Below, in pieces: positions 1 through 64,000 of a stretch of 64,000 nucleotides of DNA; the first letter of the stretch is position 1, and the number at the start of each line of letters is the position of its first letter. The notes under the pieces are model-generated. The model was given only the letters and a program-made list of their open reading frames with translations, did not search any database and was not told the origin of the DNA. Position numbers and translations under genes: made by a program. Location of the stretch: positions 1 to 64,000 of the forward strand of contig NZ_QYCP01000085.1 in assembly GCF_025506275.1 (NCBI RefSeq). The letters run 5' to 3'. The DNA is from Brevibacterium permense. GTDB taxonomy: Bacteria; Actinomycetota; Actinomycetes; Actinomycetales; Brevibacteriaceae.

Positions 1-12
1 TATAAGAGACAG
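1..12. other. Residual Nextera transposon adapter at the contig edge
   Basis: The first 12 bases, TATAAGAGACAG, equal the last 12 bases of the Tn5 mosaic end used in Nextera libraries (AGATGTGTATAAGAGACAG). They sit exactly at the window edge, which fits untrimmed adapter and not genome sequence. The reading frame of the first gene should be trusted only from base 13 on. Confidence 0.85.
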
Positions 13-13
13 G

Positions 14-511
14 CCCGCTCCCCCGACGCACATCCCGGAATCGCAGTTCCAGAATTTCGACATACCGGCTCCCACGATCTACGCCTGGCCGAAGGATTGG
101 GCCGTCGTCGGCAAACCGGCCGCCTTCTGGACGGATAGCGACGTCAGCTATATCGACATGACCCTGCTGACCTACGCAGTCAAGGTAAAAGTCACGCCAG
201 AACGATTCAACTGGGACTTCGGAGACGGCTCGGGCACGACCACTACTGCGAAGGGGGCGAAGCCCCTGCCCGGCGGCACACCCCAGATCGGACACGAATA
301 CCAAGAATCCGGCACAGTATCGGCGTCGATGACCGCGACATTCAGCGGAGAATTCTCGGTCGACGGCGGGCCCTGGCTCCCTATCGACGGATTCGCTCAC
401 GTCGCCAGCAACGACATCGGCATTGAGGTCTACCGCTACCACCGCTACCTTGTCGACGAAGACTGCTACTCAAATCCCCGCGGGCCGGATTGTGCCCAAT
501 CTGTCCGATGA
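14..511 (+). CDS. PKD-domain protein, 5'-truncated
   Basis: The frame is open from the window edge to the TGA at 509-511, so only the C-terminal part (about 165 residues) is present and the start lies beyond the contig end. It contains a PKD-like beta-sandwich signature, FNWDFGDGSG, followed by a HxY-type strand (GHEYQESGTV). PKD domains are extracellular, so the protein is probably secreted or surface-exposed, but the signal peptide is missing. The ATG at 158 is an internal methionine inside the domain and is unlikely to be the true start. A short imperfect GGCTCA/TGAGCC hairpin follows the stop. Function beyond an extracellular adhesive or structural module is unknown. Confidence 0.75.
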   Translation, partial: PAPPTHIPESQFQNFDIPAPTIYAWPKDWAVVGKPAAFWTDSDVSYIDMTLLTYAVKVKVTPERFNWDFGDGSGTTTTAKGAKPLPGGTPQIGHEYQESGTVSASMTATFSGEFSVDGGPWLPIDGFAHVASNDIGIEVYRYHRYLVDEDCYSNPRGPDCAQSVR

Positions 512-600
512 CGCCGTGACATTCTCATTCGGAAAGGCTCAGTCATCGGTCGGCCATGATCAGTGAGCCCTTGACGAGAGAAACCTGAAACAATGGCCCC

Positions 601-1836
601 ATGGTGTGCCGAATCAACGAGCTCCTGATCGACTCTCATTGGCCTATCGTCATCATCGGTGCGGGCCAGGCCGGACTGTCCGCAGCACATTACCTGTGGC
701 GCGACGGCCTCGCACCGGGCAAAGACTTCATCATTCTCGATGCCGGAGACGGCCCCGGTGGTGCCTGGCGAGAACGGTGGGACTCGTTGACCCTGGGCAC
801 CACCAACCACATCTCCGACCTGCCTGGGTTTCCTCTCGGACGTCCCGACCCGAACATCCCCGCCTCGGAAGTCGTGTCTGACTATTACTCCCGCTTCGAA
901 CGCGAACTCGAACTCTGCGTCATCCGCCCGGCTGAAGTGGACACCGTCCGTTCCGAAGGACCCGGACAGGGACGGTTCACCATCACCGCCACCATCGACG
1001 GTGAACACGTGACGCTTTCCAGCAACTACCTCATCAACGCAACCGGCACGTGGACCCAGCCTTACGTCCCCTTCGTCCCCGGCATCGCGGAGTTCGAGGG
1101 CCACCAGCTGCATACCGTGAACTTCCGTGACGTCGAGGACTTCCGGGGACTGCGCACGCTCGTCGTCGGCGGCGGAATCTCCGCCACGCAGTTTCTCCTC
1201 GAACTCGCCGAAGTGACCGACACTCTTTGGGCCACACGCCGTCCCCCGAACTTCACGTCCAGGGAATTCGACGGCCGATGGGGACTTGAGGTCGAACGAG
1301 CCGTTCGCGAACGAACTCTGTCCGGTCTAGCCCCAGCCAGCGTTGTCCGCACGACTGGCCTGCCGATCCGCAGAGAGTTCCGGGACGGAATCGACTCGGG
1401 AGTTCTGGTATCTCGAGGCATGTTCGACCGCATCCTTCCCCACGGCGTTCACTTCCCCGGACTCGGCGACACCGAGCTTCCGGCCACGTCGGAAGGCTTG
1501 GGCCCTTCGGCCAGCGACTACCTGGCAGTGCCCGAATCATGGGCGCCGTTCGACGAACCCCGTGTCGAAGAGGTCGACGTGATCTTCTGGAACACCGGGT
1601 TCCGAGCAGCACTCAAACACCTTGCGCCGCTGCGCCTGCGCACACCGGATGGCGGAATCTCCATGGAAACCGAGGTCGCGGTCAAAGACGATCCGCGGCT
1701 GTTCCTCGTCGGCTACGGATCCGCCAGTTCCACGGTCGGCGCGACCAGGGCCGGAAGGATAGCGGCCCGAGAACTGCTCAAACGCATGTCTGACAGTCGG
1801 CAGCCTCAGCGCAGGTCTGGGGCTTTGAGCACCTGA
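601..1836 (+). CDS. FAD/NAD(P)-dependent flavoprotein monooxygenase
   Basis: A 411-residue class B-type flavoprotein. The FAD-binding Rossmann motif GAGQAGLSA is at residues 20-28. The arrangement GGAWRERW near 53-60 is typical of Baeyer-Villiger or YUC/CzcO-like monooxygenases. ATGTW at 147-151 precedes a second nucleotide-binding glycine motif, VVGGGISA, at about 188-195, which should bind NAD(P)H. The substrate cannot be told from sequence. No clear ribosome binding site precedes the ATG; a GTG follows it directly at 604. Its 3' end overlaps the convergent lipoprotein gene by 31 nt. Confidence 0.85.
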   Translation: MVCRINELLIDSHWPIVIIGAGQAGLSAAHYLWRDGLAPGKDFIILDAGDGPGGAWRERWDSLTLGTTNHISDLPGFPLGRPDPNIPASEVVSDYYSRFERELELCVIRPAEVDTVRSEGPGQGRFTITATIDGEHVTLSSNYLINATGTWTQPYVPFVPGIAEFEGHQLHTVNFRDVEDFRGLRTLVVGGGISATQFLLELAEVTDTLWATRRPPNFTSREFDGRWGLEVERAVRERTLSGLAPASVVRTTGLPIRREFRDGIDSGVLVSRGMFDRILPHGVHFPGLGDTELPATSEGLGPSASDYLAVPESWAPFDEPRVEEVDVIFWNTGFRAALKHLAPLRLRTPDGGISMETEVAVKDDPRLFLVGYGSASSTVGATRAGRIAARELLKRMSDSRQPQRRSGALST

Positions 1837-2471
1837 TCGCCAAAGCGAACCGTCGGCAGAATCTGTCGGAACTGTTCTTGAGCCTCGGTGTCATCGGCTT
1901 GCGCGAGCATGTCGACGCTGACCTTGAAAAGCCTGCCATCGACGGATATTCCGGCAACGGCACCGAAGATCACTGAGTGCTCTTTGTCGACAGCTCGCAT
2001 GTCATCGGGTGCCAGTGCACCGTGGAAGACCCAGTACTCTCCACCGCTGAGTGATCCGGTGGACTCACTGGTCTTGGACGACCCCGAGGTGCTGAACATT
2101 CTCTCCCGCGCCTTGCCCACCAATTCTTGAGGAGACGATTCGTCGTCATCGATGCAGTTGACAGTGATGATCGCGCCTGATTCGGCTTCGTAGAGCCGAT
2201 AGCCGTCGTAGCCGGACCCATCCGCCCAATCGGCGCCCAAGGCCAATCTGACTTCGACGGGGCATTGCCCACCCAGGTCGACAGTGGTCTCGCTCATCCC
2301 GTCGGGAATCGTCGGGCCGGTTGCCGTCGGCGAATGTGACTGTCCGTCGCCGATTCCCACATTCGCTGGCTTGGATCCTGCATCTTCGGAGCTGCTGACC
2401 CGGAATGCCGAACATCCACTGAGAGTCAGCCCCAAGGCCAGCGTCACCGCTACGAGTGGTCTGTTCATCAT
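1806..2471 (-). CDS. Lipoprotein of unknown function
   Basis: A 221-residue predicted lipoprotein. The N-terminus is a lipoprotein signal peptide ending in the lipobox LSGC with the lipidated cysteine at residue 20. A Ser/Thr/Gly-rich linker of about 30 residues follows, then a domain with a few cysteines (GGQCPVEV, VNCIDDD). No family was recognised. GAAGG lies a few nucleotides before the start and is a plausible ribosome binding site. It converges on and overlaps the upstream monooxygenase gene by 31 nt. Confidence 0.8.
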   Translation of the reverse strand: MMNRPLVAVTLALGLTLSGCSAFRVSSSEDAGSKPANVGIGDGQSHSPTATGPTIPDGMSETTVDLGGQCPVEVRLALGADWADGSGYDGYRLYEAESGAIITVNCIDDDESSPQELVGKARERMFSTSGSSKTSESTGSLSGGEYWVFHGALAPDDMRAVDKEHSVIFGAVAGISVDGRLFKVSVDMLAQADDTEAQEQFRQILPTVRFGDQVLKAPDLR

Positions 2472-2572
2472 CGTCTGCCTTCACTCGATCGGGAGGTCCT
2501 CCACATCGTACCCAATCATCTGGTCGTCCCCGGTCTCTGGCGCAAGCATCAACTGCCGCCTAGCCTGGACTC

Positions 2573-3289
2573 ATGACTGAGATCCCGCTTTTCGATGACT
2601 CCGCTATCAACCGAGTGCTCTGCGTGGTCGCCCACCCTGACGATATGGAATACGGGGGTTCGGCAGCCGTGTCGAAATGGACCGATGAGGGCAAAGAAAT
2701 CGCCTATCTTCTGCTCACCCGAGGAGAAGCAGGAATCCGGGACATGAGCCCGGAGGAAGTGGCACCGCTACGAGCCGAGGAACAGCGTCGGGCATGCAAT
2801 ATCGTCGGCGTCGACGATCTGGAGATCCTCGACTTCCCGGATGGTCTGCTGGAACCCACGCACGAGCTGCGTCGGGCAATCGCGCGGAAGATCCGCGCGT
2901 TCCGCCCGAATGCGGTTGTCGTGACCACCTTCGACCTCCAAATGCAGTGGGGGCTCAATCATGTCGACCACCGCCATGCCGGAGTTGCCACCGTCGACGC
3001 AATTCGCGATGCGGACAATCCCTGGGTCTTCACCGATCTCAAGGATGAGGGACTTGAAACGTGGAAGGCAGATCGGCTGCTCATCAATGGCGCCCAGCCC
3101 ACTCACGCCGTGGCGCTTACCGCGGAGCACGTCGACCGTGGTGTGCGATCGCTTGAGGCACACAAGGTCTATTTGGACGCCCTCGGCGATCATCCGGCGC
3201 CGAAGGATATGATCCCCGGCATCGCCACGAGCGGTGGAGAACTCGCCGGCGTCGACTATGCCCTGCCGATCACAGTCGTCGATATGTGA
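2573..3289 (+). CDS. PIG-L family zinc-dependent deacetylase
   Basis: A 238-residue LmbE/PIG-L family protein. The metal motif AHPDD is at residues 20-24 and the distal histidine motif NHVDHRH at 129-135. Members de-N-acetylate GlcNAc-containing substrates: MshB in mycothiol synthesis, Mca on mycothiol conjugates, and others on antibiotics. At 238 residues it is shorter than typical MshB (about 300), so a specific mycothiol role is not claimed. A TAGCCT hexamer at 2561-2566 lies 6 nt before the ATG, which suggests a leaderless transcript. A strong terminator follows the gene. Confidence 0.9.
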   Translation: MTEIPLFDDSAINRVLCVVAHPDDMEYGGSAAVSKWTDEGKEIAYLLLTRGEAGIRDMSPEEVAPLRAEEQRRACNIVGVDDLEILDFPDGLLEPTHELRRAIARKIRAFRPNAVVVTTFDLQMQWGLNHVDHRHAGVATVDAIRDADNPWVFTDLKDEGLETWKADRLLINGAQPTHAVALTAEHVDRGVRSLEAHKVYLDALGDHPAPKDMIPGIATSGGELAGVDYALPITVVDM

Positions 3290-3363
3290 GCACTTAGCCA
3301 ATTGCTCCTCGTCAGCAGCCGGCGCTCCGAACCACTTCGACCGGCACGCTGCTGATATAGAAC

Positions 3364-3397
3364 AACCGGGCGGGACGCGTGTGCGTCCCGCCCGGTT
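3364..3397. terminator. Bidirectional transcription terminator
   Basis: A perfect 15-bp GC-rich inverted repeat (3364-3378 and 3383-3397) with a 4-nt loop lies between the convergent PIG-L and tpx genes. It ends in paired A/T bases on both sides, so it can serve either strand. Confidence 0.9.
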
Positions 3398-3436
3398 CGT
3401 ACTTCGCGGGTCTGCCATCGGCCCGCGGAGAGAAGA

Positions 3437-3937
3437 TCAGGCTCCCAGAGCTTCGATTGCCGAATCGTAGTCGGGTTCGGTGGTGATCTCGTCAACGAGC
3501 TGCGTGTACGTCACAGTGCCCTTCTCGTCGAGGACGACGACGGACCGGGCAAGCAGACCAGCGAGCGGACCGTCGACCATGGTCACACCGAAATCCTTGC
3601 CGAACGAGCTGCGGAACCCCGATGCCGTCACGACGTTCTCGATGCCTTCGGCGCCGCAGAAGCGAGCCTGGGCGAACGGAAGGTCGTTGGACACGCAGAG
3701 GACGGTGGTGTTCTCCAGGCCGGAGGCAAGTTCGTTGAACTTGCGCACCGAGGCGGCGCAGACTCCCGTATCGAGGCTGGGGAAGATGTTGAGCACGACG
3801 CGCTTGCCCGAATTGTCCTGTGAGTTCACATCACCGAGGTCGGCGCCGACGAGGCTGAATGCCGGGGCCTGTTCGCCCTTAGCGGGCAGTTCGCCGACGG
3901 TCTTGACCGGAGATCCCTGAAATGCTGTGTTGGCCAT
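3437..3937 (-). CDS. tpx: Thiol peroxidase (Tpx)
   Basis: A 166-residue atypical 2-Cys peroxiredoxin that reduces hydrogen and alkyl peroxides in the cytoplasm using thioredoxin. The peroxidatic cysteine is C60 in [13 protein letters not shown] and the resolving cysteine C94 in QARFCGAEG, matching the C61/C95 spacing of E. coli Tpx. Length and the N-terminal TAFQGSPV motif fit the family over the whole length. AAGGAGAG precedes the ATG and is a good ribosome binding site. It is monocistronic, with the terminator at 3364-3397 downstream. Confidence 0.97.
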
Positions 3938-4022
3938 GCTTGTCTCTCTCCTTCTTCAGAGCTGACTACTGTCACTCTCACTCTACGTGAGACTGCGCCG
4001 AGGGGAACCTGATGAACGCGGA

Positions 4023-4038
4023 GCGGTCATTCGACCGC
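4023..4038 (-). terminator. Possible weak terminator hairpin after the 5'-nucleotidase gene
   Basis: A perfect 6-bp GC stem (GCGGTC/GACCGC) with a 4-nt loop lies about 40 nt past the stop of the gene at 4077-6275. There is no clear T-tract, so support is weak. Confidence 0.35.
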
Positions 4039-4076
4039 CTCTCGGACCGTGACTCCCACCGGTGGCCGACAGCCGC

Positions 4077-6275
4077 TCAGCGACGACGGCGACGTGAGAC
4101 GACCACCAAAGCACCACCGAGAGCGATTATCGCGGCAGCGATGCCGATGCTTGTGGCAACCTCGAGGCCTGTCCGCGGCAGATTGGCTCCGCCGCCGGCG
4201 CCGGCAGCCGAGTCATCTGCTTCGGCACCATCAGAGTTGCCGTCCATTGCGCCACCGTCGGAGGCGCCGTTCGTCGAATCATCGTCCTCGGCTGGTGCTC
4301 CTCCGACGTTGTCCTCTCCATCAGAGCTTCCGGAACTCCCGGAACCCGCGCAGTCGGAGGCCCCACCGGAATCGGACTCGCCACCGGCAGACGCATTCGC
4401 GCCTGCCTCGGCAGTGGCTTCGCCGGAGCTGTCGGAATCCTCGGCGCCATTGGAACCATCATCGTCTCCGCCTGGTGCACGGCTGCTGGTCACGACTTGC
4501 CAGTTCTCGTCGAAGAAGTCGGCGGGGTCGACGATCTGCTTCTCCTCTGCCCAGTCGATGAGTGCCTGACGCACCTCGACCTGTTCGTTGTAGACCTCTT
4601 TGAGCCCGTCGACGGGATAGCCGCCTCCACCGGACTGGCGATAGTTGTTGATGGCGAGAATGAACCGGTCATCGTCTCCGATTTCGCTGCCGTCAGACTG
4701 CGTGAGGTTCTCGATCCTCTCCCCGGTCGGTTTGGAGACATTGATGTCGTAGTCGATTCCGGCCAGAGCATCGTAGTTGTAGTCCGGGATCGGAGATTCT
4801 GAGACTTCGTCGATCGCGTTCGTGCCGTCGACCGGGTCGAACTCGGCGCCGTCCTCGGTCTGTTTGAAATAGCGTGCCGAGAATTCGAGGTAGTCGCGCA
4901 GTTGAGCACCGTTGATCTCGACACCGGCAAGAGTGTTGTCGTAGACGTAGAGTCCAGCCACATCGCGGATCGTGATGTCGCCGGCCGGGAACTCTGCGGT
5001 GCGGCTGAAGGGTGATGCCTGCGAGATCACGGGAAGTTCGGCATAGTCCGTTCCCTTCAGCCCTTCTTCAACCGTCTCGGTCTGGACGTGGGAGATGAAG
5101 TCGAGAATTGCCGAGTCTTCATAGTAGGAGGTCTTCGCCGATAGTGTTTCGGTGACCGATCCGATCTTCGTGTTCACGTAGTCGATCGTGGCCTGGTGCT
5201 GCTCATCGACGAGGTCTTTGACCTCCTGGTCCTCAGCGACCTCCCCTTGTGTGGCAAGAGCGTCTGCGTGCGGCGCGGTCTCGCCCCAGTCCACGTGGTG
5301 GGTGTCAAGGTTGATCGGCAGTCCCACCTCAGATACCGACCGTGCCCAATAGTTCGGTTGGGTGATGAGCACCTGGGTGCCGTCGTCACGGGTCACGACC
5401 TGACTGGGTTCGTTCTGATGAGTATGGCCGGCGACGAGGACATCAACTCCGGGCACTTTCGCTACCGAGGTGCTGACGTTCTCCTGCAGCTGGTCCGGAT
5501 CCCAGCTCTGTCCCTTAGGATCCTTGCCAGAGTGAGACAGTACGACGATGACGTCTGCGCCCTGCTGTTTCATCTCGGGCACGTACTTCTGTGCCGTCTC
5601 GACTGGATCGTCGAAGTGCACCTTCCCGGACAGGTTGTTCTTGTCCCAGATGCGGCTGCCGGGAGTGGTCACGCCGAGAACACCGACGGTGATCGTCTCA
5701 CCATCGACCTGCTTGTCGACCATCGCATACGGGTCCAAATGGGTCTGTCCGTCGGCATCGTCGACGACATTGGCTCCGAGCAGAGGAAAGTCGACCTGGT
5801 CGCGATAGGTGGCCAGCAGATCGAGGCCATAGTTGAATTCGTGGTTGCCGACGACCTGTGCGTCGTATCCCAGGTGGTTAAAGGTCTTGGCCAGAGGGTG
5901 AGTTTGGCCACTCGTCGTGATCGGCTCCTGTTTAGCGAAGTAGTAGGCCAATGGATTGCCTTGGATCGTGTCACCGTTGTCGACGAGTAGCACGGAATCG
6001 GCACCTTTGTCCTCGCGCACACCCTTGATGAGAGTCGAGGCCCGGGATATACCCAGCTCCTCCCCGGCCGGGTAGGGCTTGTTCGCGAAGTAGTCCCAGT
6101 TGAGCACGTTGCCGTGAACGTCGGTAGTCGCCAACAGAGTCAGTTCTCCGGTCGTCGCCGCCTGAGAGTCGGCAGGGGCATCGGCACCGCCGAGGCCGGT
6201 CGCGGAGGCGGCCGCGGGGGCGGTGACGATGAGAGCGAGGGCCAGTGTGGACGAGGTCAGGGGGCGCAGACGCAT
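4077..6275 (-). CDS. Cell-wall-anchored 5'-nucleotidase/2',3'-cyclic phosphodiesterase
   Basis: A 732-residue surface metallophosphoesterase. A signal peptide covers about 1-25. The N-terminal calcineurin-like domain carries the metal motifs TDVHGN (51-56), VDNGDTIQGN, GNHEFNYG, LSHSGKD and GHTHQNEP. The C-terminal 5'-nucleotidase substrate domain follows. A Gly/Asp/Ser-rich wall-spanning stretch leads to LPRTG (699-703), a hydrophobic helix and an RRRRR tail, a sortase signal. It probably releases nucleoside and phosphate from extracellular nucleotides. GGAG precedes the ATG. No sortase gene is in the window. Confidence 0.93.
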   Translation of the reverse strand: MRLRPLTSSTLALALIVTAPAAASATGLGGADAPADSQAATTGELTLLATTDVHGNVLNWDYFANKPYPAGEELGISRASTLIKGVREDKGADSVLLVDNGDTIQGNPLAYYFAKQEPITTSGQTHPLAKTFNHLGYDAQVVGNHEFNYGLDLLATYRDQVDFPLLGANVVDDADGQTHLDPYAMVDKQVDGETITVGVLGVTTPGSRIWDKNNLSGKVHFDDPVETAQKYVPEMKQQGADVIVVLSHSGKDPKGQSWDPDQLQENVSTSVAKVPGVDVLVAGHTHQNEPSQVVTRDDGTQVLITQPNYWARSVSEVGLPINLDTHHVDWGETAPHADALATQGEVAEDQEVKDLVDEQHQATIDYVNTKIGSVTETLSAKTSYYEDSAILDFISHVQTETVEEGLKGTDYAELPVISQASPFSRTAEFPAGDITIRDVAGLYVYDNTLAGVEINGAQLRDYLEFSARYFKQTEDGAEFDPVDGTNAIDEVSESPIPDYNYDALAGIDYDINVSKPTGERIENLTQSDGSEIGDDDRFILAINNYRQSGGGGYPVDGLKEVYNEQVEVRQALIDWAEEKQIVDPADFFDENWQVVTSSRAPGGDDDGSNGAEDSDSSGEATAEAGANASAGGESDSGGASDCAGSGSSGSSDGEDNVGGAPAEDDDSTNGASDGGAMDGNSDGAEADDSAAGAGGGANLPRTGLEVATSIGIAAAIIALGGALVVVSRRRRR

Positions 6276-6390
6276 GAGTCTCCAGAGAACTGGTCAAAGA
6301 GGGTGAAAGTGATCCAACTCTCTTACCCTAGTGGGCGCTGATCGTATTCTGAATGGATCTTGAGAGAAATTTGTACAAACTCTCTTGCGT

Positions 6391-7398
6391 TCACACTGTG
6401 GTGGAATCGGCTCCATCAGCCTCATCCTTCGCGGACGCAAATTTCGCCTCGACGATGATGAGGATGACGACGACGGCCGCGCCGAGGACCGCAAGTAAAA
6501 TCGGACCGAGTACCGGATCGACGGGGGCCAGCAGGCCGCCCGCTCCGTGTTGTTCGCCGTCGGCGCCCACCTCCGCAGGTGACTGCCACGGCCAGAGCGC
6601 GCGGAGGGAACCGAACATCAGACCTGCCATGACGATGAGGGTCCACCACCGGTGATTGTGCAGGAAGTATTTGAGGATGTTGACGAAGACCGCCAGGCCG
6701 AGGATCGCGCCGAGCATGAATATTCCGAGGTACCCGAAATCGCGCGAGTCGACGGCCCGCAGCGTGGTCGAGTACATGCCCACTGCCAGCAGGAAGAACG
6801 ATCCGGACACTCCTGGAACGACGAGTGCGCAGATGGCGATCGAGGCGACGAAGAAGACGGCGATGAGCGGTGGATTCTCCACGTCTGCCCCACCTGCCAG
6901 ACTCGTCATCCAGAATGCAAGAACAGCGGCGACGATGAACGCCAGAACGCCGAGGAGCACCGGCTGCCGTAAGGAACGGGCCGGCAACATCCTCAACGGC
7001 ACCGCTATGCTGGCGGCGACAAGACCGAAGAACAGACCCCGGGAGAGTTCGGGGTTGCTGGTGACGAAGCCTTCCATGACACCGGCGATGGTGAACACTG
7101 CCGCGCCCATGCCCAACAGAACAGGGATGACGAGGAACCAGTCGGTGCGCCGCAGTTCCGCCAGTGCCCCCGCGGCACGGTTCGGTCCCGTCACGAGGGT
7201 CTTCGCGGCCGAAACGACGTGAGATGCGGAGTCGATGAGCTGGTCGTACACTCCGGTGACCAAGGCGATGGTTCCGCCGGAGACCCCGGGCACGAGTTCG
7301 GCGCTGCCGATGAGGAAGCCCCGGATCAGGTCGAGCGGGAGGAGCGCTTTGGATCTCTTCGGCGCAGTGTCGGTATCGGTCGGCGGGGAGTTCGTCAT
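6391..7398 (-). CDS. DUF368 membrane protein, PopT-type polyprenyl-phosphate translocase
   Basis: A 335-residue integral membrane protein with about 8-9 hydrophobic segments. The family signature occurs twice as an internal duplication: IGSAELVPGVSGGTIAL near residues 32-48 and the second PGVSGSFFLL near 195. DUF368 proteins (PopT) were identified as transporters that recycle undecaprenyl phosphate across the membrane for wall synthesis. TAGGCT at 7406-7411 lies 7 nt before the ATG and the spacer is SD-like (GGAAGGT), so leaderless or SD-driven translation are both possible. It lies upstream of the 5'-nucleotidase gene on the same strand. Confidence 0.88.
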   Translation of the reverse strand: MTNSPPTDTDTAPKRSKALLPLDLIRGFLIGSAELVPGVSGGTIALVTGVYDQLIDSASHVVSAAKTLVTGPNRAAGALAELRRTDWFLVIPVLLGMGAAVFTIAGVMEGFVTSNPELSRGLFFGLVAASIAVPLRMLPARSLRQPVLLGVLAFIVAAVLAFWMTSLAGGADVENPPLIAVFFVASIAICALVVPGVSGSFFLLAVGMYSTTLRAVDSRDFGYLGIFMLGAILGLAVFVNILKYFLHNHRWWTLIVMAGLMFGSLRALWPWQSPAEVGADGEQHGAGGLLAPVDPVLGPILLAVLGAAVVVILIIVEAKFASAKDEADGADSTTV

Positions 7399-7442
7399 AC
7401 CTTCCAGCCTATTTGATCCACCGCGTGAAGATGAGTCGCGAC

Positions 7443-7961
7443 TCAGTCGCCGATCTCACCGTCGATGTCTTCGCGCAGGATGTCCGCATGACCTGCGTGC
7501 CGTGCGTACTCTTCGATGAGATGGATGAGGATCCATCGGACGTTGAACTTCTCTCCGTCACGATCTCCTCGTGCGGTGAGTGTGTCGAGGTCGACCACCT
7601 CGGCGAGGATTTCACGGGACTTCTGACAGGCCTGCTCGTGGTCATCCAGGAGCTCGTCCGCGGTCATCCCTGACGCCGACTCGAAATCCCAATCGCGGTC
7701 GCTGTTCCAGTCGACGCTCGACCACGGCTCCCCCAGTTCTCTGCCCTGCAGGACTTCGGCGAACCAGCTCTCCTCGACGAGTGTGAGATGGCGGAGGATG
7801 CCGCCGATCGTCAGAGACGATGAGGCCACGGTGTGGTTGAGCTGCTCGGGCGTCAGCCCGTCGACCTTGCGTCTGACCACCTGCCGGAAGTAGTCGACGA
7901 ATTCTTCGAGCCCGCGACGTTCGTTCGGGGCGTTGCTCGGATCGGTCAATGGCAGGTTCAT
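7443..7961 (-). CDS. DinB/DUF664 family protein
   Basis: A 172-residue DUF664 member of the DinB-like four-helix superfamily. Family marks are the helix LTIGGILRHLTLVEESWF and the C-terminal IEEYARHAGHADILRE, which supply the histidines that usually bind a metal. Relatives are mycothiol- or bacillithiol-dependent transferases and isomerases, but the substrate here is unknown. It lies downstream of the VOC gene on the same strand. Two further DinB-like genes occur in the window (39915-40496, 53531-54025). Confidence 0.85.
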   Translation of the reverse strand: MNLPLTDPSNAPNERRGLEEFVDYFRQVVRRKVDGLTPEQLNHTVASSSLTIGGILRHLTLVEESWFAEVLQGRELGEPWSSVDWNSDRDWDFESASGMTADELLDDHEQACQKSREILAEVVDLDTLTARGDRDGEKFNVRWILIHLIEEYARHAGHADILREDIDGEIGD

Positions 7962-8016
7962 GCTGAGCCTCTCTGATCATGCAGACGGCCTGATGTTCGA
8001 ACCAGGCGGGTGAGGC

Positions 8017-8388
8017 TCAGTCTAGTTTTCGCCGACCGACGTCGAAGAGATTTCCTTCGGGATCTTTCAGAGTCGTCCATTCGATCCCATATTCATCGAA
8101 AGACGCGAGCTTATGTGCGCCCAAGGAGACTGCGCGGTCGACGTCCGCCGGATAGTGCGGATCGTCGAGGTCGATGTGCAGCGGGTTCTTCCCCTCTGCG
8201 CGTTCGTCGACTTTGAGGAAGAGCATTCCCGGGGTCGGTGACTCGCTGTTGTGGACTCCCCCGATGCTCGCAACGAACTCGTTGGCGCCGGGATCGATGT
8301 CGGCACCGAGGAGATCCGCCCAAAAGATCGATTGGGCTTCCACATCGAGGCAGTCGAAAGTGATGCTCAAAGATGCCAGCGACGCCAT
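8017..8388 (-). CDS. VOC family (glyoxalase-like) protein
   Basis: A 123-residue protein of the vicinal oxygen chelate fold with paired beta-alpha-beta-beta-beta modules: ITFDCLDVEAQSIFWADLLG at the N-terminus and WTTLKDPEGNLFDVG at the C-terminus. The start was set at the ATG at 8386-8388 because AAAGGA lies 9 nt upstream; the longer open frame to 8454 has no such support. Reaction unknown. VOC and DinB genes are also adjacent at 39.4-40.5 kb, a repeated pairing in this window. Confidence 0.85.
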   Translation of the reverse strand: MASLASLSITFDCLDVEAQSIFWADLLGADIDPGANEFVASIGGVHNSESPTPGMLFLKVDERAEGKNPLHIDLDDPHYPADVDRAVSLGAHKLASFDEYGIEWTTLKDPEGNLFDVGRRKLD

Positions 8389-8495
8389 GAGCGCGGTCCT
8401 TTCGCAGTCGGATAGGTATTGACCCGACTCTAGAGCACCCCACCGACATGACAAGTCGAAAGCGTCATCGTCGGTTATCCGCCGTCATCGTCGCG

Positions 8496-9314
8496 TCAAC
8501 CGCGGGGCTGGCGCGCCAACTGCCGCGACTGAGCGACGAGGCGACCGGTCGAGTCCCATAGTTCGCAGTCCTCTTCGAACATTCCGCCGGCGATGTTCCG
8601 AGTGGACAGTCGCGCGCTGATCCAGCCGGGGGCGGGCAGGGCGCGGACATGTGCGGTCAGTTCCATCGTCGGCGCCCAGTTGAAGCCACCGAGGTCGAAC
8701 ATCACCGGCGGAAACGAGTCGAGGAAAGTCAGCAATGACAGGGGGTCCGGGTCGGTCCCGTCGATGAACCGAATCCAACCTTGCAGCACTCCGCGACCGC
8801 TGGGTTTGCCGACCGCGAATCCTGCGGTGGCCGGGTCGAGGCGCATATCGAACCGTTCGATGAGCGGCGCCGCCTTCGTGAAGTCCTCGCTGGCTTCGGC
8901 GACACCGACGCACTCTTCCGGAGGGGGCAGCTGGGGCGGCGTGGCTGTCGTGCCGACATCGTCGGGAAGCTCGCCGAGGTTGCCCATAGTGGCCATCGCC
9001 GAGATCGTCGGTGCCCCGTTCTGGGAGAGTTCGATGCCGTAGCTCGCCGTCGATCTACCTTCGCGCAGTGTGCGCGTGGTGATGTCGACCGGACCTTCTC
9101 TGCTCGGTCCGAGATAGAAGGTGGAGATGACGAGGGGGTCCGGGGTGTTCGGGTTGACGGCCCGCAGGGATTGTCCGGCGACTCCGAGGAGGTAACCTCC
9201 GTTGATCGCCCCGGCGACTTTCCAGCCGGCGTCGAGTTCGGCGGTGAAGCTGTGATCGCCTTGACGGGTGACTCCGGTGGCCTGTGAGAACTCACTGACG
9301 GTCGATTGACTCAT
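8496..9314 (-). CDS. Acyl-CoA thioesterase family protein (double hotdog)
   Basis: A 272-residue TesB-like double-hotdog protein. The N-terminal half has the hotdog helix AGAINGGYLLGVAGQSL and the strand pattern TFYLGPSREGPVDI. The C-terminal repeat ends in MFEEDCELWDSTGRLVAQSRQLA, typical of the family. It probably hydrolyses an acyl-CoA; chain length is unknown. TACTGT at 9322-9327 lies 7 nt before the ATG, which points to a leaderless transcript. Confidence 0.85.
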   Translation of the reverse strand: MSQSTVSEFSQATGVTRQGDHSFTAELDAGWKVAGAINGGYLLGVAGQSLRAVNPNTPDPLVISTFYLGPSREGPVDITTRTLREGRSTASYGIELSQNGAPTISAMATMGNLGELPDDVGTTATPPQLPPPEECVGVAEASEDFTKAAPLIERFDMRLDPATAGFAVGKPSGRGVLQGWIRFIDGTDPDPLSLLTFLDSFPPVMFDLGGFNWAPTMELTAHVRALPAPGWISARLSTRNIAGGMFEEDCELWDSTGRLVAQSRQLARQPRG

Positions 9315-9356
9315 ATCACATACAGTACCAACAACTGAACGAACGCCCAGCCAGAT

Positions 9357-9572
9357 TCAATGCCGACCAGACTGTCGTTCGTTGCCGTGGCGATAGTTTC
9401 CAGTCGCCCGTGCCAACAGCTGCTGGTCGGTGTCGTCATCTCGGCCGAGCTTGGGGATGAGCGCGGCAGCCTTCTTTCCGCCGAGTTCCATGACGGTGCG
9501 GCCGCCTCGGCGAATGAGGAGAATGCCGGCTTTGGTGACCTGGTAGTCGAATGGATCGTCTTCAAGGCTCAT
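9357..9572 (-). CDS. Small conserved hypothetical protein
   Basis: A 71-residue protein. The start was chosen at the ATG at 9570-9572 because AAGGAG lies 10 nt upstream; a longer frame runs on to 9920 but crosses the divergent gene and lacks a ribosome binding site. The sequence (VTKAGILLIRRGGRTVMELG and LLARATGNYRHGNER) is compact, with a basic beta-rich N-terminal half and an amphipathic C-terminal helix. I recall similar small proteins of unknown function in Actinobacteria. A 12-bp palindrome at 9629-9640 lies upstream. Confidence 0.75.
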   Translation of the reverse strand: MSLEDDPFDYQVTKAGILLIRRGGRTVMELGGKKAAALIPKLGRDDDTDQQLLARATGNYRHGNERQSGRH

Positions 9573-9628
9573 GCCTAAGCTCCTTTGTCGGTCGCATCTT
9601 GGCGCTTTCATCTCTGCATTGAGTTCCT

Positions 9629-9640
9629 GTGAGCGCTCAC
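9629..9640. promoter_or_regulatory. CG-centred palindrome, LacI-family operator-like
   Basis: The perfect 12-bp palindrome GTGAGCGCTCAC lies between the divergent genes at 9572 and 9657, directly upstream of the TAGCCT element at 9645-9650. Its CG centre is typical of LacI/CcpA-type operators and equals the core of the idealised lac operator. The cognate regulator is not in the window. Confidence 0.5.
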
Positions 9641-9656
9641 CGATTAGCCTAAGCGC

Positions 9657-9875
9657 ATGAGTGTGAAGCTGACCCGGGTCGATCCACATGGCTGCGACGA
9701 TGATCATCTTATTGATTTCTACACCACGGAAGAGTTCCCTTTCCACGCCAGGCGGTCTGGCTGGTCGGAAGAAGAAGTACGCCAACGGATTGCGGACGGC
9801 CATTTCATCAGCGAGGAGACCGGCATGTTCTGGCTCGTCCACAGCGAGCGTGGCCGGATCGATATCGTCCGATGA
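9657..9875 (+). pseudogene. N-terminal remnant of a GNAT acetyltransferase
   Basis: A 72-residue frame that reads like the first third of a GNAT acetyltransferase ([25 protein letters not shown], then [16 protein letters not shown]). It stops where the family continues into the core strands; shifting frame at the stop gives DDM, the start of the expected continuation, and then a terminator hairpin begins at once. The acetyl-CoA-binding motif is absent. The promoter region looks intact: TAGCCT at 9645-9650 lies 6 nt before the ATG. It could also be a genuine small protein. Confidence 0.55.
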
Positions 9876-9879
9876 CATG

Positions 9880-9913
9880 AAAGTGCCCCTGGTCTGATGA
9901 CCAGGGGCACTTT
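9880..9913. terminator. Terminator hairpin
   Basis: A perfect 14-bp inverted repeat (9880-9893 and 9900-9913) with a 6-nt loop and T-rich sequence on the right. It ends the truncated GNAT gene on the + strand and lies downstream of the protease gene on the - strand. Confidence 0.85.
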
Positions 9914-9950
9914 CTCTCACTCGGTCAACGATTGACTGTCAGAGTGTGTT

Positions 9951-12218
9951 TCAGTTGTTCTTCTTGCGACGCATGGTCAGAACAACAGCGGCTCCACCGA
10001 CGAGGAGCAGTCCGGCTCCGGCGGCCAGGCCGGTCAGCTCGGCACCGGTGCGAGGCAGATCAGATCCGCCGCCGTCACCGTTTCCATCATCGTTGCCATT
10101 GTCGTCACCATCGTCGCCGCCGCCGTTCCCGTCTTCGTCGGCAACAACCTGGAAGGAGCCGGTGAGGGCTTCTTCGTCTTCGGTGTCGTTTGCGCCGGTG
10201 ACCTCGAGGTCGTACTTACCGAGGTAAGCCTCGGGGTTCGAGGCGCTGGTGCCGTAGATCGAGAATCCGACGACTCCGTCAGCGTTAGCGGTCTCTTCGA
10301 GGGTGATGCCCTCGACGTTTTCAGGACCAGCAACAACTTCGAGGGTGACGTTCTCGCCCTCTTCGAAGCCTTCAGCGGTGATCTGAACGCCCTTGTCTTC
10401 CTTCACGAAGTCCGAAGCAGCGATCTCCTTCGGTTCGATGGTCAGCTTGCGCTCGGCCTCTGCAGCCTGGACAGTCACCGTGAAGTTAGTGGCTTCCGAG
10501 GTCTGACCGTTAGCTGTGACCGTGGCGGAGTAGGAGTATTCGCCAGCTTCAGCAGGAGCCTCGGTGGAGAAGTTTCCGTCAGCATCGGTCTTGACCGTGA
10601 CGCTGCCCTCAGCCGGTGCGGCCTGAGCCTGAGCGGACCCCGCCTGGGCATCGCCAGCCGGCTTCCAGGTCAGCTTGACGTCAGCGTTCGGAGCAGCCTT
10701 GCCAGTGATCTTTCCGCCTTCAGCGACGGTCTGGTCTCCGACCTTGGGAGCTTCAGGCTTCTCGTCACCGTCAGCGTCGGAATCGGAATCGGCCTTGTCA
10801 TCCTTGCCGTCTGCGGCAGCGGAAGCATCGGCGTTGTCACCATCGGCGGCAGCGGAAGCATCGGCGTTGTCACCATCGGCGGCAGCGGAAGCGTCTGCTT
10901 CCTTGCCGTCTGCATCAGCCGAAGCTTCAGCGTCGTCGCCTTCTGCAGCGGACGAAGCGTCAGCTTCCTTGGCATCTGCATCAGCGCTATCAGAAGCGTT
11001 TGCGTCGTCGCCCTCGGCGGCAGCGGAGGCGTCCGCGTCCTTACCGTCCGCGGCGGCGGATGCATCTGCATCCGTGCCGTCGGCAGCAGCCGAAGCGTCA
11101 GCTTCTGCCTCGTCATCACCCGGAGGCTCTTCGTTAGGATCAGTGAACGAGATCGACTGTCCGGACTTCTCGAGCGAGTAGTCGAGGTCGGCTACCCAGC
11201 TGAAGTCGATCTCCTGACCGTTCTCGTCCTCTGCAGGACCGCCACCGGAGATGACGCCGACTGCAGTGTCTCCCTGGAAGACGCCGCCACCGGAATCGCC
11301 GGGTGCGGAGAACGGCTTACCGGACGGTGCCTTGACACCGAAACCGTGGACGAAGCGTCCGCTGACATTGACGAAGTCGAACTGCTCGTTGTAGGCAGTC
11401 CACGTCTCGTTCTCAGTCAGTCCGGTGGTTCGGCCGGCTTTCTGAACGGTACCTTCGCTGTGAGCGCCGACCTTGGTGATATCGGTAGCGAGCTTCGCAG
11501 CCAGATCGTCGTCGCCGGCGGTCGACCAGTCAGTCACACCTGTCTTGACGTTGTACTTCGAACCATCAACGTTGATGACCGCGAAATCGATATCGTCGTC
11601 CTTGGGCTGAGCGCTTGAGCCCGGAGGAACCAGCTCGCCGCCGAACTTGTGGTAACCCCAGCTGCCGATGACACCGAGTCCGGTCTGCTTGAATCCGTCT
11701 CCACCGACCGCAGGAGCAGTGGAAGGCTGTTCGGTCTCGTCGACCGTCGTGTCGCCTTCGAATTCCCCGCTCTGCTCGTTGATGATCTTCGCGCAGTGAC
11801 CAGCGGTGAGCACGATCGGCTTTCCATCAGCATCCCAACCAGAGAATCCGGTTGAGCAGGCTCCGCCGCTCTCGCCGGCTTTGACGAGATAACCTGCACC
11901 GCCGACCAAGTCGTTGCCGGCATAGGCCTTCAGCTCTTTGACTCCCTCAACGACCTTGACGTTCGAGAAATCCTGCTCAAGCGTCTTGGTTGTCTTGTCG
12001 GCCTTTTCAACACCGATGGTGAGCTTGCCGTTCTTGGCGCCGTATGCATTGACACCGGACGCCTTGTCCAGAGTCTTCTGCACAGCCGCTTCGCTCTGCA
12101 CATTCAGCTTCTGCGGACCGTTGTCAGCGACGGCCGGAGAAGCAGCGAACGCTCCGCCCAGGCCGAGCGCCGTTGCCGCTGTGAGCGCCAGCGAACTCTG
12201 TACGAGTTTCTTCTGCAT
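9951..12218 (-). CDS. LPRTG-anchored streptogrisin-like serine protease with repeat stalk
   Basis: A 755-residue surface protease. A signal peptide ends at AVA (29-31). A short alpha-lytic-type propeptide covers about 32-103; VGGAGY then begins the S1 domain. The catalytic triad is H141 (TAGHC), D211 (DIDFAV) and S309 (PGDSGGG), with C121/C142 as a likely disulfide. Residues about 370-485 are a low-complexity Ala/Asp/Ser stalk with ADASAAADG repeats. Two Ig-like domains follow, then LPRTG (721-725), a membrane helix and a basic tail. It is the larger of two tandem paralogues; the stalk is missing in the neighbour. Confidence 0.93.
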   Translation of the reverse strand: MQKKLVQSSLALTAATALGLGGAFAASPAVADNGPQKLNVQSEAAVQKTLDKASGVNAYGAKNGKLTIGVEKADKTTKTLEQDFSNVKVVEGVKELKAYAGNDLVGGAGYLVKAGESGGACSTGFSGWDADGKPIVLTAGHCAKIINEQSGEFEGDTTVDETEQPSTAPAVGGDGFKQTGLGVIGSWGYHKFGGELVPPGSSAQPKDDDIDFAVINVDGSKYNVKTGVTDWSTAGDDDLAAKLATDITKVGAHSEGTVQKAGRTTGLTENETWTAYNEQFDFVNVSGRFVHGFGVKAPSGKPFSAPGDSGGGVFQGDTAVGVISGGGPAEDENGQEIDFSWVADLDYSLEKSGQSISFTDPNEEPPGDDEAEADASAAADGTDADASAAADGKDADASAAAEGDDANASDSADADAKEADASSAAEGDDAEASADADGKEADASAAADGDNADASAAADGDNADASAAADGKDDKADSDSDADGDEKPEAPKVGDQTVAEGGKITGKAAPNADVKLTWKPAGDAQAGSAQAQAAPAEGSVTVKTDADGNFSTEAPAEAGEYSYSATVTANGQTSEATNFTVTVQAAEAERKLTIEPKEIAASDFVKEDKGVQITAEGFEEGENVTLEVVAGPENVEGITLEETANADGVVGFSIYGTSASNPEAYLGKYDLEVTGANDTEDEEALTGSFQVVADEDGNGGGDDGDDNGNDDGNGDGGGSDLPRTGAELTGLAAGAGLLLVGGAAVVLTMRRKKNN
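10825..10890. repeat. Two perfect 33-bp tandem repeats in the protease stalk
   Basis: Copies at 10825-10857 and 10858-10890 are identical and encode two 11-residue units (ADASAAADGDN). They lie in a broader degenerate array from about 10790 to 11110 and could expand or contract by slippage without breaking the frame. Confidence 0.9.
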
Positions 12219-12317
12219 AAGTTGTTGTCTCTCTGTTCTGAGGGATCAATGTCACAAGTTGATGACCTAAGTCACGATAAGATTACGGGCCGCACTCATG
12301 GACTACCAAAAAAGTAG

Positions 12318-12333
12318 GTTCAAACCTGTGAAC
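12318..12333. promoter_or_regulatory. Possible operator dyad upstream of the protease gene
   Basis: GTTCAAACCTGTGAAC has perfect 5-bp arms (GTTCA/TGAAC) and lies about 100 bp before the start at 12218. The 266-bp gap 12219-12484 otherwise holds this promoter region and the terminator of the upstream paralogue; no gene is visible there. Confidence 0.3.
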
Positions 12334-12408
12334 TTAATGAACGAAACAGCAGGAGACGTACAATGCGCCTTGCGTCCAACCGACAGTGCACGCCGGCCAT
12401 GAATAGAC

Positions 12409-12438
12409 GATGCCCCCGGTCAGAAGACCGAGGGCATC
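12409..12438 (-). terminator. Terminator of the upstream protease gene
   Basis: A 12-bp stem with one mismatch (12409-12420 and 12427-12438) and a 6-nt loop, 47 nt past the stop of the gene at 12485-14383. It should separate the two tandem protease genes into different transcripts. Confidence 0.7.
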
Positions 12439-12484
12439 GTCAATGAGCTTTCAACCGACCGTCAGACGGTCAGTATCACTGCAC

Positions 12485-14383
12485 TCAGTTGTTGTTCTTG
12501 CGACGCATGGTCAGAACAACCGCGGTTCCGCCCACGAGGAGCAGTCCGGCTCCGGCAGCGAGGCCGGTCAGCTCGGCACCGGTGCGAGGCAGATCAGAGC
12601 CTCCGTCACCGTTTCCGTCATCGTCATTTCCGTCGTCATCGCCGCCGGATCCGCCACCGGAGCCGTCTTCGTCAGCGACAACTTCGAACGAACCGGTCAG
12701 TGCCGACTCGTCCTCGGTGTCGTTGGCACCCGTGACCTCGACATCGTACTTGCCGAGGTAGGCCTCGGGATTCTCGGCGCTAGTTCCGTAGATCGAGAAG
12801 GCGGCAGCGCCATTCTCGTTCGCGGTCTCATCCAGCTCGATGCCTTCGACGCCTTCGGGTCCATTGGCAACCTCGAGGGTCACCTTCTCGCCCTCTTCGA
12901 AGCCCTTGACCGTGATCGTCACGCCCTTGTCTTCCTTCACGAAGTCGGACGCGGCGATCTGCTCGGGGTCAACGCTGATCTCACGCTCGACGGGAGCAGG
13001 GGTCTCGGACTCGTCCTTCTCAACGGTCACGTCGAAGTCGGTCGTCTTGGACTTCTGTCCGTCGACGATCGCGGTCGCAGTGTAGTTGTAGTCGCCTTCA
13101 GCCTTGGGACCTTCGACGGAGAAGTTTCCATCTTTGTCGGCCGTAACGGTCTCAGAACCGTTCTCGGCAGCCTGGGCACCTTCAGCGGCTTTCCACTTGA
13201 CCTCGACCTCCGCGCCGGCCTCGGCCTTGCCCTTGACCTTGCCTTCGGGCTCGATGGTCTGATCTTCGGCCTTCGGAGCGGCAGGTGCCTCAGGGGTCTC
13301 CTCGCCCGGCTTCTCGAGGTTGAAGTCAGTGCCGGATTCCTCGAGCGAGTGATCCAGGTCGGCAACCCAGGTGAACGAGGTGTTCGCATCGAGATCGCCG
13401 CCACCGGAGATGACACCGACAGCAGTGCTGCCCTGGTAGACGCCGCCACCGGAGTCGCCCGGCTGCGAGAAGGGCTTGTCGATCGGAGCGGTCACGCCGA
13501 AGCCATGGACCCAACGGCCGCCGACGTTCTGGTAGTCGAAGTCGTACTCCGACCGGGGCAGAACTTCGCCGTCGGTCTTACCGGTGGTACGACCGGACTT
13601 GCTGATCGCGCCGTCCTTGTGCGCACCGACCTCGGTGATCTCGGTGGTCGACTTGGCCAGATCGTCCGAATCGGCGGTGGACCAGTCGGTGATGCCGTTC
13701 TTGACGTTGTACTTCGACTCGTCGACATTGATGACTGCGAAATCGATGTCGGACTCGCTGGGCTCAGGCCACTTGTTCTGGTCGGCGCCTTCGAGGAGGT
13801 CGCCGCCGAAGTTGTGGAAGCCCCACTTGCCGATAACGCCGTTGCCGGAGGCCTGGAAGCCTTCGCCGCCGTTGGCCTCGGAGATCGAGGGCTTCTCGGT
13901 CTGATCGACAGTGGTGTCGCCGTCGAACTCATTGGTCTGCTCGTTGATGATCTTCGAGCAGTGACCGGCGGTCAGGACGACGGGCTTGCCGTCTCCATCC
14001 CAGCCGGAGAAGCCGGTCGAGCAGGCTCCGCCGCTCTCGCCGGCCTTGACCAGGTAGCCGGCACCGCCGACGAGATCATTCTTCGCGTAGGGCTTCAGTT
14101 CCTTGACGCCCTCGGTGACCTTGATGTTCTGGTACTTCTCTTCGAGCTTCTTGATCTCGTCGGTCTTCTTGGCAACGCCGATGCTGAGCTCGCCGCCGTC
14201 TGTGCCGTAGGCGTTGACTCCTTCGATACCGGAAAGTGCCTTCTGGACGTGAGCTTCACTCTGGAGGTCCAGCTTCTGCGGGGCGTTGTCAGCCATCGCC
14301 GGTGAGGCGACGAGCGCGCCGCTCAGGCTCAGCGCCGCAGCGGCGCTGATCGCCAGTGAACTCTGCACGAGTTTCTTCTGCAT
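12485..14383 (-). CDS. LPRTG-anchored streptogrisin-like serine protease, paralogue without repeat stalk
   Basis: A 632-residue paralogue of the gene at 9951-12218, similar from the signal peptide (both begin MQKKLVQSSLA) to the C-terminus. The signal peptide ends at AMA (29-31); a propeptide and S1 domain follow, with H141, D214 and S311 as triad and C121/C142 as a disulfide. Instead of the Ala/Asp/Ser stalk a short Pro/Glu linker joins the Ig-like domains. LPRTG is at 598-602. The pair looks like a tandem duplication. The role is unknown; a surface protease acting on protein nutrients is one option. Confidence 0.93.
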   Translation of the reverse strand: MQKKLVQSSLAISAAAALSLSGALVASPAMADNAPQKLDLQSEAHVQKALSGIEGVNAYGTDGGELSIGVAKKTDEIKKLEEKYQNIKVTEGVKELKPYAKNDLVGGAGYLVKAGESGGACSTGFSGWDGDGKPVVLTAGHCSKIINEQTNEFDGDTTVDQTEKPSISEANGGEGFQASGNGVIGKWGFHNFGGDLLEGADQNKWPEPSESDIDFAVINVDESKYNVKNGITDWSTADSDDLAKSTTEITEVGAHKDGAISKSGRTTGKTDGEVLPRSEYDFDYQNVGGRWVHGFGVTAPIDKPFSQPGDSGGGVYQGSTAVGVISGGGDLDANTSFTWVADLDHSLEESGTDFNLEKPGEETPEAPAAPKAEDQTIEPEGKVKGKAEAGAEVEVKWKAAEGAQAAENGSETVTADKDGNFSVEGPKAEGDYNYTATAIVDGQKSKTTDFDVTVEKDESETPAPVEREISVDPEQIAASDFVKEDKGVTITVKGFEEGEKVTLEVANGPEGVEGIELDETANENGAAAFSIYGTSAENPEAYLGKYDVEVTGANDTEDESALTGSFEVVADEDGSGGGSGGDDDGNDDDGNGDGGSDLPRTGAELTGLAAGAGLLLVGGTAVVLTMRRKNNN

Positions 14384-14629
14384 AAGGTTGATTCCCTTGA
14401 TCGTTGTCGATGCTTCGATTGCCCGACCCCGTCAACAGGCTTCGCCGCGACTCGGCGGTTCATGCTTCCGGTGTCAGATTTCCAACCGTGTGAAAGGTTA
14501 CGGTTTGATCACGACGCAATGCAAGAACCATCAATGTCGCGGGTGAACACAACTTACAGAAGTCGGACTACACAAGCTGTCCTGTGTTCTTCCAGGTCGC
14601 TCGAAAACGGTGCCGTTATGATCAGGGAC

Positions 14630-15109
14630 ATGCCGAACCACACAAAGCTTCGCCCCTCAGCCGCCGTAAGACCCGCCTCGAGGCTCGCGCTCGGACTCGC
14701 GGCCCTTGCTCTCACTCTGCCGCTGGCAGCCTGTGACACCGGCAACGACCCACGAAATCCCAGCTCTCCCTCCCCCACCGAGTCCAGCGAAACCACGTCT
14801 CCCAGCGACGACGCTTCCAAGCTCGATCCCACCGGAAAGTGGACCTCACCGGAGAAGGGCGACCCGTTCCTCGAATTCGCTGACGACGGCTCACTCAAAG
14901 GCTCTGACGGCTGCAACGCGATCGTCACCAGCTGGAAGGTCAAAGGCGACGAGATCGCCATCGACTCATTCATGTCGACCCAGAAGGCATGCGCCGGCGT
15001 CGACACCTGGCTGAGCAAAGCCTCAACGGCGACTATCGAAGGCGATGTCATGAAGGTCAAGGACAGCAACGGGAAAGTCATCGGCGGACTGGAGAAGGAA
15101 GACAAATGA
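14630..15109 (+). CDS. META-domain lipoprotein
   Basis: A lipoprotein of 159 residues from the ATG at 14630 (an alternative ATG is at 14618; the longer frame from 14462 is not supported). The lipobox LAAC places the lipidated cysteine at residue 35. A Ser/Pro/Thr linker is followed by a small HslJ/META-like beta domain (FLEFADDGSLKGSDGCN, then a strand pattern ending GKVIGGL). Cysteines in GSDGCN and KACAG probably pair outside the cell. The stop overlaps the start of the next gene by ATGA, so the two are translationally coupled. Confidence 0.8.
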   Translation: MPNHTKLRPSAAVRPASRLALGLAALALTLPLAACDTGNDPRNPSSPSPTESSETTSPSDDASKLDPTGKWTSPEKGDPFLEFADDGSLKGSDGCNAIVTSWKVKGDEIAIDSFMSTQKACAGVDTWLSKASTATIEGDVMKVKDSNGKVIGGLEKEDK

Positions 15110-15426
15110 CACAGGAACTCATCGGCCGCTGGACGGCCGAGACGAACGAGCGGGCCTTCCTGGAGTTCTCCGAGGACGGCTCACTACGCGGCAGCGACGG
15201 CGCCAACAGCCTTGTGACCTCATGGTCGGCCGAGCCCGAAGGTTTGATGATCAAATCATCGCTCATGACGCTCAAGGCCGCTCCCGGAATGGTCACCTGG
15301 GTTCCTAAAGCCAGGAGGGTCGAACCCGACGGCGACCGACTGCAGCTCTTCGATGCTGCGGACAATCACCTCGGTGATCTTCATCGTCAGCCGCCTGGCC
15401 CCACGCTCAAGCTGGGCAGTCGTTAG
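15106..15426 (+). CDS. Cytoplasmic META-like paralogue of the preceding lipoprotein
   Basis: A 106-residue protein without a signal peptide. It is clearly related to the upstream lipoprotein: FLEFSEDGSLRGSDGAN and LVTSW match FLEFADDGSLKGSDGCN and IVTSW. Both cysteines of the lipoprotein domain are replaced by alanine here, which fits a reducing cytoplasm. The start is the ATG in the 4-nt overlap with the upstream stop, with GGAGAAGGA before it. The next gene begins directly after the stop. Function unknown. Confidence 0.85.
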   Translation: MTQELIGRWTAETNERAFLEFSEDGSLRGSDGANSLVTSWSAEPEGLMIKSSLMTLKAAPGMVTWVPKARRVEPDGDRLQLFDAADNHLGDLHRQPPGPTLKLGSR

Positions 15427-16398
15427 ATGGCCGGGGGTCTGATCGCACTCCTTGACGACGTCGCCGCGCTCGTCAAACTCTCGGCCGCCAGCCTCGACGA
15501 CGTCGCCGCAGGTGCGTCACGTGCCAGTGCCAAAGCCGCGGGCGTCGTCATCGACGATGCCGCGGTGACGCCGAAGTTCGTCGAAGGAGTGGACCCCAAA
15601 CGCGAGCTTCCGATCATCCAGCGCATCGCTTTGGGATCGCTGTTCAACAAGCTCGTCATCATCCTCCCGGTCATTCTGCTGCTCAGCCAGTTTCTGCCTT
15701 GGCTCCTCACCCCACTGCTCATGATCGGCGGCACCTACCTCTGCTATGAGGGTGCCGAGAAGGTCTTCGAGAAGTTCGGGTGGATCGCCCATCACGAGAA
15801 GAAGACCCCGGCCTCAGAGCAGACGACTGATAGCAAGGCGGCAGAGAAGAAAGTCGTGCGATCGGCCATCACCACCGATTTCGTCCTCAGCTGCGAGATC
15901 ATGGTCATCGCCCTCAACGAGGTGGCCGCCGAGTCCCTGACCAGCCGTGCCGTCATCCTCGCCGTCGTCGGCGTCGCGATCACTGTCGGCGTCTACGGTG
16001 TCGTCGCACTCATCGTGAAGATGGATGACATCGGTCTGCACATGGCGAAGAAGGATTCGCCCGGGCAACAGAAGTTCGGACGGTTTCTCGTCGAGGCCAT
16101 GCCGAAGCTGCTCGCACTGCTCTCCGTCGTGGGCACCTTCGCCATGCTGTGGGTCGGAGGCCACATCATCCTCGTCGGCACCGATGAGCTCGGCTTCCAC
16201 GCCCTCTACGGCTTCGTCCACCACCTCGAAGAGCCCGTCGCCGCGATCGCGCTCATCGGCGGCTTCCTAGGATGGCTCGTCAACACCTTCTTCTCCCTCA
16301 TCCTCGGTGCGATCTGGGGAGGCATCGTCGTCGGCGTGATCTTCGGAGTCAAGGCACTCGTGAAGAAGGATGATACAAAGGACACCACTGCCACATAA
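15427..16398 (+). CDS. DUF808 (YedI-like) membrane protein
   Basis: A 323-residue inner-membrane protein. It starts with the DUF808 signature GGLIALLDDVAALVKLSAASLDDVAA and has about six to eight hydrophobic segments. E. coli YedI is the reference member; its function is unknown. The ATG follows the preceding stop codon without a gap, so the gene belongs to the META-pair operon. Only 87 nt separate it from the convergent siderophore ATPase gene. Confidence 0.88.
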   Translation: MAGGLIALLDDVAALVKLSAASLDDVAAGASRASAKAAGVVIDDAAVTPKFVEGVDPKRELPIIQRIALGSLFNKLVIILPVILLLSQFLPWLLTPLLMIGGTYLCYEGAEKVFEKFGWIAHHEKKTPASEQTTDSKAAEKKVVRSAITTDFVLSCEIMVIALNEVAAESLTSRAVILAVVGVAITVGVYGVVALIVKMDDIGLHMAKKDSPGQQKFGRFLVEAMPKLLALLSVVGTFAMLWVGGHIILVGTDELGFHALYGFVHHLEEPVAAIALIGGFLGWLVNTFFSLILGAIWGGIVVGVIFGVKALVKKDDTKDTTAT

Positions 16399-16485
16399 GC
16401 TGAGGCAACGTCCATCATCACCTGCGAACCCTCTCGGCAAGATCGGGCAGCCGTCTGTTCCTTCCCCATCTCCGATGCTCTGGCG

Positions 16486-17313
16486 TCAGCGCTGAGCGAA
16501 GGTCTTCTTCGGTGCTCCCGCAACGATCATCGGAGCACCCGTGACCGGGTCGTCGATGACTGTGCAGTCGATGCCGAAGACCTCGTTGACGAGTTCTGCT
16601 GTAATGATCGCCTCCGGCGGCCCCTGAGCGACGATGGCACCGGCCTTCATGGCGATGATCTCGTCGGCGTACCGGCAGGCCTGGTTGAGGTCGTGGAGGA
16701 CGGCGACCAACGTGTGCCCGTATTCCTGATTGAGCTGGGAGAACAGGTCGAGCAGCTCGATCTGGTAGGCAACGTCGAGGAAGGTCGTCGGTTCGTCGAG
16801 CAGCAGGAGGGATGTCTCCTGGGCGAGCACCATAGCTACCCAGACGCGCTGGCGCTGACCGCCGGAGAGCTCGTCGACGAGCCGTGAGGACAGCTCTTCG
16901 GTGTTCGTCGCCCGCAGCGCCGACAGCACAGCTGCTTCATCGGCGTCGGTCCATTGGCGCAGGAAAGACTGATGCGGGTGGCGACCGCGGGAGACGAGCT
17001 CGGCGACCGTGATCCCGTCCGGGGCGATGGACGACTGCGGGAGAAGACCCAATCGCTGGGCGATCTTCTTCGTCTTCATCTTCTCAATGTTGTTCCCGTC
17101 GAGAAGCACAGTGCCCTTCGCCGGCGGGAGCAGTCGCGCGAGGGCACGCAGCAGGGTTGATTTGCCGCACGCGTTGGGGCCGACGATGATCGAGAACTTT
17201 CCGTCGGGAATGCTCACGTCGAGATCGCTGACGATCTGGCGCTGGTCATAGGCCAGGTCGAGGTCCTCGGCGATCAGCGGGGAGGCTGCGGCTGCGGGGT
17301 TGGGAATGCTCAT
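16486..17313 (-). CDS. Iron-siderophore ABC transporter ATPase (FepC/FecE type)
   Basis: A 275-residue ABC ATPase. Walker A is GPNACGKST, the signature LSGGQRQR, Walker B LLLLDEPT, with the H-loop LHDLNQA typical of siderophore and cobalamin ATPases. The ATG at 17311-17313 overlaps the stop of the upstream permease gene (ATGA); the open frame extends further upstream only as a shadow of that gene. It energises import through the two permeases encoded before it. The operon promoter carries an iron box at 19515-19533. Confidence 0.95.
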   Translation of the reverse strand: MSIPNPAAAASPLIAEDLDLAYDQRQIVSDLDVSIPDGKFSIIVGPNACGKSTLLRALARLLPPAKGTVLLDGNNIEKMKTKKIAQRLGLLPQSSIAPDGITVAELVSRGRHPHQSFLRQWTDADEAAVLSALRATNTEELSSRLVDELSGGQRQRVWVAMVLAQETSLLLLDEPTTFLDVAYQIELLDLFSQLNQEYGHTLVAVLHDLNQACRYADEIIAMKAGAIVAQGPPEAIITAELVNEVFGIDCTVIDDPVTGAPMIVAGAPKKTFAQR

Positions 17314-18413
17314 GATGCCTTCCGAGCTTCTTGGATGAGGAGCCAGATGAGGTAGATGCCGCCGATGCTCACGGTGATCACACCGACGGGCAGTTGGATG
17401 TCGCCGAACGCATGCTGGGCGATGAGGTCGGCGGCGACGAGGAGCAGTGCTCCGACAGCCGCGGAGGTCAGCAGGCTGGTGCCCTGTGCCCGCGCGATCC
17501 GCCGCCCGATCTGCGGTGCAGCCAAGGCGACGAAGGCAATCGGACCGGCCGCGGCCGTGACCACGGCGACGAGGGCGACGGCGATGACGATGAGAACGGC
17601 ACGGATGGGCTCGTTGCGTACGCCCAGGGCTTTCGCCGTATCGTCGCCGAGTTCCAGAGTGCCGAGGTCTCGGGAGAAGAGTCCGCAGGCCAGGCCGAGG
17701 ACGATGGTGGCCACAGCCGCCGGTGCGATCGTCGACCAGCCCATTCCATTCAGGGTTCCGGCACCCCAGGTGGCAGCGGCCATGGCGAGCTCGAGATCGG
17801 CGCGCATGATCAGCCAGGTGTTGAAGGCGTTGAGCATCGCCGTCAGTGCGATACCCACGATGATGAGCCGGAAGCCCTGGACCCCGCCTTTCCAGGTGAG
17901 CAGGTAGACGACCACGGCGGTGAGGAGCCCGCCGATGATCGCACCCGCTGCAGTGGAGACGAAGCTCGTGCCGAAGACGATGATCGTGACGATGCCGCCG
18001 GTGTAGGCACCGGTCGAGAAGCCGATGATGTCCGGAGAACCGAGAGGATTGCGTGTCAGCGATTGGAACACGGCTCCGGAGACGCCGAGTCCGGCGCCGA
18101 GGACGATGCCGGCGATGATGCGCGGTGCCCGCCACTCCCCGACGACGGTATTGACGATGCGCTTCTCAGCGGCCCCGAACAGGCCCTGGAACACTTCGGT
18201 CGGCGTCAGCGAGAACTTGCCGAGCATGAGACCGGCGAAGCCGCAGGCCAGCGCGATCAGCGTGATGATTCCGGCGGTGATGACGACCCGCAGGTCGATG
18301 CGGAATCCGAAAACGCGCAGCATGGGCCGACCGAAGTCGACTTTCTCTCCCGGCAGTGCATGCGGGTGCGCATTGAGGCTGCGGTCGGTGACCGCGAGGT
18401 TGGTGGTCTTCAC
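17310..18413 (-). CDS. Iron-siderophore ABC permease, second subunit (FecCD family)
   Basis: A 367-residue polytopic FecCD/BtuC-type permease with about nine to ten helices and the family motifs GLSGAVFQSLTRNPL and GPIAFVALAAPQIGRR. The start is a GTG at 18411-18413 that overlaps the upstream stop as GTGA, with AGAAGG a little upstream; the longer frame to 18605 lies inside the previous gene. It forms the membrane channel with the product of 18410-19477. Confidence 0.93.
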   Translation of the reverse strand: MKTTNLAVTDRSLNAHPHALPGEKVDFGRPMLRVFGFRIDLRVVITAGIITLIALACGFAGLMLGKFSLTPTEVFQGLFGAAEKRIVNTVVGEWRAPRIIAGIVLGAGLGVSGAVFQSLTRNPLGSPDIIGFSTGAYTGGIVTIIVFGTSFVSTAAGAIIGGLLTAVVVYLLTWKGGVQGFRLIIVGIALTAMLNAFNTWLIMRADLELAMAAATWGAGTLNGMGWSTIAPAAVATIVLGLACGLFSRDLGTLELGDDTAKALGVRNEPIRAVLIVIAVALVAVVTAAAGPIAFVALAAPQIGRRIARAQGTSLLTSAAVGALLLVAADLIAQHAFGDIQLPVGVITVSIGGIYLIWLLIQEARKAS

Positions 18414-19477
18414 AGGCCGCTCGCCTTCTTTCGACGGACAAGGGCGATGAGCACCGGAGCACCGACGAACGCGGTGACGACTCCGACTTGGAGTTCGCCG
18501 GGTTTCATCACGACTCTGCCGATGACGTCCGAGGCCAGGAGCAGAATGGGTGAGAGAACGAGTGAGTAGCCGAGGATCCAGCGCTGGTCGGGACCGACAA
18601 TCCATCGGGCGATGTGCGGAATCATCAGGCCGATGAATCCGATCGGTCCGGCAGCGGCCGTAGCGGCTCCGGCAAGAAGGGTCACCGCGAGGATGGAGAG
18701 CACTCGGGTGCGGTTGACCGAGGTGCCGAGGCTGGCAGCCAGATCGTCGCCGAGGGCCACGGCGTTGAGTGAATGGGACAGCGCCAGTGCGAGCACGGTG
18801 CCGATGACCATGAACGGCAGGATCGCGGTGATCGTATCGAAATCGCGGCCGGCGATCGCGCCGACGTCCCAGGATCGGAAGGCATCGAAGGCGCGTTCGT
18901 TGGTCAGCAGGATCGCTTTGGTCAGTCCGGTGAGCACAGCAGCGGCGGCGACTCCGGCCAGAGTCAGGCGGATCGGATCGACCGTGCGACTGCGGCCCGC
19001 GGACCCGATGACATAGACGCCGACAGTGGCGACGAGGGCGCCGGCGAACGCGAACCAGATGTACCCGGTGATCGAGGAGATACCGAAGAAAGCAACGCCG
19101 ATCGTGATCGCCAGGGACGCACCCGCGTTGACACCGAGGATGCCCGGATCGGCGAGGGGGTTGCGCGTCAGGGCTTGGATGAGACCACCGGCCAGGCCCA
19201 ATCCCATGCCGACGAGGATGCCGAGCACGGTCCGCGGCAGGCGCAGTTCCAGGACGACGAGCTGATCGTCGCTGCCGGTGGGCGCGAAGAAGGCTCGGAG
19301 AACCTCCGAGATCGGCATGTCTCTGGCGCCGATCGCCAAGGAGGCTGCGATCACAACGATGAGCGCAGTGATCGCTGCGACTAGTCCCAGCACTCTTCTG
19401 ATCCGCAGTCTCCCACCGGTCGGATGACTGGTGTCGGTATGCGGTTTCGCCTCGGCAGAGGTGGCGGAACCGGTCAT
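18410..19477 (-). CDS. Iron-siderophore ABC permease, first subunit (FecCD family)
   Basis: A 355-residue FecCD permease. The signature regions LGLAGGLIQALTRNPLADPG and AGPIGFIGLMIPHIAR contact the ATPase and line the channel. It is the first gene of the permease-permease-ATPase operon, each joined by 4-nt overlaps. AAAGGA precedes the ATG, and a DtxR-type iron box lies 38 nt upstream. The binding lipoprotein is encoded apart at 22416-23372. Confidence 0.94.
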   Translation of the reverse strand: MTGSATSAEAKPHTDTSHPTGGRLRIRRVLGLVAAITALIVVIAASLAIGARDMPISEVLRAFFAPTGSDDQLVVLELRLPRTVLGILVGMGLGLAGGLIQALTRNPLADPGILGVNAGASLAITIGVAFFGISSITGYIWFAFAGALVATVGVYVIGSAGRSRTVDPIRLTLAGVAAAAVLTGLTKAILLTNERAFDAFRSWDVGAIAGRDFDTITAILPFMVIGTVLALALSHSLNAVALGDDLAASLGTSVNRTRVLSILAVTLLAGAATAAAGPIGFIGLMIPHIARWIVGPDQRWILGYSLVLSPILLLASDVIGRVVMKPGELQVGVVTAFVGAPVLIALVRRKKASGL

Positions 19478-19514
19478 CGAGGTGGTCCTTTGAGTGAGGT
19501 GGCGGTCAGGTGAC

Positions 19515-19533
19515 TAAGGGCAGGCTAACCACA
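19515..19533. promoter_or_regulatory. Candidate DtxR/IdeR iron box
   Basis: This 19-mer agrees at 14 of 19 positions with the actinobacterial iron-box consensus TTAGGTTAGGCTAACCTAA, with an unbroken AGGCTAACC core. It lies just upstream of the siderophore permease operon. Iron-bound DtxR/IdeR should repress there. Confidence 0.7.
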
Positions 19534-19573
19534 CTGTAACTCACTGGACCACCTCAGCCAAGCGAGAGAGGTC

Positions 19574-20059
19574 TCACTCCGCTGTGATCTTGCCGATCCT
19601 CTCGGACACCTGCCGCTGGATCCGCGAGAGCATTCCGCTCATTCCGCGCAGCCTCAGCGGGCTGACGATCTCCGACATCGACAGCCGCAGGGGCAAGTCG
19701 GCTGGAACCGACAGGATCGCCTCGGCGGTGGCTCCGTCGAGCCCTTCGTGCAGGATCCCGGCGAAGCCCCGCGTGGTCGGCGCCTCCGGAGGTGCGGAGA
19801 AGTGCAGGCGCACTTCCGCCCGCTCCCCCGCCTCGGGGTCGGCCACCTCGGTGACGAGGAAGATCGGCGACTGGCATTCGGGAACGGGCTCGAGCAGCTC
19901 TGGGTGGTCCGTGTACTTCTCCGGCAGGTCGGGAAGGTCCGTCGCAAACTCCAGCAGCACCTGGAGGCGGTCGTCGGACGGGGTTTCGGCGAAATCCGTG
20001 ACGATCTCCGCCAGCGCCTCCGGCAGATCGTCGGTCTTAGGCGTCGTCGTCTCGGTCAT
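19574..20059 (-). CDS. SufE family sulfur-acceptor protein
   Basis: A 161-residue SufE-like protein. The sulfur-accepting cysteine is C62 in the motif PECQSPIFL, the counterpart of E. coli SufE C51. SufE takes persulfide from a SufS-type cysteine desulfurase for Fe-S assembly. The ATG at 20057-20059 shares one base with the stop of the upstream rhodanese gene (TGATG), so the two are coupled; pairing SufE with a rhodanese suggests sulfane-sulfur transfer between them. Confidence 0.88.
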   Translation of the reverse strand: MTETTTPKTDDLPEALAEIVTDFAETPSDDRLQVLLEFATDLPDLPEKYTDHPELLEPVPECQSPIFLVTEVADPEAGERAEVRLHFSAPPEAPTTRGFAGILHEGLDGATAEAILSVPADLPLRLSMSEIVSPLRLRGMSGMLSRIQRQVSERIGKITAE

Positions 20060-20967
20060 CAGCGTCCGGGCACCTCTCCCGGCTCCGCTCCGGTGACGAT
20101 CGGCACACCGACGACGTTGCCCCATTCGGTCCAGGAACCGTCGTAGTTGCGCACGTTCTCGTATCCGAGGAGGTGTTTGAGGACGAACCAGGTGTGGCTG
20201 GAGCGTTCGCCGATCCGGCAATAGGCGATGACCTCATCGCTGGTGCCCAGACCTGCCTGCTCGGTGTAGAGCTCCTTGAGTTCGGCGGCGGACTTGAAGG
20301 TGCCGTCTTCGTTTGCTGCCTTGCCCCAGGGCATCGACTTCGCGCCGGGGATATGGCCGCCGCGCAGTGCCCCTTCCTCCGGGTAGGCGGGCATGTGGGT
20401 TCGTTCGCCGGTGTATTCCTCCGGGCTGCGCACGTCGATGAGCGGCAGGTCGCCGAGGCTGTCGCGGACCTCGGGAAGAAAGGCTCTGATGACCGAATCG
20501 TCACGTTCGACGACGGGGTATTCGGTGGGTACGGACTGCGGCTTGTCCGTGGTCATCTCGCGACCCTCGGCCTGCCATTTGGCGCGACCGCCGTCCATGA
20601 GGCGGACGTCTTCGTGGCCGAAGAGAGTGAATACCCACAGCGCGTAGGCAGCCCACCAGTTGGACTTGTCGCCGTAGACGACGATGGTGTCATCGCGGGA
20701 GATTCCCTTGGCGGACATGAGTGCGGCGAAGCCTTCGCCGTCGACGTAGTCACGGGTGACCGGGTCGTTGAGTTCCGTGTGCCAATCGACCTTGACCGCT
20801 CCGGGAATATGCCCCGTCTCGTAGAGCAGCACGTCTTCGTCGCTTTCGACGATGACGAGTCCGGGATCGCCTGCATGCTCAGCCACCCAATCGGTACTGA
20901 CCAGTCGGGTTCCGTCCGCGTATTCGGCGAACTTCTCTGCGGGATCGGCCGGGATCGAAGTGCTCAC
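20059..20967 (-). CDS. Thiosulfate/3-mercaptopyruvate sulfurtransferase (double rhodanese)
   Basis: A 302-residue two-domain rhodanese. The inactive N-terminal domain has WHTELNDP; the C-terminal domain carries the catalytic cysteine C250 in [12 protein letters not shown], a loop typical of actinobacterial SseA/CysA thiosulfate sulfurtransferases. The start is a GTG at 20965-20967 because AGGAGG lies 7 nt upstream; an in-frame start at 21012 has no such site. It is coupled to sufE downstream. Confidence 0.92.
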
Positions 20968-21039
20968 GCATTCCTCCTGAGGGTTTGAGTCCAATTGTGC
21001 TCGCTGTGGCAACGTCGAGCGCGTTCAGCATATTCCCTT

Positions 21040-21828
21040 TCAGGGCCGGCTGAGGAATGCCGTCAGTGCTGAGACGAACTCACGCGGTTTCTCCGAATGC
21101 ACCCAATGCCCCGAGCCTTTGACGGTGAGAAGGGTGGTGCGGGGGAACAGACTGCGCATCTGCGGCAGGTCGTCACGGTCGACATAGTCCGATTTCTCAC
21201 CGGCGACCCAGAGAACCCGATGGTCGAAGACGGCACCGCCCATGTCCGGGAAGCCCCCGATGATGTCGAGGCTCGAATGCAGCAACGCGAGGTTGGGCTG
21301 CCAGGAATACCCCGCCGAGGTGGGGCGCAGGTTCTGCAGCAGGAATCCCCTGATCGCAGCCTCGGGGATCGGGTCCCGAAGCGCGTCATCCGCGTCGGTG
21401 CGCGATTCGATCCGGTCGAGGTCGAGAGCGGCGAGGCTGGAGAGCAGATGGTCGAAGACTCCGGTGGACCCGCCGGCATTGGGGCCGATGTCGACGACGA
21501 CGAGGCGGTCGATGAGTTCCGGGTGACGCAGGGCGAGCACCATGGCGACCTTTCCACCCAGGGAATGCCCGACCAGGTGCACAGGTTGGTCGTCTGGGTC
21601 GACCGCCTCGGCGATATGGGCGGCCACAGTATCGGCGAGCTCGACGTAGTCGAAGTTCTCGGTCCATTCGGACTCGCCGTGGTTGGGCAGGTCGACCAGC
21701 AGGCTGGAGAATTCGGGTTCGATGTCCTTGGCGATGCGGGTGAAGTTCTTGCCTCGCCCGAACAGGCCGTGCAGGAAGACGACCAGGCGCCCGGATTCGC
21801 CGATTCGAGTGCTGTTGATGGTGGTCAC
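21040..21828 (-). CDS. Alpha/beta hydrolase (YbfF-like esterase)
   Basis: A 262-residue alpha/beta-hydrolase. The oxyanion-hole motif is FLHGLFG (18-24), the nucleophile S89 in GHSLGG, and a C-terminal GSGHWVHSEKP supplies the catalytic histidine. The length and NHGESEW motif fit YbfF-type esterases that act on small acyl or acyl-CoA esters. The start is a GTG. TAGGCT at 21835-21840 lies exactly 6 nt upstream, so a leaderless mRNA is likely. It is divergent from the Nudix gene. Confidence 0.88.
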   Translation of the reverse strand: MTTINSTRIGESGRLVVFLHGLFGRGKNFTRIAKDIEPEFSSLLVDLPNHGESEWTENFDYVELADTVAAHIAEAVDPDDQPVHLVGHSLGGKVAMVLALRHPELIDRLVVVDIGPNAGGSTGVFDHLLSSLAALDLDRIESRTDADDALRDPIPEAAIRGFLLQNLRPTSAGYSWQPNLALLHSSLDIIGGFPDMGGAVFDHRVLWVAGEKSDYVDRDDLPQMRSLFPRTTLLTVKGSGHWVHSEKPREFVSALTAFLSRP

Positions 21829-21918
21829 GATCCCAGCCTAGCCCTTGCCGTTCTGCATATCAGCAACCCTATTGAGGTTCTCCCCCGGCGTCACCGCTGA
21901 CGCGGGTAGGGTGAGGTC

Positions 21919-22377
21919 ATGCACTTCTCCGAATATGACACCCGACTTGCCGGTTATGCGGTCATCGTCAATGACGACGACGAAATCCTCCTCAGCTGGT
22001 TCAACGGCGGAAAGGACCGACTGCACGCGATCTGGACCCTGCCCGGCGGAGGAATCGAGTTCGACGAGAGCATCGAAGCGGGCACGCTCCGGGAGATCAA
22101 GGAGGAGACCGGCTTCGACGCGGAACTGGTCCGCCCACTGACGACGCACTCCTTCACCGAGGCACGTCGCAACCCGGTCTTCAGTGATTCGACGGATCGT
22201 CCTTTCAAAGGCGTACGGGTCGTCTACGAGGCGCGGATCACCGGAGGAACCTTGGGCACGCTCGAAGTCGATGGGACGACGGATCGGGCGGAATGGCTGC
22301 CGATCGATTCGCTTCAGAATGTGCGGCACGCCCGCATCATCGACCTCGGCCTGGATGCGTGGCGTGCCGCTGTGTGA
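21919..22377 (+). CDS. Nudix hydrolase
   Basis: A 152-residue Nudix protein. The full Nudix box lies at residues 44-66 (G-x5-E-x7-REIKEETGF), the metal-binding site for hydrolysis of nucleoside diphosphates linked to another group. The substrate is not predictable. TAGGGT at 21907-21912 is 6 nt before the ATG, a leaderless arrangement. It converges with the siderophore-binding lipoprotein gene. Confidence 0.9.
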   Translation: MHFSEYDTRLAGYAVIVNDDDEILLSWFNGGKDRLHAIWTLPGGGIEFDESIEAGTLREIKEETGFDAELVRPLTTHSFTEARRNPVFSDSTDRPFKGVRVVYEARITGGTLGTLEVDGTTDRAEWLPIDSLQNVRHARIIDLGLDAWRAAV

Positions 22378-22415
22378 GTTCTGCGCAGGGGCGTGCAGCA
22401 ACGCTCGTCAGTCGG

Positions 22416-23372
22416 TTATTTCACCTTGTCGGCGATGAGTCCCGGGAGCTCCTCCGCGGTGTACTTGGCCGAGAGGATCGAGTTGAGTGAGAATGCCTTG
22501 CGGATGTCGTCTTTGTCGTTGGTCAGAACGAGGTCGTGCCCGTCCTTGACGGCTGGAATGCGCTTGTAGGCAGTATCCTCGGTGACATCCTTGTCCTCGA
22601 TGTAGATCGGGAACGTCAGGAGCAGGTCCGCGTCGAGCTGATCGAGGTTCTCCTCGGAGATCGGCGCGGAGAAGCCGTCCGCCTTCATTCCGGCAATCGT
22701 CTCGGACTGCTTGAAGCCGAGCTGCTCCATGACCTGCACGCGACCTGAGTCCTCGACGTAGGCACCCCAGCCCTCGGAGGTCTTCGCTGCCACGGTCACG
22801 GACTTGTCCTTGAACTCCGGATGGGCTTCGCGCGCATCGGCGTAGGTCTTGTCGAGGTCGTAGAGCAGCTTCTTCCCGTCCTCTTCCTTGCCGAGCGCCT
22901 GGGAGACGAGGTCGACCTGCTGGTCCATCGTCGTCAGGTAGTTGTCACCGCCTTCTGGCACTCCGACCGTGGGAGCGATCTCGGAGAGGCGGTCGTAGCG
23001 CTCCTTCTCTCCGGAGCTGTTCGTATCGAGGATGACATCGGGTTCGAGGGCGGCGATGGCCTCGTAGTCGGGTTCCATCGTCTCTATGATCTCCGGGGCT
23101 TCGTCGTAGAGGTCTTCGGCCCACGGCCCGACGCCCTTGCCGCCGAACTCGACCCAGTCGGAAGCACCGACGGGCTGGACTCCGAGCGCCAGTGCGGTCT
23201 CGGCATCGCCCCATCCCAGCGCCACGACCTTCTGCGGATCGGCGGGCACCTCGACGGCGCCGAACTTCGTGTCGACGGTGGGCCCCGTGGCCTCGTCGGC
23301 TGAATCTGCTCCTCCGCCGCAGCCGGCGAGGACGAGAACAGAGGCGATCACTGGGGCGAGAATACGGCGCAT
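22416..23372 (-). CDS. Siderophore-binding lipoprotein (FepB/FecB type)
   Basis: A 318-residue ABC substrate-binding lipoprotein with the lipobox LAGC and lipidated C18. It has the two-lobed TroA-like fold of iron-siderophore binders: VVALGWGDAETALALGVQPVG, the ALEPDVIL motif and a long linking helix. It should capture a ferric siderophore for the permease-ATPase operon at 16486-19477. AAGGA precedes the ATG. Its own iron box at 23391-23409 predicts derepression under iron limitation together with the transporter. Confidence 0.93.
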   Translation of the reverse strand: MRRILAPVIASVLVLAGCGGGADSADEATGPTVDTKFGAVEVPADPQKVVALGWGDAETALALGVQPVGASDWVEFGGKGVGPWAEDLYDEAPEIIETMEPDYEAIAALEPDVILDTNSSGEKERYDRLSEIAPTVGVPEGGDNYLTTMDQQVDLVSQALGKEEDGKKLLYDLDKTYADAREAHPEFKDKSVTVAAKTSEGWGAYVEDSGRVQVMEQLGFKQSETIAGMKADGFSAPISEENLDQLDADLLLTFPIYIEDKDVTEDTAYKRIPAVKDGHDLVLTNDKDDIRKAFSLNSILSAKYTAEELPGLIADKVK

Positions 23373-23390
23373 GGAATCCTTCTTGGTGAG

Positions 23391-23409
23391 TTAGGCGAGG
23401 CTAGCTTAA
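23391..23409. promoter_or_regulatory. Candidate DtxR/IdeR iron box
   Basis: TTAGGCGAGGCTAGCTTAA matches 15 of 19 positions of the iron-box consensus and lies 19 nt before the binding-lipoprotein start. Together with the box at 19515-19533 it links the two units into one iron regulon. Confidence 0.75.
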
Positions 23410-23426
23410 CCCATTTTTCGAGTGGT

Positions 23427-23448
23427 GCGGTCCCCACCGCAGGACCGC
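23427..23448 (-). terminator. Hairpin after the amino-acid permease gene
   Basis: A perfect 7-bp GC stem (GCGGTCC/GGACCGC) with an 8-nt loop, 25 nt past the stop of the permease gene. There is no good T-run, so termination is plausible but not certain. Confidence 0.45.
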
Positions 23449-23472
23449 CTCGGCTAGGGCACAACGATCGGA

Positions 23473-24951
23473 TCAGGGAGACTTGATCTCCAGGCCTTCG
23501 ACGTCCATGTCATCGAGGGCGACCATGCGTGAGCGTCGGCCGGTGACTATGCGGTGGATGACCCACAGGAGCAGGAACGCCGGAAGCCCGGCATACGCGC
23601 TGGCGACCTGAAGCAGCTGCCCATTGACGATGGCCTGCACGTTCTGGCCGATGATGACGACGAGGAGCATGATGAGCGCGATGATCGGGCCGATCGGGAA
23701 AAGCGGAGCTCGGTACGGCAGGTCCGCAACGGCGTGCCCCTGCCGCACATAGGCGCGGCGGAACCGGAAGTGGCACCAGGCGATGCCGACCCAGACGATG
23801 AAGCCGGAGAGACCCGAGACGTTCATCAGCCAGGTGTAGGCGCCGCCGTCGCCCATGATCTCGGTGAGGAATCCGAACAGTCCGATCATGGCGGTGGCCA
23901 GCAGCGCCATGACTGGGACTCCGCGTTCGTTGAGTCGGGCGAACAGCCTCGGCGCGGTTCCCTCTTTCGCCATGGCGTAGAGCATGCGGGTGGAGGCGTA
24001 GAGGCCGGAGTTGCCGGCGGAGAGGATGGCGGTGAGGATGACGGCATTCATCATGCCGGCGGCCACGGCGATTCCGGCGCGTTCGAAGACGAGGGTGAAC
24101 GGTGAGGCCGTGATGTCCTCATTGTTCGCCGAGGCCAGCAGGGAGGGGTCGGTATAGGGCAGGAGGAAGCCGATGACGGCGATGGCGCCGATGTAGAAGA
24201 GCATGATGCGCCAGAACACGGTGCGGATGGCGCGCGGCATATCCTTGCGCGGATTCTCCGATTCCCCCGCGGTGACGCCGACGAGCTCGGTGCCCTGGAA
24301 CGAGAACCCGGCGATCATGAAGACGCTGATGACGGACATCCATCCGCCGACGAACGGAGCCTCGCCCGTCGTCCAGTTGCTCACCCCGGGTGAGGTTCCG
24401 CCGAGGATGCCGGCGATCATTAGCACACCGAGGACGAGGAACGCCAGCACGGCCGTGACCTTGATGGCGGCGAACCAGAATTCACCTTCGCCGAAGGCCT
24501 TCGCCGACAGGAAGTTCAGCCCGGCCAGCAGGATGAGGAAGACCGCCGCCCAGATCCACGACGGCACGTCGGGGAACCAGAAGGACATGATGACGCCGGC
24601 GGCGACGAGTTCGGCGGCCAATGTGATCGCCCAGTTGAACCAGTAGTTCCAGCCCATGGCGAAGCCGAACGAGGGACTGACGTATTTGGTTCCGTAGGTG
24701 TGGAACGATCCGGCGACGGGCAGGTGGGTCGACATCTCGCCGAGCGACTGCATGACGAAGAGGACCATGATGCCGATCGCGGCATAGGCCAGCAGGGCAC
24801 CTCCGGGGCCGGCTTGTGAGATCGTGCCGCCGGAGCCGAGGAAGAGCCCGGTGCCGATGGCACCGCCGATGGCGATCATCTGCAGGTGGCGGGACTTAAG
24901 TCCCCGTCGGAGTCGGCGTTCTTCGTTCGCCGAGGCGGCTGGCATTCCCAT
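23473..24951 (-). CDS. Amino-acid permease (APC superfamily, AAT type)
   Basis: A polytopic transporter of about 492 residues with twelve hydrophobic segments. The N-terminal signature LKSRHLQMIAIGGAIGTGLFLGSG is that of the AAT family (LysP, AroP, GabP), cytoplasmic-membrane proton symporters for amino acids. FSFQGTELVGVTAGESENP is the conserved loop after TM6. Substrate not resolved. I placed the start at the ATG at 24949-24951 because GAGG lies 6 nt upstream; in-frame starts to 25011 are possible. It is flanked by unrelated genes. Confidence 0.92.
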   Translation of the reverse strand: MGMPAASANEERRLRRGLKSRHLQMIAIGGAIGTGLFLGSGGTISQAGPGGALLAYAAIGIMVLFVMQSLGEMSTHLPVAGSFHTYGTKYVSPSFGFAMGWNYWFNWAITLAAELVAAGVIMSFWFPDVPSWIWAAVFLILLAGLNFLSAKAFGEGEFWFAAIKVTAVLAFLVLGVLMIAGILGGTSPGVSNWTTGEAPFVGGWMSVISVFMIAGFSFQGTELVGVTAGESENPRKDMPRAIRTVFWRIMLFYIGAIAVIGFLLPYTDPSLLASANNEDITASPFTLVFERAGIAVAAGMMNAVILTAILSAGNSGLYASTRMLYAMAKEGTAPRLFARLNERGVPVMALLATAMIGLFGFLTEIMGDGGAYTWLMNVSGLSGFIVWVGIAWCHFRFRRAYVRQGHAVADLPYRAPLFPIGPIIALIMLLVVIIGQNVQAIVNGQLLQVASAYAGLPAFLLLWVIHRIVTGRRSRMVALDDMDVEGLEIKSP

Positions 24952-25056
24952 TGTCATCCTCGTTCGTGGTTCGGCAGGTCCGCGCACGAGGACCCTGGCC
25001 ATTCCTACCACAACGGGGGCGCCCGCGGCCGACGAAGATGCAGGGTGGGAGGAGGG

Positions 25057-26448
25057 TCACATCCTCTTCGGCGGAGATTCGAGCAGCTGCAGTATCGGTT
25101 TGAGCGCGGTGCGGATGCTGATGAGGCGGAACGCCTGGTCGCGGGCGCAGGCGAAGAGTCGGGACCGGCCGAACATCAGTCGCGCCAGAGACCGCGAGTT
25201 GTCATGAGCGGCCTCGACTCGCGGCCGCTGGCGAGCCTCAAAGCGTTCGAGCGCTGCGACCAGTGATGAAGTTGCGGCTGGATCGCCAGCACTTGAGGGT
25301 CCGACTGGACCACCCCCGCTTGAGACTGCACCTGGCCCAGTCGTCAGGGCGGACAGCTCGTCGGCGAGCACACTGGCCGATTCCATCGCCATTCCGGCGC
25401 CGATTCCGGCGGTGGGAAGGAACCCGGCGGCGGCATCGCCGAGCAGAACCGCGCGACCATGACTCCAGCGAAGCGCCCGCGAATCTCTCAACGGCCAGAA
25501 GAACGGCGCTTCGGCCTCTTCGACCGCGGTGAGACAGGCGTCGATCCTGGGAGTCAGCACCGCAAGGCGGCTGCGGACCTCGGCGGCGAATCGCCGGGGG
25601 CCGAGCGGCTGCCGGGCGTCGGGACAGCCGAGAAAGACGCCGATGGCGCCCCTGACCGGATACATGCCGAGGAAGAACCCGTCGCCCCAGATCTCATCTC
25701 CGGCACCCTCATCGTCATCCGCTTCGGCCCAGCAGACCCAGCCGCCCCAGGCCGTGTCCACTGCCGACACCGGCGAGGTCGTGCCGGAGTCGGTTGCGGA
25801 GGAGTCGGTTGCGGAGGAGTCGGTTGCGGAGGAGTCGGCCGTGGCGGAGCCGGTCACGGCGAGTACTCCGGTCACGAGCCGGCGGGTGCGAGAATTCATT
25901 CCGTCGGCGATGACGACGGCATCGAATTCGAACTCTGCCTCAGTGCCGCCGGCCTGTTCCCGTCCGCTGCTGCCGTCCCTGGCCAGAGTGACTGCGGCAC
26001 CGTTCAGCCTGGCCACAGTCGTACCGAAGGCGATCGAACAGTCGCGGCCGGTGAGCACGTCGAGCAGTGCTGAGCGGGAGATTCCGCGATAGTCGCCGTA
26101 GTCGGCCAGCAGATCACCGAGGTAGTCCTGTCTGAGGACTCTGCCGGTGCGCGCATGGGCGATGTATCGATCGATGCCGACGCTGGCTTCGAGGTAAGCC
26201 TGTCGGCACCCGAGTTCGTCGATGATGGGATCGACCATGGGCATGAGGGCGAGCATGTATCCAGCACTGTTGTCACCGATCATCCGGCCGGAATCGGCTG
26301 AGCGGTCGATGAGGACCGGATGTACCCCGCGGCCCCGAAGGATCTGAGCGAGGGTGATTCCGGCGATCCCCGCGCCGACGATGAGGATGCGCGGTTCTTC
26401 CGGGCTCACGTCCTTCAGCTGATCGTCGACCGTGGCTGCCGTGATCAC
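25057..26448 (-). CDS. FAD-dependent monooxygenase (PHBH/UbiH type)
   Basis: A 463-residue class A flavoprotein. The FAD motif GAGIAG is at 25-30; a later AVLLGDAAAGFLPTAGIGAGMAMESA is the GD motif that binds FAD ribityl phosphate. VVIADGMNSRTRR fits the DG motif. Two Ser/Ala/Thr-rich insertions interrupt the fold, one encoded by a 15-bp tandem repeat. The GTG start has AGGAG 7 nt upstream. It is divergent from a TetR gene, with two operator-like palindromes between them, so repression relieved by its substrate is likely. Confidence 0.9.
   Translation of the reverse strand: MITAATVDDQLKDVSPEEPRILIVGAGIAGITLAQILRGRGVHPVLIDRSADSGRMIGDNSAGYMLALMPMVDPIIDELGCRQAYLEASVGIDRYIAHARTGRVLRQDYLGDLLADYGDYRGISRSALLDVLTGRDCSIAFGTTVARLNGAAVTLARDGSSGREQAGGTEAEFEFDAVVIADGMNSRTRRLVTGVLAVTGSATADSSATDSSATDSSATDSGTTSPVSAVDTAWGGWVCWAEADDDEGAGDEIWGDGFFLGMYPVRGAIGVFLGCPDARQPLGPRRFAAEVRSRLAVLTPRIDACLTAVEEAEAPFFWPLRDSRALRWSHGRAVLLGDAAAGFLPTAGIGAGMAMESASVLADELSALTTGPGAVSSGGGPVGPSSAGDPAATSSLVAALERFEARQRPRVEAAHDNSRSLARLMFGRSRLFACARDQAFRLISIRTALKPILQLLESPPKRM
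25786..25830. repeat. Three perfect 15-bp tandem repeats
   Basis: The unit GGAGTCGGTTGCGGA occurs three times (25786-25800, 25801-25815, 25816-25830), with a degenerate fourth copy from 25831. It encodes the ATDSS repeats in the monooxygenase. The unit length is a multiple of three, so copy-number change keeps the frame. Confidence 0.92.
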
Positions 26449-26493
26449 GTGCAGACTCCTTCGTCGTGCCGAGGCGCTTGGAATACCCCGATG

Positions 26494-26509
26494 TGGACTG
26501 GCTGGTCCA
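26494..26509. promoter_or_regulatory. Candidate TetR operator 1
   Basis: TGGACTGGCTGGTCCA is an interrupted palindrome (TGGAC-N6-GTCCA) in the gap between the divergent monooxygenase and TetR genes. A second copy starts 33 bp downstream. Confidence 0.65.
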
Positions 26510-26526
26510 CAAACGTTATCACCACA

Positions 26527-26542
26527 TGGACCGCCTGGTCCA
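26527..26542. promoter_or_regulatory. Candidate TetR operator 2
   Basis: TGGACCGCCTGGTCCA shares the ends TGGAC and CTGGTCCA with operator 1, 33 bp away (about three helical turns). It covers the -35 region expected for the TetR promoter (-10 TACACT at 26562-26567). Confidence 0.65.
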
Positions 26543-26573
26543 GAGATGCGTCGGTCATTGCTACACTGACGTC

Positions 26574-27182
26574 GTGTCCGAGACTGCCTTGGCGCGTATG
26601 CGCCCCGATAAGCGCGCCGCGCTCATCGATGCCGCCGCTCGAGAATTCGCTTCGCGAACGTTCGAAGAGGCGTCACTCAATCGCATCATCTCCACCTGCG
26701 GGATGAGCAAGAGCTCGCTCTATCATGTCGTCGATTCGAAGAACGATCTTCTCGCCCTCGTCGTCGCCGATCTCGCTGCGGCCGCTCGCCGGTTCTGGAC
26801 CCCGCCCGCTCCGGGCACGTTCACAGCCGGGTTCTGGGACCATGCGCGCTCGGTCTGGGACGACATCGCGCGAACATGGCCGGACAGCCCAGAGCTCACG
26901 CTCCTGTGGCACATCGTCTATGCGAACTCTGACAGTCCCGCAGTCCGGGCGCTCGCCGAACGAGTCGAGGCATGGGTGCGTGCCGTGCTCATCGCCGGAC
27001 GTGAGTCCGAGGCGATCGACCTCGAATGTCCGCTCGACCTCCAGACCCTGGCGGTGTTCTCACTGCTGCGCACCTTCGACGAAAGGGCGCTGACGCTGAC
27101 GGGCAGCGACACCGCAGACGTCGACCCAGAGGAGATTTCGGCCCATCAATTCAGGCTGCTCGCGCGTCTGCTGAGTGCCTGA
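26574..27182 (+). CDS. TetR family transcriptional regulator
   Basis: A 202-residue TetR repressor. The N-terminal helix-turn-helix covers about residues 14-58 (LIDAAAREFASRTFEEASLNRI and the recognition helix MSKSSLYHVVDSKNDL). The C-terminal ligand domain is helical. I chose the GTG at 26574 and not the frame start at 26466: TACACT at 26562-26567 lies 6 nt upstream, a leaderless arrangement, and the upstream codons contain both operators. It probably represses itself and the divergent monooxygenase gene. Confidence 0.88.
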   Translation: MSETALARMRPDKRAALIDAAAREFASRTFEEASLNRIISTCGMSKSSLYHVVDSKNDLLALVVADLAAAARRFWTPPAPGTFTAGFWDHARSVWDDIARTWPDSPELTLLWHIVYANSDSPAVRALAERVEAWVRAVLIAGRESEAIDLECPLDLQTLAVFSLLRTFDERALTLTGSDTADVDPEEISAHQFRLLARLLSA

Positions 27183-27189
27183 GACGGGC

Positions 27190-28443
27190 TCACCCATAGT
27201 CGGCCGGCAGCCCCCGGTCATAAGCCGGTGCCTGCGGCAGCCCGCGGACGAGGTCGGGGCCCAGGTCGGAGATGCTCCGGGCGCCCATCAGGCCCATGGC
27301 GGTGAGGACCTCCTGTTGGATGAGGGCGATCGCTCTCTCCACGCCCCTCTGGCCGCCGGCCATGAGCCCGTACAGGTATGCCCGGCCGATGAGCACGAAG
27401 TCCGCTCCGGCGCACAGCGCGGCGACCACATCGGTGCCGGACATGATCCCGGAGTCGAAGATCAGCTCCATCTCCGGTCCGACCTCCGCACGGACTTCGG
27501 CCAGCGAGGTCAGCGAGTCCGGCGCCCGATCGAGCTGACGACCGCCGTGGTTGGAGACGACGAGTCCATCGGCTCCGACCGATCGGGCGCGTTGGGCATC
27601 GTCGGCGGTGAGGATGCCCTTGACGAACAGTCGTCCGTTCCACTGTTCGCGGATCCACCGCAGGTCCTCGAGGTCGAGAGTCGGGTCGAACATCGTCGTC
27701 GTCATCTCCGCCAAGGATTGGGAAGTGTTCGACAGCGATGCGTACTTCGGTGGTTCGGTGGTGAGGAAGTTGAACCACCAGCCGGGACGATAGGAGGCAT
27801 CGAGGATGGTTCCCAGCGTCAATCGCGGCGGGATCGTCAGACCGTTGCGGTGATCGCGCAGACGCTGACCGGTGATCGGGGTATCGACGGTGACCAACAG
27901 GGTCTCGTATCCGCTGGCGGCGGCCCGCTGGATCAGGTCGAGGCTGCGCTGCCGGTCCTTCCACAAGTAGAGCTGAAACCACCGGGTGGAGTCCGGTGCC
28001 GCCTGTGCGACGTCTTCGACCGAGGTGGTGCCCATCGTCGACAGCGAGAAAGGGATTCCGGCCTTCGCCGCGGCACGCACTCCGGCGACCTCACCTGCGG
28101 AATGCATCATGCGGGTGTAACCGGTCGGAGCGATACCGAAGGGCAGCCGAGTTCGGGCACCGGCGATCGTCGTCGACGTATCCGGTGCATCGACTCCGTG
28201 GAGGATGCGGGGAAGGAGCTCGACATTGCCGAGAGCCTCACGGTTCTTCGCCAACGTCCGTTCGTCCAGAGCGGCACCGTCGACATAGTCGAATGGAGCG
28301 GTCGGCGTCACCCGCTCGGCGATGCGGCGGAGATCCCAGATGTCTGCGGCCGACTCCAATCTGGCTGCGATCCGATCGAGGCGCGGCAGGTCGAACTGCA
28401 GCAAGGGCGCGAGTTCTCTGAGATCGGGCAGTCGACGTTTCAT
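27190..28443 (-). CDS. FMN-dependent alpha-hydroxy-acid dehydrogenase (LldD-like)
   Basis: A 417-residue TIM-barrel flavoenzyme of the L-lactate dehydrogenase/glycolate oxidase family. PFDYVDGAA near the N-terminus, PTGYTRMMHSAGE, and the active-site motif SNHGGRQLD (catalytic His, substrate-binding Arg) are all present. It likely oxidises an L-2-hydroxy acid such as lactate and feeds electrons to the respiratory chain or oxygen. Its ATG overlaps the stop of the response-regulator gene (28440-28443), so it is the third gene of a two-component operon. Confidence 0.92.
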   Translation of the reverse strand: MKRRLPDLRELAPLLQFDLPRLDRIAARLESAADIWDLRRIAERVTPTAPFDYVDGAALDERTLAKNREALGNVELLPRILHGVDAPDTSTTIAGARTRLPFGIAPTGYTRMMHSAGEVAGVRAAAKAGIPFSLSTMGTTSVEDVAQAAPDSTRWFQLYLWKDRQRSLDLIQRAAASGYETLLVTVDTPITGQRLRDHRNGLTIPPRLTLGTILDASYRPGWWFNFLTTEPPKYASLSNTSQSLAEMTTTMFDPTLDLEDLRWIREQWNGRLFVKGILTADDAQRARSVGADGLVVSNHGGRQLDRAPDSLTSLAEVRAEVGPEMELIFDSGIMSGTDVVAALCAGADFVLIGRAYLYGLMAGGQRGVERAIALIQQEVLTAMGLMGARSISDLGPDLVRGLPQAPAYDRGLPADYG

Positions 28444-29132
28444 TTCTCTCCTCGTTCGCGGTTGAGATAGGCGAGCACGGCCGCAACGCGACGGCTCGTG
28501 GTCTCTCCTGCCTGGAGGCCGAGCTTATCGAAGATGGAGCTGATCGCTTTTTCGACGGAGCTGACTGAGACGAAGAGCCGTTCGCCGATGCCTCGGTTCG
28601 ACAGCCCCTCCGCCATCGCTTCGAGGACTTCGCTTTCCCGTGAGGTCAGGGTCGACAGCGTATTCCGCCTCTCCGAGGTGGTGAGCAGCTGCCGGACGAC
28701 GTCGGGGTCGATGACCGTTCCACCCTCGGCAATGCGATGGACCGACTCGAGGAACCGGTCGATGTCAGTGACCCTGTTCTTCAGCAGATAGCCGACGCCC
28801 ACGGACTCGGTGCTCAGCAGCTCTGTCGCGTACTCGCGCAGCACGTATTGGCTGAGCACAAGCACTCCGATCTCCGGGAAACGTCGTTTGATCGCCAACG
28901 CCGCCTCGAGCCCCTCGGTGGTATGGGTCGGCGGCATCCGCACGTCCACGATCGCCAGGTTCGGTCGCAGCTCGGCGACCGCCCGCAGCAGATCCCCTCC
29001 GTCACCGACGGACGCGACGACGCTGATCCCTTCGTCTTCGAGCAGACTGCGGACGCCCTCACGCAGCAGCACCGCGTCATCGGCGAGGACGACGCGCATC
29101 TCGTCCTCAGCCTGCACCTCTGTCGTGGTCAC
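28440..29132 (-). CDS. NarL/LuxR-type response regulator
   Basis: A 230-residue response regulator. The receiver domain has the acidic pocket (ADD at 17-19) and phospho-acceptor D63 in IVDVRMPP. The C-terminal LuxR-type helix-turn-helix is LTSRESEVLEAMAEGLSNRGIGERLFVS. Start and stop overlap its neighbours by 4 nt each, so kinase, regulator and dehydrogenase are coupled in translation. The cognate kinase is the product of 29129-30325. Confidence 0.95.
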   Translation of the reverse strand: MTTTEVQAEDEMRVVLADDAVLLREGVRSLLEDEGISVVASVGDGGDLLRAVAELRPNLAIVDVRMPPTHTTEGLEAALAIKRRFPEIGVLVLSQYVLREYATELLSTESVGVGYLLKNRVTDIDRFLESVHRIAEGGTVIDPDVVRQLLTTSERRNTLSTLTSRESEVLEAMAEGLSNRGIGERLFVSVSSVEKAISSIFDKLGLQAGETTSRRVAAVLAYLNRERGEK

Positions 29133-30325
29133 TTCTGCCTCTTCTCCTTCTTCATACTGCCGAACTGTGTTCCGGTTCCTAGTGGGATCCGGGCGCTCAC
29201 TGTGGTGCCTGCACCGTCAACGGAGTCAACATCGATACTGCCGTCGAGTGCCCCCACCCGCCGCGCGAGCCCCTGGAGTCCTCCCCCACCGGGATCGGCT
29301 CCGCCGACGCCGTCATCGGAGATCGTCACGGTCAGTGCCGTCCGGGACTCGGCGACGATGCCCACCGTGATCGCGTCCGCCTCGGCGTGCTTGACGACGT
29401 TGGTCACGGCCTCACGGACGACGAAATAGGCGGCGGATTCGACGGCAGGCGGAAATCTGCGGTCCGGAACGGTCTCCAAGGTCAGCGGTACGGGACTGCG
29501 ATCGGCGATCCTCTCGAGTACGGGCCGAAGCCCATGCTCATCCAGAGCCGTGGGATAGACCCGCCACGCGACTTCCCGCATCTCGTCGATGAGATCCTGT
29601 GATTGGACCAGCGCATCATCGAGCAGGGCCTCGGCCTTCGCGGGGTCAGAGGCACGCCTGGCCCGGGCGATGAGCACGGACAGGGAGACGACGTTCTGCT
29701 GCACGCCATCGTGCAGGTCACGTTCGATCCGACGTCGTTCCTCGTCGATGGCGAGAACGACTCCGCTGCGGGTGGTCAGCAGCTCACTGATGCGGGTGTA
29801 GACGGCGAAGGGACGCTCCACCTCGACGAAATGGGCATCGATGCGGCCGTGCGCCCAGCTTGCGGCCTCGGCCAGGGCGACAGCCCCGATGAGGTTCGCC
29901 GCCCCGTAGAGGACACCGACGAAGAGCGTGGGTTGGGAGATCGACCACATGTCGAATCCGATGTTGACGGCGCCTCCGAGGAAGAAGCCTTGGACGATCG
30001 AGCCGAGTGTCACGACGAAGAATCCGCCGAGGAGGTTCGCGGTGGGGATGATGGCGATTCCTGCGACGAGGCCGTTGCCGAGCAGGAACCGACGGTCCGT
30101 CGGTGCCATGGCGAGGACGAGCCCGAAGCCGCGAGAATGTCGGGCGAGCTCCCAGCCTCGCACCTTCGCGGCCACCCGCGACGAGGGTGGGGGTACGGAA
30201 GCGAGGAGGAGCGGCAGACACAGCAGACCGCCCCACACCACGGCCAGGACGGACCGCACCCACCGCGCGGCGAACATCCGTGCTTCGAGAGGAAGGCGGG
30301 TGGACAGCGCGCTCGGCCAGGGCAT
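29129..30325 (-). CDS. Sensor histidine kinase (HisKA_3/NarX-type)
   Basis: A 398-residue membrane kinase. The N-terminal half has about four hydrophobic segments (roughly 25-43, 64-72, 81-120 and 133-152) without a large extracellular domain, so it may sense a membrane or intracellular cue. H205 in IERDLHDGVQQN is the phosphorylation site; REAVTNVVKHA (N309) and the DDGVGG loop form the ATPase domain. TACGAT at 30332-30337 is 6 nt before the ATG: a leaderless first gene of the operon. Confidence 0.93.
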   Translation of the reverse strand: MPWPSALSTRLPLEARMFAARWVRSVLAVVWGGLLCLPLLLASVPPPSSRVAAKVRGWELARHSRGFGLVLAMAPTDRRFLLGNGLVAGIAIIPTANLLGGFFVVTLGSIVQGFFLGGAVNIGFDMWSISQPTLFVGVLYGAANLIGAVALAEAASWAHGRIDAHFVEVERPFAVYTRISELLTTRSGVVLAIDEERRRIERDLHDGVQQNVVSLSVLIARARRASDPAKAEALLDDALVQSQDLIDEMREVAWRVYPTALDEHGLRPVLERIADRSPVPLTLETVPDRRFPPAVESAAYFVVREAVTNVVKHAEADAITVGIVAESRTALTVTISDDGVGGADPGGGGLQGLARRVGALDGSIDVDSVDGAGTTVSARIPLGTGTQFGSMKKEKRQK

Positions 30326-30472
30326 GAATCGATCGTAGCAATGCCGATCGCCGACTCACAGGGGTTCGTCCGCAGACTCGGATTCCGGTTTTCCGCAATG
30401 GCTCCCGACGGTCGACCGCCCCGACTGTGAGTCCGACCGCGTACCGCCCCTGCCGACCGGTGCCTAGCGTGG

Positions 30473-31711
30473 ATGAGTATGGATCTCGCACTCGAGCTGC
30501 TCACCGCCACACTCACCTCTCCGTGGGTGTACCTGCTCATCGCCGTGGCCGCGGCTCTGGACTCGCTGGTTCCGATCGTGCCGTCGGAGACCCTGCTCAT
30601 CACAGCCGCGACCTTCGCCGCGACGGGGCAGCCTCACCCGGCGGGCCTCGTCCTCGCCGCGGCAGGCGGGGCCCTCCTCGGCGATCTGGCGGCTCACCTC
30701 GTCGGCCGCTTCGCCAGCTCCGGAATGGGTCGGTTGAGGCGGTGGACTCGAATTGCGGAGCTCCTCGACTCCGCCCGCACGGGCTTCTCTCGCCGAGGCG
30801 GGAGTGTGCTCATCGCCGGTCGGTTCGTTCCCGGGGGCCGCAGCCTGGCGACGATCGGCTCCGGCCTGCTCGGGATTCCGCTCCGAATGTTCCTGCTCTG
30901 GGATGGGATCGGAAGTCTGGCCTGGGCACTCTATTCGACGGTGATCGGACTCATCGGGGGCACGATATTCGAGGACCGGCCGCTGCTCGGAGTCGCCGTC
31001 GGCATCGGCATCGCCCTGGCCGTCACCGGCAGCGCCGAACTCGTGCGCCGGCTGCTGCGGGGGCGACCGCGCCGACTCACACGCAGCAGCCGGCGATTCG
31101 ACGATCTCCGCGGCCGAAATGTCATGATGGAGGAGATGTCACAAACACATGTGTGGTACGTCAGCTACGGATCGAACATGGCTCGCGATCGGCTCGCCTG
31201 CTACCTGCAGGGCGGGCGCCCGCCCGGTGCGAAGGTGACCTATCCGGGCGCCAGAGACAGCACGCTTCCCCGGGCCGAGGCCGGGATCGAACTGCCCGGG
31301 ACGATCTACTTCGCCGGCGAATCGAAGGTCTGGGGCGGAGGCATGGCCTTCTACGATCATTCCGTATCCGGTCCGACGCCGGCCAAGGCCTACCTCATCA
31401 CGGCCGAACAGTTCGCCGATGTAGCGGCCCAGGAGATGCACCGTTCACCGGAGCCCGACAGTCCGCTGGAACGGCTCGTCTTCGATCTGCCGGTCGGCAG
31501 CTCCCATTCGGTGGGTCCGGGCGGATACGAGACGCTGCTCATCCTCGATGACGCCGACGGCGTCCCCATGGTCACATTCACCGCAGCCCACGGTTCGGCC
31601 GACACCGAACACACTCAGCCGCAGGAGCCGTACCTGGCGATGCTGCGCACGGGCATTGCCGAAGTCAGAGCCGCTTCTGAGCTTCCCCTGCCCGCAGCTG
31701 CACAAGTGTGA
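30473..31711 (+). CDS. DedA (VTT) membrane domain fused to a gamma-glutamylcyclotransferase-like domain
   Basis: A 412-residue two-domain protein in one open frame. Residues 1-200 are a DedA/SNARE-associated membrane domain with PIVPSETLL near 34-42 and the family motif RFVPGGRS at 117-124; DedA proteins such as UptA flip undecaprenyl phosphate. After a basic linker, residues about 226-412 begin VWYVSYGSNMARDRL, the YGSNM signature of the gamma-glutamylcyclotransferase fold. No stop separates the parts. The ATG at 30479 is an alternative start (TAGCGT at 30465-30470 lies 8 nt before it). The 3' end overlaps the convergent panE-like gene by 47 nt. Confidence 0.82.
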   Translation: MSMDLALELLTATLTSPWVYLLIAVAAALDSLVPIVPSETLLITAATFAATGQPHPAGLVLAAAGGALLGDLAAHLVGRFASSGMGRLRRWTRIAELLDSARTGFSRRGGSVLIAGRFVPGGRSLATIGSGLLGIPLRMFLLWDGIGSLAWALYSTVIGLIGGTIFEDRPLLGVAVGIGIALAVTGSAELVRRLLRGRPRRLTRSSRRFDDLRGRNVMMEEMSQTHVWYVSYGSNMARDRLACYLQGGRPPGAKVTYPGARDSTLPRAEAGIELPGTIYFAGESKVWGGGMAFYDHSVSGPTPAKAYLITAEQFADVAAQEMHRSPEPDSPLERLVFDLPVGSSHSVGPGGYETLLILDDADGVPMVTFTAAHGSADTEHTQPQEPYLAMLRTGIAEVRAASELPLPAAAQV

Positions 31712-32630
31712 GGTCGAGCAGCGGAGTCGCCACTCCCAATTCCTCTGCCTTGATCGACAGGTCGCCGAGGATGTGCTCCGTTTCGCTCGGCAGCCCTGCC
31801 GTCACATCGCGGTAGAGGGATGAGGTGAAGGCGGAACCGTCCTCGGTGAGCATCTTCAGCGTAATGGCTCGGGATGCTTCTGAAACCGGGTGTCCTGCAG
31901 CTGCCGCCACGGCTTCGACCTCATCGACGATGGCATGCACATGCGGCCGGCCACCGGCTGCCATGATCGCGCCGACCGGAGCGCGGAACAGGCACGTGAC
32001 GACTCCGGCCGCAGCGATGAACGACCACTTCTCCCACAGCCCGTCGATGATCCCGACGACGCTCTGGAGTTTGAACCCGGGCACATCGAGGGCCTCGACG
32101 ATTCGCGCGGGCGCTTCTGCACCGTGGAGATCGCCGATGGTCATCACGGCCATGTCGGTGAGCTGAACGACGGCTCCGTCTCTCATCGTTCCGACGATTT
32201 TGACGAACCCACCGAGAACCTGACCGGGGTATCTGTTCTGCAGCTTCTCGATCTGAGCCATGCCGTTGAGGAACGGGATGATCGTCGTCTGCTCTCCCAC
32301 AGCCGGCCCGATGTCGTCGATGACCGAGTCGAGGCCGTTCGCTTTGACCGCGATGATGACGATGTCGAAGGTCTGTGGTGCAGATCGGAGCTCCTCGGCG
32401 GTGATGACATCGACCCGATTCGTCCTATCAGCACCGGGCGCGGTGAAGCGCAGTCCTTCCTCACGGACCGTCGCGGCCCGAGCCTGCCGGAGAAGGAACG
32501 TGACATCGCGTCCGGCCTCCTGCAGGTAGGTCCCGAACGCTCCGCCGGTGGCGCCTGCCCCGGCGATGAGAATCGACGAGTCTGCGCCCGCACCGGTTTC
32601 CGCGGTTGCGCTGTCAGCTGCGTGGGTCAT
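31665..32630 (-). CDS. 2-dehydropantoate 2-reductase (ApbA/PanE family)
   Basis: A 321-residue ketopantoate reductase-type protein. The NADP-binding motif GAGATGG is at 24-30, KANGL marks the substrate-proximal lysine, and the C-terminal helical domain has [23 protein letters not shown]. The canonical reaction makes pantoate for coenzyme A, but paralogues act on other 2-oxo acids. The start at 32628-32630 has GGAGG 8 nt upstream and overlaps the thiE stop by ATGA. Its cotranscription with thiE recalls the old apbA link to thiamine synthesis. Confidence 0.85.
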
Positions 32631-33310
32631 CGCAATTCCTCCTTGAGCTCCCGTGCGGCCGCAGCGGGATCCTCTGCCGAGGTTATCGCACGCACGACGA
32701 CAGCTCGCTTCGCGCCCGCCTCCCGGATCGCGTCCAACCTCTGGCCCGGCGATATTCCGCCGATCGCGAACCACGGTTTGGCCGTGCCTGCTGCGACGGC
32801 GGTCAGCAGCGCCGTCCCCACAGCGGCGCGGCCGGGCTTCGTCGGGGTCTCCCAGACCGGCCCCACACAGTAATAGTCGGTCTCCGGATCCGCCTCGGCG
32901 GCGAGCGCCTGATCGAGGGAGTGGGTGGAGCGGCCGAGGATCACATCCGGGCCGAGCACAGCCCTGGCATGAGAGCTGATGAGATCTCCCTGACCGACGT
33001 GGAAGACATCGGCGTCGGTGAGCAGCGCGACGTCAGCACGGTCATTGACGGAGAAGAGCTTGCCGTGTCGGGCGGCGGCCTCCTTGACGACCTCCAATGC
33101 GGCGATCTCGGCCCGCGCCTCGATGCTCTTGTCCCTCAGCTGGATGATGTCGACTCCCCCACGGTAGGCGGCGTCGAGGAACTCGGCGAGGTCTCCCTGA
33201 GCGGTCCTGGCATCGGTGCACAGGTAGAGCCTCGCCTCTGCCAGTCGGGCCTCTCTCCAGGCTCTCTTCGTCTGCCGGGCTGCGGTGCGCGGTGGCATCT
33301 GTGTGGTCAT
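32627..33310 (-). CDS. thiE: Thiamine-phosphate synthase (ThiE)
   Basis: A 227-residue TIM-barrel enzyme that joins HMP pyrophosphate and thiazole phosphate to thiamine phosphate. [32 protein letters not shown] and [16 protein letters not shown] are family motifs; AIGGIS closes the phosphate site. The ATG at 33308-33310 was chosen because TACTCT (33317-33322, - strand) lies 6 nt upstream: a leaderless start. It therefore lies outside the TPP riboswitch that controls the divergent thi operon. Confidence 0.93.
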
Positions 33311-33315
33311 GGTCA

Positions 33316-33322
33316 TAGAGTA
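33316..33322. promoter_or_regulatory. Overlapping divergent -10 elements of thiE and thiO
   Basis: TAGAGT (33316-33321) reads as a -10 for the + strand riboswitch transcript; TACTCT (33317-33322) reads as a -10 for thiE on the - strand. They share five base pairs, so RNA polymerase can occupy only one direction at a time. Confidence 0.55.
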
Positions 33323-33325
33323 GAG

Positions 33326-33411
33326 GAGTTCGCGGGAGCCTCCCAACGAGGCTGAGAGGGCGTAGGAGCCGACCGCCAAACCTGATGCGGATCATGCCGC
33401 CGGAGGGAGAA
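33326..33411 (+). ncRNA. TPP riboswitch (THI element)
   Basis: The conserved parts are in order: P3 stem AGCCTC/GAGGCT (33337-33342 and 33348-33353), the pyrimidine-binding CTGAGA (33352-33357), ACCTGAT (33380-33386), the P4 stem GCGG/CCGC around ATCATG (33387-33400) and the terminal GGAGGGA. That last element is also the ribosome binding site of thiO, whose GTG is at 33415, so bound TPP should block translation. Confidence 0.95.
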
Positions 33412-33414
33412 GCT

Positions 33415-34568
33415 GTGAGAGTCATTGTCGTCGGCGCCGGGATCATCGGCCTTTCCACGGCCTGGTACATGCGCCGCCTCGGTGCTGAGGTCACCATCAT
33501 CGATCCTGCCCCGGCTCAAGGAGCGAGCCATGCCGCCGCAGGGATGCTCGCTCCCGCCGCCGAGGTGGTCTGGGGGCAGACTCCCCTGTATCCGCTGATG
33601 CGGACCTCGGCGCAGATGTATCCGGAGTTCGCGGCCGAGGTAGCGTGCGCCGCCGAGGCGGAACTGGGCTTCTCTGATGTCGGAACCCTGGTGTGTGCCG
33701 GCGACCGAGCCGATCTGCAGGCCCTGCGGGAGCTGCGCGAAGCACAATCGCAGTCCGGCTTCGACACCGAGCTCATCACCGGCAGCGCCGCCCGCGCGGT
33801 CGAGCCGTCGCTGTCGCCTGCCGTGGCCGGGGCCGTGCACATCTCCGGCGATCACTCGATCGACCCTCGTCGGCTCACTGCCGCATTGCTGACTGTCCTG
33901 TCCTCTGACTCAGCAGGCTTCGTTCGCCAGCGGGCGGCCGGCCTGATAAAGGACGGCGATACGACTGTGGGAGTCGCACTGGGCGATGGCCGCCGGTTGG
34001 AGGCCGATCAGGTGATCATCTGCGCCGGCAGCGCTGTGTCCGCAATCTTCGGTGCCCCGCAGCTTCCTCTGCGTGAGGTCTGGGGTGATGTTCTGCGACT
34101 GCGCACCCCCGCGAAGGCGACTCCGCTGCTGAGCCGTACCATCCGCGGGCTGGTCAACGGTCGCTCCGTCTACTTGGTCCCCCGCCCCGAAGGCGAGATC
34201 GTGCTCGGTGCCAGTTCGCGTGAGGACGGACTCTCCGGCACTCCGGCCGGGGCGATTCACCGGCTGCTCGCCGACGGGCAGCGACTCGTCCCGGGCATCC
34301 TCGACGCGGAGATCACCGATATCACCACCCGTGCCCGGCCCGGCTCGCCCGACGACCTGCCGATGATCGGCCGCATCGATCCCGGCTGCATCGTGAGCAC
34401 CGGGTATTTCCGCCACGGCATCCTCTTGGCGCCGTTCGGCGGCAAGCTCGGCGCCGAGCTCGCCCTGGGTGTCGCCTCCGACTGGCCTCCTGACGGGTCG
34501 CTCGAGTCCGTGTCCCCACACCGCTTCACCACAGACCACACCAGTGCCTACCCGATGAGGAGCATCTC

Positions 34569-34572
<4 letters not shown>
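33415..34572 (+). CDS. thiO: Glycine oxidase ThiO
   Basis: A 385-residue FAD-dependent amine oxidase that makes dehydroglycine for thiazole synthesis in aerobes. It begins VIVVGAGIIGLSTAW (FAD site); HAAAGMLAPAAEV and the C-terminal GYFRHGILLAP are ThiO hallmarks. The start is the GTG at 33415 behind the riboswitch SD; the in-frame ATG at 33385 is part of the riboswitch. The stop overlaps thiS by 4 nt. Confidence 0.93.
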
Positions 34573-36779
<2,207 letters not shown>

Positions 36780-36801
36780 AGCCTCCGGCAGCGCGAAACG
36801 A

Positions 36802-36871
36802 GCTCAGGCCACGCGAAACTCGAAATTGACGTCACCAGCGGCGTCGCTTTCGAGTTTCGGGTGACCTGAGC
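36802..36871. terminator. Long imperfect inverted repeat between the thi operon and a convergent gene
   Basis: Two 24-nt arms (36802-36825 and 36848-36871) pair at 22 of 24 positions around a 22-nt loop. The position between convergent genes suggests a terminator, but the stem is longer and the loop larger than in the other terminators here. Confidence 0.6.
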
Positions 36872-36879
36872 GGTTCGGA

Positions 36880-37395
36880 TCAGTGGCGGTTGAGTCCCGA
36901 CAGTCGCCGACGGAGTCCGCGTTCGCCGGCTCTCATCACTGCACCGTGCATGAGTCCGGACAGCGGTCGCATCGCCCTGATGATCGGTCTGCTCGTCGTC
37001 ACACACCACAGCGCATCGATGGTCGTCTCGGTCTCGGAGGCGGTGAGGCTCCATCGGCCTACACCACGAAGATCGCCGTTCGATCGGAAGCGAATGAGAT
37101 AGGGTGCATCGACTTCGTCGACCTCGATGGAGAACCGCAAGGACCACCCGATCGGGGCGCGGACCACAAGACGAGCCCGGCTGCCGGCAGCCACAGAGAT
37201 ATCGGCTGCGTCGTCGTCGACATGTCCGGGCCCGACTCGTTCTGCCGCGGTCAGGCCCGGCCACCACTGCGGCCACTGATCGACCCGTTCCAGAACCGCC
37301 CACGCCGATTCGATTCCGGCCTCGACGATCCACCGGTCGTCGAAATGGAAGGGTGCGGATTCTCCGGTCTGTGGGGTGACATGGTCGTGGCTCAT
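36880..37395 (-). CDS. SRPBCC/polyketide-cyclase family protein
   Basis: A 171-residue START-like helix-grip protein. FHFDDRWIVEAGIESAWAVLERVDQWPQWWPG is the typical first strand and helix; the C-terminal long helix has RPLSGLMHGAVMRAGERGLRRRL. It should bind a hydrophobic ligand; its function is unknown. TACCGT at 37402-37407 (- strand) lies 6 nt before the ATG, so it is leaderless and shares its promoter region with the divergent mug gene. Confidence 0.82.
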   Translation of the reverse strand: MSHDHVTPQTGESAPFHFDDRWIVEAGIESAWAVLERVDQWPQWWPGLTAAERVGPGHVDDDAADISVAAGSRARLVVRAPIGWSLRFSIEVDEVDAPYLIRFRSNGDLRGVGRWSLTASETETTIDALWCVTTSRPIIRAMRPLSGLMHGAVMRAGERGLRRRLSGLNRH

Positions 37396-37401
37396 GGTAC
37401 G

Positions 37402-37411
37402 ACGGTAATGT
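37402..37411. promoter_or_regulatory. Overlapping divergent -10 elements
   Basis: The - strand -10 TACCGT (37402-37407, for the SRPBCC gene) and the + strand -10 TAATGT (37406-37411, for mug) share the TA at 37406-37407. Each lies 6-7 nt from its start codon. Confidence 0.55.
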
Positions 37412-37418
37412 GAAAGAT

Positions 37419-38063
37419 GTGAGTCAGGACAACTTCGTCAGCAATCGTCGGCCGTCCCCCTTGGGCGGCCGCAAACCGTCCAAGGACGACCTTGCCGCAT
37501 TCGCGACGGATGATCCGAACGCGATCGATGACATCCTGCCGACGGATTCCTCCGGGCTGAAGATGCTCATCGTCGGAATCAACCCAGGATTGTGGACAGC
37601 CGCGGTGAATGCGCCATTCGCTCGTCCCGGGAATCGTTTCTGGCCGTCGCTGCATCAGGCAGGCCTCACCGATCACCAGGTCGATGCCTCGCGTGGACTC
37701 GAACCCGCGGATGAACAGCAGCTGCTCAGCCGTGGAATCGGCTTGACCAATCTCATCGGGCGAGCCACCGCCCGTGCCGACGAACTTTCCCCTCAAGAAC
37801 TGCGAGAGGGCGCCGCGCACCTCGTCGAACGACTTGCCGAAATCCGCCCCCGTGCGGTGGCGATCGCCGGGATCACTGCGTTCCGCGCCGGTTACCGATT
37901 GCCGAAGGCTCAGCTTGGCCGGCAGGACACGACGTTGCTCGAGGGGTGGCCGGCCGATGTGGCCCTGCACGTGGTCCCACAGCCGAGCGGGCTCAACGCC
38001 CATTATCAGATACCGGATCTCGCGCGGATCTGGCGTGAAGTCTGGAACAGCATCGACGACTAG
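37419..38063 (+). CDS. mug: G/U mismatch-specific DNA glycosylase (Mug/TDG family)
   Basis: A 214-residue uracil-DNA glycosylase superfamily member. VGINPGLWTA (motif A, with N of the GINPG motif activating water) and the C-terminal PQPSGLNAHY (motif B, strand intercalation) are diagnostic of Mug/TDG. It excises U or T opposite G. The GTG at 37419 was preferred over the GTG at 37410 because TAATGT (37406-37411) lies 7 nt upstream and would remove the earlier codon from the mRNA. It converges with tdk, overlapping it by 4 nt. Confidence 0.9.
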   Translation: MSQDNFVSNRRPSPLGGRKPSKDDLAAFATDDPNAIDDILPTDSSGLKMLIVGINPGLWTAAVNAPFARPGNRFWPSLHQAGLTDHQVDASRGLEPADEQQLLSRGIGLTNLIGRATARADELSPQELREGAAHLVERLAEIRPRAVAIAGITAFRAGYRLPKAQLGRQDTTLLEGWPADVALHVVPQPSGLNAHYQIPDLARIWREVWNSIDD

Positions 38064-38689
38064 GCCCCTCGATCGGCTCCGGTGAAGTGCTGCCGACAGC
38101 GAGCGACGTAGGTGTCCAGCCCACCGATATGACTGGCGTCGATCGCGGTCGCGGCTAGAGTCTCTTGGGGAGCCTCAGCGTTCTTCGCCGGGCCTGAACC
38201 GATCGGGCTGTCCTTCTGCTCCAGTCGTTGGTGGAACACAGCGTCTTTCCCGCAGACGGTGCACACCGCGGTGAGATGGAGCACTTCTTCGGCGACGGCC
38301 ATGAAGCTGGGCAGCGGTTCGAACGGCTGCCCGTCGAAGGTCACGCACAGCCCTTCGACGATGACATCGATTCCGTGTCGGAGGAGTTCATCGACCGCAG
38401 GGATGAGTTCCGCACCGAAGAACTGCGCCTCATCGATGGCGATGAGGTCATGGTCCTTCTGCCGGGCCGCCTCGGCGAGAGACGCGCTGTCGCCGAGCGG
38501 CACTGCGGGGATATTCACCCCGGTGTGCGAGGTGATCGTGGAGATATCCGAACGGGTGTCGAGTGAGTGTGACACGACGAGGACATCGACTCCGGCGATC
38601 GTGGCTCGCCTGACCCTGCGCATGAGCTCTTCCGATTTTCCGGAGAACATGGGCCCGGCGATGACCGTGAGACGACCGGAGTCAGTCAT
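38060..38689 (-). CDS. tdk: Thymidine kinase (TK1 type)
   Basis: A 209-residue type II thymidine kinase. The P-loop GPMFSGKSEEL starts at residue 12; DEAQFF is the Walker B-like motif with the catalytic glutamate near the lasso domain. The zinc site is CTVCG plus YVARCRQHF, the last ligand being histidine. It salvages thymidine to dTMP. The start lies 8 nt inside the end of the upstream PepSY gene, so the two may be cotranscribed. Confidence 0.95.
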   Translation of the reverse strand: MTDSGRLTVIAGPMFSGKSEELMRRVRRATIAGVDVLVVSHSLDTRSDISTITSHTGVNIPAVPLGDSASLAEAARQKDHDLIAIDEAQFFGAELIPAVDELLRHGIDVIVEGLCVTFDGQPFEPLPSFMAVAEEVLHLTAVCTVCGKDAVFHQRLEQKDSPIGSGPAKNAEAPQETLAATAIDASHIGGLDTYVARCRQHFTGADRGA

Positions 38690-39356
38690 CGACGCTGACT
38701 CGTTTGGAGTCGGTGTCCACGGTGACTTCCGTCTCTTCACCGTCTTGATCGAAGTCGAACTGATATTCCCTCATGTTGTCGTCGAATTCGAGCTTCCAGC
38801 TCACGAGTTTTCCGTCGGCGTTCTTCTGAGCCAGTTTGAGGGCTTCGTCGAAGGTCATCGGATCGTTGAGGTCGATGGCCTTCTCTTTGTCGTTGGTCGA
38901 GTCCTGCTCGTGTTTGACGATCTTTCCGGTCTCGGCGTCGATCTCGACATCATGATCGGTGTTTCCATCGAGGATGGACACCTCGTACTGCCACGCTTGG
39001 TCCTTGTCGTCCCAATCGAGTTCGATACCGTGAACGATTCCGTTCCCGACTTTCTCTTCGCCTGTTCTGATCGCGTCTTCGGCGCTGATGGTCGGCGATT
39101 CCTTGCTCAGGTCGGCATCAGTGGGCAGACCTTTCCCCGCCGATTCCTTGGTCGATTCGCTTCCGCTTTCCTTACTGTCGTCGGCGCCCTCGCTCTGATC
39201 GTCTCCTTCGGCGGTGCCGGCCTGCGACGTTTCGCTTGCCGCGGGCGAGTTCTGCGCGTCATCGGTGGCGGAATCACTTCCGCTGCACCCGGCCAGGCCG
39301 AGTGAGAGTGCTGCAAGTCCTGCCACTGTGCTCATTGCCTTGCGATTCGACTTCAT
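38682..39356 (-). CDS. PepSY-domain lipoprotein
   Basis: A 224-residue lipoprotein with lipobox LAGC (C24), an acidic Ser/Glu/Asp-rich linker (about 25-85) and two PepSY repeats: ISAEDAIRTGEEKV...VEIDAETGKIV and MTFDEALKLAQKN...VTVDTDSKRV. PepSY proteins modulate proteases or metal handling at the envelope. TAACGT at 39364-39369 lies 7 nt before the ATG, a leaderless start that argues against the longer frame to 39413. Confidence 0.9.
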   Translation of the reverse strand: MKSNRKAMSTVAGLAALSLGLAGCSGSDSATDDAQNSPAASETSQAGTAEGDDQSEGADDSKESGSESTKESAGKGLPTDADLSKESPTISAEDAIRTGEEKVGNGIVHGIELDWDDKDQAWQYEVSILDGNTDHDVEIDAETGKIVKHEQDSTNDKEKAIDLNDPMTFDEALKLAQKNADGKLVSWKLEFDDNMREYQFDFDQDGEETEVTVDTDSKRVSVDD

Positions 39357-39439
39357 GATGCTCACGTTAACAAGCGAACACGTCTGACCAGAGGTTTCTG
39401 AGAACAATCTCATCTGATCAGCACTCCCGATGCGAATGG

Positions 39440-39901
39440 TCAGTCAAGGCAGAATTCGTTGTCTTCGGGGTCGGCCATGACGATGAATCCCTGTTCCAAC
39501 GGCGGGTCGGGGTCGACTCGGCGAAGTCGGGTTCCTCCGAGCTCTGTCAGTCGGAGGCTTTCGGCTTCGAGCGCGGCCATCCGTTCATCGCCGTCGAGTC
39601 CGGGCGCGGCTCGGACGTCGAGGTGCAGGCGGTTCTTCACCGTTTTGGGCTCTGGCACTGTCTGGAAGAAGACTCGCGGACCGACTTGGTCAGGGTCCTC
39701 GATAGCGGCACGCATATTCTCGGAACCGAGCTCGATTCCGAGGTTCGCGATGAACTCCTTCCAAGCAGCGAAAGGGTCCTGATCATCACCGAGTCGTACC
39801 CCTGGAGGGCCCGGAATGATGTAACCGAGCGCTTCGGCCCAGAAGCGGGCAAGCTTGACGGGATCGTGGCAGTCGACGGTGACCTGGACTGTTCGGCTCA
39901 T
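39440..39901 (-). CDS. VOC family (glyoxalase-like) protein
   Basis: A 153-residue VOC protein with two modules: VQVTVDCHDPVKLARFWAEAL at the N-terminus and GFIVMADPEDNEFCLD at the C-terminus. The NRLHLDV strand contributes a possible metal histidine. The start at 39899-39901 has GGGAG about 9 nt upstream. It directly follows a DinB/DUF664 gene (14 nt gap) on the same strand. Function unknown. Confidence 0.87.
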   Translation of the reverse strand: MSRTVQVTVDCHDPVKLARFWAEALGYIIPGPPGVRLGDDQDPFAAWKEFIANLGIELGSENMRAAIEDPDQVGPRVFFQTVPEPKTVKNRLHLDVRAAPGLDGDERMAALEAESLRLTELGGTRLRRVDPDPPLEQGFIVMADPEDNEFCLD

Positions 39902-39914
39902 TGTCGGTGACTCC

Positions 39915-40496
39915 CTATTGTCCGGTTCTGCCGTCGATGCATTCACGCAGCAGATCGGCGTGACCACAGTGACGGGCATATTCTTCGATGCGGTGGACGA
40001 GGAACTCTCGCACCGCAATGTCTTCCCGGCCGATGTGTGCGCCGAGATCCTCGTGTCTGCTGACTTCGGCGTCGGTGGCGGTCTGCTCCTGTTCGAGTTT
40101 GGCGAAGGAGTCAGTGAGGACCGCGTCGTCGGGCTGGGACGGAATATCGCTGAGATCGAATGCGGCGTCCAGGCTCCCGTAGATCGGGGGTTCGGGTTCG
40201 CCGTCGGTGATCCAGTTCCTCCAGTCGCGTTCCACTTCGGTCATGTGTCGGACCAGCCCCAGCAGCGACATCGTCGACGGCGGAACGGAGAGCAGCCTCA
40301 TCTGCTTAGGAGTGAGCCCCTGACATTTCAGATCGAGAGTCAATCGGTAGTCGCGAAGGTAGTCGAGTAGAGTCGCACGTTCTCCGTCGGGACTGTGGCC
40401 TTCGGTGTTCCGGGGATCGTCGTCAGGATCGACCCACATATCGGGGTAGACGGTGGCAATGCTCCAGCGCTGCGGTGAGGTGGACATGTCTGCCAT
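39915..40496 (-). CDS. DinB/DUF664 family protein
   Basis: A 193-residue DinB-like four-helix protein. LGLVRHMTEVERDWRNW and VHRIEEYARHCGHADLLRE supply the putative metal histidines, as in the gene at 7443-7961. AGGAGA precedes the ATG at 40494-40496 by 6 nt. It is the first gene of a DinB-VOC pair. Relatives are thiol-dependent transferases; the substrate is unknown. Confidence 0.87.
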   Translation of the reverse strand: MADMSTSPQRWSIATVYPDMWVDPDDDPRNTEGHSPDGERATLLDYLRDYRLTLDLKCQGLTPKQMRLLSVPPSTMSLLGLVRHMTEVERDWRNWITDGEPEPPIYGSLDAAFDLSDIPSQPDDAVLTDSFAKLEQEQTATDAEVSRHEDLGAHIGREDIAVREFLVHRIEEYARHCGHADLLRECIDGRTGQ

Positions 40497-40547
40497 TCTT
40501 CTCCTGTGATTGTCCGGACACCAGGGCTGCACACGATTTGCCAGGGT

Positions 40548-41210
40548 TCAGACAGCCAGACCGACTTCCAGTTCGAACAGGCTGGGTTTCACTTCTCGGA
40601 TTGTGGTTCCGAAGGCGAGCGCACCGCCGAAGAGGTCTTCGATGGTGTCGACTGTCTGCAGCACACGGTCCCTGGAGAACTCGGGAATGAGTTCGCCGTG
40701 TTTGAGGTAGCCCTTGAGCGATCCTGTCGCGCCGGCCCTGACCCCGAGCCGTCCGGCGATGAGCCAGGTGATGCATTCGGTTTCGAAACGCACCTGAGCA
40801 GGCACGGTATTCTGCATCTTCGACGCTGATGCGAAATCGTGCGGTGGACTGCGGTGACCTGAGACGCTCAGGGCGAGTTCGGTGAGGAGATGGGTGAGCA
40901 TCGCCGTGGGACTGCGTGTCTGCGGAAGCTGAGCGGGTAGCAGATGCATCCGGTGCAGTGTGTTGATGACTGTGTGCAGCCCATCCCAGGTGGGCGGTGT
41001 GCCCGCCGCCTGCAGAGGGCTGAGAGCATCGGCCGCGACCCCCGGCATCTGCGACGCGGTGCGGGCCGCCTCCACGGCGGACAGCTGCGGGAACTGGCGG
41101 ATGACGGCAAGCATCTGATCCCATGGCATCGGCGGCCGATGGGCGAACTCCTCGGCGTCGCGGGAGCTGTCTGCAGCGCGGGTATCGAATGGGTTCGAGT
41201 TCTGATCCAT
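40548..41210 (-). CDS. Hypothetical protein, possibly a zincin-like relic
   Basis: A 220-residue soluble protein with no assigned family. The C-terminal part (RFETECITWLIAGRLGV, then YLKHGELIPEF...VLQTVDTIEDL) resembles the last helices of ArdC/ImmA-type zincins, but no HExxH motif is present, so a peptidase is not claimed. The start at 41208-41210 is set by TACCGT (41217-41222) 6 nt upstream, a leaderless arrangement, and not by the longer frame to 41324. Confidence 0.7.
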   Translation of the reverse strand: MDQNSNPFDTRAADSSRDAEEFAHRPPMPWDQMLAVIRQFPQLSAVEAARTASQMPGVAADALSPLQAAGTPPTWDGLHTVINTLHRMHLLPAQLPQTRSPTAMLTHLLTELALSVSGHRSPPHDFASASKMQNTVPAQVRFETECITWLIAGRLGVRAGATGSLKGYLKHGELIPEFSRDRVLQTVDTIEDLFGGALAFGTTIREVKPSLFELEVGLAV

Positions 41211-41323
41211 GACCTTACGGTAGACGCAGCCACTGACACGAGAGACCGATCCGACCTGTGACCTCGACCGGGTTGTGCCAGTAGGCTCGCGGTGGAAGAG
41301 AACCAGAAGGAGAGGACAGACCA

Positions 41324-41611
41324 TTGTCAGAGAGCAGCCGGGATATTCATCTGCGGATCGGACGGGAAGAACTCGTCATCCGCCAGCGCTACCAAGTCAT
41401 CAGCATCGCCAATGATGTGCTCATCGGTGCGTGGTTCCTCATCGGCAGCTTCATGTTCTTCTCCGACGCACTCATGACCACCGGAACATGGCTGTTCGTC
41501 ATCGGCAGTGTCGAGATGCTCATTCGCCCGGTCATCCGCCTCATCCGGCATCTGCACCTGCAGAGGCTGCGCAGCCCCGTGGCCGCCGGCGACGACTCCT
41601 TCGACTACTGA
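41324..41611 (+). CDS. YrhK-domain small membrane protein
   Basis: A 95-residue protein with two predicted membrane helices (about 29-47 and 52-70) and the YrhK signature IRQRYQVISIANDVLIGAWFL near the start. The start codon is TTG, with AGGAGAGG upstream. Function unknown. Its 3' end overlaps the convergent HXXEE gene by 71 nt. Confidence 0.8.
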   Translation: MSESSRDIHLRIGREELVIRQRYQVISIANDVLIGAWFLIGSFMFFSDALMTTGTWLFVIGSVEMLIRPVIRLIRHLHLQRLRSPVAAGDDSFDY

Positions 41612-42083
41612 CCGCGTTCGGCCAGTCAATGCGCACCGTGAGCTGAGCAGCCACCGCCACCGCACCCATCAGGGCGATGCCGCGCTTCCAGTCGGTGCCG
41701 GTCAGCGGGTGCCCCAGCTCCGCGAGCTCTCGTCGCGCCAGTACGGCCCCGGGCCACATGATCGGCACGGTGGTGATCACTCCGGCGGTATATCGTCGCA
41801 GGACTGCCGTCGACAGCAGGTGAGTGAACACGTGGGCTTCGAGGCCGGCGACCGTGGATCGATAGAGTGCGGACGTCCCTCGGGTCTGCATCCCCCGGAC
41901 ACCCGCCGCTGCCACAACCGCTCCGACGAGCCCGATCGCTGCCGCACTTTGGCGCGTGCTCATTCTCAGGGCCTCGATTCCGGAGACCTCGGCCAGGTGG
42001 TCGGCTGTGGCGGGAAAGGTCAGAGCTTCCTCCGCGTCGTGCAGGACCCAGGCCACGAACATGCTCACGGGTCCGCGCATCAT
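41541..42083 (-). CDS. HXXEE-motif membrane protein
   Basis: A 180-residue protein named for its HDAEEAL motif at residues 15-21 in the first hydrophobic segment, the mark of the HXXEE family of unknown function. About four to five membrane segments follow, and the tail is Arg-rich (SSRRSRRRRPR). The ATG at 42081-42083 has AGGAG 6 nt upstream. The last 71 nt overlap the end of the YrhK gene on the other strand. Confidence 0.8.
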   Translation of the reverse strand: MMRGPVSMFVAWVLHDAEEALTFPATADHLAEVSGIEALRMSTRQSAAAIGLVGAVVAAAGVRGMQTRGTSALYRSTVAGLEAHVFTHLLSTAVLRRYTAGVITTVPIMWPGAVLARRELAELGHPLTGTDWKRGIALMGAVAVAAQLTVRIDWPNAVSSRRSRRRRPRGCAASAGADAG

Positions 42084-42124
42084 GATCGCTCCTGTCACCT
42101 CTCGAGCTTCTGTTCACCATTCCA

Positions 42125-43540
42125 TCATGACCGGGCTCGGCCGTCGATAAGCCGCAGTCTGCGGTGCGCGAACTCGTTCGCCCAGCGCTGGTCGTGTGTG
42201 GTCGCCAGGACAGCACCTCCACGGTTGAGGAACGACTCGATGATCGCGTTCAGCCGGGTCATCGCTGCGAGATCCCGCCCGATCGTCGGTTCGTCGAGCA
42301 GCAGCACCGTCGCCTCGGTCATCAGCGCCGAGGCGATGACGATGTCTTTGCGTCGCGGCAAGTCGAGGTCGAAGGGATGGTCGTCGGCGACCTCGGTCAG
42401 GTGCGCTTCGGCGAGGACGGTGTCGACGTCGGCCCGGCGCTGGTCGCGGACTTTAGCTCGGTCTCGCCGTCGATGCGGCGGCAGCGGCGCGGCGTGGAGC
42501 AGTTCGCGTGCCACTGTGGCGGCGGAGAGCTGCAGTCCCGGATCCTGTCCCACCCATCCGAGGTGAGCACTGCGCGAGTGGGCGGGCAGGGTGTCCAATC
42601 GGATCATCTCGCCGAGGCGGCTGACCGTGATCGTGCCCGTCACGGACGCCGTCCGGTCGAGCAGGCCGAGGAGGGCCCGCAGTAGCGTGGACTTGCCGGC
42701 CCCGTTGGCACCGGTGACTGAGGTGAGTTCGCCGGGCCGCAGATCGAAGTCGAGGTCGTCGAGGATTCGGCTGCTCCCCCGATCCACGGTGAGGTCGCGA
42801 ACGGTGAGCAGCGGATCTGCCTGTGGCTTCGGCATCGTCGAGAGGGTCGCATCATCGTTCGGGCGGCTGTCCCAGATCCCGACGGCTCGACCCCTGGGAG
42901 TCGCCGTCTGCAGCCGACCGGCGTCGAGGAAGCGGACCTCTTCGCAGATCCGGGTCAGTTCGTCAGTCTGATGACCGGTGATCAGCACAGCCCCTCCCCG
43001 ATCACAGAATTCCTGCAGCACTGTTGCCAGGCGCACACGCATCTGCGGATCCAAGGACTGTGCTGGTTGGTCGAGAACGAGCAGGTCGGGCCCGGGTGCG
43101 AGGATCCGTGCCACCGCGACCAGTTGCCTCTGCCCTCCGGAGAGTGAGTCCAACCGTCGGTTCCATAGGTCTCCGATGCCGAGGACCTCGAGTAGGTTCC
43201 GGGCTCGGCGGAGGGCATCGGCCGGATCATGCCCGTGCAGTCGGCAGGCCAGTTGTGTCTCGTCACCGACGTGGCTGGTCATTCCGCTCAGTTGCGCTTC
43301 CGGGTCTTCGCCGAGCAGCGCCACGGTTCCATTCCGGTCGATGGTGCCGGTCAGGGCTCCGCGGGAGACGAGCTGTCCGGCCAACAGGCGGCAGAGAGTC
43401 GACGTTCCCGATCTTAGCGGTCCGAGCACTGCGGTCATGGTGCCGCTGACAACGTCGAGAGTGATTCCGCTCAGCGCGGCAGTGTCCTCTCCACGATAGG
43501 TGAACCACGCGTCCGTGATCGCAACGGTCATCTCAGGCAC
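42125..43540 (-). CDS. ECF transporter ATPase with two fused ABC domains, one degenerate
   Basis: A 471-residue fusion of two EcfA-type ABC ATPases. Domain 1 has an altered Walker A (GPLRSGTST, 40-48, Thr46 in place of Lys) and Walker B (LVLDQP, Gln158 in place of the catalytic Glu) but an intact signature LSGGQRQ (133-139). Domain 2 has intact Walker A (277-285) and Walker B (LLLDEP, D416/E417) but a lost signature (DLPRRKD, about 393-399). Only one composite ATP site can be canonical. GTG at 43540 or ATG at 43531 may be the start. It is the last gene of the operon. Confidence 0.93.
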   Translation of the reverse strand: MPEMTVAITDAWFTYRGEDTAALSGITLDVVSGTMTAVLGPLRSGTSTLCRLLAGQLVSRGALTGTIDRNGTVALLGEDPEAQLSGMTSHVGDETQLACRLHGHDPADALRRARNLLEVLGIGDLWNRRLDSLSGGQRQLVAVARILAPGPDLLVLDQPAQSLDPQMRVRLATVLQEFCDRGGAVLITGHQTDELTRICEEVRFLDAGRLQTATPRGRAVGIWDSRPNDDATLSTMPKPQADPLLTVRDLTVDRGSSRILDDLDFDLRPGELTSVTGANGAGKSTLLRALLGLLDRTASVTGTITVSRLGEMIRLDTLPAHSRSAHLGWVGQDPGLQLSAATVARELLHAAPLPPHRRRDRAKVRDQRRADVDTVLAEAHLTEVADDHPFDLDLPRRKDIVIASALMTEATVLLLDEPTIGRDLAAMTRLNAIIESFLNRGGAVLATTHDQRWANEFAHRRLRLIDGRARS

Positions 43541-44372
43541 CGCCGATCAGCTGCGCGGCGCCCGGCAGCGGGAGGACTCCCGTCACCGAGGCGACGATGA
43601 GTCCGATGGTCACGAGCGGAGTAAGGATCCGCAGGAGGCTCTGCCCTGTCTCGTCCGTGTGATCCTGGAGCGCAGTCGCGGTCGCGTTCGAATTGAGTCC
43701 GCTGGATTCGAGTACGTCGTGACGTTGGTCGACGGTCAGCAGGATCGCGGTGACGAGTCCTGTAACGATTCCCGGCAGCAGTCGGATGCGCACCCGCCAG
43801 GAGTCGGTGGCCCAGCCGCGGGCCTGTCTGGCTTCGATGATATGTCGGGTGCGTGCGCCGATCATTGGGATGAGACCGATGGCAGAGGCGCACATATAGG
43901 CGACTGCCGAGGGCAGCCGAAGTCGACGCAGACCGTCGAAGAGGCGGGCGGAGTCGGCACCCGGACCGAACAGCGCGCACAGCCCGATCAAGGCGCTCAC
44001 CCGCAGCCAGATCTGGACGGCGATGCTCAGTCCTTCGACGCTGAGGCGAGCGGGTCCGACCTGCCAGAGCACATGCACATCGGTTCCGGGGTAGAACAGC
44101 CCCTGCACGACGATGAGCACAACCAGAGTCGGTAGGCACAGGAGACCTACTGTCATCACCCATGCCCGCAGTCGCACGACGTGTGAGAGTGTCACGGTCA
44201 CGACCGTGCCGGTCAGGATGATGACCGGCACGATCGGCGAGGGGATTCCGAAGACGAGCAGCAGGCTGCAGGCCAGGATGATCAATTCTGTGGCAGGGTG
44301 CAGACGACGCTTCGGGCGGTGAGACTCAGCCGCGTCAACAGCGGTGTGCGTGTCGGAAGAGGCGGGACTCAT
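43533..44372 (-). CDS. ECF transporter T component (CbiQ/EcfT family)
   Basis: A 279-residue membrane scaffold with about five to six helices. The cytoplasmic coupling motifs are ARQARGW and the preceding Arg-rich helix (ARTRHIIEARQARGW), which contact the ATPase. It starts in a 4-nt overlap with the S gene and ends 8 nt inside the ATPase frame. It links substrate binding in the S component to ATP hydrolysis. Confidence 0.9.
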   Translation of the reverse strand: MSPASSDTHTAVDAAESHRPKRRLHPATELIILACSLLLVFGIPSPIVPVIILTGTVVTVTLSHVVRLRAWVMTVGLLCLPTLVVLIVVQGLFYPGTDVHVLWQVGPARLSVEGLSIAVQIWLRVSALIGLCALFGPGADSARLFDGLRRLRLPSAVAYMCASAIGLIPMIGARTRHIIEARQARGWATDSWRVRIRLLPGIVTGLVTAILLTVDQRHDVLESSGLNSNATATALQDHTDETGQSLLRILTPLVTIGLIVASVTGVLPLPGAAQLIGGA

Positions 44373-45247
44373 TCCGCCGGCTGTGCCGATTCGGCCTGAT
44401 TGTTTAGATCAGGGCCGTCGGTCTTCTTCGTCCGGGGCCGGCTATGGGCGGCGAACTCGTAGCGACCGATGATGCGTTTGGGCAGCGACTGGATCACGAC
44501 ATAGGCGAGGACGAAGATGAGCGCCTTGTCGACGATGTCGGAGACCATGCTCTGAGCGAAGGTGGCGTTGAACATCTCGAGTCCTACCGCTTGGAGGATC
44601 GCGACGACTCCCCCGGTGCCGGCCCCCAGCCCGCCGCCGAAGACATAGGCGGCGACGGGTGCTCCGATGGCGCCGGCGGGAACACCGGCGACGGCGCCGA
44701 CGATGATCGCGGTCCAGGGTGTGCGGAAGACTCCGAGCCTTGCTGCCCAGCCGGCGGCGGCGCCGATGAAGGCGGCACCGGAGCTGAAGGCGATGACGCT
44801 GGGGCTCAGGGTCACGCCCCAGATGAGGTTCGAGATGATTCCCGTGAAGGCACCTGCTGCGGGGCCCGCCAGGACGCCGATGAGCACGGTTCCGATGGAG
44901 TCGAGGTAGAGGGGCACGGGTGTGTAGTTGCCGATGATCTGCCCGATGACGACGTTGAAGGCGATGGCGACCGGGATGAGCGCGAGAACGCTGCGAGGAA
45001 TGAGCGGGAGAGTGCCTGCGGCGAGCAGAATGCCTCCGCCGAGATAGCCGAGCATGACCCACAGAGTGGTGTATCCGAGGTCGAGGCCGAGGTTGGCAGG
45101 CTGGGTGAGGAGTACGGCGACGTAGGTGCCGATGACGATGAGGGCGCCGAGCAGTGTGAGGACGAGGGGAAGAGTGCTGTTGCGGTTTTGTCCGGGACCG
45201 ACCGTAGTGGTCGGCCCCTGCCCAGACTGTCTGGAGTGTGCGGTCAT
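44369..45247 (-). CDS. ECF transporter S component, substrate possibly nucleoside or base
   Basis: A 292-residue membrane protein with about six to eight helices and the S-component pattern IPVAIAFNVVIGQIIGNYTPVPLYLDSIGT and GAFTGIISNLIWG. Its start overlaps the nucleoside hydrolase stop (ATGA). The specificity is not readable from sequence; cotranscription with the hydrolase suggests a nucleoside or nucleobase. The longer frame to 45670 is a shadow of the upstream gene. Confidence 0.88.
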   Translation of the reverse strand: MTAHSRQSGQGPTTTVGPGQNRNSTLPLVLTLLGALIVIGTYVAVLLTQPANLGLDLGYTTLWVMLGYLGGGILLAAGTLPLIPRSVLALIPVAIAFNVVIGQIIGNYTPVPLYLDSIGTVLIGVLAGPAAGAFTGIISNLIWGVTLSPSVIAFSSGAAFIGAAAGWAARLGVFRTPWTAIIVGAVAGVPAGAIGAPVAAYVFGGGLGAGTGGVVAILQAVGLEMFNATFAQSMVSDIVDKALIFVLAYVVIQSLPKRIIGRYEFAAHSRPRTKKTDGPDLNNQAESAQPAE

Positions 45248-46404
45248 GCGGGTGGTCCTTTCATCAGGATAGTGCTGAGGTGGTCGAGGAAGGCAGGAGC
45301 GTCGATGGCGCGGATGATCTCTGCATTCACGGGCCGGCCCCACCGCCCCAGCCAATCGGCGACGGTTTCGCCTCGTGTGAGTGTACCCGTGAGTTCGACA
45401 TCGACAGGTGCCCACAGCGTCGACGCCCATGGCAGGTCCCCCGCAATTCCCCTCACGGGTACCGGGGCGGACGCCTCCCGGGCGTCGGAGTCCGATCCGT
45501 CGGGCTCGGTTCCGGTCGACGCAGTGGTGTGCTGTCGCGCCCAGGACAGGGCACAGGCGAGAACGAACGGGTCGTGGATGTGGGCAAGGTAGCCGAGTCC
45601 ATCGGATTCGTGGAATTCGAAGTAGAAACGGAGCGCCTCGGCCAGTTGTGCGAGGACAGATCGCCAGCACTCATCGGCACGATTGGCAGAGGCTCCGTCG
45701 AGGATGTCGGCGAGACGCTCGGGTGTCATCTCAACGGCTTCGGTCGCTTCGATCGGGGCGATGACCGGGAGGTGGGCCAGTCTCTCCTCCTGATTGGTGC
45801 GGTCGAAAGCGGCGAGCACCTGGGCGGTGGACTCGGGGTCGAAGGTGACGTTCCATTCCGTCGTCGGGTGGGTGTTACCCCGGTAGTTGAACGCTCCACC
45901 CATGATGAAGAGACGATTGAACAGACTCGGCAGATCCGGGTCGATCTCGAGAGCCAGGGCAAGATTCGTGGCTGGACCGATGACGACACCGAGGAGCTGT
46001 CCGGGATGGGCGTGGGCAGCATCGACCCAGGCCTGAGCAGCTGTTACCGAGCTCACCGGCCCGCTCGGGGTCGGCAGCCGCGCATATCCCCGCCCGGTCT
46101 CGCCATGGGTGAGGTCGGCATATTCCATGGCTTCGCCCGTTCCCGTCTCCGATGACTGCGGATCCATCTGCAGGGCCTGCCGTGCCAGCGGAAGACTGTG
46201 GCCGGCGTGGACGGGAATGTCGCTGCGCCCGGCCAGCGACAGCCATCCGCGGGTGTTCTCGACGACTTGTGCGGCGGCGACATTGCCTCCGGATGCGGCG
46301 ATGCCGACAACGTCGACGTCGTCTTGGCAACACAGGTAGGCCAGTGCAATAGCATCGTCGATTCCGGGGTCGCAGTCGAGGAAGAGCGGCAGAGTGGCAG
46401 GCAT
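45244..46404 (-). CDS. Inosine-uridine-preferring nucleoside hydrolase
   Basis: A 386-residue nucleoside hydrolase that splits N-ribosidic bonds to base and ribose. The calcium-binding signature DCDPGIDDA is at 10-18, NVAAAQVVENT and MGGAFNYRGN follow, and the C-terminal HIHDPFVLA supplies the catalytic histidine and Asp. It is about 70 residues longer than the typical 310, mostly a Ser/Thr/Asp-rich insert before the end. CAGAAT lies 6 nt upstream of the ATG. It heads the ECF operon. Confidence 0.92.
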   Translation of the reverse strand: MPATLPLFLDCDPGIDDAIALAYLCCQDDVDVVGIAASGGNVAAAQVVENTRGWLSLAGRSDIPVHAGHSLPLARQALQMDPQSSETGTGEAMEYADLTHGETGRGYARLPTPSGPVSSVTAAQAWVDAAHAHPGQLLGVVIGPATNLALALEIDPDLPSLFNRLFIMGGAFNYRGNTHPTTEWNVTFDPESTAQVLAAFDRTNQEERLAHLPVIAPIEATEAVEMTPERLADILDGASANRADECWRSVLAQLAEALRFYFEFHESDGLGYLAHIHDPFVLACALSWARQHTTASTGTEPDGSDSDAREASAPVPVRGIAGDLPWASTLWAPVDVELTGTLTRGETVADWLGRWGRPVNAEIIRAIDAPAFLDHLSTILMKGPPA

Positions 46405-46431
46405 GGTCCCATTCTGCCGGACCCGGCTGTG

Positions 46432-46890
46432 TCACCACCGTCGGATGCGGGCCCAGTTTCCGCAGGCTTGAGTGGATCCCCGTCTCACAAGTCGACAGCA
46501 GAGGTAGAGCTTCGTCGAGGGAGGTTCGTCGATTCCGAACCTTTCTCTCATGTCGATGGCTTCCTCACTGCCGAAGGGAGTGCCGATGAGCTCGCCGAAC
46601 GGCATGCTGGTGATCCACGGTTTGGCGGCGAAGGTGAAGGCGTTGAGGAACATTTCACAGTCACAGCAGCAGGCACCCATGCTGCTCAGCCGCGCGAGCA
46701 GTGCCGTGGCGCGTGGAGCCGTACGGTCGCGGAAGCCTTCCGCGAACCTGTGGGTGCCGTTGCAGCCGTATTCGCCGAGTTGTCGGAACACGTAGCAGGC
46801 CAGGCATTCGCCGGGGCGCGGGGCGAAGACACGGGCGGTCTCCTCGTCGATGATCGTTCTGACGTCGTTGTCAATGGTGTTCTTGTCCAT
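46432..46890 (-). CDS. DUF2695 protein, cysteine-rich
   Basis: A 152-residue protein with a DUF2695-like core: YGCNGTHRFAEGF and MGACCCDCEMFLNAF. It has at least nine cysteines (CLACY, CCCDC, LCCRL, ACG), so zinc or cluster binding is likely. The ATG at 46888-46890 was preferred over the GTG two codons earlier. It lies 27 nt upstream of the nucleoside hydrolase on the same strand and may be the first gene of that operon. Function unknown. Confidence 0.78.
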   Translation of the reverse strand: MDKNTIDNDVRTIIDEETARVFAPRPGECLACYVFRQLGEYGCNGTHRFAEGFRDRTAPRATALLARLSSMGACCCDCEMFLNAFTFAAKPWITSMPFGELIGTPFGSEEAIDMRERFGIDEPPSTKLYLCCRLVRRGSTQACGNWARIRRW

Positions 46891-47008
46891 GGCCACACGG
46901 TTCCAGACGGCACTGACACGAAAAGCGGTCGATTGACTGAATTCCCCGATTTCCGTCCTATTTTCTCAGGTCGCGCCGGTGGAAGTCTTTCACCTTAGAA
47001 TCGTGCCC

Positions 47009-47911
47009 ATGAGTATTCTCGTCATCGGTGAGGCCCTCATCGACATCGTCAGCACGCCGGGGAGTCCGGACCGCTACGCACCGGGTGGAGCTCCAGCCAA
47101 TGTCGCTCTCGGGCTGGGCCGCCTCGGCGACGACGTCGAGTTCCTCACCGATGTCGGCGATGATTTCCACGGCGGGTTCCTTCTCGCTCATCTTCAGGAG
47201 TCTCAGGTCGCCGTGCTCGCTTCACCACGTGGCGCCACGTCGACAGCGCTGGCTCGCCTCGCCGATGATGGCTCGGCCGAGTACGAGTTCCACTTGCGGT
47301 GGGATCCTGACTCTTCCCTGCTCAAGGAGGCGTCTCACTCTGTAGTTCATGTCGGTTCGATTGCGGCATTTCTCTCACCGGGCGCCGCCGTCATCGATGA
47401 TGTTCTCGCCTCTGTGACAGGCGTTTCCGACACGCATCTTCGTCCGCTCATCTCCTTCGATCCGAATATCCGACCGTCGATCATCGGCGCCCGCGAGGAT
47501 GCGCTGCCACGGTTCGAGGAGTTGGCGAGTCGAGTCGATGTTCTCAAACTCAGCGATATCGATGCGGACTGGCTCTATCCCGATCTCGACGAGTCCGCAC
47601 AGGTCAACCGTCTTCTCAGCCTCGGGGCCAATCTGGTCGCCATGACTCGCGGTGGTGAGGGTGCGATCGTGGCGACCGCCTCGGCGCGGGCATCGGTGAC
47701 CTCGAAGAAGGTGGAAGTCAAAGACACGATCGGGGCCGGGGATACGTTCATGGTCTCGCTCATCCACGACCTGAATGCACAGGAGAACGCTGTGTCCGGT
47801 CTCAGCACGGCAGAACTCACAGCCCTGGGAGATCGTGCATCGGCGCTTGCGGCGATCACGGTCAGCCGTGAGGGTGCGGATCTGCCGTGGGCCGCGGATC
47901 TCACGAACTGA
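47009..47911 (+). CDS. PfkB family sugar kinase (fructokinase-like)
   Basis: A 300-residue ribokinase-fold kinase. GEALIDIV at the start, PGGAPANVALGLGRLG (substrate lid) and the C-terminal DTIGAGDTFM (catalytic aspartate and anion hole) are PfkB signatures; the N-terminal pattern is closest to fructokinases. It phosphorylates a sugar with ATP. TAGAAT at 46996-47001 lies 7 nt before the ATG, a leaderless start. It overlaps the convergent AHSA1 gene by 11 nt. Confidence 0.93.
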   Translation: MSILVIGEALIDIVSTPGSPDRYAPGGAPANVALGLGRLGDDVEFLTDVGDDFHGGFLLAHLQESQVAVLASPRGATSTALARLADDGSAEYEFHLRWDPDSSLLKEASHSVVHVGSIAAFLSPGAAVIDDVLASVTGVSDTHLRPLISFDPNIRPSIIGAREDALPRFEELASRVDVLKLSDIDADWLYPDLDESAQVNRLLSLGANLVAMTRGGEGAIVATASARASVTSKKVEVKDTIGAGDTFMVSLIHDLNAQENAVSGLSTAELTALGDRASALAAITVSREGADLPWAADLTN

Positions 47912-48371
47912 GGAATTCGCCGAGCTGTCGCAGGCAGATGTCGTGGCCGTTGCGGTGTCCGTCGATCATTCCCTGACCGACGAAGGACACGACCTGGTCG
48001 ACGAGGCCGACCCGGGTGCCTGTCGGGACAGCGGTCAGGGTCCAGGGGATGATGGCCGTCGAGAGGATCTCATCGTCTTTGGTGAGAGTCTCAGTTGTGA
48101 CGATGTGACATCCCGGCTCAAGTGAGCAGTACTGCCCGGTGGAGACGAACTCGAGTTCTCCCGGTGACCCACAGCGGGCACGGATCGCACCGCCCGGGCG
48201 GAATTCGTCGATGTCGCACACCATCTCCTCTCCTTCGGGGACTCCCCACTGCACGCGCTGATCCGTATCGGCGAAGGCGTTCCACACCTTCGAGACCGGA
48301 TGCTCGAAATCAGCGCTGAGGCTGATCGTCGCGGTCACCGGCGCCAGCTGGTCGGATGCTGCCTCACTCAC
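47901..48371 (-). CDS. AHSA1/SRPBCC domain protein
   Basis: A 156-residue helix-grip protein of the AHSA1 (Aha1-like) family: SLSADFEHPVSKVWNAFADTDQRVQWGVPEG and the C-terminal long helix GMIDGHRNGHDICLRQLGEFL. The GTG start at 48369-48371 overlaps the end of the VOC gene by 8 nt, so both are translated from one mRNA. Such pairs often sit with HxlR or ArsR regulators, as here. Ligand unknown. Confidence 0.85.
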   Translation of the reverse strand: MSEAASDQLAPVTATISLSADFEHPVSKVWNAFADTDQRVQWGVPEGEEMVCDIDEFRPGGAIRARCGSPGELEFVSTGQYCSLEPGCHIVTTETLTKDDEILSTAIIPWTLTAVPTGTRVGLVDQVVSFVGQGMIDGHRNGHDICLRQLGEFLSS

Positions 48372-48696
48372 CGAAGAACACCACCTGGTTTCCGTCCGGA
48401 TCGGTGACCGGCAGGATGCGCTGTCCGCCCCCTGGGGACGGTTCGTCGTGGTCGATTCCGGCCGCTCGCAGATGCTCGGCCATCTTATCGAGGTCGTCCA
48501 CGTCGAGAACCACGTTGGAGTGTCCGGCTCGCTGCGGGTCCTCCCAGATCTGGATTCCGAACCTCTCGTCGAAGAGCCATTGGGCCAGCCCCGCCATCGG
48601 CTTGCTGTCCGGCTGTCTTTCGAAGAGTCCGGAATACCATTCGGTCGCTTCCTTCTCGCCGGTGACAACGATATTGGCCATGAGTCCTGTGATCAT
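48364..48696 (-). CDS. VOC family protein (glyoxalase-like)
   Basis: A 110-residue VOC protein: MANIVVTGEKEATEWYSGLF at the N-terminus and LPVTDPDGNQVVFFGE at the C-terminus. The start at 48694-48696 has AAGGGG about 7 nt upstream; an ATG at 48738 lies inside a conserved upstream element and is less likely. That element (48728-48753) is also found before the HxlR gene. It is cotranscribed with the AHSA1 gene. Confidence 0.85.
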   Translation of the reverse strand: MITGLMANIVVTGEKEATEWYSGLFERQPDSKPMAGLAQWLFDERFGIQIWEDPQRAGHSNVVLDVDDLDKMAEHLRAAGIDHDEPSPGGGQRILPVTDPDGNQVVFFGE

Positions 48697-48727
48697 GATC
48701 GCCCCTTCGGGATCAATCTTGAGATTG

Positions 48728-48753
48728 AGTGCTTGCATTCTGCAACCACTTAT
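48728..48753 (-). promoter_or_regulatory. Candidate HxlR operator, copy 1
   Basis: This 26-bp element upstream of the VOC-AHSA1 operon matches 22 of 26 bases of the element before the hxlR-type gene (50184-50209). It includes the inverted repeat TTGCAGAATGCAA on the - strand. Confidence 0.6.
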
Positions 48754-48769
48754 TCCATGGAAGCACACA

Positions 48770-49186
48770 TCAGCCCCGGGAACAAGAGCGATGCTCAGCC
48801 CAGCCCCCGAACGGCGCCAACGCAAACCGGCCCCATGCGAGGAACGCAAACACCAGCAGGTACGCGGCATCCCCCGCCATCAGGCCCCATTCGCTGCGCC
48901 GAAATCGGGTCGTCGCCGCCCCTGCCATCACCATGAGTCCACACGCCGCGATCGGCGAGAGAACCGGAAGGATTCCCGCCAGCGGCGGCACGATCAGTCC
49001 GATCACACCAAGGAGCTTGATGGTTCCGATGGCTTTGATATGCCCCGGACTGAAATCGTCCACCCAGTGCTGACTGTGAGCCAGCGCCCGATACTTCTCC
49101 TTGGACAGGATCACCTGCGAGGCTCCGCCGATGCCGAAAGCCACTGCCATTGCTGCGGCGACGACCCATAGTACGATGTCCATCAT
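48770..49186 (-). CDS. DoxX-like membrane protein
   Basis: A 138-residue protein with four predicted membrane helices, DoxX-like: GIGGASQVILSKEKYRAL, HIKAIGTIKLLGVIGLIVPPL and MVMAGAATTRFRR. GGGGG before the ATG may serve as ribosome binding site. DoxX genes are often found beside SigJ-type ECF sigma factors, and a relic of such a gene starts 30 bp away on the other strand. Function unknown. Confidence 0.85.
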   Translation of the reverse strand: MMDIVLWVVAAAMAVAFGIGGASQVILSKEKYRALAHSQHWVDDFSPGHIKAIGTIKLLGVIGLIVPPLAGILPVLSPIAACGLMVMAGAATTRFRRSEWGLMAGDAAYLLVFAFLAWGRFALAPFGGWAEHRSCSRG

Positions 49187-49215
49187 TGCAATTCCCCCTT
49201 TGCCGAAGGAGCCCG

Positions 49216-49677
49216 GTGCCGTTTGCCGAAATCGCGGCCGTCATCGGATCCTCGGAAGCCGCCGCGAAGATGGCCGCCAGTCGGGCCCGGCGCAAGGTCA
49301 AGGACACACCACGACCGTCCGGAGAACTCTCACAGCGTCGTGCTGTCGTCGACGCATTCCTCACTGCAGCAAGGCATGGAGACTTCGACGCTCTGCTGCA
49401 CATTCTCGCCCCGGGCCTGGCGTGGCACCGCAGCAACGCCCGCGGCCACATGTTCCGGATCGGTGCGAACGAGGCGCTCGCAGCGATTCGGACAGGATCG
49501 AAGTTCGTAAGGTCAACGTCGACGGCGAGCCGGGTCTGCTCGTTCTGACCGCAAGCGGTCACTGTTTGGGGACTCATGGCACGCATCGTGGCAGACGGCA
49601 GGATGGTCGGCATCATCTCGATCACCTCCAGGAAGCTGCTGGAGCGACTGAGACTGCCTGGGCAGCAGCCCCGCCCG
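49216..49677 (+). pseudogene. Frameshifted C-terminal relic of a SigJ-type ECF sigma factor
   Basis: VPFAEIAAVIGSSEAAAKMAASRARRKV is the sigma region 4 helix-turn-helix of SigJ-like factors. After AVVDAFLTAARHGDFDALLHILAP (start of the SnoaL-like extension) the frame shifts near 49495 to give RKVNVDGEPGLLVLTASG, and shifts back near 49565 to give MARIVADGRMVGIISITSRKLLERL, the family's C-terminal strand and helix. Sigma region 2 is absent. The gene is therefore truncated and carries two frameshifts. Confidence 0.75.
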
Positions 49678-49679
49678 AA

Positions 49680-50171
49680 TCAGTTTCCGGAGATCTCCGC
49701 CTCGTAGGCGGCCTGCAGTCGCTCCGAGGAACGCGGTCCGTCAGAATTCGGTCGCGGCACCCCGAGGTGGGTCTCCCGAAGCTCATCCATGAGACCTGCG
49801 ACGAGTTGGGGGTCATCGGCCATGATTCTGGACCGGATCGTCAGCTCCGGTGAGGTCTCCCGGTGGGTCATTCCCCACGTTCCGAGGGCGACCATGACCG
49901 GCAGTGTCTGGATTCCAGCCTCGGTGAGGGAGTATTCGGCTCGCTGCCCGCGTGCGGCTTCCGCCTTTGTCAGCAGCCCTTCGTCGATGAGCTTCCTCAG
50001 ACGACTGGCGAGCATGTTCGAGACTATGCCCTCATTATTGCGGGTGAGCAGCTCGCGGAAGTGCCGACGATTGCCGAAGATGATGTCGCGCAGGACAATG
50101 AGCGACCAACTGTCGCCGAGGACCTCGACGGCGGCATTGATCGCACATCCTGAACGCGGCTGTGCAGGCAT
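49680..50171 (-). CDS. HxlR family transcriptional regulator
   Basis: A 163-residue winged-helix regulator. SGCAINAAVEVLGDSWSLIVLRDIIFGNRRHFRELL has the conserved HxlR cysteine near the N-terminus (C9), which in redox-type members is the sensor. The DNA-binding helices run about 33-90. GGAGG precedes the ATG. The 26-bp element 50184-50209 lies just upstream and recurs before the VOC-AHSA1 operon, which suggests autoregulation and control of that operon. It is divergent from a RibD-like reductase. Confidence 0.92.
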   Translation of the reverse strand: MPAQPRSGCAINAAVEVLGDSWSLIVLRDIIFGNRRHFRELLTRNNEGIVSNMLASRLRKLIDEGLLTKAEAARGQRAEYSLTEAGIQTLPVMVALGTWGMTHRETSPELTIRSRIMADDPQLVAGLMDELRETHLGVPRPNSDGPRSSERLQAAYEAEISGN

Positions 50172-50183
50172 CGCCCCACCTCC

Positions 50184-50209
50184 AGTGATTGCATTCTGAA
50201 ACTACTTAA
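50184..50209 (-). promoter_or_regulatory. Candidate HxlR operator, copy 2
   Basis: This element lies 13 nt before the HxlR start and is 22/26 identical to 48728-48753. Both share CAGAATGCAA on the - strand. It could also affect the divergent gene at 50292. Confidence 0.6.
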
Positions 50210-50291
50210 TCTTACACTGGGTCCACTTCCCCGGAACCGACGCCATCCGTCGGACTGAAGACATCACCCGAACCATCACGTTGGAGTGCAA

Positions 50292-50930
50292 ATGGCCAAA
50301 GCGTGTGTCAACAGCCTCTTCGTCTCCCTCGACGGATTCGCTGCCGGCGAGTTCGTCACCTTCGATCAGCCGATCGGCGAAGCCCAAGCGCTGTTCTCCT
50401 ACTTCGACGGCCGCGGCATCGAGGGAGTGGACAAAGTCGACGCCCCGGTGACCGCTGACCGCGCTCTGTTCGCCATGTGGGGGCAGGGCATCGGAGCCGA
50501 GATCATGGGCCGGAAGAAGTTCGGTCCCCAGACGGGGCCCTGGCCTGACGACGGCTGGCGTGGCTGGTGGGGTGAGGAGCCGCCGTTCAAGACCCCGTGC
50601 TTCGTTCTCACTCATCATCCGCGGGAGCCGATGGAGTTCGACAACGGCACGAGTTTCCACTTCATCGACGCGTCGCCCGCGGAGGCACTCGCCGAAGCGA
50701 ACGCTGCCGCTGGCGGCGGCAATGTCCGCATCGGCGGCGGTCCTTCGACGGTCAGACAGTTCCTTGCGGACGGCCTCGTCGACTTCATGCACCTCGTCAT
50801 CGTCCCGGTCACCCTCGGCCGCGGGGTCTGGCTCTGGGAAGGGCTCGAGGGATTGGAGCGGGACTTCACGATCGAGAGCCTCACCACGGCCAGCGGTCTG
50901 ACCCATCAGCTGTGGAACAGACGAGGCTGA
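50292..50930 (+). CDS. RibD C-terminal/dihydrofolate reductase-like protein
   Basis: A 212-residue protein of the bacterial DHFR-like RibD_C fold. SLFVSLDGFAAG is the first strand, GRKKFGPQTGPWP binds the cofactor, and IGGGPSTVRQFLADGLVDFMHLVIVPVTLGRG is the hallmark C-terminal segment. It probably is an NADPH-dependent reductase of unknown substrate. The ATG at 50292 has GGAG 6-7 nt upstream. It is divergent from the HxlR gene and ends in a strong terminator. Confidence 0.9.
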   Translation: MAKACVNSLFVSLDGFAAGEFVTFDQPIGEAQALFSYFDGRGIEGVDKVDAPVTADRALFAMWGQGIGAEIMGRKKFGPQTGPWPDDGWRGWWGEEPPFKTPCFVLTHHPREPMEFDNGTSFHFIDASPAEALAEANAAAGGGNVRIGGGPSTVRQFLADGLVDFMHLVIVPVTLGRGVWLWEGLEGLERDFTIESLTTASGLTHQLWNRRG

Positions 50931-50966
50931 ACCGCAGCGGCGACTCGAACCGGACTTGTCGGAACG

Positions 50967-51010
50967 CCCGATGGCCTGTGGTCTCCGAACGGAGACCACA
51001 GGCCATCGGG
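50967..51010. terminator. Strong bidirectional terminator
   Basis: A perfect 20-bp inverted repeat (50967-50986 and 50991-51010) with a GAAC tetraloop between two convergent genes. It is the longest perfect stem seen in the window. Confidence 0.93.
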
Positions 51011-51044
51011 TAGAGACGGGACAGCTCCCGCATGGATTGTCAGG

Positions 51045-51731
51045 TCACTTGATCGCCTCGGCGATGGGCGTCTGCCCGTCGTAGAAGTTCACAGTCTCGC
51101 GCACCGCTGCGGACTCTGCGATGACGTGTGTGATGACATCGGCGACGAGTTCGCGGGAGGTCACCCGCACCTCGTCTGCCGGGCGTTCACCATCGAGATC
51201 GCCGGCCGCATCGGCGATGAGGACCTTGCCGCTGGAGGGCTCGAGGGTCAGACCGCCGGGTCCGAGAATCGTGAAGTCGAGGTCGCTGGCGCGCAGGTGC
51301 TCGTCTGCACCGGCCTTGGCCTCGACGTAGGGGTAGAACGAGCTCTCCGGGTCGACGCGATCGCGGTCGACGCTCGCACTGGCGTAGGAGACCATGACGA
51401 AGCGCTTGACGCCCGCCTGCCCGGCGGCGTCGATCGAGCGTTGGGCGGCTTCGAGATCGACGGCCTTGGTCCGAGCCGGGTTGCCGCCGCCGGCGCCGGC
51501 GGAGAAGACGACAGCCTGGGCTCCGGAGAACAGATCGGCGAGCGCCTGAGTGTCGGCGGTTTCGATGTCGAGGACGACCGGGTTCGCCTCAGCGGCTTCG
51601 ACATCTGATGACTGGTCGGGGTTGCGGATCACCGAATCGACGGCGAAGCCTGCGGCCTTGAGCTTGGGCGCGGCCAGAAGTGCGATCTTTCCATGGCCGC
51701 CGAGAATGACGACACGAGCTGAATCAGACAT
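51045..51731 (-). CDS. NAD(P)-binding atypical SDR (NmrA/YwnB-like)
   Basis: A 228-residue Rossmann protein. VVILGGHGKIALLAAPKL is the dinucleotide site, VVFSAGAGGG follows strand 4, and FVMVSYASA replaces the classical YxxxK site, as in atypical SDRs. Such proteins act as reductases or redox sensors. GGAGG lies 5 nt before the ATG. The gene is flanked by the strong terminator on its 3' side. Confidence 0.9.
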   Translation of the reverse strand: MSDSARVVILGGHGKIALLAAPKLKAAGFAVDSVIRNPDQSSDVEAAEANPVVLDIETADTQALADLFSGAQAVVFSAGAGGGNPARTKAVDLEAAQRSIDAAGQAGVKRFVMVSYASASVDRDRVDPESSFYPYVEAKAGADEHLRASDLDFTILGPGGLTLEPSSGKVLIADAAGDLDGERPADEVRVTSRELVADVITHVIAESAAVRETVNFYDGQTPIAEAIK

Positions 51732-51819
51732 ATCTACCTCCGTTGTCGGTGATGCTTGACATTCGGTACAGCGATGCCACTTGCGCGATTATTCCCAGTC
51801 CGACGGTATTATGAGGACC

Positions 51820-52401
51820 ATGACCGACGGCTTCTCCCCCGCCGCCGTCGTGCGCCGGCTCGAGCGTGGACAGCAGGTCCTCATCCCTTCCTCGAAACGC
51901 AACGTCTTCACTGCTTTGGCCATCGCGGTCCCGCTCGGAGTCGGTCTGCTCGCCTTCTTCGTCTACATTGTCACTGCAACTCTCGGTGACGGAGGCAGCC
52001 CATGGGTCATCGTTGCGAACCTGCGCATATGGGCAATCGTCGCTGGCATCATCGGATGCCTCGTCGTCGCACCGATCGGCGTATTCGTGCGGCTGCGCAG
52101 GCACGAATCCCTCGTCGTCTCCCCCACCGGCGTCGCGTTGGCCCGGCACGGTGAGGTTCTTCCCGGGACTCTGCTGCCCTGGCACGATATCGAGTCCGTG
52201 GTCTTCGAATCGGCGGTGTCTCCAGGCTCGAAGGTGCTCGCTTATATGCTCACCGAAGAGGCAACCCGCCGACTCATCGGACGCGGGCGCAATCCGCGAG
52301 TTCTCGTCAGAAGCGGATTCGTCCTCTCACACCGCCGGCTCTTCCCGGTGCTGAGAGCCGCTCATGCCCATTTCGCACCACACGTCCATGGACACCGATA
52401 G
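51820..52401 (+). CDS. Membrane protein with two N-terminal helices, unknown function
   Basis: A 193-residue protein. Two hydrophobic helices (about 30-55 and 70-92) are followed by a soluble PH-like C-terminal domain (SLVVSPTGVALARHGEVLPGTLLPWHDIESVVFE), a pattern of small bacterial PH-domain membrane proteins. TATTAT at 51807-51812 lies 7 nt before the ATG at 51820, so it is leaderless; the earlier ATG at 51811 overlaps this hexamer. Confidence 0.78.
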   Translation: MTDGFSPAAVVRRLERGQQVLIPSSKRNVFTALAIAVPLGVGLLAFFVYIVTATLGDGGSPWVIVANLRIWAIVAGIIGCLVVAPIGVFVRLRRHESLVVSPTGVALARHGEVLPGTLLPWHDIESVVFESAVSPGSKVLAYMLTEEATRRLIGRGRNPRVLVRSGFVLSHRRLFPVLRAAHAHFAPHVHGHR

Positions 52402-52434
52402 GCCCACACATCCTCGTGCCTTACCGTTGAGTTC

Positions 52435-53040
52435 ATGATCCGACGCCTCCTCGCTCGCGCTTTCTGGTCTTTCAGCAAGTGGAACCTCGTGACCGAGCCC
52501 GCTCCGAACCGTCCGACCATCCTCGTCGGCGCTCCGCACACCTCGAACTGGGACTTCGTCGTCATGCTCGCGATCGCGTGGCGCATGCGCGTCGACGTCC
52601 ATTGGCTGGGTAAGCATTCCCTGTTCACCGGCTGGCGGGGGCCGATCATGCGGGGACTCGGTGGGATTCCCGTCGATCGGTCGGATCCGAGCAAGATCGT
52701 CACCGAGGTGGTCGACCGGATGCGTGACGGTGAGGTCTTTGCGCTCGTCATCACCCCGGACGGCACCCGAGGCGGACACACTCATTGGAAATCCGGGTTC
52801 CACCGCATCGCGATGGCAACGGGAATGCCCGTAACATTGGGCTACCTGGATACCGCGACCAGGACCACGGGGTTGGGCCCAACCTTGGAGATGACCGGCG
52901 ACATCGCCGCGGACATGGATCGGATCCGCGAATTCTACGCTGACAAGCGTGGAATCCGCCCGCACCTGCAGATCACGCCGAGGCTGCGCGAAGAAGACTC
53001 CGCCGGTGACGATCGCGAAGGCGAAGCGGAGCCGAACTGA
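52435..53040 (+). CDS. Lysophospholipid acyltransferase family (PlsC-like)
   Basis: A 201-residue acyltransferase. HTSNWD matches the catalytic HxxxxD motif (near 35-40), followed by GKHSLF and RGLGGIPVDRS (substrate phosphate binding), and ITPDGTRGG takes the place of the EGTR block. It probably acylates a lysophospholipid or related lipid at the membrane. TACCGT at 52422-52427 lies 7 nt before the ATG. arfB starts one base after its stop. Confidence 0.88.
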   Translation: MIRRLLARAFWSFSKWNLVTEPAPNRPTILVGAPHTSNWDFVVMLAIAWRMRVDVHWLGKHSLFTGWRGPIMRGLGGIPVDRSDPSKIVTEVVDRMRDGEVFALVITPDGTRGGHTHWKSGFHRIAMATGMPVTLGYLDTATRTTGLGPTLEMTGDIAADMDRIREFYADKRGIRPHLQITPRLREEDSAGDDREGEAEPN

Positions 53041-53041
53041 G

Positions 53042-53485
53042 ATGGACGGTGATCTGCCCGTCCCCGCTGGACCCGGAATCCCAGCCGGGCTGGTCATCCC
53101 CGCATCCGACCTGTCCGAACAGTTCTCCCGGTCATCCGGTCCGGGCGGCCAGCACGTCAATACCTCCGATTCACGGGTGCAGCTGAGCCTCGACCTGGCC
53201 TCTGCGAGTTTCCTCACCGAGGTTCAACGCGAGCGAGTGCTCAGTCGATTGGCACCACGTCTGTCGGGAACCGTGGTCACCGTGACTTCGGAGAAGCAGC
53301 GGTCACAGCTGAAGAATCGTCAGGACGCACGCATGCGGCTAGCGCAGCTGCTGCGGGAGGCGTTGGCTCCGCCGGTACAGAGGCGAGCGACGAAGCCGTC
53401 CCGCAATTCCCGTCGTCGCCGAGTCCGGACCGAACAGCGGCGCTCAGAGATCAAACGCAACCGTCGCAGGCCCCGTCTCGATTGA
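53042..53485 (+). CDS. arfB: Ribosome-rescue peptidyl-tRNA hydrolase ArfB
   Basis: A 147-residue class I release-factor-like protein. The GGQ motif (35-37, in SSGPGGQHVN) hydrolyses peptidyl-tRNA on stalled ribosomes. The C-terminal tail (PSRNSRRRRVRTEQRRSEI) is strongly basic and inserts into the empty mRNA channel. The ATG at 53042 follows the upstream stop by one base, so it is probably cotranscribed with the acyltransferase gene. Confidence 0.93.
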   Translation: MDGDLPVPAGPGIPAGLVIPASDLSEQFSRSSGPGGQHVNTSDSRVQLSLDLASASFLTEVQRERVLSRLAPRLSGTVVTVTSEKQRSQLKNRQDARMRLAQLLREALAPPVQRRATKPSRNSRRRRVRTEQRRSEIKRNRRRPRLD

Positions 53486-53530
53486 GTCCAGGTGGTGACA
53501 GCGGTTGCCGTGAAGAGCAGAATGGGCGAC

Positions 53531-54025
53531 ATGAACAGCATCGACATTCTCACCGACCTGTCCCAGCGTCCCCTTCAGGCAGCTCAAGCCCTGCCAGGTC
53601 TCTCACCCGAGCAGCTCAACAGCCATCTGGGCGGTCATCCGAATTCCGTCGCCTGGCTGCTCTGGCACAGCGGCCGCGAGATCGATGTGCAGCTTTCGGA
53701 CCTCACTGGCCGTCCTCAGCAGTGGGAGGACTTCCGAGAACGATTCGGACTCGGCGAGGCCGGCGACGGCTTCGGGCTCGGCCACACCCCGGAACAAGCA
53801 GCCGAGATCCGCGTGGACGATCAGCAGCTTCTCGTCGACTATCTCCACGCCACTTTGAATGCGTTCATGGAGTACTTGAAGACGCTGTCCGAGGAAGATT
53901 TCGATGAGATCATCGACGAGAACTGGACTCCTGCGGTCACACGCGGCGTTCGCATGGTCTCGATCATCGACGATGCGATCCAGCATGTCGCGCAGGCGGC
54001 TTTCATCGCGGGCGCGACTGCTTGA
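53531..54025 (+). CDS. DinB-like (mycothiol-dependent maleylpyruvate isomerase-type) protein
   Basis: A 164-residue DinB superfamily protein: SPEQLNSHLGGHPNSVAWLLWHSGREIDVQL and the C-terminal MVSIIDDAIQHVAQAAFIAG supply candidate metal histidines. It belongs to a different branch from the two DUF664 genes here. The start at 53531 was chosen over 53522 because CAGAAT lies 7 nt upstream, a near-consensus leaderless element. Substrate unknown. Confidence 0.83.
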   Translation: MNSIDILTDLSQRPLQAAQALPGLSPEQLNSHLGGHPNSVAWLLWHSGREIDVQLSDLTGRPQQWEDFRERFGLGEAGDGFGLGHTPEQAAEIRVDDQQLLVDYLHATLNAFMEYLKTLSEEDFDEIIDENWTPAVTRGVRMVSIIDDAIQHVAQAAFIAGATA

Positions 54026-54031
54026 CCTGGT

Positions 54032-54901
54032 TCAGGGGCGGCGGAAATCCCTGACTTCGCCGAGGATGCTCATCCCGGCCGCACGGTAGGTGGCGACGGC
54101 GGCGGTGTTCGATGACGGAGTGGCCACGGTGATGCTCGAGGCTCCCGTCCCGCGCAGCGCCGTGGCTGCGGCCAGTGTCATCTCTACTCCGAATCCGTGG
54201 CCCCGGTGGTCGCTGTGGACGCCGAGTGGTTCGATGACGCCGGGGCGCCCGGGGCCCGCCGACCAGACGGTTGTGGCACCAGCTGGAGCGCCGTCGGCGG
54301 TAAAACCGACGAGGCATTTGGCCTGCTTGAAAGCGTGACTGTCAGCCATGGACCGCCAACGGTCCGCGGTCAATGAGGACCCGGGAAAAGCCGAGGATTC
54401 GACCGCGATACGGTCGGCGATACGGTTATCAGCTCTGTCGGGGTCGACCGTTTCGATCCGCAGGGTAACGGGCGGGATCGGTTGACTCAGGTCTCGGTGA
54501 AGAGCTGTCCACGGTTCATCGGATCCCCATCCCGCTTCGCTGAGGGTGTTCTGCAGGGCGGATCCGAACCGGGCTTCGACGATGCCCTTCCCTGCCGGCA
54601 GCAGTTCGGAGAGATCTCCGGTGAAGTCGGCCAAGATCGCCTCAGCGAGCGCTTGGTCATCGGAGTGATCGGGTGAGATGGCCATTCGGATGAGTTCGGA
54701 TTCGTCGAGGAATCCGACGGCCGCGGGGTCGTCATCGACCGTCCACACCCGCAGGGCCGAGGCGAGCGCTTCGGCTCCGAAACGCTGATACCAGCCCAGG
54801 TCGCCGGGATGAACCTGCAGAGGCATTCCTTCGCGCTGCCAGGACCCGACGATGTCGATGATGCCCGGCAGGTCCGTCGTAGTCGGTGTCAACATGGTCA
54901 T
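54032..54901 (-). CDS. GNAT acetyltransferase with an extra N-terminal domain
   Basis: A 289-residue protein. The C-terminal GNAT domain has VIEPLGVHSDHRGHGFGVEMTLAA, the acetyl-CoA pyrophosphate loop, and SNTAAVATYRAAGM. The N-terminal 150 residues look like a degenerate second GNAT half, as in tandem GNAT proteins such as MshD; no specific role is claimed. GAGG lies about 7 nt before the second ATG (54895), so the true start may be two codons in. It overlaps the upstream GNAT gene by 4 nt. Confidence 0.87.
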   Translation of the reverse strand: MTMLTPTTTDLPGIIDIVGSWQREGMPLQVHPGDLGWYQRFGAEALASALRVWTVDDDPAAVGFLDESELIRMAISPDHSDDQALAEAILADFTGDLSELLPAGKGIVEARFGSALQNTLSEAGWGSDEPWTALHRDLSQPIPPVTLRIETVDPDRADNRIADRIAVESSAFPGSSLTADRWRSMADSHAFKQAKCLVGFTADGAPAGATTVWSAGPGRPGVIEPLGVHSDHRGHGFGVEMTLAAATALRGTGASSITVATPSSNTAAVATYRAAGMSILGEVRDFRRP

Positions 54902-55425
54902 TCCTCTGTCCTCGTCTCTGCTCGCCAGATGACTTCACCGTCGTCGATCTCGTCGGTCGGCTGCAGTCCGAGACGGTCAGCGATTCGGGCGGAGGCGGCG
55001 TTGTCAGGATGGATGGCCGCACTCAGCGCGGTCACGTGGTGATCCGCCAGCCAATCGACCATGGCTCGGGCCGCCTCGGTGGCGAATCCCTGCCCTTGGC
55101 TGTCGACTCCGATGACCCAAGCGATGTCGGCTTGATAACCGGTTTCGGCTCTTGTCACTGTGGCCTGGATGTATCCGACCGCAGCGGACCCAGCCGTTTC
55201 GCGAACGATCCAGTTCAGCCAGCCGGCGTCACCGGTCGGAGAAGCACCTGCGGATTGGAGTGCATAGAGTCGTTCGAGTTCGGACAGGCTCGGGCCCGTC
55301 CCGCCGATATGGGTGTATAGGTCGGGTGAGGACAGTGTCTCCACCATCTCCGACGCATGGTGGACTGCGAGCGGCTCGAGCTGCAACCTGTCGGTGACGA
55401 TAGGTGTCGCCCGTGGCCAATTCAC
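54898..55425 (-). CDS. GNAT acetyltransferase (RimJ/RimL-like)
   Basis: A 175-residue GNAT of the RimJ/RimL type: IVTDRLQLEPLAVHHASEM at the start, IAWVIGVDSQGQGFATEAARAMVDW as the acetyl-CoA-binding motif and NAASARIADRLGLQ at the C-terminus. The start is GTG. It may N-acetylate a protein or small amine. It is coupled to the second GNAT gene through a 4-nt overlap. Confidence 0.9.
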   Translation of the reverse strand: MNWPRATPIVTDRLQLEPLAVHHASEMVETLSSPDLYTHIGGTGPSLSELERLYALQSAGASPTGDAGWLNWIVRETAGSAAVGYIQATVTRAETGYQADIAWVIGVDSQGQGFATEAARAMVDWLADHHVTALSAAIHPDNAASARIADRLGLQPTDEIDDGEVIWRAETRTEE

Positions 55426-55451
55426 GCTTCAGATCGGGCTTTCTGCCGGGT

Positions 55452-56432
55452 TCACGGATTCAGCCCTCGTTCGTTTGAACGGGCCCTCGACCGATTGCTG
55501 ACGCGGGAAGCGAAGTCGACGATCTCTGCTTCCACCTCGGTGCGGGTGGTCGGTTCGTTGTGGACTTCGTGCCGGACTCCCGCGAATACGCGGGTGCGCA
55601 CATCGGCGTGGCCGGTCTCCCGAAGCCTGTTGGCCACGTGGTAGGCGCCCTCGCCGTAGTTCGCGACCGGGTCCTGGTCACCGGCGAGAATGAGCACCGG
55701 CAGATCGCCCGGGATCATCGCATACCAGTTTTCGGCATTGGCTTCATCGTAGAGGTCGACGAACCCCTGCAGGAATCGCGCACTCATCGGCGCGCCGAAA
55801 TTATTGAAGGGGTCGCGCCCATGATCGGCGACGACAGCCTCGTCGAGGGCGACCCAGGCGGTAGGGCCGGCGTCCGGACCGAAACGTTCGATGAATCCGT
55901 CGAAGAGCTCGCCCACCAATTGATCGGATGCGGGTTCGGCACGTCGGTTGCCGGTGGCCGCCTCGGCGAGTTCGACACGGTCGATGGTCTGATCGATACC
56001 GCGCATCTGCGCAGCGATTCCACACAGAGCCAGCCCCGCGAGGCCAACCGTCGAATCGGAGGCCATGACTCGTGCAATCATCGATCCCCAACTGTGACCG
56101 AACACGATGTACGGCAAATTCGGGAGGATCTCTCGAGCCTCGCGCTGCAGCGTCAGTTCGTCGGCGACGACCACTCGAGCGGCGTCGTCACCTGTATCGA
56201 CCCAGATTCCTGACTGCATGGCCGTCCGACCATGGCCGGAATGGTCATCGGCGACGACGGCGAAACCGGAGTCGACGAGGGTGGCGATGAGGTGGTGGTA
56301 GCGCCGAGAATGCTCGCCGAGGCCGTGGATGATGTGGATGACGGCTCGTGGTTCGGTGGTCGGAGTGTAGAGCCAGCCGAAGACCGTGTCACGATCATTG
56401 TGCGAGGTGAACTCGATTTCGTACAGGGCCAA
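55452..56432 (-). CDS. Alpha/beta hydrolase (monoacylglycerol-lipase-like)
   Basis: A 326-residue hydrolase. HIIHGLGEHSRRY is the oxyanion region, D63/H64 lie in the ADDHSGHGRT loop, and S114 in GHSWGS is the nucleophile. The C-terminal GVRHEVHNEP provides the histidine. It resembles lysophospholipases and monoacylglycerol lipases. The start codon is TTG with AGAGGAG about 9 nt upstream. A 44-codon ORF with a strong ribosome binding site lies just upstream on the same strand. Confidence 0.9.
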   Translation of the reverse strand: MALYEIEFTSHNDRDTVFGWLYTPTTEPRAVIHIIHGLGEHSRRYHHLIATLVDSGFAVVADDHSGHGRTAMQSGIWVDTGDDAARVVVADELTLQREAREILPNLPYIVFGHSWGSMIARVMASDSTVGLAGLALCGIAAQMRGIDQTIDRVELAEAATGNRRAEPASDQLVGELFDGFIERFGPDAGPTAWVALDEAVVADHGRDPFNNFGAPMSARFLQGFVDLYDEANAENWYAMIPGDLPVLILAGDQDPVANYGEGAYHVANRLRETGHADVRTRVFAGVRHEVHNEPTTRTEVEAEIVDFASRVSNRSRARSNERGLNP

Positions 56433-56508
56433 GGTGGGACTCCTCTGTCGTCACTTGTGTCCGCACCGCCGTGGTGCAGTTCGCGAAACCTGTGGAATGC
56501 AGATCACC

Positions 56509-56643
56509 CTACCGCACCGCGCAATCAGCGGCAGCGCCTGTGACCGAGGCCCGGACCTGAACCACTGTCCGCACGTCGAACGGCCAATCTTCGAGCCATT
56601 GTCGGGAGGGAGTGAACGGTGGGACGTCGGTTCCGCTGTGCAT
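56509..56643 (-). CDS. Candidate small protein (44 residues)
   Basis: An open frame from the ATG at 56641-56643 to TAG at 56509-56511. GAGGAG lies 7 nt before the ATG. Codons have mostly G or C in third position, as in neighbouring genes. The peptide (MHSGTDVPPFTPSRQWLEDW...) has no signal peptide or membrane helix and was not recognised. It lies 76 nt upstream of the hydrolase gene and may share its mRNA. The rest of the gap 56433-56791 holds a direct repeat (ATGTTCAT at 56659-56666 and 56672-56679) just upstream of this ORF, and the promoter of the next gene. Confidence 0.5.
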   Translation of the reverse strand: MHSGTDVPPFTPSRQWLEDWPFDVRTVVQVRASVTGAAADCAVR

Positions 56644-56791
56644 GCGTTTCTCCTCAGATGTTCATTGACTGATGTTCATCGGCCCTCGGCGACATACGGA
56701 TTCGCTACCTCATGAGCGAGCCTCTCACCCTTCCTGCCGACCGCGGGCACGGGCGTGAGCGGATATCCAGGATCAGGCATATCCTTGACCC

Positions 56792-57265
56792 ATGCCGTTC
56801 GAAGCCGTTTCATTCACCGAGGTCTCCACTGCGGGACTCGAATCCTCCCCCGTCGCCGAGGCGCTGGCTGGTCTGCGCGCCAACGAGGCGCGGTACTTCT
56901 CCAACAAGTACAAACACACATTCGCCGTGGCCCCGGCCGCCGAGGTACAGGAGGCACTGGACTGGGTGGAGGAGATCCTTGCCTCCGAGCGTGAGATCGT
57001 ACCGACCTCGCCTGCCCTCGAAGTCAGCGTCAATGATGTCGACGGCATCTATTGGGTGCACGTCTTCTATGAGTCCGGACTCGCAGTCAATGTCCTATGG
57101 ACACGAGCAGACGGTGGCAAGCGGGCTGTCGGCTTCAAACTTTCGGAGGGAATGGACGTTCCTCCCGAGCTGTCGGAGTTCAAGTTCGCCCGTCAGAAGT
57201 CGAAGCTTGCCGGAGAGATCCGCGGATCCTTCTTCAAGATCAAGGGCGGTCATCCCCTGCCGTAG
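56792..57265 (+). CDS. Hypothetical protein
   Basis: A 157-residue soluble alpha/beta protein that I cannot assign. It has an acidic N-terminal helix region (EVSTAGLESSPVAEALAGLRANEARYF), a central beta-rich part (LEVSVNDVDGIYWVHVFYESGLAVNVLW) and a basic C-terminus (KFARQKSKLAGEIRGSFFKIKGG). No cysteines or catalytic motif stand out. TATCCT at 56780-56785 lies 6 nt before the ATG, a leaderless start. A terminator follows. Confidence 0.75.
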   Translation: MPFEAVSFTEVSTAGLESSPVAEALAGLRANEARYFSNKYKHTFAVAPAAEVQEALDWVEEILASEREIVPTSPALEVSVNDVDGIYWVHVFYESGLAVNVLWTRADGGKRAVGFKLSEGMDVPPELSEFKFARQKSKLAGEIRGSFFKIKGGHPLP

Positions 57266-57284
57266 CGTCACGACGCGCAGCGAC

Positions 57285-57331
57285 TGAGGCCGCAAACGAC
57301 CGTATTTGCTCCTCGGTCGTTCGCGGCCTCA
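57285..57331. terminator. Bidirectional terminator
   Basis: Two 18-nt arms (57285-57302 and 57314-57331) pair at 17 of 18 positions around an 11-nt loop between convergent genes. The pattern fits a terminator for both. Confidence 0.85.
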
Positions 57332-57342
57332 ACACATCGAGT

Positions 57343-57783
57343 TCAGTCTCTGAGAACATACCTCAGGGTTTCTACAACCTGATCGGTCGTCTGGCACCAG
57401 GCCTTGGCTTCGGCATCGACCTCTTTGAGCGGATGCACGATGTCGGCATCATGCAGGGTCACATAGGGAGTGCCGAGTGCCGCGCAATAGCCGGCGTCGA
57501 AGGCGGCATTCCATTGCTTGTACTTATCCCCGAAACGCACGACGACCATATCGGCCTTTTCGATCAGGGTCCGGGTGCGGATGGCGTTGACCTTCGCCGA
57601 CTGATGATCGCGCCAGAAGGCGCTGTCGTTCTCGCCGAGGTGGTCACCGGCAGCATCGCTGGCAGGATGGTCGGTCACGGGTGCGGTGAAATCGATATCC
57701 AGACCGGCCGCCTCGGCGCCACGCTTGATCTCATCGCGCCACTCGGTGTGGATCTCACCGGACAGATAGACAGAGAAACTCAA
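57343..57783 (-). CDS. ytoQ: YtoQ family protein
   Basis: A 146-residue protein that matches B. subtilis YtoQ over its length: SFSVYLSGEIHTEWRDEI at the start and VVVRFGDKYKQWNAAFDAGYCAALGTPYV near the end. The fold recalls nucleoside deoxyribosyltransferases, but YtoQ has no known function. The start is the TTG at 57781-57783, where GAGGA lies about 9 nt upstream; a GTG three codons earlier is too close to that site. Confidence 0.88.
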   Translation of the reverse strand: MSFSVYLSGEIHTEWRDEIKRGAEAAGLDIDFTAPVTDHPASDAAGDHLGENDSAFWRDHQSAKVNAIRTRTLIEKADMVVVRFGDKYKQWNAAFDAGYCAALGTPYVTLHDADIVHPLKEVDAEAKAWCQTTDQVVETLRYVLRD

Positions 57784-57939
57784 GTCGATCACTCCTCAAA
57801 CTTATGGCAGATGGGACTGCTCTCCCTTTAAGCACCACCATAGCCAATCGGAAGTGAGACGCTCAGCGCCGACCGCGCGGCCGAGCCCCAGACATCGCAC
57901 GAAGTGACGTCTTCGGGCTCAGCCCGGCGATCGTCACCG

Positions 57940-58293
57940 TCAGGAGGTTGCCGTCCTGACGATATCGGCGATGCGCTTCTCGGCGGCCTCGTCGATGGTC
58001 TCGAAGTACCATGCGACGGGCATCAGCGATCCGTCGGAACCACCGGCTGGGGTGAGTTCGACCTTTTCCGTGAGGGCCAGGTTGACCCGCTCGTCATTAC
58101 GCAGTGTCACCAGTGCAGGAGCGCTCGCGGACCGAGCATAGGCTGGCATGCCATACCAGATCCGCGGTTTGAGACTGGGGGCGACGGTCACGATGATGTC
58201 GTGCGCTCGCTGCATGAGCGATCGTTCCGGTTCGTCCATCTTCGCGATCTTGTCGGTCACCTGGGACAGGTTCTTCTCGTCTTTGGTCGTCAT
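57940..58293 (-). CDS. DUF1801 (YdhG-like) protein
   Basis: A 117-residue protein of the DUF1801/YdhG family: VAPSLKPRIWYGMPAYARS is the family block and VNLALTEKVELTPAGGS follows. Such proteins have a frataxin-like fold; their role is unclear. AAGGA lies 7 nt before the ATG. Two tandem 7-bp hairpins (58311-58329, 58339-58356) occupy the region just upstream, which would be its 5' leader. Confidence 0.85.
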   Translation of the reverse strand: MTTKDEKNLSQVTDKIAKMDEPERSLMQRAHDIIVTVAPSLKPRIWYGMPAYARSASAPALVTLRNDERVNLALTEKVELTPAGGSDGSLMPVAWYFETIDEAAEKRIADIVRTATS

Positions 58294-58310
58294 GTCATGT
58301 CCTTACGTCA

Positions 58311-58356
58311 GCCGGTGTGTCGCACCGGCGGTTGAAGACGGCGCAAGAATGCGCCG
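58311..58356 (-). other. Two tandem hairpins upstream of the DUF1801 gene
   Basis: GCCGGTG/CACCGGC (58311-58329, 5-nt loop) and CGGCGCA/TGCGCCG (58339-58356, 4-nt loop) are both perfect 7-bp stems. They lie 18-63 nt before the DUF1801 start and 159 nt past the esterase stop. They may terminate the esterase mRNA or act in the leader of the next gene. Confidence 0.55.
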
Positions 58357-58410
58357 CACCCCATCTGGACATGTTCCGGGCCGACCGGAGCTCTCCGCAA
58401 TGATTCAGGC
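58355..58410. repeat. Intergenic repeat element, copy 1
   Basis: This 56-bp stretch matches 63940-63994 at about 44 of 56 aligned positions with one gap. Both copies are intergenic and in the same orientation. The gap 58294-58514 holds this element and the two hairpins; no gene is visible. Confidence 0.5.
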
Positions 58411-58514
58411 TCAGGTACCTGGAAGTGCTGGCAACCGTACGTGCTACCGATTTCCACGATACCTGCATCGACGCCTCCCCGCCAGAGCAGCCGAGATCAA
58501 CAACAGTCGTGTGG

Positions 58515-59744
58515 CTAGCGAAGTTGCTCGGATAAGTAGGCCTCTGCGATGCTCAGGTGCCCCTGGCTGCCGATTGAGTTCTTCGCCTTCTGCGTGTATG
58601 CATGATTGGCGAGGGGAACTTTCACGGTTTTGACGTCGACGCCACGACTTCGGGCCGATTCGGCCCATGAAAGCTGGTCGGTTGGGGTGATCACGTCATC
58701 TCGCATCGCTGTCATCATGAGCATCGGCGGCGCGGGTGCTTTCAGATGCGTAACGGAATCGGCCACTGCATAGCGTTCCGGATACTCCTCCGGTGTGCCA
58801 CCCGTGTAACTGGTCGCGAACAGGCGCGTGCCGGATCCCGCACCTGGCCCGGTGGGTGCGTTCTCGTAGAGGCCCGTCACGTCGAACGCCGGGTAGTCGG
58901 CAATCACCGCCGCCGGAACCGGAACCTTCCCGCCACACGACGACTCGGCGTCGCCCTGCGCAGCGGCACCAGCGGTATTGGCGACCATGTTGCTGCCCGA
59001 ACTCTCGCCCCAGAACGCAAGGCGATCGGTATCCGCACCGATCGCGTCTGCGTGGGTCTGGATCCAGCTTGCCGCACATGCGACCTGCGATGGTGCGCTC
59101 TGCCAGGTGGCGTTATCCAGGGTGGCGAGTTCATATTCGACCGATACGACCAGGTAGCCGTGATCGGCGAGTCCACGGAGCTCTGAGCTCGCTGCGTCCG
59201 GTTCGCCTGCGATCCAACCGCCTCCGTGGACGTACATGATCGTCGGGGCCGACCCCTTCGCTCTCTCCGGTTCGTAGATCGATACCGAGAGGTCATCGCC
59301 CGAGCTGGACTTGTCGTACACTTCCTTGCGATCAGGCGACGCCGAGTCGATCGCCGAGAGCCCGAACGTCGCAGTGAACAGATTCACCGAACCACCAGCC
59401 GAGGTGATGGCAACGAGGAGCACAATGACGACAGCCAGATTCGCGATCGTGCTCACCACTCCGACTCCTGTCACCACAGCTCCGGGCCTTCGCCGGCCTC
59501 GGCGCAGGCAGAAGATTCCAAACCCAAGCACAATCGCTCCGGTCACAGTCGCCATCGGCGCAATCGTCGGCGCAAACCGAGCGGCGGCGGAACTGAACGG
59601 GCCAAACCCGGGAATAAGCGATGCCAGGCCGATGACCGCAGCGATCGCACCGAGCACGAGCGCGAGGATGAGACCCGTTGCCCGAACTGTTTTGGTCACG
59701 CGCTGAGGCACCGCGGGCTGTGACGAATTCTTGCTGGCTGTCAT
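58515..59744 (-). CDS. Membrane-anchored esterase (HSL-type alpha/beta hydrolase)
   Basis: A 409-residue protein. Three hydrophobic helices (about 23-45, 62-80, 90-114) anchor it, and the C-terminal hormone-sensitive-lipase-type hydrolase domain should be outside. HGGGW at 173-177 is the oxyanion hole, S248 in GESSG the nucleophile, D in MRDDVIT and H in NHAYTQ complete the triad. It hydrolyses an acyl ester. The start at 59742-59744 has GAGGA 7 nt upstream; the longer frame to 59813 lacks support. Confidence 0.88.
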   Translation of the reverse strand: MTASKNSSQPAVPQRVTKTVRATGLILALVLGAIAAVIGLASLIPGFGPFSSAAARFAPTIAPMATVTGAIVLGFGIFCLRRGRRRPGAVVTGVGVVSTIANLAVVIVLLVAITSAGGSVNLFTATFGLSAIDSASPDRKEVYDKSSSGDDLSVSIYEPERAKGSAPTIMYVHGGGWIAGEPDAASSELRGLADHGYLVVSVEYELATLDNATWQSAPSQVACAASWIQTHADAIGADTDRLAFWGESSGSNMVANTAGAAAQGDAESSCGGKVPVPAAVIADYPAFDVTGLYENAPTGPGAGSGTRLFATSYTGGTPEEYPERYAVADSVTHLKAPAPPMLMMTAMRDDVITPTDQLSWAESARSRGVDVKTVKVPLANHAYTQKAKNSIGSQGHLSIAEAYLSEQLR

Positions 59745-59935
59745 CTTCGGTCCTCGCCTTCCGAGCTTTCGGGTTGAGATTCCCTCTGCGGCAGATCTCA
59801 TCGTGGCGGTCACCTGCTGGCGCCAGGGGTCACTCTAACGCAGGCTGATTCTCACGACCTTGATGAATCGGGTGCGACGACGACTATTCGTGCCTATCTT
59901 TGACGACGTCAGCAGCCCAGAGGCAATGTAGCCGC

Positions 59936-60325
59936 ATGACGCTCTTTCGCACGCCTCAGGTCGTGCTGTTCACCCGCGACATCGACCGCGCGACGAACTT
60001 CTATCGGCGCCTCGGCTTCGAGGAGGCATTTCGCACCCCTCGAGTTGAAACACCCATACACGTCGACCTCACCCTAGATGGGTACCGAATCGGGCTCGCA
60101 ACTGAAACGAGCACCCGCAATGACCACTGCCTCGACCCGGTCGCCGACGGCCAGCACGCAGCGGTGATCCTCTGGACTGACGACGTCCACGCAGGCTACG
60201 CGCATCGGGTCGATCTCGGTGCAACCCCGATCAAGCCACCGGAACCTTGGCTCGACCACCTGCTCATCGCTTGGGCCGAGGACCCAGAAGGACATCTGAT
60301 TCAGGTCGTGCAGACTGTCAGCTGA
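59936..60325 (+). CDS. VOC family (glyoxalase/bleomycin-resistance-like) protein
   Basis: A 129-residue VOC protein with paired modules: VVLFTRDIDRATNFYRRLGFEE at the N-terminus and LIAWAEDPEGHLIQVVQ at the C-terminus, with IHVDL as a possible metal strand. It could bind a toxic small molecule or be an enzyme. CAATGT at 59924-59929 lies 6 nt before the ATG, a near-consensus leaderless element. The longer frame from 59900 is less likely. Confidence 0.85.
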   Translation: MTLFRTPQVVLFTRDIDRATNFYRRLGFEEAFRTPRVETPIHVDLTLDGYRIGLATETSTRNDHCLDPVADGQHAAVILWTDDVHAGYAHRVDLGATPIKPPEPWLDHLLIAWAEDPEGHLIQVVQTVS

Positions 60326-60415
60326 CCAAGTCTCGCCCGCAGTACTAGTCATACCTTGAACCGGAACTCCACCGGAATGCTTCACGAAAGTGATCAACCC
60401 TCCGAACCCAGATAA

Positions 60416-60703
60416 TCAGGAGTCCGCACCATAGTCGATCGTGTACTCCCGCATGATTCCTTCCGTCACTCGGCCCCAGTCACTGACCCGCACTCGCGCT
60501 TGATGGGAATCGAACGCATGCTTGTCGACGAACTTCTCGGACACCATCCGCACGAGTGGATCCGCCGTCGGTTCGACACTGAAGTGAAGACACCCGGATT
60601 CGGCGCGAGTGAGCTCGACATGCCGGTCAAGATGGCCGGCGACGATGTCCGCCTCGTTGCCGTCGGCACAGATGAGCCTGCCTCTTAATGTGACGACAGA
60701 CAT
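60416..60703 (-). CDS. Quinol monooxygenase-like (ABM domain) protein
   Basis: A 95-residue ferredoxin-fold protein of the antibiotic biosynthesis monooxygenase family: GHLDRHVELTRAESGCLHFSVEP and FVDKHAFDSHQARVRVSDW. YgiN-like members are cofactor-free quinol monooxygenases. GGAGG lies 4 nt before the ATG. A 34-codon ORF with its own ribosome binding site overlaps its start by 19 nt. Confidence 0.85.
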   Translation of the reverse strand: MSVVTLRGRLICADGNEADIVAGHLDRHVELTRAESGCLHFSVEPTADPLVRMVSEKFVDKHAFDSHQARVRVSDWGRVTEGIMREYTIDYGADS

Positions 60704-60789
60704 GCGGCCTCCAGAGGTGTTAATGCGGCGACAGCATCACGCACCAGGCGCTGAACCATCCGCAACTCGTCGTTCGACCGCAGGTTCAT
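60685..60789 (-). CDS. Candidate small ORF (34 residues) before the ABM gene
   Basis: An open frame from ATG (60787-60789) to TAA (60685-60687). AAAGGAG lies 7 nt before the ATG. The peptide MNLRSNDELRMVQRLVRD... looks helical and was not recognised. Its stop lies inside the ABM gene, so it may be a translational-coupling leader peptide or a remnant of a longer gene. Confidence 0.4.
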   Translation of the reverse strand: MNLRSNDELRMVQRLVRDAVAALTPLEAACLSSH

Positions 60790-60816
60790 CCAGAACTCCT
60801 TTGGTGCTGTCCTCGG

Positions 60817-61764
60817 TCACGGCTGATCGAGCAGCGCAATGCCGAAACCGCCGACGACGGCCCGAACTTCGTCGAGGTAGCGTTGCGCCTGTTCGGTCAG
60901 CGGGATCCCGGAATGATCGATCCAGCCGATCTCGATGCGCTCCTCGACCTCGAGTGGAATCGCGACGATGGCCGGATCGAGATCGTCGCTGATGATGCCC
61001 GTCGAGATGGTGTAGCCGTCGAGTCCGATCATCAGGTTGAAGATGGTCGCACGGTCAGAAACCCGGATCTCCTGCTTGCTCGACAGGGTGGAGAGAATCT
61101 CCTCGGCGAAGGAGAACGAGTTGTTCGCCCCCTGGTCGAAAGTGAGCCGCGGTAGGGCGGCGAGATCGTCAAGGGTGACGCGGTGGCGGGAGGCAAGCGG
61201 GTTCGTACGAGAGATGAAGATGTGCGGGGAGGCGAGGAAGAGCGGGTGGAACGCAAGCCCGGAATCTCGCAGCAGTTTGTCGATGACCTTCCTGTTGAAG
61301 TCGTTGCGGTAGAGGATGCCGAGCTCACTGCGGAGCGTGCGAACGTCTTCGATGATGTCCCAGGTACGCGTCTCTCGCAGTGAGAACTCATACTCGGCAG
61401 CATCGCTGGCCTTGACCATCCGAACGAAAGCATCGACGACGAACGAGTAGTGCTGCGCCGAGACTCCGAGCAGACGCCGTGACGGTGGGCGCCCTAGGTA
61501 GTGCTGCTCGAGAAGTTCCACCTGTTCGACGACCTGCCGAGCATAGCCGAGGAACTCCACACCGTCGTCAGTCAACGTCACCCCGCGGGCGGATCGGACG
61601 AGCAGAGCGCGATCCACACGGGTCTCCAGGTCCTTCATCGCGGCAGACATGGTCGGCTGAGAGACATAGAGGAGATCGGCGGCGGCGGTGATCGACCCCT
61701 CCGACGCGACCTCGATAAAGTACTGGAGTTGCAGCAGCGTGATGTTCTTCAGACCTCGAGACAT
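60817..61764 (-). CDS. LysR family transcriptional regulator, likely regulator of mesXD
   Basis: A 315-residue LysR regulator. The N-terminal helix-turn-helix (LQLQYFIEVASEGSITAAADLLYVSQPTMSAAMKDLE) is followed by the two-lobed effector domain. It is divergent from mesX-mesD with 123 bp between, the usual LysR layout. TAGCCT (61771-61776, - strand) is 6 nt before the ATG: leaderless. The dyad CTATAGGAATCCATAG (61774-61789) overlaps that promoter and is a candidate autoregulatory site. A methionine-pathway effector is inferred only from context. Confidence 0.9.
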   Translation of the reverse strand: MSRGLKNITLLQLQYFIEVASEGSITAAADLLYVSQPTMSAAMKDLETRVDRALLVRSARGVTLTDDGVEFLGYARQVVEQVELLEQHYLGRPPSRRLLGVSAQHYSFVVDAFVRMVKASDAAEYEFSLRETRTWDIIEDVRTLRSELGILYRNDFNRKVIDKLLRDSGLAFHPLFLASPHIFISRTNPLASRHRVTLDDLAALPRLTFDQGANNSFSFAEEILSTLSSKQEIRVSDRATIFNLMIGLDGYTISTGIISDDLDPAIVAIPLEVEERIEIGWIDHSGIPLTEQAQRYLDEVRAVVGGFGIALLDQP

Positions 61765-61773
61765 AGATCAAGG

Positions 61774-61789
61774 CTATAGGAATCCATAG
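61774..61789. promoter_or_regulatory. Candidate LysR binding dyad
   Basis: CTATAGGAATCCATAG has CTAT/ATAG ends and overlaps the -10 region of the LysR gene, between it and mesX. It fits the loose T-N11-A pattern of LysR sites. The remaining gap to 61888 holds the mesX promoter region, in which I see no riboswitch. Confidence 0.4.
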
Positions 61790-61887
61790 TTCCCCCGAGT
61801 TACCCGATAACTACCGGGGACGGGCAGGATGGATCACAGACATGCCAGCGACCACAACCGGCCGCACACCCACCGAATTGGACGTCC

Positions 61888-62880
61888 ATGACACCTGAGT
61901 TCTCATTCAGCATCACCACGACTCGATTCGACGAGGACTACTCGCCGTCGGAGAGCACCCGAGCGACGACGAACTTCGCCAACCTCGCCAGGGGCAAGGA
62001 CCGTCAGCAGAACCTCCGCACTGCTCTGAGCATCATCAATCGCCGCTTCAACGAACTCGCGTCCTGGGACAATCCCGACCGGGATCGATACGTCCTCGAA
62101 CTCGACATCGTCTCCGGAGGACTTCACTTCACCTCGGGCGGGCGGGAACAGGAGTTCCCCCTGCTCGAAGTCCTGGATATCCAGATCATCGACAGACTGA
62201 CTGGAAAACGTCACCCCGGGATCGTGGGGAACAATTTCTCGTCCTTCGTCCGCGATTTCGATTTCAGCGTGCGGCTGCCGGCTGCCAATGAGGCCGCAAC
62301 CGAGTTCACGGTCCCCGATGACTTCGGTGATCTGCATGGCAAACTATTCCAACACTTCCTCGATTCTGCCGCCTATCGGGAACGGTTCCAGACGGCACCC
62401 GTGATCTGCATCAGCGTGTCCACAACCAAGTCGTACCGTCGTACCGAGAATCACCACCCGATTCTCGGGTTCGAATACCAGCAGGACGATTATTCACTGA
62501 CCGATGACTACTTCGCAAAGATGGGACTCCAGGTGAGGTATTTCATGCCACCGGGCAGCGTCGCACCGCTGGCCTTATATCATCGCGGCGACCTCCTCGG
62601 CGACTATTCCGATCTGGCGCTCATCGGCACGATCAGCACGATGGAGACTTTCCAGAAGATCTATCGGCCCGAGATCTACAACGCGAATACCGCCGCCGGA
62701 GAGGTCTACCGGCCGACGCTGGACCGGCACGACTTCTCGGAGCTGCCCGTCACATATGATCGCGTCGAACGCAACCAGCTCAGCATCAGACAGGGAAAGT
62801 TCACGGAGAAGTTCTTCGTCAACCCACACCGAGAGATGCTCGAGCAGTGGGCGTCCGACCGACCCGTCCCAGTCGCATGA
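61888..62880 (+). CDS. mesX: MesX (DUF1852), partner of the MesD methionine synthase
   Basis: A 330-residue DUF1852 protein (FSFSITTTRFDEDYSPSESTRATTNFANLARG at the start, HPILGFEYQQDDYSLTDDYFAKMGLQVRYFMPPG centrally). DUF1852 is the MesX family, genetically required with MesD for folate- and cobalamin-independent methionine synthesis in aerobes; it may supply the methyl group in an oxygen-dependent step, and the donor is not known to me. The ribosome binding site is weak (GGAC). mesD starts 17 nt after its stop, so both form an operon. Confidence 0.88.
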   Translation: MTPEFSFSITTTRFDEDYSPSESTRATTNFANLARGKDRQQNLRTALSIINRRFNELASWDNPDRDRYVLELDIVSGGLHFTSGGREQEFPLLEVLDIQIIDRLTGKRHPGIVGNNFSSFVRDFDFSVRLPAANEAATEFTVPDDFGDLHGKLFQHFLDSAAYRERFQTAPVICISVSTTKSYRRTENHHPILGFEYQQDDYSLTDDYFAKMGLQVRYFMPPGSVAPLALYHRGDLLGDYSDLALIGTISTMETFQKIYRPEIYNANTAAGEVYRPTLDRHDFSELPVTYDRVERNQLSIRQGKFTEKFFVNPHREMLEQWASDRPVPVA

Positions 62881-62897
62881 CCGCAGGAGAAGAAACA

Positions 62898-63932
62898 ATG
62901 ACGCAGCCGCTGTTGCCCACCTCAATCGTCGGCAGTCTGCCGAAGCCGTCCTGGCTCGCGCAGCCCGAAACCCTCTGGTCCCCCTGGAACCTCCAAGGCG
63001 ATGCCTTGGTCGAGGGCAAGCGCGATGCCCTGCGCATCTCAACTCATGAGCAGACCAACCGCGGCATCGACATCGTCAGCGACGGAGAGCAGACCCGCCA
63101 ACACTTCGTAACGACGTTCATCGAGCATCTCAGCGGAGTCGATTTCGAGAAGCGCAAGACGGTTCGGATCCGCGATCGCTACGACGCAAGCGTACCCACA
63201 GTCGTCAGCACCGTGAGCCGTGAGAAACCGGTCTTCGTCGACGATGCGAAGTTCCTCCGCCAGCAGACCGATCAGCCGATCAAGTGGGCGCTGCCGGGAC
63301 CGATGACGATGATCGACACACTCTATGACGACCACTACAAGAGCCGCGAGAAGCTGGCCCGGGAATTCGCCACGATCCTCAATCAGGAGGCAAAGGATCT
63401 GGAGGCGGCGGGAGTGGACATCATCCAGTTCGACGAGCCCGCATTCAATGTCTTCTTCGAGGAGATGAAGGACTGGGGAGTCGCCGCGCTCGAACGAGCA
63501 GCGGAAGGCCTGCGGGCCGAAACCGCAGTGCATATCTGCTACGGCTATGGGATCAAGGCGAACAACGACTGGAAAACGACCCTCGGGTCCGAGTGGCGCC
63601 AATACGAGGAATCCTTCCCCCTCCTACAGCGCTCGAGCCTCGACATCGTCTCGCTCGAATGCCACAACTCCCATGTCCCGATGGACCTCATCGAACTGAT
63701 CCGCGGCAAGAAGGTCATGCTCGGCGCCATCGACGTGGCAAACGAGACCATCGAGCCACCGGAGGAGATCGCCGCGACTCTGCGCAAGGCTCTGAAGTTC
63801 GTCGACGCCGACAAGCTCATTCCAAGCACGAACTGCGGCATGGCCCCCTTCGCGCGCGACGTCGCCCTCGCGAAGATGAGCGCCTTGAGTGCAGGAACGG
63901 CTATTGTCCGCGAGGAGCTGTCAAGGGGCTGA
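62898..63932 (+). CDS. mesD: MesD, folate-independent methionine synthase (MetE core)
   Basis: A 344-residue protein with only the MetE C-terminal catalytic barrel and no N-terminal folate-binding half. It starts PTSIVGSLPKPSWL. The zinc ligands that hold homocysteine are H212 and C214 (VHICYG), E254 (SLECHNS) and C313 (TNCGM), aligned with H641, C643, E665 and C726 of E. coli MetE. FDEPAF is near 178-183. AGGAG precedes the ATG at 62898. The DUF1852 gene upstream identifies it as MesD. Confidence 0.9.
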   Translation: MTQPLLPTSIVGSLPKPSWLAQPETLWSPWNLQGDALVEGKRDALRISTHEQTNRGIDIVSDGEQTRQHFVTTFIEHLSGVDFEKRKTVRIRDRYDASVPTVVSTVSREKPVFVDDAKFLRQQTDQPIKWALPGPMTMIDTLYDDHYKSREKLAREFATILNQEAKDLEAAGVDIIQFDEPAFNVFFEEMKDWGVAALERAAEGLRAETAVHICYGYGIKANNDWKTTLGSEWRQYEESFPLLQRSSLDIVSLECHNSHVPMDLIELIRGKKVMLGAIDVANETIEPPEEIAATLRKALKFVDADKLIPSTNCGMAPFARDVALAKMSALSAGTAIVREELSRG

Positions 63933-63939
63933 TCGCCAC

Positions 63940-63994
63940 CGCACTCCATCCGCACATGTCCCGAGCCGTCGGGCCTCTCCGCAACTATTCGGGC
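63940..63994. repeat. Intergenic repeat element, copy 2
   Basis: This stretch after the mesD stop matches 58355-58410 at about 79% with the same orientation, including the shared CTCTCCGCAA block. It ends 6 nt before the window edge; no other gene is visible after mesD. Confidence 0.5.
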
Positions 63995-64000
63995 GTTCTG

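Follow-up and report, generated by a model that had tools for sequence, protein, structure and literature searches.

Degenerate ATP sites in ABC proteins are known mainly from exporters and CFTR, and in Pdr5, MRP1 and CFTR the degenerate site has been proposed to act as a fixed, ATP-holding hinge. CFTR, the ABCC family, TM287/288 and MsRv1273c/72c have a degenerate site 1 and a consensus site 2 in their NBD pair, and most of them keep the Walker A lysine. In the ABC sandwich, the signature of each domain lies opposite the Walker A, Q-loop, Walker B and H-loop motifs of its partner, and in the degenerate NBS1 of yeast Pdr5 the Walker A lysine is replaced by Cys and the catalytic glutamate by Asn, while the signature reads LNVEQ (PMC7756269). 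Canonical ECF modules (L. delbrueckii EcfAA'T; the CbiO dimer, 5x40) have two EcfA NBDs, a CbiQ-type EcfT and an S component. Mutating either one of the two catalytic glutamates of the L. delbrueckii module to Gln was enough to abolish ATPase activity and transport, and ECF structures published in 2023 suggest that hydrolysis is non-synchronous (PMC10368641). Since L. delbrueckii needs both glutamates, the function of an ECF module with one site cannot be taken for granted. The literature searched, which was covered in part, yielded no report of a degenerate ECF site, and this is weak evidence of absence.

The ECF locus described here lies in a window of 64,000 nucleotides from Brevibacterium permense (contig NZ_QYCP01000085.1) and has the same set of components as the canonical modules, with a candidate S component (Table 1). 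The genes are in the order nucleoside hydrolase, S, T and A, they overlap, and ecfA is the last. This operon was intact in 25/25 mapped clade loci, including those of other genera, with the EcfT gene adjoining ecfA in every one of them, and the position of the S-component gene was conserved across all mapped loci. A domain search found two PF00005 stretches in EcfA, which also matches the ECF_ATPase_1/2 models with scores below the full-length cut-offs of those models. In B. permense the gene starts with GTG at 43540, and the ATG at 43531 corresponds to the start in the orthologues. No riboswitch was matched by Rfam models in the 36-50 kb region, and a promoter and terminator scan gave no signal above that of shuffled sequences. 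In nearly all loci of the genus the operon is flanked by the DUF2695 gene and by a divergently oriented gene for a PfkB-type sugar kinase; neither of them flanks the operons of other genera. In several genomes of the genus a gene for an HXXEE-domain protein is found 3' of ecfA.

Table 1. Genes of the ECF locus and motifs of EcfA (positions in the window)
Feature	Position	Strand	Remarks
HXXEE-domain protein	41541-42098	minus	3' of ecfA
ecfA, fused two-NBD ECF ATPase, 471 aa	42125-43540	minus	two ABC domains (ORF, translation, Pfam)
ecfT, CbiQ family	43533-44372	minus	PF02361, E=4.1e-18
Candidate S component, CD3073-like	44369-45247	minus	NF045596, 108 bits (curated cut-off 180)
Inosine-uridine-type nucleoside hydrolase (IUNH)	45244-46404	minus	PF01156, E=2e-73; first gene of conserved operon
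DUF2695 protein	46432-46896	minus	upstream of operon; position conserved within genus only
PfkB-type sugar kinase	46979-47911	plus	divergent
NBD1 Walker A GPLRSGTST, residues 40-48	43397-43423	minus	site I; Thr46 (43403-43405) in place of Lys
NBD1 Q-loop LGEDPEAQL	43289-43315	minus	site I; Glu78 in place of Gln; Asp in most orthologues
NBD1 signature LSGGQ, residues 133-137	43130-43144	minus	site II; canonical
NBD1 Walker B LLVLDQ	43067-43084	minus	site I; Gln158 (43067-43069) in place of catalytic Glu
NBD1 H-loop His190	42971-42973	minus	site I; kept in orthologue clade, missing in many relatives
NBD2 Walker A GANGAGKST, Lys283	42686-42712	minus	site II; canonical
NBD2 Q-loop Gln332	42545-42547	minus	site II; canonical
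NBD2 signature region L392-DLPRRKD399	42344-42367	minus	site I; in place of LSGGQ; Arg397-Lys398-Asp399 invariant in clade
NBD2 Walker B VLLLDE, Glu417	42290-42307	minus	site II; canonical
NBD2 H-loop His449	42194-42196	minus	site II; canonical

The original prediction, made from the letters of the DNA, was that EcfA has lost the Walker A lysine and the catalytic glutamate of NBD1 and the signature of NBD2 (about residues 393-399), that LSGGQ of NBD1 and Walker A and DE of NBD2 are kept, and that all these defects fall in one composite site while the other is canonical. The translation agrees with it at each of these points, residue numbers included. We refer to the NBD1 Walker motifs, Q-loop and H-loop together with the NBD2 signature as site I, and to the NBD2 Walker motifs, Q-loop and H-loop together with LSGGQ of NBD1 as site II. 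A fourth defect, Glu78 in the Q-loop of NBD1, had been overlooked, and the four defects (Thr46, Glu78, Gln158 and the NBD2 signature) are confined to site I. The rest of the NBD1 nucleotide site is still present, namely, Gly40, Gly45, Ser47, Thr48, the Walker B Asp157 and His190. The dead site of Pdr5 is made up in the same way, of NBD1 Walker motifs and the NBD2 signature, and is altered in all its motifs, yet Pdr5 is functional with it; this makes Pdr5 the closest functional parallel, although Pdr5 is a PDR exporter with its own TMDs, has no ECF architecture and has lost the H-loop histidine that EcfA of B. permense keeps. CFTR, the ABCC proteins, TM287/288 and MsRv1273c/72c are likewise exporters or a channel, whereas the B. 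permense system is a predicted S-T-A importer. In contrast to the L. delbrueckii module, where both catalytic glutamates are needed (PMC10368641), site I here has lost Lys, Gln and Glu as well as the signature of the partner domain.

A structure model of the chain as an intramolecular dimer was in line with this assignment. The AlphaFold2 model of EcfA (mean pLDDT 90, pTM 0.84) can be superposed along both domains on two-NBD chains with bound ATP, namely, that of DppABCD (8wdb_D; Z 31.9, 439 residues, 3.3 A) and E1371Q CFTR (8v7z; Z 31.0, 401 residues, 3.1 A), while CbiO (5x40_A) aligns to NBD1 with a Z of 29.1. A sequence search of the PDB found no solved relative closer than generic two-NBD ABC proteins. 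Since the model superposes on closed ATP-bound pairs, the Walker motifs of NBD1 are predicted to face the signature region of NBD2. In the model, Thr46, Glu78 and Gln158 would thus share site I with the lost NBD2 signature, and Lys283, Gln332, Glu417 and His449 would make up site II with LSGGQ of NBD1.

An orthologue of EcfA was found in 35 of the 57 genomes of the genus and, outside the genus, in Leucobacter musarum (L047) and in at least two further Micrococcales genomes of different families (L038 and L040). A scan of genome contigs gave mostly generic ABC proteins, with one new orthologue (from Leucobacter), the protein L049 and outgroup proteins. Conservation of the pattern in a clade had been named as a check on the prediction, and close homologues with an intact lysine as evidence against it; in an alignment of 34 orthologues from the genus, Leucobacter and other Micrococcales, the Walker A lysine was kept in none (mostly Thr, also Ala, Ile or Leu) and the Q-loop glutamine of NBD1 was replaced by Asp or Glu in all. 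Gln158 was present in 33/34, the exception being L034 which keeps Glu, SGG of the NBD2 signature was missing in 34/34, and site II was canonical in all 34. When the motif columns were left out of the alignment, the ATPase tree joined the 34 orthologues in one clade with 100% SH-aLRT support and a long stem. One genome of the genus (G023) has a copy (L039/L045) that groups on this tree with Leucobacter and G123, and not with the rest of the genus, and is without the usual flanking genes, so that horizontal transfer is possible.

As an outgroup, 65 other fused ECF ATPases from Actinobacteria and Firmicutes were used, mostly 30-38% identical. These proteins have the same two-NBD fusion but, unlike the orthologue clade, all of them keep the NBD1 lysine and the NBD1 glutamate (65/65 for both). 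The second glycine of the NBD2 signature was kept in 64/65, and the exception, L049, is a member of the wider family described below. The degenerate pattern was thus seen in 0/64 fused ECF ATPases outside that family. Within the clade the replacement residues are themselves conserved among orthologues down to 47% identity to the B. permense protein, with T46 in 17/20, D or E78 in 20/20, Q158 in 19/20, H190 in 20/20 and RKD in 20/20, although canonical relatives, too, usually have a basic residue or Gln at positions 397 and 398, and only Asp399 is clearly new. Whole-domain dN/dS between close relatives was low in both domains and high chiefly in the linker; the better-resolved pairs gave about 0.18-0.28 (NBD1) and 0.17-0.39 (NBD2), and the estimates are noisy for pairs in which synonymous changes are few. 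Modal conservation was 0.70 for NBD1 and 0.69 for NBD2. NBD1 is thus under purifying selection, as NBD2 is.

A search with the S component identified further operons with related S, T and A proteins in other families of the Micrococcales and in one other family of the class, nearly all of which also hold a nucleoside hydrolase gene. The wider family as sampled comprises 48 loci, and almost all of them are nucleoside hydrolase, S, T and A operons. No canonical member was seen among these 48 loci, a sample that, being based on S, may miss canonical family members. All but one of the 48 have lost the NBD2 signature, and in the further operons it is replaced by many different sequences: LPASQ, LPASG, LPASA, LPASR, LPSSK, LPAAR, LSMSE, LVPVE, LTLSQ, LGFVQ, LPFAV, LSPTE, LSPAD/E, LPLSV, LPFSR and LTRGE. 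In relatives that share the S component and the hydrolase this was usually the only loss, the NBD1 lysine and glutamate each being kept in 19/22. NBD1 is more heavily altered in L272, with Thr for Lys and DD for DE, in L273, with DN and a disrupted P-loop, and in L275, with EH and a P-loop that is nearly deleted, while in L271 Walker A reads GGRSSGKTA with the lysine kept; the H-loop histidine is absent from many family members. In eight loci (L224, L225 and L276-L281) the ATPases are two separate genes, and there the signature loss sits in the second. The claim that the asymmetry is unusual for an ECF module therefore holds against ECF modules at large but not within the family of this S component, where it is common. 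Two S genes, L198 (G038, 6342-7642) and L274 (G201, 5983-6931), are each split over two frames that overlap, which points to a frameshift or an error of sequencing in these genomes. Seven weak CD3073-like S homologues (L222, L223, L226 and L230-L233) have no EcfA/EcfT-like pair within about 6 kb and are orphan S proteins or belong to a different family.

The changes were counted by parsimony over the 48 loci at seven positions of site I and seven matched positions of site II on a tree of the S component and so independently of the ATPase. The placement of some long basal branches in this tree is weak, and the contrast between the sites does not depend on them. Site I had 227 non-canonical cells and 65 letter changes, against one cell and one change in site II (binomial p = 2e-18, a descriptive value because independent changes are assumed). 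The canonical residue was left in site I in 19 of the 48 loci at K46, 18 at Q78, 21 at E158, 34 at H190, 14 at S393, two at G394 and one at G395; in site II six positions were canonical in 48/48 and the seventh, G135, in 47/48. Loss of the NBD2 signature probably came first because it is common to the sampled family members, and it would date to their ancestor. The Walker A lysine and Q-loop glutamine would have gone next, on the branch to the orthologue clade, and the glutamate last, in most of that clade; this order is based on the signature-only relatives and on two loci inside the clade, L044 and L200, in which the lysine is gone and Glu158 is kept. The NBD1 Walker residues appear to have been lost more than once, lineage by lineage. 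Such intermediates rule out a simultaneous origin of the three defects. Of the claim of co-evolved asymmetry rather than random decay, the one-sidedness and the conservation in a clade stand, and the joint origin does not. What is seen looks like the progressive and repeated erosion of a site already freed from catalysis, together with conserved replacements in the orthologue clade.

These sequences are best read as those of an ECF module that has a single hydrolytic site and resembles Pdr5 or CFTR in function. We propose, with a probability of about 0.78, that the operon codes for a dedicated group I-type ECF importer, likely for a nucleoside, whose asymmetric motor hydrolyses ATP at site II alone while site I is dead. 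The two NBDs would pair in the usual head-to-tail sandwich, and one ATP per cycle, bound by Walker A and B of NBD2 and LSGGQ of NBD1, would close the dimer and expel the S component; its hydrolysis would reopen and reset the dimer. Site I, catalytically dead, would in the orthologue clade probably hold a nucleotide loosely or statically and serve as a hinge, because the P-loop scaffold, the Walker B aspartate, the H-loop histidine and, in most clade members, the A-loop tyrosine of site I remain. Such binding cannot be needed family-wide since the P-loop of L275 is nearly gone, which suggests that one lineage, at the least, does without it. The natural E158Q of the orthologue clade is the same kind of change as the L. 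delbrueckii E-to-Q mutations, yet it is tolerated.

The conserved replacements argue for a retained role of site I in the orthologue clade, and we tentatively suggest that the whole family runs on a single catalytic site with one ATP per cycle, and that in the clade the dead site was rebuilt from Thr46, Asp/Glu78, Gln158 and Arg397-Lys398-Asp399 of the other domain as a non-catalytic nucleotide or hinge site, serving regulation or as a hinge. It is also possible, and we say so with the same reserve, that site I is a vestige which has drifted neutrally since the signature was lost, NBD1 being kept for LSGGQ, contact with EcfT and the fold. The varied, lineage-specific losses in L272, L273, L275 and several H-loops are what drift predicts, but drift would also have scattered the clade replacements instead of conserving them, and the low dN/dS of the whole NBD1 domain speaks against it.

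That EcfA is a pseudo-ATPase, or part of a dead transporter that has lost hydrolysis and taken on another role, is very improbable: three of the four key NBD1 residues are gone, but site II is nearly invariant and the operon is intact and conserved. The prediction had also allowed for assembly errors. For ecfA, nothing was found in favour of an assembly or sequencing error or of gene decay in a single strain, and both are ruled out by the recurrence of the same states, in one open frame, in dozens of independent genomes and in 34 orthologues of different genomes. As proposed here, the family consists of naturally occurring ECF motors with one site disabled by degrees, from the signature only, through loss of the lysine, to no P-loop, and it extends degenerate ATP sites to ECF importers. 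Because the other site is intact throughout, transport on one ATP by toppling of the S component becomes directly testable in this graded series, which bears on the number of ATP sites required by an ECF motor and on whether the two hydrolysis events differ.

Judging from the neighbouring hydrolase, the substrate is most likely a nucleoside or nucleoside-like compound which is then split by that enzyme. The best matches of the hydrolase are to the RihA/RihC/UriH models, and therefore nucleosides are suggested. CD3073 was the only S model matched in NCBIfam and Pfam; no QrtT/QueT-type S component was matched in these collections. A search with the S component in 17 mostly Firmicutes genomes gave no match and is uninformative about the Clostridioides CD3073 systems. 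Queuosine or queuine was also considered as the substrate, with a QueK-like hydrolase, because QueT and QrtT are ECF S components for queuosine and QueK is a nucleoside hydrolase (PMC11130926), and because TGT is present in 53 of the 57 genomes of the genus while a clear QueC was found in one (G030). This seems unlikely: the presence of TGT does not follow that of the operon, RihA/RihC/UriH are the models that fit the hydrolase best, and the S component matches CD3073 and not QueT or QrtT. The distribution of TGT and QueC does not in itself tell queuosine from ordinary nucleosides as the substrate. With TGT common and QueC nearly absent, members of the genus probably import queuine or one of its precursors for salvage.

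Follow-up and report, generated by a model that had tools for sequence, protein, structure and literature searches.

Uptake of queuosine (Q), queuine, and preQ1 by ECF importers has been described in Clostridioides difficile, where a Q hydrolase is encoded in the same operon (PMC11477304). There, the queK-qrtT-queL operon, associated with a PreQ1-I riboswitch, combines a nucleoside hydrolase with an ECF S component (PMC11477304), as does an operon in the window, i.e., the whole 64,000-nt stretch of DNA that was analyzed. This precedent weakens the statement in the preliminary description of the locus that its substrate class is not among the well-known ones of ECF systems. Q importers have been reported missing from Actinomycetota (PMC11130926), and the operon represents a concrete, testable candidate for one.

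The operon, on the minus strand, comprises genes for a nucleoside hydrolase (NH; 45244-46404), which matches PF01156 (IU_nuc_hydro) at 247.9 bits and belongs to the IU-NH fold; an S component (44369-45247), whose ATG start codon lies within an ATGA overlap; a T component (43533-44372), which scores 66.2 bits against PF02361 (CbiQ) with a gathering score of 25; and a fused ATPase A-A′ (42125-43540), which starts with GTG and matches PF00005 (ABC_tran) in two stretches. The S gene is, in other words, accompanied in one operon by a T gene of CbiQ/EcfT type and by two domains belonging to the ABC ATPases. The head-to-tail arrangement with overlaps of 4, 4, and 8 nt, given in the preliminary description, was reproduced in all its coordinates. 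A DUF2695 gene (46432-46896, minus strand; PF10905, 47.2 bits), situated 27 nt upstream of the NH gene and retained at the Brevibacterium loci compared, is possibly the first gene of the operon. Divergent from the operon is a gene for a PfkB sugar kinase (46979-47911, plus strand), which is kept beside it in Brevibacterium and whose nearest model, fructokinase, is matched below the cut-off. An Rfam scan of the operon gave no match, and a riboswitch for Q precursors was not found. A keyword search of open PMC papers found nothing on this NH-ECF operon or its ATPase. Elsewhere in the window, a TPP riboswitch (33322-33425, plus strand; 61.8 bits) directly precedes genes for a thiO-like glycine oxidase (33385-34572) and a ThiF/MoeZ-like protein, which together constitute an ordinary thiamine operon.

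When the genome collection was scanned using five S sequences, 80 related loci were obtained, in all of which the NH gene adjoins the S gene on the same strand. The pairing is therefore not a product of chance. Most of the 40 loci from the order sample hold NH, S, T, and A together. The NH and S trees, constructed only with loci of known TGT status and an S score of at least 110 (98 of the 155 S-hit loci, the rest being dropped), agree with each other, the window group being composed of Brevibacterium, Sediminivirga, Nesterenkonia, Leucobacter, Pseudoclavibacter, and Helcobacillus, and the Rothia and Arthrobacter types lying further out. Some loci show peculiarities: in L138 and L147, the NH and S genes are separated by an opposite-strand gene that, read by eye, encodes a flavoprotein oxidoreductase, and the S gene of one close relative, a Brevibacterium (G128, locus L069, approximately 7040-8342), is split across two frames and seems broken or mis-sequenced. 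In addition, distant S genes accompanied by other NH types occur in TGT-negative Microbacteriaceae (L189-L204 and L215-L217), which suggests several separate NH-ECF pairings.

The S protein, as modeled, has the S-component fold, and its sequence falls under none of the Pfam models that represent known Q transporters. Its AlphaFold model (pLDDT 87.5) was aligned by VIA-align with solved S or CbiM-type components at Z scores of 9.5-14.5 in the top 22 rows, and unrelated rows, with Z of 7.2 or less, were separated from them by a clear gap; Foldseek alone gave no match to the model at E ≤ 0.001, the S-component result having come from VIA-align. The model contains two extra N-terminal membrane helices (residues 25-48 and 59-82) ahead of the S core (residues 84-264). 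The sequence, which is 96% identical to that of the B. sediminis S protein, has no Pfam match at E ≤ 0.01, and its score against PF12822, the family of QrtT and QueT, is 12.0 bits, below the gathering score of 30.7. The only S family that it matches in NCBIfam is NF045596 (CD3073 family putative ECF S component), and this match extends across the whole S core, but at 108.8 bits it is under the cut-off of 180, which leaves the protein outside the CD3073 family by the equivalog cut-off. Judged by profile scores, S falls within no family of known vitamin specificity; placement inside such a clade was the outcome that, in the preliminary description, would have refuted the nucleoside importer, and the proposal withstands this check. 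A Pfam-based survey could miss the operon because the S protein has no Pfam family above the cut-off.

The AF2 model of NH (pLDDT 89.2) resembles a plant nucleoside hydrolase, ZmNRh3, with a Z score of 41.2. The catalytic motif DxDxGIDD is invariant, with D10, D12, D16, and D17 kept in the 31 aligned rows, and the combination of an IU-NH family domain (PF01156) and the intact motif is what would be expected of a QueK-type hydrolase, the function proposed for this protein. QueK and QueL are said to have been introduced by Yuan et al. in PNAS in 2019. The fold and the catalytic motif are common to the window NH and the hydrolases RihA, RihC, and UriH, whereas the window NH remains below every equivalog cut-off (137.7, 119.1, and 112.9 bits against 433, 382, and 450, respectively), and does so for all four NCBIfam NH models that it matched; in the NH tree, its family forms a long branch of its own, separate from the three hydrolases. 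Bifidobacterial NH-ECF clusters were also considered as orthologues and were dropped, as their NH proteins group with RihC or other branches.

The two halves of the fused ATPase are not equivalent. NBD1 has a degenerate Walker A motif (GPLRSGTST), a degenerate Walker B motif (LLVLDQP), and an intact LSGGQ signature, and NBD2 has intact Walker A and B motifs and a degenerate signature. In all 46 close loci, the Walker A lysine of NBD1 is replaced (by T in 40, A in 4, and I in 2) and the signature of NBD2 is degenerate, with the motifs of the other composite site intact; in NBD1, Q takes the place of the Walker B glutamate at 44 of these loci. The lysine is mostly retained in the Arthrobacter-type relatives. 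The presence of one consensus and one degenerate ATP site, which is common to 46/46 close relatives, suggests, by analogy with asymmetric ABC exporters, that one site probably hydrolyzes ATP and the other merely binds it.

The host genome encodes one TGT, no QueA, and one QPTR adjoining tgt, and the presence of TGT together with the absence of QueA is the pattern of a Q-salvaging organism; QueA was found in none of the 47 carriers examined. Such a genome would use Q but lack the known route for completing its synthesis from preQ1, and therefore queuine or Q would be needed from outside. QPTR (YhhQ, COG1738), a single-protein transporter for Q-precursor import that is unrelated to the ECF importer, lies outside the operon in the host, and the window contains neither tgt nor QPTR. 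In five of the 80 loci, by contrast, it is inside the NH-ECF cluster, those of Nesterenkonia bin114, N. sedimenti, N. massiliensis, N. cremea, and Sediminivirga luteola (loci L098 and L039 represent the same genome), either between NH and S (three) or after A (two), with the NH-QPTR junction in L107 formed by an ATGA overlap. All five pass the NCBIfam cut-off of TIGR00697 “queuosine precursor transporter,” and each is, by coordinates, the sole QPTR of its genome; no QPTR was detected in four other Nesterenkonia carriers checked (G305, G307, G310, and G332). This in-operon QPTR is the strongest link to Q. Moreover, 10 of the 26 order-sample carriers examined have TGT and lack QPTR, and therefore need another importer. 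In none of the 80 clusters was tgt found. The pocket of TGT reads GGALEK(E), which is neither the preQ1-type GGLAVG nor the published queuine-type GG[LS][AS]G (PMC11570991). Qng1 (PF10343) gave no match in 64 genomes, which does not establish its absence because the control genomes were not matched either.

In the order sample, TGT is present in 28/28 genomes with the window NH family (bifidobacterial clusters left out; 35/35 with them) and in 92/269 others. In the Microbacteriaceae, only 24 of 299 genomes possess TGT, and yet all five with the window-type S do so (Fisher p = 2e-6, uncorrected for kinship; 3e-5 without G298, the centre of the sample); four of these five carriers were already known from a scan based on S rather than on TGT. 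The window clade of the S tree (support 100/99) consists of 66 rows, in which at least five genomes occur twice, and is entirely TGT-positive. Its sister grade comprises 14 rows that share the NH family, and 10 of these (from Microcella, PHSC20C1, and others) come from genomes without TGT. Besides the five window-type carriers, seven Microbacteriaceae possess this NH family together with a sister S type but lack TGT, as do 3 of the 40 carriers in the genome collection, one of them also among these seven. For the wider family, the link to Q therefore does not hold, or does not hold exclusively. A Pfam search of the genes flanking the sister-grade loci revealed no common pathway gene, with EamA, biotin ligase, PH domain, amylase, and others being found. 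In addition, half of the sampled Brevibacterium genomes have no S gene, and 10 of these 12 have TGT. The co-occurrence is also confounded by kinship, because TGT is near universal in some of the sampled families.

On these grounds, we consider it probable, from the sequence evidence, that the operon encodes a dedicated Q-salvage system. Outside the cell, S would bind Q itself or a closely related compound (for instance, queuine riboside arising from the turnover of tRNA), which T and the fused ATPase A-A′ would then bring in. NH would then cut the ribose-base bond to release queuine, which the chromosomal TGT could place into position 34 of tRNA; we infer the substrate, the hydrolase reaction, and the direct use of queuine by the host TGT. 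A wall-anchored protein encoded approximately 36 kb from the operon (4077-6275, minus strand) might liberate nucleosides from extracellular RNA. It has a wall-anchor match, and its best models are 2′,3′-cyclic-nucleotide phosphodiesterase/3′-nucleotidase; in the preliminary description, it was labeled a 5′-nucleotidase. Several observations count against Q: the TGT-negative rows of the sister grade, where Q would be useless; the location of tgt outside all clusters and the presence of TGT in 10 of the 12 Brevibacterium genomes without S; and the TGT pocket of neither published type, together with the failure to find a Q-precursor riboswitch.

The occurrence of the same NH family in TGT-negative genomes favors another reading, in which the importer is a general one that takes up ordinary nucleosides, purine or pyrimidine, for a hydrolase acting in salvage; the association with TGT would then be driven by lineage, and the in-operon QPTR would be another base transporter. 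The nearest characterized sequences of NH, those of the pyrimidine-specific RihA, are also compatible with this, but NH is under the cut-offs of all the NCBIfam models that it matched. The adjoining PfkB sugar kinase likewise counts in its favor, but it is a neighbor in Brevibacterium only and is closer to fructokinase models. The general importer is, moreover, at odds with the QPTR beside tgt in the host and inside the operon in five genomes, and with a TGT link that holds within the Microbacteriaceae, where TGT is rare. High-affinity ECF systems usually serve trace vitamins and not bulk nutrients, which also speaks against it, and we regard it as rather doubtful. Import of another scarce nucleoside-like vitamin, e.g., nicotinamide riboside, from which the hydrolase would free the base, could account for the TGT-negative carriers and would agree with the service of ECF systems to vitamins. 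No NAD-salvage genes were seen inside the operons, however, and the in-operon QPTR and the TGT link would be left unexplained, making such a function highly improbable. A nucleoside importer with a hydrolase is likely, and the conserved linkage upholds the preliminary proposal of an ECF importer with an intracellular nucleoside hydrolase; bulk nucleosides as its substrate are disfavored by the genome context, which points to Q. As a tentative extension of Q salvage, the operon may represent a new S family for the queuosine nucleoside with its own fused ATPase having one working site, and hence one of the missing Actinomycetota Q importers, and the TGT-negative sister grade may take up a different modified nucleoside with the same design.

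The resemblance to the C. difficile system (PMC11477304) has limits. The C. difficile S component is QrtT, a member of PF12822, whose gathering score the window S does not reach (12.0 vs 30.7 bits), and the ECF core genes are located outside the three-gene operon, whereas both T and A are inside the operon in the window. The C. difficile operon also has the lyase QueL and a riboswitch, while no lyase gene was seen and no riboswitch was found in the window operon. The pairing of an ECF importer with a hydrolase for Q is already known, and what is new here is the different S family and the dedicated asymmetric ATPase, which, if the assignment is true, would be added to the ECF importers.
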